NCBI GenBank assembly: GCA_938041615.1
Contig: CALISV010000285.1
Location: 1 to 13,710, forward strand
From: an uncultured Campylobacter sp.
Lineage (GTDB): Bacteria; Campylobacterota; Campylobacteria; Campylobacterales; Campylobacteraceae
DNA length: 13,710 nucleotides
Direction of reading: 5' to 3'
The notes under the pieces are model-generated. The model did not search any database, was not told the origin of the DNA, and saw only the letters and a program-made list of their open reading frames with translations. Below, one piece after another: positions 1 to 13,710 of this stretch. The position numbers and the translations under genes are program-made. Each line of letters opens with the position of its first letter. Position 1 is the stretch's first letter.

Positions 1-627
1 TGGCGCAGGTGGCATATCACGCTAAGCCGTTTTTTAAGAGATTACGTCTATATCCCGCTGGGAGGCAACCGCAAGGGCAAGGCGAGAACGTACGTAAATT
101 TGGCCGCGACCTTCGTGATAGGCGGCATTTGGCACGGGGTGGGCTGGACGTTTGTATTTTGGGGATGTCTGCACGGCACGGCTTTGGTCGCCCAAAGGAT
201 TTGGAGCGAGCTCGGTTTTAAGCTAAATAAATTCGTAGCTTGGTTTATAACCTTTAACTTCGTAAATATCGCGTGGGTGTTTTTTAGAGCAAAGGAGTGG
301 GACGACGCGCTAAAGGTGCTAAAGGGGATGTTTGGGCTGGGCGGCGGGCTGGCTCTAAATTCCCGGCTAGAGAAAAAGGTCGGTTTTTTGAGGGAGTACG
401 GCGTTAAATTTGGCGAGTGGAATCCAAATATACAAATAGACAGCACAAACACCTTGCTCTACTACTTGATCGCGGGTTTTGCGGTCTCGCTACTGTTTAA
501 AAACTCTGCTCAAAAACTGCAAGGCTTTAATCTTAGCTGGCCAAATTTGACCCTTGCGGTGCTTTGTTTTACGCTAGGCGTTTTAAATTTGCACAAAATG
601 TCTCAATTTTTATATTTTAACTTTTAG
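1..627 (+). CDS. MBOAT family O-acyltransferase, AlgI/PatA-like (5' truncated by window edge)
   Basis: The reading frame is open from base 1, so only the last 208 residues are present; the in-frame TTG at 100 is internal. The visible part carries hallmarks of the AlgI-like branch of membrane-bound O-acyltransferases: the block RRWHITLSRFLRDYVYIPLG near the edge, then GGIWHGVGWTFVFWG with the invariant membrane histidine (fragment residue 45), and the late WVFFRA motif (about 92–97). Several hydrophobic segments follow, ending in a C-terminal helix. Family members move acyl groups, usually acetyl, across the inner membrane onto polysaccharide or peptidoglycan. The SGNH-like gene starts 9 bases downstream, and its ribosome site overlaps this stop codon, so the two are surely co-transcribed. 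The family call is secure. The substrate (peptidoglycan, capsule or other glycan) cannot be told from this fragment. Confidence 0.93.
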   Translation, partial: WRRWHITLSRFLRDYVYIPLGGNRKGKARTYVNLAATFVIGGIWHGVGWTFVFWGCLHGTALVAQRIWSELGFKLNKFVAWFITFNFVNIAWVFFRAKEWDDALKVLKGMFGLGGGLALNSRLEKKVGFLREYGVKFGEWNPNIQIDSTNTLLYYLIAGFAVSLLFKNSAQKLQGFNLSWPNLTLAVLCFTLGVLNLHKMSQFLYFNF

Positions 628-636
628 GAAAGTCGT

Positions 637-1755
637 ATGAAATTTAAAAAATGGACGTTTAGCTTTTTGGCCGCGGCGGCTTTGATTTTCGCGCTTGTAG
701 CGGTTTTTAACTACCTGGTCGATCCATATAGGATTTACGATACCGATATCTTTAAAAATAAACCTAGAGAGGATTTGCAGTCGCGTTTTATGAAGGTTGT
801 AAAGATCCAAAAAATAAGGCCCGCCTCGATATTTTTAGGCAACTCTCGTCCTCAAACGGCGCTAAATTCGGCGCATAGATATTTCGCGCAGCCCGCCTTT
901 AACGCGGCCGTATCGGGAAGCAATCTAAACGAAGCTAAAGCCTATCTAAAGTGGGCGATAAAGCAGGGAAATTTAAAGCAGGCATTGCTCGTTTTTGACG
1001 ACAAGACGATGTTAGACGGCGGTAGTAAGGCCGATGATTTCGAGGAGTATTTTAAAAATCCTAGCGCATATAAGATTTTATTTAGCTCTCAAACGCTTCG
1101 CGACTCGGTAGCGACCGTCCTAAAATACGGCAAAACGCCGCTCTTTGAACCAGACGGCAGGCGAACCGAGGCGTCGCTGCTAGAAGAGGTGCAAAGAAAC
1201 GGCGGATACCGCGAATACTCCGTAAAAAAGATAGAAAGCGGATATATGGCTGAACGCAAAAGAGACGAGGTATCAAGGCTGTCTTATGAAAATTTTATCG
1301 AGATTTTAACGGACGCTCACGAAAATAACGTAATCCTAGATATCGCTATAAGTCCGCTGCACGCGAGGTTGCTTGAAACTATGGACTACCGAGTTGGGCT
1401 TGATGCGGCATGGTATGAGTGGAAAAAGCAGATAACGGCCGTAAATGAGGAGGTTGCCAAGCGTCTAGGAAAAAATCCGTTTAGGATAGTGGATTTTGGC
1501 CTTTATAACGAGATAACGGCGCAGGAGCTACCTAAAGACGCAGACCAAATTTCGCCGTACTACTGGGAGGCTAGCCACTATAACGCAAGGCTCGGCGATA
1601 TGATGCTGGATTTCTTAACGGGGCAGGGCGAGCACGCGGGGCTAGGCGTAGAGATAACTAGCAAAAACGTAGACGCGCACATAGAAAAGCAAAAGAGCCT
1701 GAGGGCTAAATTTATAGATACGCGGGTGTATAGGCGCGAGGTTTTTGGCGAGTAG
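637..1755 (+). CDS. Membrane-anchored SGNH-like protein, probable partner of the MBOAT acyltransferase
   Basis: 372 residues with one N-terminal membrane segment (about 7–27) and the rest predicted periplasmic. FLGNSRPQTAL places Ser70 in a GNSR motif resembling block I of SGNH/DltD-like proteins. SGSN (93–96) could be the block II Gly/Asn. YYWEASHYN (308–316) gives Glu311-x-x-His314, close to the D-x-x-H that completes such a catalytic triad. In AlgI/AlgJ, PatA/PatB and DltB/DltD systems an MBOAT protein passes acyl groups to an extracytoplasmic SGNH enzyme, and the gene order here fits that pairing. The start is ATG with the ribosome site TAGGAAAG at 625–632, overlapping the previous stop. 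The motifs and context are visible in the sequence; the acyltransferase role is inferred. The Glu in place of the usual Asp, and the weak overall match, leave open a different function. Confidence 0.72.
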   Translation: MKFKKWTFSFLAAAALIFALVAVFNYLVDPYRIYDTDIFKNKPREDLQSRFMKVVKIQKIRPASIFLGNSRPQTALNSAHRYFAQPAFNAAVSGSNLNEAKAYLKWAIKQGNLKQALLVFDDKTMLDGGSKADDFEEYFKNPSAYKILFSSQTLRDSVATVLKYGKTPLFEPDGRRTEASLLEEVQRNGGYREYSVKKIESGYMAERKRDEVSRLSYENFIEILTDAHENNVILDIAISPLHARLLETMDYRVGLDAAWYEWKKQITAVNEEVAKRLGKNPFRIVDFGLYNEITAQELPKDADQISPYYWEASHYNARLGDMMLDFLTGQGEHAGLGVEITSKNVDAHIEKQKSLRAKFIDTRVYRREVFGE

Positions 1756-1794
1756 ATTTTAGGGCGGTAAATTTATTTAAAAGCCAAGATTTTA

Positions 1795-1800
1795 TATAAT
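1795..1800 (+). promoter_or_regulatory. Candidate sigma-70 -10 box for ispG
   Basis: TATAAT preceded by a T-rich run (TTTA) lies 26 bases before the TTG start of ispG. No clear -35 box is seen, which is usual for Campylobacter sigma-70 promoters. It falls in the 71-base gap after the acylation genes, so ispG probably has its own transcript. Confidence 0.6.
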
Positions 1801-1826
1801 CGCACAATAAAATTTAAAGGCCAAAT

Positions 1827-2885
1827 TTGCAAAGATACCCCACGAAACAGATAAAAATCCGAGACGTAAAAATAGGCGGAGACGCGCCTATATCGGTGCA
1901 GTCGATGACGTTTAGCAAAACGAAAGACGTAAAAGGCACGCTAGAGCAGATACAGCGGCTTTATTTTGCGGGCTGCGATATCGTGCGCTGCGCCGTGTTT
2001 GACAAGGAGGACACCGCCGCGCTGCGCGAGGTAGTGAAGGCTAGCCCGCTACCCGTCGTCGCCGATATCCACTTTAACCACAACTACGCCGTGATAGTTA
2101 GCGAGTTCGTCGACGCTATCCGCATAAACCCGGGCAATATCGGCTCAAAAAAGAACATCAAAGCCGTCGTGGACGCGTGCAAGCAGCGAAATCTGCCTAT
2201 TCGCATCGGCGTAAACTCCGGCTCGCTCGAAAAGCAGTTTGAGGACAAATACGGTCGCACGGTCGAAGCGATGGTGCAAAGCGCGCTTTATAATATAAAT
2301 TTGCTCGAGGATTTTGACTTTACCGATATCAAAATCTCGCTAAAATCAAGCGACGTCGAGCGCACGATGGCCGCATACCGCGCGCTTAGGCCGCTGGTAA
2401 ATTATCCGTTTCACTTGGGCGTTACGGAGGCCGGCACTAGCTTTCACGCGACGATAAAGTCTGCGATCGCGCTAGGCGGACTGCTGCTGGAGGGCATCGG
2501 CGACACGATGCGAGTTAGCATCACGGGCGAGCTAGAAGAGGAGATCAAGGTCGCAAAAGCGATCCTAAAAGACAGCGGCCGCCAAAAAGAGGGGCTAAAC
2601 ATCATCTCATGCCCGACCTGCGGGCGTTTGCAGGCCGATCTGATGGCTGCGGTAAAGCTCGTCGAGGAAAAAACCAAACACATCAAAGAGCCGCTAAACG
2701 TCTCGGTGATGGGCTGCGTCGTAAACGCGATCGGCGAGGCTAAGGGTGCCGACGTGGCGATAGCATTTGGCAAAGGAAACGGCATGATAATGCGCAAAGG
2801 CGAAGTGGTCGCGAGGCTGCCTGAGAGCGAGCTGGTTGATAGATTTTTACTCGAGATCGACGACGAGATAAAGTCTCGGGCGTAA
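1827..2885 (+). CDS. ispG: 4-hydroxy-3-methylbut-2-enyl diphosphate synthase (flavodoxin)
   Basis: IspG (GcpE) converts methylerythritol cyclodiphosphate to HMBPP, the penultimate step of the MEP isoprenoid pathway, in the cytoplasm with a 4Fe-4S cluster. The 352-residue length is typical of the bacterial two-domain form. The N-terminal TIM barrel opens with [19 protein letters not shown]. The C-terminal cluster domain shows SCPTCGR (Cys262, Cys265), VMGCVVN (Cys297) and Glu304, the same spacing as the four cluster ligands of the E. coli enzyme. The start is TTG; AAAGG at 1816–1820 lies six bases upstream, and no ATG fits. It is flanked by unrelated genes and appears to be transcribed alone. 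I see no anomalies. Confidence 0.97.
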
Positions 2886-2980
2886 ATTTCGGGCGTCAAA
2901 TTTGACGTTTGGCAGCGAGTGGAGTTGTCTGTTAAATTTAGGCGCTCAAATTTGATCGGTCAAATTTAGTTCGGCTTTGA

Positions 2981-3002
2981 GGTGTGTTTGCCAAACCGCA
3001 CC
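2981..3002. repeat. Imperfect hairpin downstream of ispG
   Basis: GGTGTGTTT and AAACCGCACC can pair around a GCC loop, with one bulged C and one G·U pair, giving about nine base pairs. It lies about 95 bases past the ispG stop. No T-run follows, so it is not a standard intrinsic terminator. It may be a weak terminator, an RNA end-protecting structure, or chance. Confidence 0.35.
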
Positions 3003-3069
3003 CTTTACGACGCTAACTCAAATTTGAAGGCCATAAACTAAAGCAAATTTATAAATAAGCGTCAAATTT

Positions 3070-3077
3070 TATAAAAT
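3070..3077 (+). promoter_or_regulatory. Candidate -10 region for dnaB
   Basis: TATAAAAT preceded by a T-run lies 44 bases upstream of the preferred dnaB ATG. It resembles the Campylobacter extended -10 pattern. No -35 is evident. The local sequence is AT-rich, so the exact box is uncertain. Confidence 0.45.
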
Positions 3078-3121
3078 CCGCCCAAACGCAGGCAAATTTA
3101 ACAAGATAAAAGGATATGAAA

Positions 3122-4531
3122 ATGGCAAAAGAAAACATCGATATGCACAATCTCTACGACCTGGATATGGAGCGCGCGATCCTCGCGTCCATCATCTATA
3201 GCGCGGACAATCTAAGCGAGATTTTCGATATCCTAAGCCCGTTTGACTTTTACCTGCGCGCTCACGGCGACGTTTACGACGCGATGGTAAAGTGCCTCAA
3301 TGAAAATTTGCCCGTCGAAACGGGGTTTTTAAAAACCAAGCTTGGAAGCAAATTTGACGAGAACGTGATGAGCGAGATCATCGGCACGAACTCGATCCTG
3401 GACGTCAAAAAGTACGCCAACGAAATCAAAGAAAAATCTATCAAGCGAAGCCTGGTAAAAATCGCGCACCAGATACCTAGCAAAGTGAGCGAGGATAAGC
3501 CTAGCCGCGATATGGTGGACGAGCTGAGTCAGAGTTTTTATTCGCTAGTGGACGGGCAGAGCGCGGGCGCCATCAAGGACGCTCCCGTCATCATCGCAGA
3601 CGTCATCGCGCACCTAGAAAAGCAAAAGCTACTCGACGATAAGGATATCGTGGGCATCGACACGGGCTTTCGCCAGCTAAACGAGATGACGAAGGGCTTT
3701 AAGCACGGCGATCTCATCATCATCGCGGCGCGCCCAGGCATGGGAAAAACGACGATCTGTCTAAATTTGATGAACCACGTGCTGATGCGCGGCGGCGGAG
3801 TCGTGTTTTTCTCGCTTGAGATGCCCGCCGAGCAGATCATGCTACGTATGCTAAGCGCTAAAACCTCGATCCCGCTGCAAAACATAATGACGGCCAAAAT
3901 GGACGACGAGGAGTGGTCGCGCCTAAGCGACGCGTGCGAGGATATGTCTAGTCGCAAGCTTTTCGTCTATGATAGCGGCTACGTAAACATTCACCAGATT
4001 CGCACGCAGATGCGCAAGCTCAAGTCCGCCCACCCCGAGATCACGCTGTGCGTCATCGACTACATCGGCCTCATGATGGCGACGTCAAATTTCTCCGATC
4101 GCCACCTACAGATCGCCGAAATCTCGCGCGGACTAAAGCTGTTAGCGCGCGAGCTAGACATGCCTATCATCGCGCTTAGCCAGCTAAACCGCAGCCTGGA
4201 GTCTCGCGCCAACAAACGCCCGATGCTAAGCGACCTGCGCGAATCAGGCGCCATCGAGCAGGACGCCGATATGATACTTTTCGTCTACCGCGACGAGGTT
4301 TACCGCGAGCAGGAGGAGAAAGAAGCCGAGAAAAAGGCGCACGCCGAGGGCAAAGAGTACGTGCGTAAATTTGTCCCTAACAAGATCGAAGAGGACGCCG
4401 AAATCATCGTGGGCAAAAACCGAAACGGCCCGGTCGGCACGGTAGAAGTGATATTTCAGAAGGAATTTACGCGCTTTGTCGATAAGAGCTTTGGCGCCGC
4501 TCACGTGGCGGAGTTTAACCCAAACGCCTAA
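3122..4531 (+). CDS. dnaB: Replicative DNA helicase DnaB
   Basis: The hexameric 5'-3' helicase of the replication fork. Two ATGs are in frame, at 3116 and 3122. The ribosome site AAAAGG (to 3113) lies 2 bases from the first but 8 from the second, so 3122 is preferred (469 residues, MAKENIDM). Numbering from 3116: the N-terminal primase-binding domain is about 15–120; the RecA-like domain carries ARPGMGKTT (Walker A, Lys211), SLEM (233–236), VIDYIGLM (Walker B, Asp315), and SQLNRSLESR with DLRESGAIEQDAD. After the YRDEVY motif, residues about 397–424 form a charged insertion, longer than in E. coli DnaB, before AEIIVGKNRNGPVG. Epsilon-proteobacterial DnaB (described for H. pylori) is known to carry an insertion in this area and to work without DnaC. 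comEC follows after 23 bases, with no visible terminator. Confidence 0.97.
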   Translation: MAKENIDMHNLYDLDMERAILASIIYSADNLSEIFDILSPFDFYLRAHGDVYDAMVKCLNENLPVETGFLKTKLGSKFDENVMSEIIGTNSILDVKKYANEIKEKSIKRSLVKIAHQIPSKVSEDKPSRDMVDELSQSFYSLVDGQSAGAIKDAPVIIADVIAHLEKQKLLDDKDIVGIDTGFRQLNEMTKGFKHGDLIIIAARPGMGKTTICLNLMNHVLMRGGGVVFFSLEMPAEQIMLRMLSAKTSIPLQNIMTAKMDDEEWSRLSDACEDMSSRKLFVYDSGYVNIHQIRTQMRKLKSAHPEITLCVIDYIGLMMATSNFSDRHLQIAEISRGLKLLARELDMPIIALSQLNRSLESRANKRPMLSDLRESGAIEQDADMILFVYRDEVYREQEEKEAEKKAHAEGKEYVRKFVPNKIEEDAEIIVGKNRNGPVGTVEVIFQKEFTRFVDKSFGAAHVAEFNPNA

Positions 4532-4554
4532 AATGCGTCATCTAAGCTCAAATT

Positions 4555-5829
4555 TTGCAAAAGCCGCAGCGTAAATCTATCTTTGAAAACGCGCGCGAGG
4601 TTTATATATTTTGCCTTGCGTGCGCGCTCGTTTTTGCGCTAAATTTGGGCTTTAGCTACTATAAATTTTGCGAATTTAAAGCCCAAAACGGCGTTATCCT
4701 GCAAGCTAAAATTTTACAAAACTACGAAAAAACGAACGCAAAAGGCAAAATTTACCGCGTTTTAAAGCTTAAAACGCAGGATTTTAGCTTTTATACGACG
4801 GCTCAGGCGGATTTTGACGCGCAGGCAAACGAGCAAATTTTAATCGGCGCCGAAAACAAAAACGTCAAATTTAAAGAGTACCTAAGCGGCTCGTTTTATA
4901 TGCCTAGTTACGGCGTGACGCAGCTTAGGTACGCCGCGAGCGAGGAGCGAATTTACGATAAAATTTTTGAGTTTATCGCCGCGCAGCACGAAAGCGAAAA
5001 AATGACCGAGCTTTTTACCGCGCTATTTCTTGCCGCACCCGTGGGCAAGGAGCTTAGAGCGGATGTAAATTTCTACGGCGTAGCGCACCTGATCGCGATT
5101 TCCGGTTATCATTTGGGACTGATTTTTGGGGCGTTATATTTTATTTTGCGCCCGATTTACCGCTATTTTCAGGCGCGATATTTTCCGTATCGAAACGCCA
5201 AATTTGACCTCTCGGCCGCGATCTTTGCGGTTTTGTTTTGCTATCTTGCGCTGATTGGCTTCGTGCCGTCCTTTTTGCGAGCGTTTTTGATGAGTTTGCT
5301 GGCTCTGTTTTTACTCGCTAGAAACGTGCGCGTCGTTAGCTTTGAGCTTCTTTTTACGGTGATTTGCGCCGCCGTGGCGCTGATGCCTAGTCTGCTTTTT
5401 AGCGTCGGATTTTACTTTTCGTGCATGGGCGTGTTTTATATTTATCTTTATTTGCGGCACTTTGGCGAGCGATTTTCAAATTTTACAAACGCTATCTTGC
5501 TAAATTTTTGGGTATTTTCGGCGATGATTTTGCCCGTGGTTTACTTTTTCCCGCTCGTTAGCGCGCAGCAGCTAGCCGTCTTGCCGATCACGCCGCTTTT
5601 TAGCCTGTTTTATCCGATGAGCGCGCTTTTGCATGCGTTTGGCGCTGGCGGCGCGCTTGATGAATACTTGCTAGAATTTCTCTCGTGGCGCGCAAAGGGG
5701 GTAAATTTGAGTGTGCCGTTTTGGCTGTTTTTACTCTATAACGCGCTTAGCCTAGCAAGCGTCAAAAGCAAAATTTTAGCCGCCGTTATCGTGCCGCTAA
5801 ATTTACTCTGCTTTGCCGCGCTTGTTTAA
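4555..5829 (+). CDS. comEC: ComEC/Rec2-family DNA uptake channel (short form)
   Basis: ComEC forms the inner-membrane channel that brings single-stranded DNA into the cytoplasm during natural transformation. The family signature is HLIAISGYHLGLI at residues 178–190, preceded by a helix carrying TALFLAAPVGKELR. An N-terminal membrane segment (about 15–35) leads into a soluble region (about 40–130, probably OB-fold-like); several membrane segments follow from about 220 to the end. At 424 residues it lacks the C-terminal metallo-beta-lactamase domain of full-length ComEC; I recall short forms as usual in Campylobacter. The start is uncertain: TTG at 4555 has only a weak ribosome site, and no ATG precedes residue 150. 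It lies 23 bases after dnaB and may be co-transcribed. Its stop overlaps that of the convergent yihY gene. Confidence 0.88.
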   Translation: MQKPQRKSIFENAREVYIFCLACALVFALNLGFSYYKFCEFKAQNGVILQAKILQNYEKTNAKGKIYRVLKLKTQDFSFYTTAQADFDAQANEQILIGAENKNVKFKEYLSGSFYMPSYGVTQLRYAASEERIYDKIFEFIAAQHESEKMTELFTALFLAAPVGKELRADVNFYGVAHLIAISGYHLGLIFGALYFILRPIYRYFQARYFPYRNAKFDLSAAIFAVLFCYLALIGFVPSFLRAFLMSLLALFLLARNVRVVSFELLFTVICAAVALMPSLLFSVGFYFSCMGVFYIYLYLRHFGERFSNFTNAILLNFWVFSAMILPVVYFFPLVSAQQLAVLPITPLFSLFYPMSALLHAFGAGGALDEYLLEFLSWRAKGVNLSVPFWLFLLYNALSLASVKSKILAAVIVPLNLLCFAALV

Positions 5830-6656
5830 GCTTCCTTGTCGCTCTCGCCCGCTTTTTCCAGATACGCGCACAGCTTCACGCCGTAAAGAAATATGATCCA
5901 TGACACGTAAATCCACACGAAAAATAGCAGCACCACCGAAAATGAACCGTAGATGCTAAGATAGGTTTTGTTATTTGCGGCGTAAAAGACGAAGATATTT
6001 TTGCCAAGATACCAGATGAGCGAGGCTACAAATGAGCTAAAAAGCGCGTTTTTTAGGGAGATTTGGCGGTTTATCGAGATGAGATACGTCACGCAAAATA
6101 TCGCCCAGATGATGAGGTACGGGAATATGCTGAGAAAATTTATCCACTTCGTGTAGGCGCTGGAGTTTAGCATATCTTGAAATAAATTTGAGAGATAAAA
6201 ACTAAGTCCAAGCCCCAAAGGAGCTAGCGTAATAAGCGTCCAATAAGCACTCAGCGAGTTCCAAAATTTGCGGCTTTGCGTGTGCATGATGCGGTTGATG
6301 ACGTACTCGTAATCGGCAAAAAACATGATCGAAGTAAAGATGATCGCACCAAGTCCGAGGATGCCAAGGCTTGAGCTGTTTTGTAAAAAGGTCTCGATGT
6401 AGTTTGAGATCGCGTCTTGGTTTGAGGGCAGTAGCTGGGCAAATATAAATTCCTTGATCTTGGCGTAATAGACGCTAAAGCTTGGCATCTGCGTAAAAAG
6501 CGAGAGCGAGATGAGAAGCACGGGGATGATGGAAAGCATCGTGTGAAAGCTCAGGCTCGAAGCGTAGTGCAGCAGCTGCTTGTCTTTGATCTTTAACATC
6601 GCCGTAAGCCAAATTTTAAGCGTCTCTTTTATCTTTTCAAATCTTTGTGCAGTCAT
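5826..6656 (-). CDS. yihY: YihY/BrkB family inner-membrane protein
   Basis: A multi-pass membrane protein of the YihY/BrkB (UPF0761) family, long mis-annotated as ribonuclease BN; its true activity is not settled. Typical features are HYASSLSFHTMLSIIPVLL near the first membrane segment and the C-terminal block YGSFSVVLLFFVWIYVSWIIFLYG, with about six hydrophobic segments. The frame is open to a TTG at 6698 (290 residues), but the ATG at 6656 has AAAGGA six or seven bases upstream, so I prefer 276 residues starting MTAQRFEK. Either start overlaps the upstream gene (20 or 62 bases), which implies translational coupling. It is the last gene of the minus-strand operon. Its stop overlaps that of comEC. 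Confidence 0.9.
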   Translation of the reverse strand: MTAQRFEKIKETLKIWLTAMLKIKDKQLLHYASSLSFHTMLSIIPVLLISLSLFTQMPSFSVYYAKIKEFIFAQLLPSNQDAISNYIETFLQNSSSLGILGLGAIIFTSIMFFADYEYVINRIMHTQSRKFWNSLSAYWTLITLAPLGLGLSFYLSNLFQDMLNSSAYTKWINFLSIFPYLIIWAIFCVTYLISINRQISLKNALFSSFVASLIWYLGKNIFVFYAANNKTYLSIYGSFSVVLLFFVWIYVSWIIFLYGVKLCAYLEKAGESDKEA

Positions 6657-7293
6657 TTTGATCCTTTGAAATTTTCTTTTGCGGGTCGAATTTTGCAATT
6701 TTATTTAACCTTTCGTATATTAGCATTTCGATAAAAATTATATCTCGCTGCGCATAAGGAAAACCTAGTGTAAAATTTTTACGATTTTTTGCGTCCCTTA
6801 TTTTTAGGATAGGCATCTTTCCTCTCATCTCTTTTTCTAAATAAATGTCTTTTATAGCGATCTTTGTACTAAATTTTAACGGCAGTATCTCCCGCTCTTT
6901 TCTTATGCTACAGCTATCTATGATGACGCCTTTTTCCGATAATGGCAATACGCAACTTAGCATCACCGCAAAGCCGAGCGCTATTACAAGTGCCGTTTCT
7001 CCGTCCGTCCTGCGCAAAAAGCCGTCTACACACAAGGGATTGCTCGCGTCATAGCATCTAACTTTACCCTCACCTTTGCTAGTTTTTATCCAAGGTTCGT
7101 CAAACGCTATCATCGATCCCCAAGATAGAAAAAGAATTACAAATAGAAATTTGCCCGCAGGGCTAGGGCGTACGAGCCATGCACCGTTTTCCGTAGTTTT
7201 ATAAGATGCCCTGCTTTTAAATAGCACGTCTTTTAAAATAGCGAGCGCTAGTAGTAAGATATTCGCGACAAATACAAAATATAAAAAAATCAT
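6637..7293 (-). CDS. Uncharacterised three-segment membrane protein with Cys-x7-Cys loop (paralogue B)
   Basis: I do not recognise a named family. The 218 residues contain membrane segments at about 3–21, 48–64 and 99–118. Between the first two is SYKTTENGAWLVRPSP. Between the last two is a loop with Cys80 and Cys88 followed by VDGFL. The last 100 residues are soluble and alternate hydrophobic and charged stretches (ILPLKFSTKIAIKDI, ILKIRD, FTLGFPYAQRDIIFIEMLIYERL), which could be a PH-like beta domain. The charge pattern suggests the Cys loop is periplasmic and the C-terminus cytoplasmic. It is clearly paralogous to the 231-residue protein encoded just upstream. The ATG at 7293 has AAGG seven bases upstream. 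The 3' end overlaps the yihY start. A structural or signalling role is only a guess. Confidence 0.85.
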   Translation of the reverse strand: MIFLYFVFVANILLLALAILKDVLFKSRASYKTTENGAWLVRPSPAGKFLFVILFLSWGSMIAFDEPWIKTSKGEGKVRCYDASNPLCVDGFLRRTDGETALVIALGFAVMLSCVLPLSEKGVIIDSCSIRKEREILPLKFSTKIAIKDIYLEKEMRGKMPILKIRDAKNRKNFTLGFPYAQRDIIFIEMLIYERLNKIAKFDPQKKISKDQNDCTKI

Positions 7294-7301
7294 CTCTTCG
7301 C

Positions 7302-7342
7302 CTTAAATTTATGTATTTTACAACGATAAATTTAAATTTAAG
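7302..7342. repeat. AT-only inverted repeat between the tandem paralogues
   Basis: CTTAAATTTA (7302–7311) and TAAATTTAAG (7333–7342) are exact inverted copies around a 21-base loop. They span the 44-base gap between the two paralogous genes and include the stop codon of the upstream one. The stem is weak and has no GC core, so a terminator is unlikely. It may just reflect the common AAATTT word. Confidence 0.4.
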
Positions 7343-8033
7343 CTGGGCGGGCGGCGTCTTTGGCTTCCGAGATTTCGACTAGTTTTTTAAATATCAAAGT
7401 TTCTAAAAAATCTACGTCTTTTCGCGAATACAAAAACCCGGCGCCAAAACCTCTTTTGCTATTTTCGCCTCTTATTTTGATGATCTTTACGCCCCTTACA
7501 AAGGCTATACCGTAAGTCATCTCGTCAAATTTTATCTTTTCGGCGTGTCTAAACGGCAAAACCTCCCACTCTTTGCAGATACCGTCTTTTTCTATCCTAA
7601 TGCCTTTTTGTATCAGTGTTATAAATGCCAAAAATATGGAGCAAACAACTACGATGTTATTAAGTGTTATTTGAAATTTGTTTTTTTGTAGATATCCGTC
7701 AATGCATCTTGGATCGTCTTTTTCAAAGCACATTAGATTTACGCCCTGCGATTTGGCCTCCTGCGAGCAAACTATGTCATCGTGATAAAAACAAGGTATA
7801 GGCTTGCCGTTATATTTTTCTAAATGCGACCCTTCGTCAAATAGTCCCATAACGCCAAAGCCTAGACACATTATAAATATCGGTAGTTTTAAAAGCGGAT
7901 TAGGGGAGATAAGCAAGGCTCCGCGATCGACAGTTTTGTATGATTTATTTTTTATAAAAAGCGGGGCAAGGACGCCGACGCCTACCGCAACGTAGATCAT
8001 AAATACGGCAAAATCAGCTACGCCTTGCGCCAA
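7338..8033 (-). CDS. Uncharacterised three-segment membrane protein with doubled Cys-x7-Cys loop (paralogue A)
   Basis: 231 residues, same plan as the downstream paralogue: membrane segments at about 8–27, 48–65 and 123–142, a linker SYKTVDRGALLISPNP, and a soluble C-terminal domain (EVLPFRHAEKIKFDE, GVKIIKIRG, GFGAGFLYSRKDVDFLETLI). The second loop is longer than in the paralogue and holds two Cys-x7-Cys units, C81-FYHDDIV-C89 and C102-FEKDDPR-C110, both of the form CFxxDDxxC; the second is followed by IDGYL, matching VDGFL in the paralogue. The loop is probably periplasmic and disulphide-bonded. The TTG start lies two bases after the glcD stop, with GGGG eight bases upstream, so it is coupled to glcD. 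An ATG at 8000 lacks a ribosome site and would cut the first membrane segment. Function unknown. Confidence 0.83.
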   Translation of the reverse strand: MAQGVADFAVFMIYVAVGVGVLAPLFIKNKSYKTVDRGALLISPNPLLKLPIFIMCLGFGVMGLFDEGSHLEKYNGKPIPCFYHDDIVCSQEAKSQGVNLMCFEKDDPRCIDGYLQKNKFQITLNNIVVVCSIFLAFITLIQKGIRIEKDGICKEWEVLPFRHAEKIKFDEMTYGIAFVRGVKIIKIRGENSKRGFGAGFLYSRKDVDFLETLIFKKLVEISEAKDAARPA

Positions 8034-8035
8034 AT

Positions 8036-9421
8036 TTACAGCCCCATTTTAAACGGATTTAGGATATTGTTCGGGTCAAACGCCTTTTTGATACTTCTAA
8101 AAAGCTCCATCTCGGCGTCCGTAAAGGCAAGCGGCATAAACTCGGCCTTGCTGATGCCGATGCCGTGCTCGCCGCTAAGCGTGCCGCCAAGCTCTACCGC
8201 GATCTTAAAAATTTCCTCGATCGCCTTGTGTCCGCTCTCTACCTGCGCCGGGTCGGCTCTATCTACGACCATGACGTTGGTGTGTACGTTGCCATCGCCA
8301 GTGTGGCCAAAGCACGGCACCTGCACGCCGTATCTTTCTGCCACGTCGCCGATACGCTCAAGCAGCTCCGGCAGCTTTGAGCGCGGCACCGTGATGTCTT
8401 CGTTTAGCTTTAAATTTCCGTAGATATTTATCGCCTGCGAGCAGTTGCGGCGGGCAAACCAGATGTCGTTTCGCTCACTCTCGTCTTTGGCGCGTCTAAA
8501 TTCGCTAGCGCCGTTTTCTCTAAACACTCGCTCTATCGTGGCGAGATCCTGCTCCAGGCCGTCTAAAACGTCGCCGTCTACGTCGGTGATGAGCAGCGCG
8601 CCCGCATCTTGGGGTAAGCCTTTGTTAAATTTAGTCTCGACCGCGCGTATGCAAAGCGCGTCTAAAAACTCCATGGCCACCGGCGTCACGCCTGCTGCCA
8701 TCGTCTTATAAACGGCGTTCATCGCGGCGTTTACGCTAGGGAAAATTCCCATCGCCGTTTTTCTAAATTTAGGCTTTGCGATGAGTTTTAGCGTGATCTC
8801 GGTTATTACCGCTAGCGTGCCCTCGCTGGCGATGAGGATGCCTGCGATATTGTATCCCGCGACGTCTTTTATCGTGCGTTTGCCGGCGCGGATCACTTCG
8901 CCGTTAGGTAGCACGGCTCGCAGCGCCATGACGTAGTCTTTGGTGATGCCGTATTTTGCCGCGCGCATGCCGCCGGCGTTTTCGCTCACGTTGCCGCCTA
9001 GCGTCGAGTACTCCTGGCTGGCGGGATCTGGCGGGTAGAAAAGGCCTAGCTTCTCGGCTTCGCGCTGTAAATTTATATTTATACAGCCCGGTTGCACGAC
9101 GGCAACCATATTTTGCATGTCGATTTCTAGGATTTTATTCATATGCTTTTCAAAAGCAAGCACCACGCCGCCCTCGTGCGCTAGCGCCCCACCTGTAAAG
9201 CCGCTACCTGCGCCCCTAGGCACGATTATGATTTTATTTTCGTTGCAGTATTTTAAAATCTCGCTAATGTCGCTCTCGTCTCTAGGGAAAAGCACGCCGT
9301 CAGGCAAATGGCGCTTTCTAGTAGCGTCGTAGCAGTAGGCTATCCTGTGCGCGTCGTCGAAGTAGGCGTTATCGGCGCCTAGTAAATTTGCAAAAAATTT
9401 AGCGTGTTTATCAAGCATCAT
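8036..9421 (-). CDS. glcD: FAD-linked oxidase, GlcD / D-2-hydroxyacid dehydrogenase type
   Basis: A flavoprotein of the FAD-binding type 4 (VAO/PCMH) family that oxidises 2-hydroxyacids such as glycolate or D-lactate, usually passing electrons to an iron-sulphur partner. The 461-residue length is normal. The N-terminal FAD domain shows VPRGAGSGFTGGAL (67–80), PPDPASQEYSTLGGNV (130–145) and RTIKDVAGYN (182–191). The C-terminal cap and binding region shows EDITVPRSKLP (341–351), GHTGDGNVH (372–380), SGEHGIG (416–422) and DPNNILNPFK (449–458). It starts ATGATG, overlapping the upstream stop by four bases, a tight translational link to the PgbA-N-like gene. As I recall, H. pylori HP0508–HP0509 and C. 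jejuni Cj1214c–Cj1213c keep the same pair. No glcE or glcF is in the window, so the substrate and electron acceptor are undetermined. Confidence 0.93.
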   Translation of the reverse strand: MMLDKHAKFFANLLGADNAYFDDAHRIAYCYDATRKRHLPDGVLFPRDESDISEILKYCNENKIIIVPRGAGSGFTGGALAHEGGVVLAFEKHMNKILEIDMQNMVAVVQPGCININLQREAEKLGLFYPPDPASQEYSTLGGNVSENAGGMRAAKYGITKDYVMALRAVLPNGEVIRAGKRTIKDVAGYNIAGILIASEGTLAVITEITLKLIAKPKFRKTAMGIFPSVNAAMNAVYKTMAAGVTPVAMEFLDALCIRAVETKFNKGLPQDAGALLITDVDGDVLDGLEQDLATIERVFRENGASEFRRAKDESERNDIWFARRNCSQAINIYGNLKLNEDITVPRSKLPELLERIGDVAERYGVQVPCFGHTGDGNVHTNVMVVDRADPAQVESGHKAIEEIFKIAVELGGTLSGEHGIGISKAEFMPLAFTDAEMELFRSIKKAFDPNNILNPFKMGL

Positions 9422-10134
9422 TTCTCTTTCAAAAGAGCTTTGTAGTGGCGGTCAAAGTCGCTGATCTGCTCCGAGCCCCATTTCCAAAATACCGTATCAA
9501 TGTCCTTGACGCGAGTGTAGAAAGGCAGCTGGTAGTATTTGACCGCGCCGCTTTGGAAGCGTTTTAACGGCTCGAAACTCTGGCAGTCGGCAAAAAGCGC
9601 TTCGTTGTTCATAGCGATGAAAATAAGCCCGGCAGCGCTTTGAGAGCACATTTTGCGAAAATCGTCGCGGCTAGGGTTTGGCTTATACTCGTAGCTTAGG
9701 TACGAGCCCACGATATCGGGGTGGATAAAGGTGATGTCTTTAAACGCGTTCGTTACTTCGGCGTAAATTTCTTTGTTCGGTACGACGATGAGCGAGCGGT
9801 TGTAGAGGTAGTTTAGGATGATCTCGTCGCCGCTTTTAGGCAAAATTCCCGGTATCGGCAGGGCTTTTTGCGCTAACGTGTCAAATACCTCGAATCGCAC
9901 CTTTGCAAAGCCGCCGCCTTTTTGCGTGACGACCGCGCGAGCGATGATTGAGCTTTGAGAGCCTTCAAATTTATGCATCACGACGCCGCTACTACCTACG
10001 ACGATATCTGAGTTGTCTATGATTGTGCCTACGCCCTCATCCACGCTTATTAGCGGGGCCTTGTACTCTCTCATCGAAAACTCGGCCGCAAAGCTAAGGC
10101 AAGCCGCCGCTAAAAATAAAAGAAATTTTTTCAA
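9418..10134 (-). CDS. Secreted protein with PgbA-N-like domain
   Basis: 238 residues with a signal peptide (KKFLLFLAAACLSFA, cleavage around residues 16–17) and no later membrane segment, so periplasmic or outer-membrane associated. The beta-rich body begins with EFSMREYKAPLISVDEGVGTIID and includes a conserved-looking stretch NYLYNRSLIVVPNKEIY (108–124); Cys163 and Cys184 could form a disulphide. By position (directly before glcD) and by sequence character it corresponds to the N-terminal domain of H. pylori plasminogen-binding protein PgbA and to C. jejuni Cj1214c. The lysine-rich C-terminal extension of PgbA is absent here, so plasminogen binding should not be assumed. The TTG start has a strong ribosome site, AGGAG, seven bases upstream, and the putative promoter lies just beyond. 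First gene of the minus-strand operon. Family assignment is moderately sure. Confidence 0.8.
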   Translation of the reverse strand: MKKFLLFLAAACLSFAAEFSMREYKAPLISVDEGVGTIIDNSDIVVGSSGVVMHKFEGSQSSIIARAVVTQKGGGFAKVRFEVFDTLAQKALPIPGILPKSGDEIILNYLYNRSLIVVPNKEIYAEVTNAFKDITFIHPDIVGSYLSYEYKPNPSRDDFRKMCSQSAAGLIFIAMNNEALFADCQSFEPLKRFQSGAVKYYQLPFYTRVKDIDTVFWKWGSEQISDFDRHYKALLKEK

Positions 10135-10169
10135 AATTTATCTCCTGAAAGTTTGAAATTTTAGCGCTC

Positions 10170-10175
10170 ATTATA
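10170..10175 (-). promoter_or_regulatory. -10 box of the minus-strand operon promoter
   Basis: On the minus strand TATAAT occupies 10175–10170. TTGCAA at 10199–10194 lies 18 bases upstream as a possible -35. The box is 35 bases before the TTG start. This probably drives the five genes running down to 5826. Confidence 0.65.
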
Positions 10176-10191
10176 TCTGAAACTGGCTTAG

Positions 10192-10201
10192 TTTTGCAAA
10201 A
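10192..10201. promoter_or_regulatory. Palindrome TTTTGCAAAA at the centre of the divergent promoters
   Basis: A perfect 10-base palindrome. Read on either strand it supplies TTGCAA at -35-like distance from a -10 box: 18 bases from TATAAT on the minus strand and 19 from TAAAAT on the plus strand. It could be a shared -35 or a regulator site; chance is possible in AT-rich DNA. Confidence 0.4.
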
Positions 10202-10218
10202 TGTAAGTAATTTTCGAG

Positions 10219-10224
10219 TAAAAT
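10219..10224 (+). promoter_or_regulatory. Candidate -10 box for the M23 peptidase gene
   Basis: TAAAAT follows GAG and ends 24 bases before the ATG, with TTGCAA 19 bases upstream. It would transcribe the peptidase, mgtE and NUDIX genes, which abut or overlap. Confidence 0.5.
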
Positions 10225-10248
10225 ACGGCTTTTAAATCAAGGGATTTT

Positions 10249-12105
10249 ATGAAGAAATTTTCATTAGCTTTACTGCTGGCGGTAAATTTATTCGCCGCCG
10301 CGCCTATACAACCTACCGTCCAGGAGCTTAGCTGGCCTAGCGGAGATACGTTTTTAACTTTTTTGGAGAAAAATTCCATCCCCCTTTCTCTTTATTATGA
10401 TATGGATTCGGACGATAAGGAGTTTGTAAGCGAGATAAAAGCGGGCATATCGTATCAAATTTTAAGAGACGAAAAAGGCGGGATAAGCCAGGTGCTAATC
10501 CCAGTAAACGAAGAACTTCAAGCGCAAATTTATAAAGACGAAGAGGGTAAATTTAAATTTCAGCTCTCATCGATTTCGTATCAGACTTATAGGCGCGTGC
10601 TTAGTATGCCGATCGTCTCGAATCCTTCGCAAGATATACTAGAAGCTACGGGTAGCGCGGCGCTAGCGCATGGATTTTATCTAGCTATGAGGAGCGAAGT
10701 GGGTGCTAAAGAGTTTACGAAGCTAAAAAAAGGCGACAGGCTGGCGATGGAATACACGCAAAAGATGAGACTGGGACGCACGTTCGGCGCTCCTGAGATA
10801 TACTGGGCGACGATTGAAATCAGTGGCAAAAAATACACGGTTTATAAATACGAAAACAAATACTACGACAAAAGCGGCAAGAAAAACGATAAATTTTTGC
10901 TAACTAGACCGATCGCAAACGCTCGTATTACCTCGCCTTTTACGCCCAAGCGCTATCATCCGATACTAAAGCGCTATAAGGCCCATCTAGGCGTGGACTA
11001 CGGCGCTCCTAAAGGCACTCCGATAAAGGCCGCAGGCGAGGGTACGGTTAAATTCGTCGGTACTAAAAGCGGCTACGGCAAGGTAGTAATACTAGGTCAC
11101 ACTAGCGGTTACGAGACGCTATATGCGCACACTAGCGGCTTTGCTAAAGGTATAAAAAGCGGAGTAAAAGTTAAGCAAGGTCAGCTCATCGCATATGTAG
11201 GAAACACGGGCATGAGTACGGGTTCGCACCTGCATTTCGGCGTTTATAAAAATGGTAACGCTATAAACCCGGAGACCGAGATAAAGGTAGCTAAAAGCGT
11301 ATTTGCCTTAAATGAAAGCGCTAAATTTCAAAAATATATAAAACAGTTTGAAAACAAGATAAAAGAGTATGCCAACAAGGATGAAATCCCTGAAAAAGAG
11401 CAAAAATTTGATGCGGCGATGGACTGGGAGCATCCTATAACCGAGCCAAAAGCAGACGTAAATTTGACGATGACGGACGCAAATTCTACCTTTTCTAGCA
11501 GAGATTTAAATTTAACTACGGAGACGAAAAGGGCAGAAGAAAATTTAACTAACATCGGCTCTTTAAAAACAGATATAAATTTGACAAAAGAGACAAAGGG
11601 TGACAACAAGGAAGACAATGCGACCAAAACCGAAGCAAATTTGACGAGCGAGCTCGCAAGCGGCAGCGACGATGCAAATTTGACGGACTCAAATTTAACT
11701 AAAACAGAGTCAAATTTGACCGTGCAGCCTAAATCCGAAAGCAATTCGTCCGAGATCAAAACGGACGCGAACGAAACGGCAAATTTAGCCGCAGCAAAAT
11801 CTGCAAAATCGGAGTCAAATTTGACCTCTGCAAAAGCGTCAAACAAGGCGGCAAGCAAGACTGAGCCAAAAAAATCAAGCAAAGAGGCGAAAAAATCTGA
11901 GTCAAATTCGTCCGCTAAAAATAAAGACAAAACAAAACAGACGGATAAGAAAAAGGACAAAACAAATAAAGAAACCAAAACCGAGTCCAAAAAGAAAAAA
12001 GACGTAAACGCCAGCAAAGATAAGTCTAAAAAGCAAAAAGATGCCGCCGATAAAAAGGCTAAATCAAAAGGCAAAACCGCCGAGTCAAGCGACAAAAAGA
12101 AGTAA
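10249..12105 (+). CDS. M23 (LytM) peptidoglycan peptidase, Csd3/Pgp3-like, with a long sequon-rich Lys-rich tail
   Basis: A periplasmic zinc peptidase that cuts peptidoglycan peptides. Signal peptide at 1–17. Residues about 20–215 correspond to the N-terminal domains of Csd3-type proteins (H. pylori HP0506, a cell-shape endopeptidase/carboxypeptidase). The LytM domain is about 225–345, with all expected residues: His246 and Asp250 in HLGVD, catalytic His294 in LYAH, and His327/His329 in HLHFGV. A short helix (about 355–378) leads into a tail, 400–618, of low complexity without hydrophobic core: Asn/Thr/Ser/Asp/Glu-rich to about 530, then very lysine-rich. The tail holds 15 D/E-x-N-x-S/T sequons. 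At 618 residues it is about 200 longer than H. pylori Csd3. Start ATG; AAGGGA lies four bases upstream. It is divergent from the PgbA-N gene and abuts mgtE. The enzyme call is strong; the Csd3/Pgp3 subfamily is likely. Confidence 0.93.
   Translation: MKKFSLALLLAVNLFAAAPIQPTVQELSWPSGDTFLTFLEKNSIPLSLYYDMDSDDKEFVSEIKAGISYQILRDEKGGISQVLIPVNEELQAQIYKDEEGKFKFQLSSISYQTYRRVLSMPIVSNPSQDILEATGSAALAHGFYLAMRSEVGAKEFTKLKKGDRLAMEYTQKMRLGRTFGAPEIYWATIEISGKKYTVYKYENKYYDKSGKKNDKFLLTRPIANARITSPFTPKRYHPILKRYKAHLGVDYGAPKGTPIKAAGEGTVKFVGTKSGYGKVVILGHTSGYETLYAHTSGFAKGIKSGVKVKQGQLIAYVGNTGMSTGSHLHFGVYKNGNAINPETEIKVAKSVFALNESAKFQKYIKQFENKIKEYANKDEIPEKEQKFDAAMDWEHPITEPKADVNLTMTDANSTFSSRDLNLTTETKRAEENLTNIGSLKTDINLTKETKGDNKEDNATKTEANLTSELASGSDDANLTDSNLTKTESNLTVQPKSESNSSEIKTDANETANLAAAKSAKSESNLTSAKASNKAASKTEPKKSSKEAKKSESNSSAKNKDKTKQTDKKKDKTNKETKTESKKKKDVNASKDKSKKQKDAADKKAKSKGKTAESSDKKK
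11455..12015 (+). other. Array of 15 bacterial N-glycosylation sequons in the peptidase tail
   Basis: Every N-x-S/T in the tail has Asp or Glu at -2, the form required by Campylobacter PglB. The asparagines are 405, 412, 421, 432, 444, 457, 464, 477, 482, 489, 499, 508, 524, 553 and 587. Spacing is mostly 5–16 residues; 13 of them fall within 120 residues. Nine are Asn-Leu-Thr, each encoded by AAT-TTG/TTA-AC following a codon ending in A, so each contains the AAATTT word. The others are NST, NAT, NSS (twice), NET and NAS. The motif is visible; glycan occupancy is inferred. Confidence 0.88.
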
Positions 12106-13482
12106 ATGATGGAAGAAAACGAGCAATTAAACGAAGCCAAAGAGCTGCTAGACTCGCACCTAAACGAGACGATCGATAAGGAACTAAGCCCCGCCGACCT
12201 CGCCCAGCACCTAAAAACGCTTAAAAAGCACGATGAGGAGCTATTTGGCGAATACCTCGAAAAGCTAGATCCCGAGATCCTGGGCGACGTAGCGATCGAG
12301 ATGCCAGATCACATGCTAAAGGACGTGATCGAGCAGATACCAAGCGACAAGATCATCGAGGCGATCGAGGAGCTGGAGAGTGACGATGCGGCCGAGCTTT
12401 TGGAGTATATCGAGGAGATCGACGAACAAAAGGCGAAGGAGCTCTTTGACGGCCTGGATAAGGACGATCAGGAGGAGATTTTACGTATCCGCAGCTACGA
12501 CGAGGGCGAAGCGGGTGCGTTCATGCAGACGGAGCTTTTTAGCGCGCATATCGACGAGCAGCTAAAAACGGCGGTCGAGCGGTTAAGGCGCGAGAAGGAA
12601 GAGGGCAAACTAGAAAACGTCTCGCAGCTTTTTATCACCGATAAAAAGGGTGTTTTGCTCCATGCGGTGCCGCTTGAGGATCTGATACTATTTGACTTTA
12701 ACCAAACTTTAAGAGAGATCATCGCAAAGAGCGAAGAGGATAAGTATAAACCAAACGTGGCCGTAGATAACGAGCCTATCGAGACGGTCGTAGAAACGGT
12801 CGAAAACTACGATATGAACTCGATCGCGGTCGTCGATAGCAAGGGTTATTTGCTAGGTCGTATCACAACAGACGACATCCACGACTTTATAAAAGAGAGC
12901 GCCACGGAGCAAATTTATAACCTAGCCGGCGTCGACGACGAGGCTGAGGAAGAGGATACGAGCCTGGTTAAGGCCACTCGCGCACGCGCCGTTTGGCTAC
13001 TTATAAATTTATTTACCGCGCTTATTAGTTCATCGATCATCGGGCTTTTTGACGAGACGATAGCTAGCTACGTAGCACTTGCGGTGCTTATGCCAATCGT
13101 CGCATCCATGGGCGGAAACACCGGCACGCAGGCGCTTACGGTTACGGTGCGCCGACTAACTCTGGGAGAGATCGAGTTTAAAAACGCCGCCGTCGCGCTA
13201 AAACGCGAGGTAGGCATCGCGCTCATAAACGGGCTAACCTTTGCGTTTTTGATGGGCATTATCGCTGCGCTGTGGTTTAACCGCCCGATGCTAGGCGTAG
13301 TTATCGGCGCTTCGATGCTGATAAATTTGTTTTTCGCGGGATTTTTCGGTACTTTGATACCGCTAAGCTTAAAAAAATTTGACATCGATCCCGCCGTCGG
13401 CTCGGCCGTACTGCTTACCACCGTTACCGATACGGTCGGCTTTTTTAGCTTTTTAGGACTGGCAAAATGGATACTTCTGTAA
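12106..13482 (+). CDS. mgtE: Magnesium transporter MgtE
   Basis: MgtE is a Mg2+-gated inner-membrane magnesium channel. The 458 residues show the full layout: an acidic N-terminal superhelical domain (about 25–135, with repeated DPEILGDVAIEMP-like helices), paired CBS domains (about 137–265, with SIAVVDSKGYLLGRITTDD at 239–257), a connecting helix, and five membrane segments from about 296 to 458. The pore signatures are MPIVASMGGNTGTQ (329–342) and DPAVGSAVLLTTVTDTVGFFSF, where Asp442 matches the pore aspartate of family members. ATG immediately follows the TAA of the peptidase gene (TAAATGATG), with a second ATG next to it; AAGAAG just upstream may serve as ribosome site. Translation is probably coupled to the peptidase gene. 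The acidic cytoplasmic domain is expected to sense Mg2+. Confidence 0.96.
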   Translation: MMEENEQLNEAKELLDSHLNETIDKELSPADLAQHLKTLKKHDEELFGEYLEKLDPEILGDVAIEMPDHMLKDVIEQIPSDKIIEAIEELESDDAAELLEYIEEIDEQKAKELFDGLDKDDQEEILRIRSYDEGEAGAFMQTELFSAHIDEQLKTAVERLRREKEEGKLENVSQLFITDKKGVLLHAVPLEDLILFDFNQTLREIIAKSEEDKYKPNVAVDNEPIETVVETVENYDMNSIAVVDSKGYLLGRITTDDIHDFIKESATEQIYNLAGVDDEAEEEDTSLVKATRARAVWLLINLFTALISSSIIGLFDETIASYVALAVLMPIVASMGGNTGTQALTVTVRRLTLGEIEFKNAAVALKREVGIALINGLTFAFLMGIIAALWFNRPMLGVVIGASMLINLFFAGFFGTLIPLSLKKFDIDPAVGSAVLLTTVTDTVGFFSFLGLAKWILL

Positions 13483-13710
13483 AAAATATCAAAATAGAAA
13501 ATTTAACCGCCCCGCGCTACGTAAAGCCGTATCAAATTTCCTTTGATCTGTGCGAAAAGTCCGTCAGATGGGAGTGTATCAAGGCTCACGATAGCGTCTC
13601 GGTACTGCTTTATCACGAGGACAAGGACGCGTTTTTGCTGGTTAAGCAGTTTCGCCCCGCCGTTTGGTTTAATCTGCAAGAAGGGCGCGAGCTAAATTTG
13701 ACGCAAAAGG
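13467..13710 (+). CDS. NUDIX hydrolase, NUDT14/UDP-sugar diphosphatase-like (3' truncated by window edge)
   Basis: The first 81 residues are present, and the frame is open to the window end. The stretch YVKPYQISFDLCEKSVRW, then AHDSVSVLLYHEDKDAFLLV and KQFRPAVWFN, closely resembles the start of human NUDT14 (UDP-glucose pyrophosphatase) and related NUDIX hydrolases that split nucleoside diphosphate sugars. The NUDIX box itself lies beyond the window, so catalysis cannot be checked. The ATG at 13467 overlaps the last 16 bases of mgtE in another frame. AGGA at 13455–13458 lies eight bases upstream and supports this start. It is probably the third gene of the peptidase–mgtE transcript. Confidence 0.85.
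   Translation, partial: MDTSVKNIKIENLTAPRYVKPYQISFDLCEKSVRWECIKAHDSVSVLLYHEDKDAFLLVKQFRPAVWFNLQEGRELNLTQK

Follow-up and report, generated by a model that had tools for sequence, protein, structure and literature searches.

A conserved string of PglB-type sequons suggests that a glycosylated tail helps control a Campylobacter cell-wall endopeptidase

Csd3-type endopeptidases and natural multi-sequon proteins

The Campylobacter jejuni protein Pgp5 (CJJ81176_1228) is reported as the orthologue of Helicobacter pylori Csd3 and is composed of a Csd3_N and an M23 domain (PMC12454360, PMC10151779). It is described as a DD-carboxypeptidase/DD-endopeptidase that affects cell curvature, and this activity is reported for Csd3 as well (PMC12454360, PMC10151779). 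Structures of Csd3/HdpA are available as PDB 4RNY/4RNZ (in PMC6978369 the name H. pylori Csd3 is given to 4RNZ, the second entry of the 4RNY chain). The protein described here is encoded in a 13,710-nucleotide stretch of DNA from an uncultured Campylobacter sp. (the window). Like Csd3, it combines Csd3_N with a LytM domain, and PDB 4rny matches its residues 27–374 (E 2e-75). The structure chain of H. pylori Csd3 has 371 residues and the match stops at residue 374 of the window protein; no counterpart of the latter's long C-terminal extension (the tail) is seen there. Pgp5 has 386 aa and thus, judged by length rather than by direct alignment, lacks a tail of this kind. A relative from C. lari (P0110) has 385 aa and is 49% identical.

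Ordinary Campylobacter PglB glycoproteins follow the same D/E-x-N-x-S/T rule as the window protein, which has 15 potential sites. Because most proteins have few sites, selection on the N-glycosylation of single Campylobacter proteins is hard to address. The GlycoTag of C. jejuni (Cj1433c) contains nine KIDLNNT repeats, and an exported fusion in E. coli is reported to have taken up to nine glycans, 3–4 on average (PMC4879521). PglB can thus glycosylate dense natural strings of sequons. Like the tail, GlycoTag occurs naturally in Campylobacter and is rich in strict sequons. It consists, however, of nine perfect repeats close to the N-terminus of a different protein, whereas the tail carries non-identical sites over ~180 residues and is conserved on an enzyme. 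The tail is a native, non-repetitive multi-site candidate substrate of PglB for the study of glycosylation order and efficiency. No such tail on a peptidoglycan hydrolase is described in the titles and abstract openings of the open-licence literature among the matches listed. Within the same matches, the combination of a known enzyme family with a known modification rule was not found described and appears to be new.

The C-terminal extension and its sequons

The gene occupies positions 10249..12105 of the window (+ strand) and encodes 618 aa. A probable signal peptide, judged by eye, spans about residues 1–18 (10249..10302). It is followed by the Csd3_N domain (residues 27–106; 10327..10566; PF18059, 5.4e-31) and the Peptidase_M23 (LytM) domain (residues 245–341; 10981..11271; PF01551, 2.4e-31), both of which exceed the Pfam cut-offs. 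The Zn-binding motifs HxxxD (His246, Asp250) and HxH (residues 327–329; His327, His329) show no variation in alignments A1 and A2. By its domains and motifs the protein is the Csd3/Pgp5-type endopeptidase of its clade; a DD-endopeptidase/DD-carboxypeptidase activity is predicted from family likeness.

Downstream lies an mgtE-like transporter gene (12106..13482, +; Pfam MgtE). The stop codon of the tail abuts its start codon (TAAATG, 12103–12108), so csd3 and mgtE may be translationally coupled. Elsewhere in the window, two adjacent membrane-like ORFs on the minus strand (6637–7293 and 7338–8033) have no Pfam match and appear by eye to be tandem paralogues.

The tail begins at about residue 393 and has two parts. 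An acidic, sequon-rich zone (residues 393–525; 11425..11823) has a net charge of −10 and holds 13 strict sequons, Asn405 to Asn524, namely 12 counted by script and Asn524, whose motif crosses the edge of the zone. The Lys-rich end (residues 526–618; 11824..12102) has a net charge of +21 and holds two, Asn553 and Asn587. In the AlphaFold model residues 387–618 fall below a pLDDT of 50, which may partly stem from the 31-row alignment on which the model was built. Such low confidence would fit disorder, and both parts are probably disordered.

Beyond residue 395 the protein has 15 non-proline N-x-S/T sites (Asn405, 412, 421, 432, 444, 457, 464, 477, 482, 489, 499, 508, 524, 553 and 587). Asp or Glu is present at −2 in 15/15 and Pro at −1 in none. 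The original prediction of 15 strict PglB-type sites out of 15 is confirmed by this recount, and its coordinates, 11455..12015 (+), run exactly from the first −2 Asp to the +2 Ser of the last site. It had also named Asn355, with Ala at −2, as the only non-proline sequon of the folded part, and this is correct; the NPS at residue 125 is excluded by its Pro. The six tail sites other than NLT (NST, NAT, NSS twice, NET and NAS) are all acidic at −2. Among the six tail Asn residues outside sequons, none has an acidic residue at this position (0/6 versus 15/15; p 1.8e-5).

Background rates were taken from an 800 kb sample (38%) of the nearest genome, G001, made up of 40 evenly spaced stretches; one block was moved so as to include pglB, and one includes the M23 locus. 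The ORFs of this sample were called mechanically, without annotation, and 748 have at least 100 aa. With the M23 gene excluded, 199/1468 sequons and 1456/12,039 of all Asn residues are acidic at −2; for NLT sites the count is 22/155, and for NLT sites written with AAATTT it is 20/123. The binomial probability of 15/15 is 9.6e-14 at the sequon rate and 1.5e-12 at the rate of the AAATTT-written NLT sites. These values assume independent sites; the units of the tail have a common K-[S/T]-[D/E]-x-N character and partly repetitive DNA and are not fully independent, so the comparative tests below carry more weight. The G001 orthologue has 15 strict sites and the next-best ORFs of the sample 6, 5 and 4; the other 747 ORFs have 0–6, and 606 of them have none. 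Eleven other ORFs tested in the window have 0 or 1 strict site apiece.

Two further proteins of the G001 sample are mentioned for their sequons. A RodZ-like protein containing HTH_25 (Pfam match under the cut-off; L109:10888-11910, −) has 5/6 strict sequons, and a YhdP-like protein (L136:2485-5052, −) has 6/10.

Sequon counts and retention were determined for 42 orthologous proteins together with the window protein (43 sequences); the site count per protein leaves out 3 of the 42, which have no anchor. Tail sequons are acidic at −2 in 503/522 cases, other tail Asn residues in 29/234. Counted as distinct 7-residue contexts, the values are 104/111 and 8/54. Among the seven exceptional sequon contexts, two are the first Asn of N-N-S-S, the second Asn of which is strict. 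Of the eight acidic non-sequon contexts, four or more resemble sequons whose Ser/Thr may have been lost. The perfect acidity claimed at −2 is therefore true of the window protein; across the orthologues it is near-complete.

The aligned rows are related and many are metagenomic, and the following cell counts represent non-independent events. Acidic residues are retained in 497/519 cells at −2 versus 148/322 at 10 other acidic positions of residues 397–525, and none of 20,000 site permutations is as extreme. With 13 rows the values are 146/154 and 59/95. The control drawn from the whole tail (587/788) is less extreme than that from the acidic zone, because acidic residues are well retained in the Lys-rich end, too (0.71–1.0 per site). 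Asn is retained in 468/507 cells in sequons versus 123/178 outside, and Ser/Thr in 448/515 cells at +2 versus 423/806 elsewhere in the acidic zone. In alignment A1, 10 of the 18 non-gap changes at −2 are exchanges between Asp and Glu. The acid at −2 of Asn508 is kept in only 66% of the rows.

A pN/pS comparison of six sequences (the window and five genomes, positions defined by the window) gives the same picture at the codon level. The values are 0.23 at −2, 0.11 at Asn and 0.18 at Ser/Thr. At the flanking positions they are 0.42 (−3), 0.85 (−1), 0.68 (+3) and 0.62 (+4), and 0.55 for the rest of the acidic zone. Constraint is also evident in the Lys-rich end (0.23) and in the enzyme core (0.21).

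Conservation of the acidic residue had been taken to argue for selection for glycan attachment. The orthologues support this: the −2 acid, Asn and Ser/Thr persist while their neighbours in the acidic zone drift. The 0–6 strict sites in each of the 747 remaining ORFs sampled from G001 and the presence of PglB in all five tail-bearing relatives (see below) add to it. Persistence of −2 acidity in drifting orthologous tails had been named as a check and is observed; one orthologue (P0042) has only 6 sites.

Distribution of the extension and of PglB

In a protein search with the tail alone, 42/42 matches carry an M23 domain, and no other kind of protein is present among them. One match is named C. 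showae (P0014). Within the genus of G001 the tail is present in 5/48 genomes (frames of 590–635 aa) and absent from 43/48. For 30 of these 43 the absence was read from sequence (25 loci plus 5); for the other 13, including G043, it follows from frame lengths of 389–417. In the tailless loci read, the protein ends 62–72 residues past the HLHFG motif. G004 at first showed an apparent 872-aa frame, but its csd3 ends with no tail. A search of the genome contigs returned mostly distant M23 proteins, which were left out.

The gene order pgbA-like, csd3, mgtE is kept in 30/30 loci (5 tailed, 25 tailless). mgtE adjoins csd3 in both groups, which supports orthology of the tailed protein with its tailless relatives. 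Fusion with a neighbouring gene was rejected as the source of the tail, as the order is the same in both groups. A tree built from the enzyme core (56 rows) places all 16 rows with a tail on one side of a single branch with a support of 100/100, which requires one change. Thus, from the tree, the tail looks like a lineage-specific gain, apparently made once, in one clade around C. showae. Some genomes of this clade may belong to C. rectus. The suggestion that it was gained in Campylobacter holds as to the gain; it applies to one clade and not to the genus at large.

PglB (STT3) is found in 47/48 genomes of the genus, and each of the five tail-bearing genomes has a single copy. Given its presence in all five, among them G001, the nearest of the relatives, the genome from which the window derives probably carries pglB too. 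For C. rectus and C. showae a protein glycosylation locus is described (PMC7773321). The tail was also considered as a mark of PglB presence. This was rejected: 42/43 tailless genomes have PglB, so that having the enzyme is no predictor of having the tail.

Aligned with C. lari PglB (3rce), the G001 PglB shows Arg at the position equivalent to Arg331. The corresponding motif was read in three of the five tail-bearing genomes (G001, loci L172 and L174; G039 and G041 lie outside this set) and is present in all three. This residue is not decisive, because PglB of C. coli and PglB of C. upsaliensis, both relaxed, are reported to keep the equivalent Arg (PMC4894442).

The PglB frames differ in length, with 789 aa in the five tail-bearing genomes, 784–787 in G047/G005 and 705–723 for the best match in the other 40. 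The extra stretch, inspected in L001 (long-frame loci: L001, L172, L174, L149, L152), appears by eye to consist of added membrane segments. A second STT3/PglB match is present in 23/48 genomes of the genus; G043 has none.

The clade provides a natural experiment: the tail goes back to an apparently single gain, its acidic zone is drifting and its sites are kept. Tailless sister species with PglB and the same gene order are the controls.

Proposed role and competing explanations

Most likely (a probability of roughly 0.75), the tail is a C-terminal extension that selection maintains as a multi-site PglB acceptor, for which a function as spacer and anchor is proposed. After export to the periplasm, as expected from the N-terminus judged by eye and from the known homologues, PglB would very probably glycosylate many of the D/E-x-N-x-S/T sites (at most 15) of the unfolded tail; attachment is predicted here from the motif. 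The glycosylated acidic zone could then form a stretched, protease-resistant hydrophilic spacer from the hydrolase to the Lys-rich end. This conserved end would probably touch a negatively charged surface of the envelope, e.g. peptidoglycan, and the reach, position or lifetime of the enzyme would come to depend on glycosylation. The spacer-and-anchor step as a whole is possible, with a chance somewhat below even. The evidence suggests that a sugar-coated tail helps control a cell-wall enzyme, and such a tail would connect N-glycosylation with the trimming of the cell wall and with shape. A bolder version is put forward tentatively. Here the general N-glycosylation system of the clade would have been recruited specifically to regulate a cell-shape hydrolase through a bottle-brush module, in which a disordered, densely glycosylated spacer and a cationic anchor tie peptidoglycan trimming to glycan supply.

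Alternatively, the glycans may act as an armour that mainly shields the tail, or masks a C-terminal degradation signal, from periplasmic proteases. The amount of hydrolase would then follow glycosylation, and brush or spacing effects would be secondary. Tail-specific proteases can act on peptidoglycan hydrolases, and the tail is long and lacks structure in the model. N-glycosylation is reported to protect surface proteins of C. jejuni from chicken gut proteases (PMC7773321). Protection leaves unexplained why any tail is kept, and likewise why the Lys-rich end, with only 2/15 of the sites, is so strongly conserved. It is a serious candidate, though not the favored one.

The Lys-rich end itself might be the functional part, anchored electrostatically to peptidoglycan or to some other polymer of the envelope, with the sequon zone as a solubilizing linker that has little need of glycans. 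Its charge of +21 and its low pN/pS (0.23 versus 0.55 for the non-sequon rest of the tail) fit an anchor. A plain linker, however, needs no strict sequons, and the −2, Asn and Ser/Thr positions are constrained about as much as the enzyme core, which makes this explanation unlikely.

Two further explanations concern the origin of the sites. Copying of one K-[S/T]-[D/E]-x-N-L-T unit would have passed on the acid by inheritance, not by selection. The tail does contain short imperfect direct repeats (six 21-nt copies at 76–100%), and Lys is found at −4 in 89/189 contexts. TRF, on the other hand, finds no tandem array at 11400–12110, all four Asp/Glu codons are in use at −2, and the acid is kept at −2 while it is often lost elsewhere in the acidic zone. 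Local duplication as the source of the acid is thus improbable. An origin from tandem repeats of the GlycoTag kind was rejected, as the repeats are imperfect and scattered and TRF detects no array.

The second explanation starts from the DNA word AAATTT, which in one frame reads x-N-L/F. It is the commonest 6-mer in the first 400 kb of the G001 sample (L107–L126), where base composition would predict 162 copies and 2830 are present; the reversed word TTTAAA serves as a control and occurs 885 times. AAATTT reaches at least 1.7 times the count of the reversed word in 45/48 genomes and is near the reversed-word level in G003, G038 and G043. Nine of the 15 tail sites are NLT written with AAATTT. 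Its over-representation is the likely reason why Leu is so often present at +1; the acid at −2 is not accounted for.

A genus loaded with AAATTT might pile up NLT in unconstrained disordered sequence and so produce the sequons as a by-product of its DNA, as the word counts and a G001 DUF459/SGNH protein (L124:3950-5077, +) with four NLT sites in its linker would allow, but the word brings no acid (20/123 for AAATTT-written NLT elsewhere in the sample) and the six non-NLT tail sites are just as strict, so that this origin is largely refuted as a full explanation and highly improbable. In the DUF459/SGNH protein, 3/7 sequons are acidic at −2, and its NLT-rich linker is a natural contrast to the M23 tail.

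AAATTT might serve as an uptake word or be a methylation target. GAATTC occurs 33 times in the same 400 kb versus 114 expected. The longer word CAAATTTGAC is found 671 times in G001, evenly on both strands, versus 2 for the reversed word. Among 21 genomes it seemed confined to the tail-bearing clade, but its core AAATTT is common in 45/48 genomes and brings no acid at −2. At L183 (G010:C9:244500-248500) there is a CRISPR-looking array with repeats of the ATTTAAACAAATTTGACCCGATCAAGGGGATTGAAAC type, which accounts for the evenly spaced CAAATTTGAC matches at this locus.
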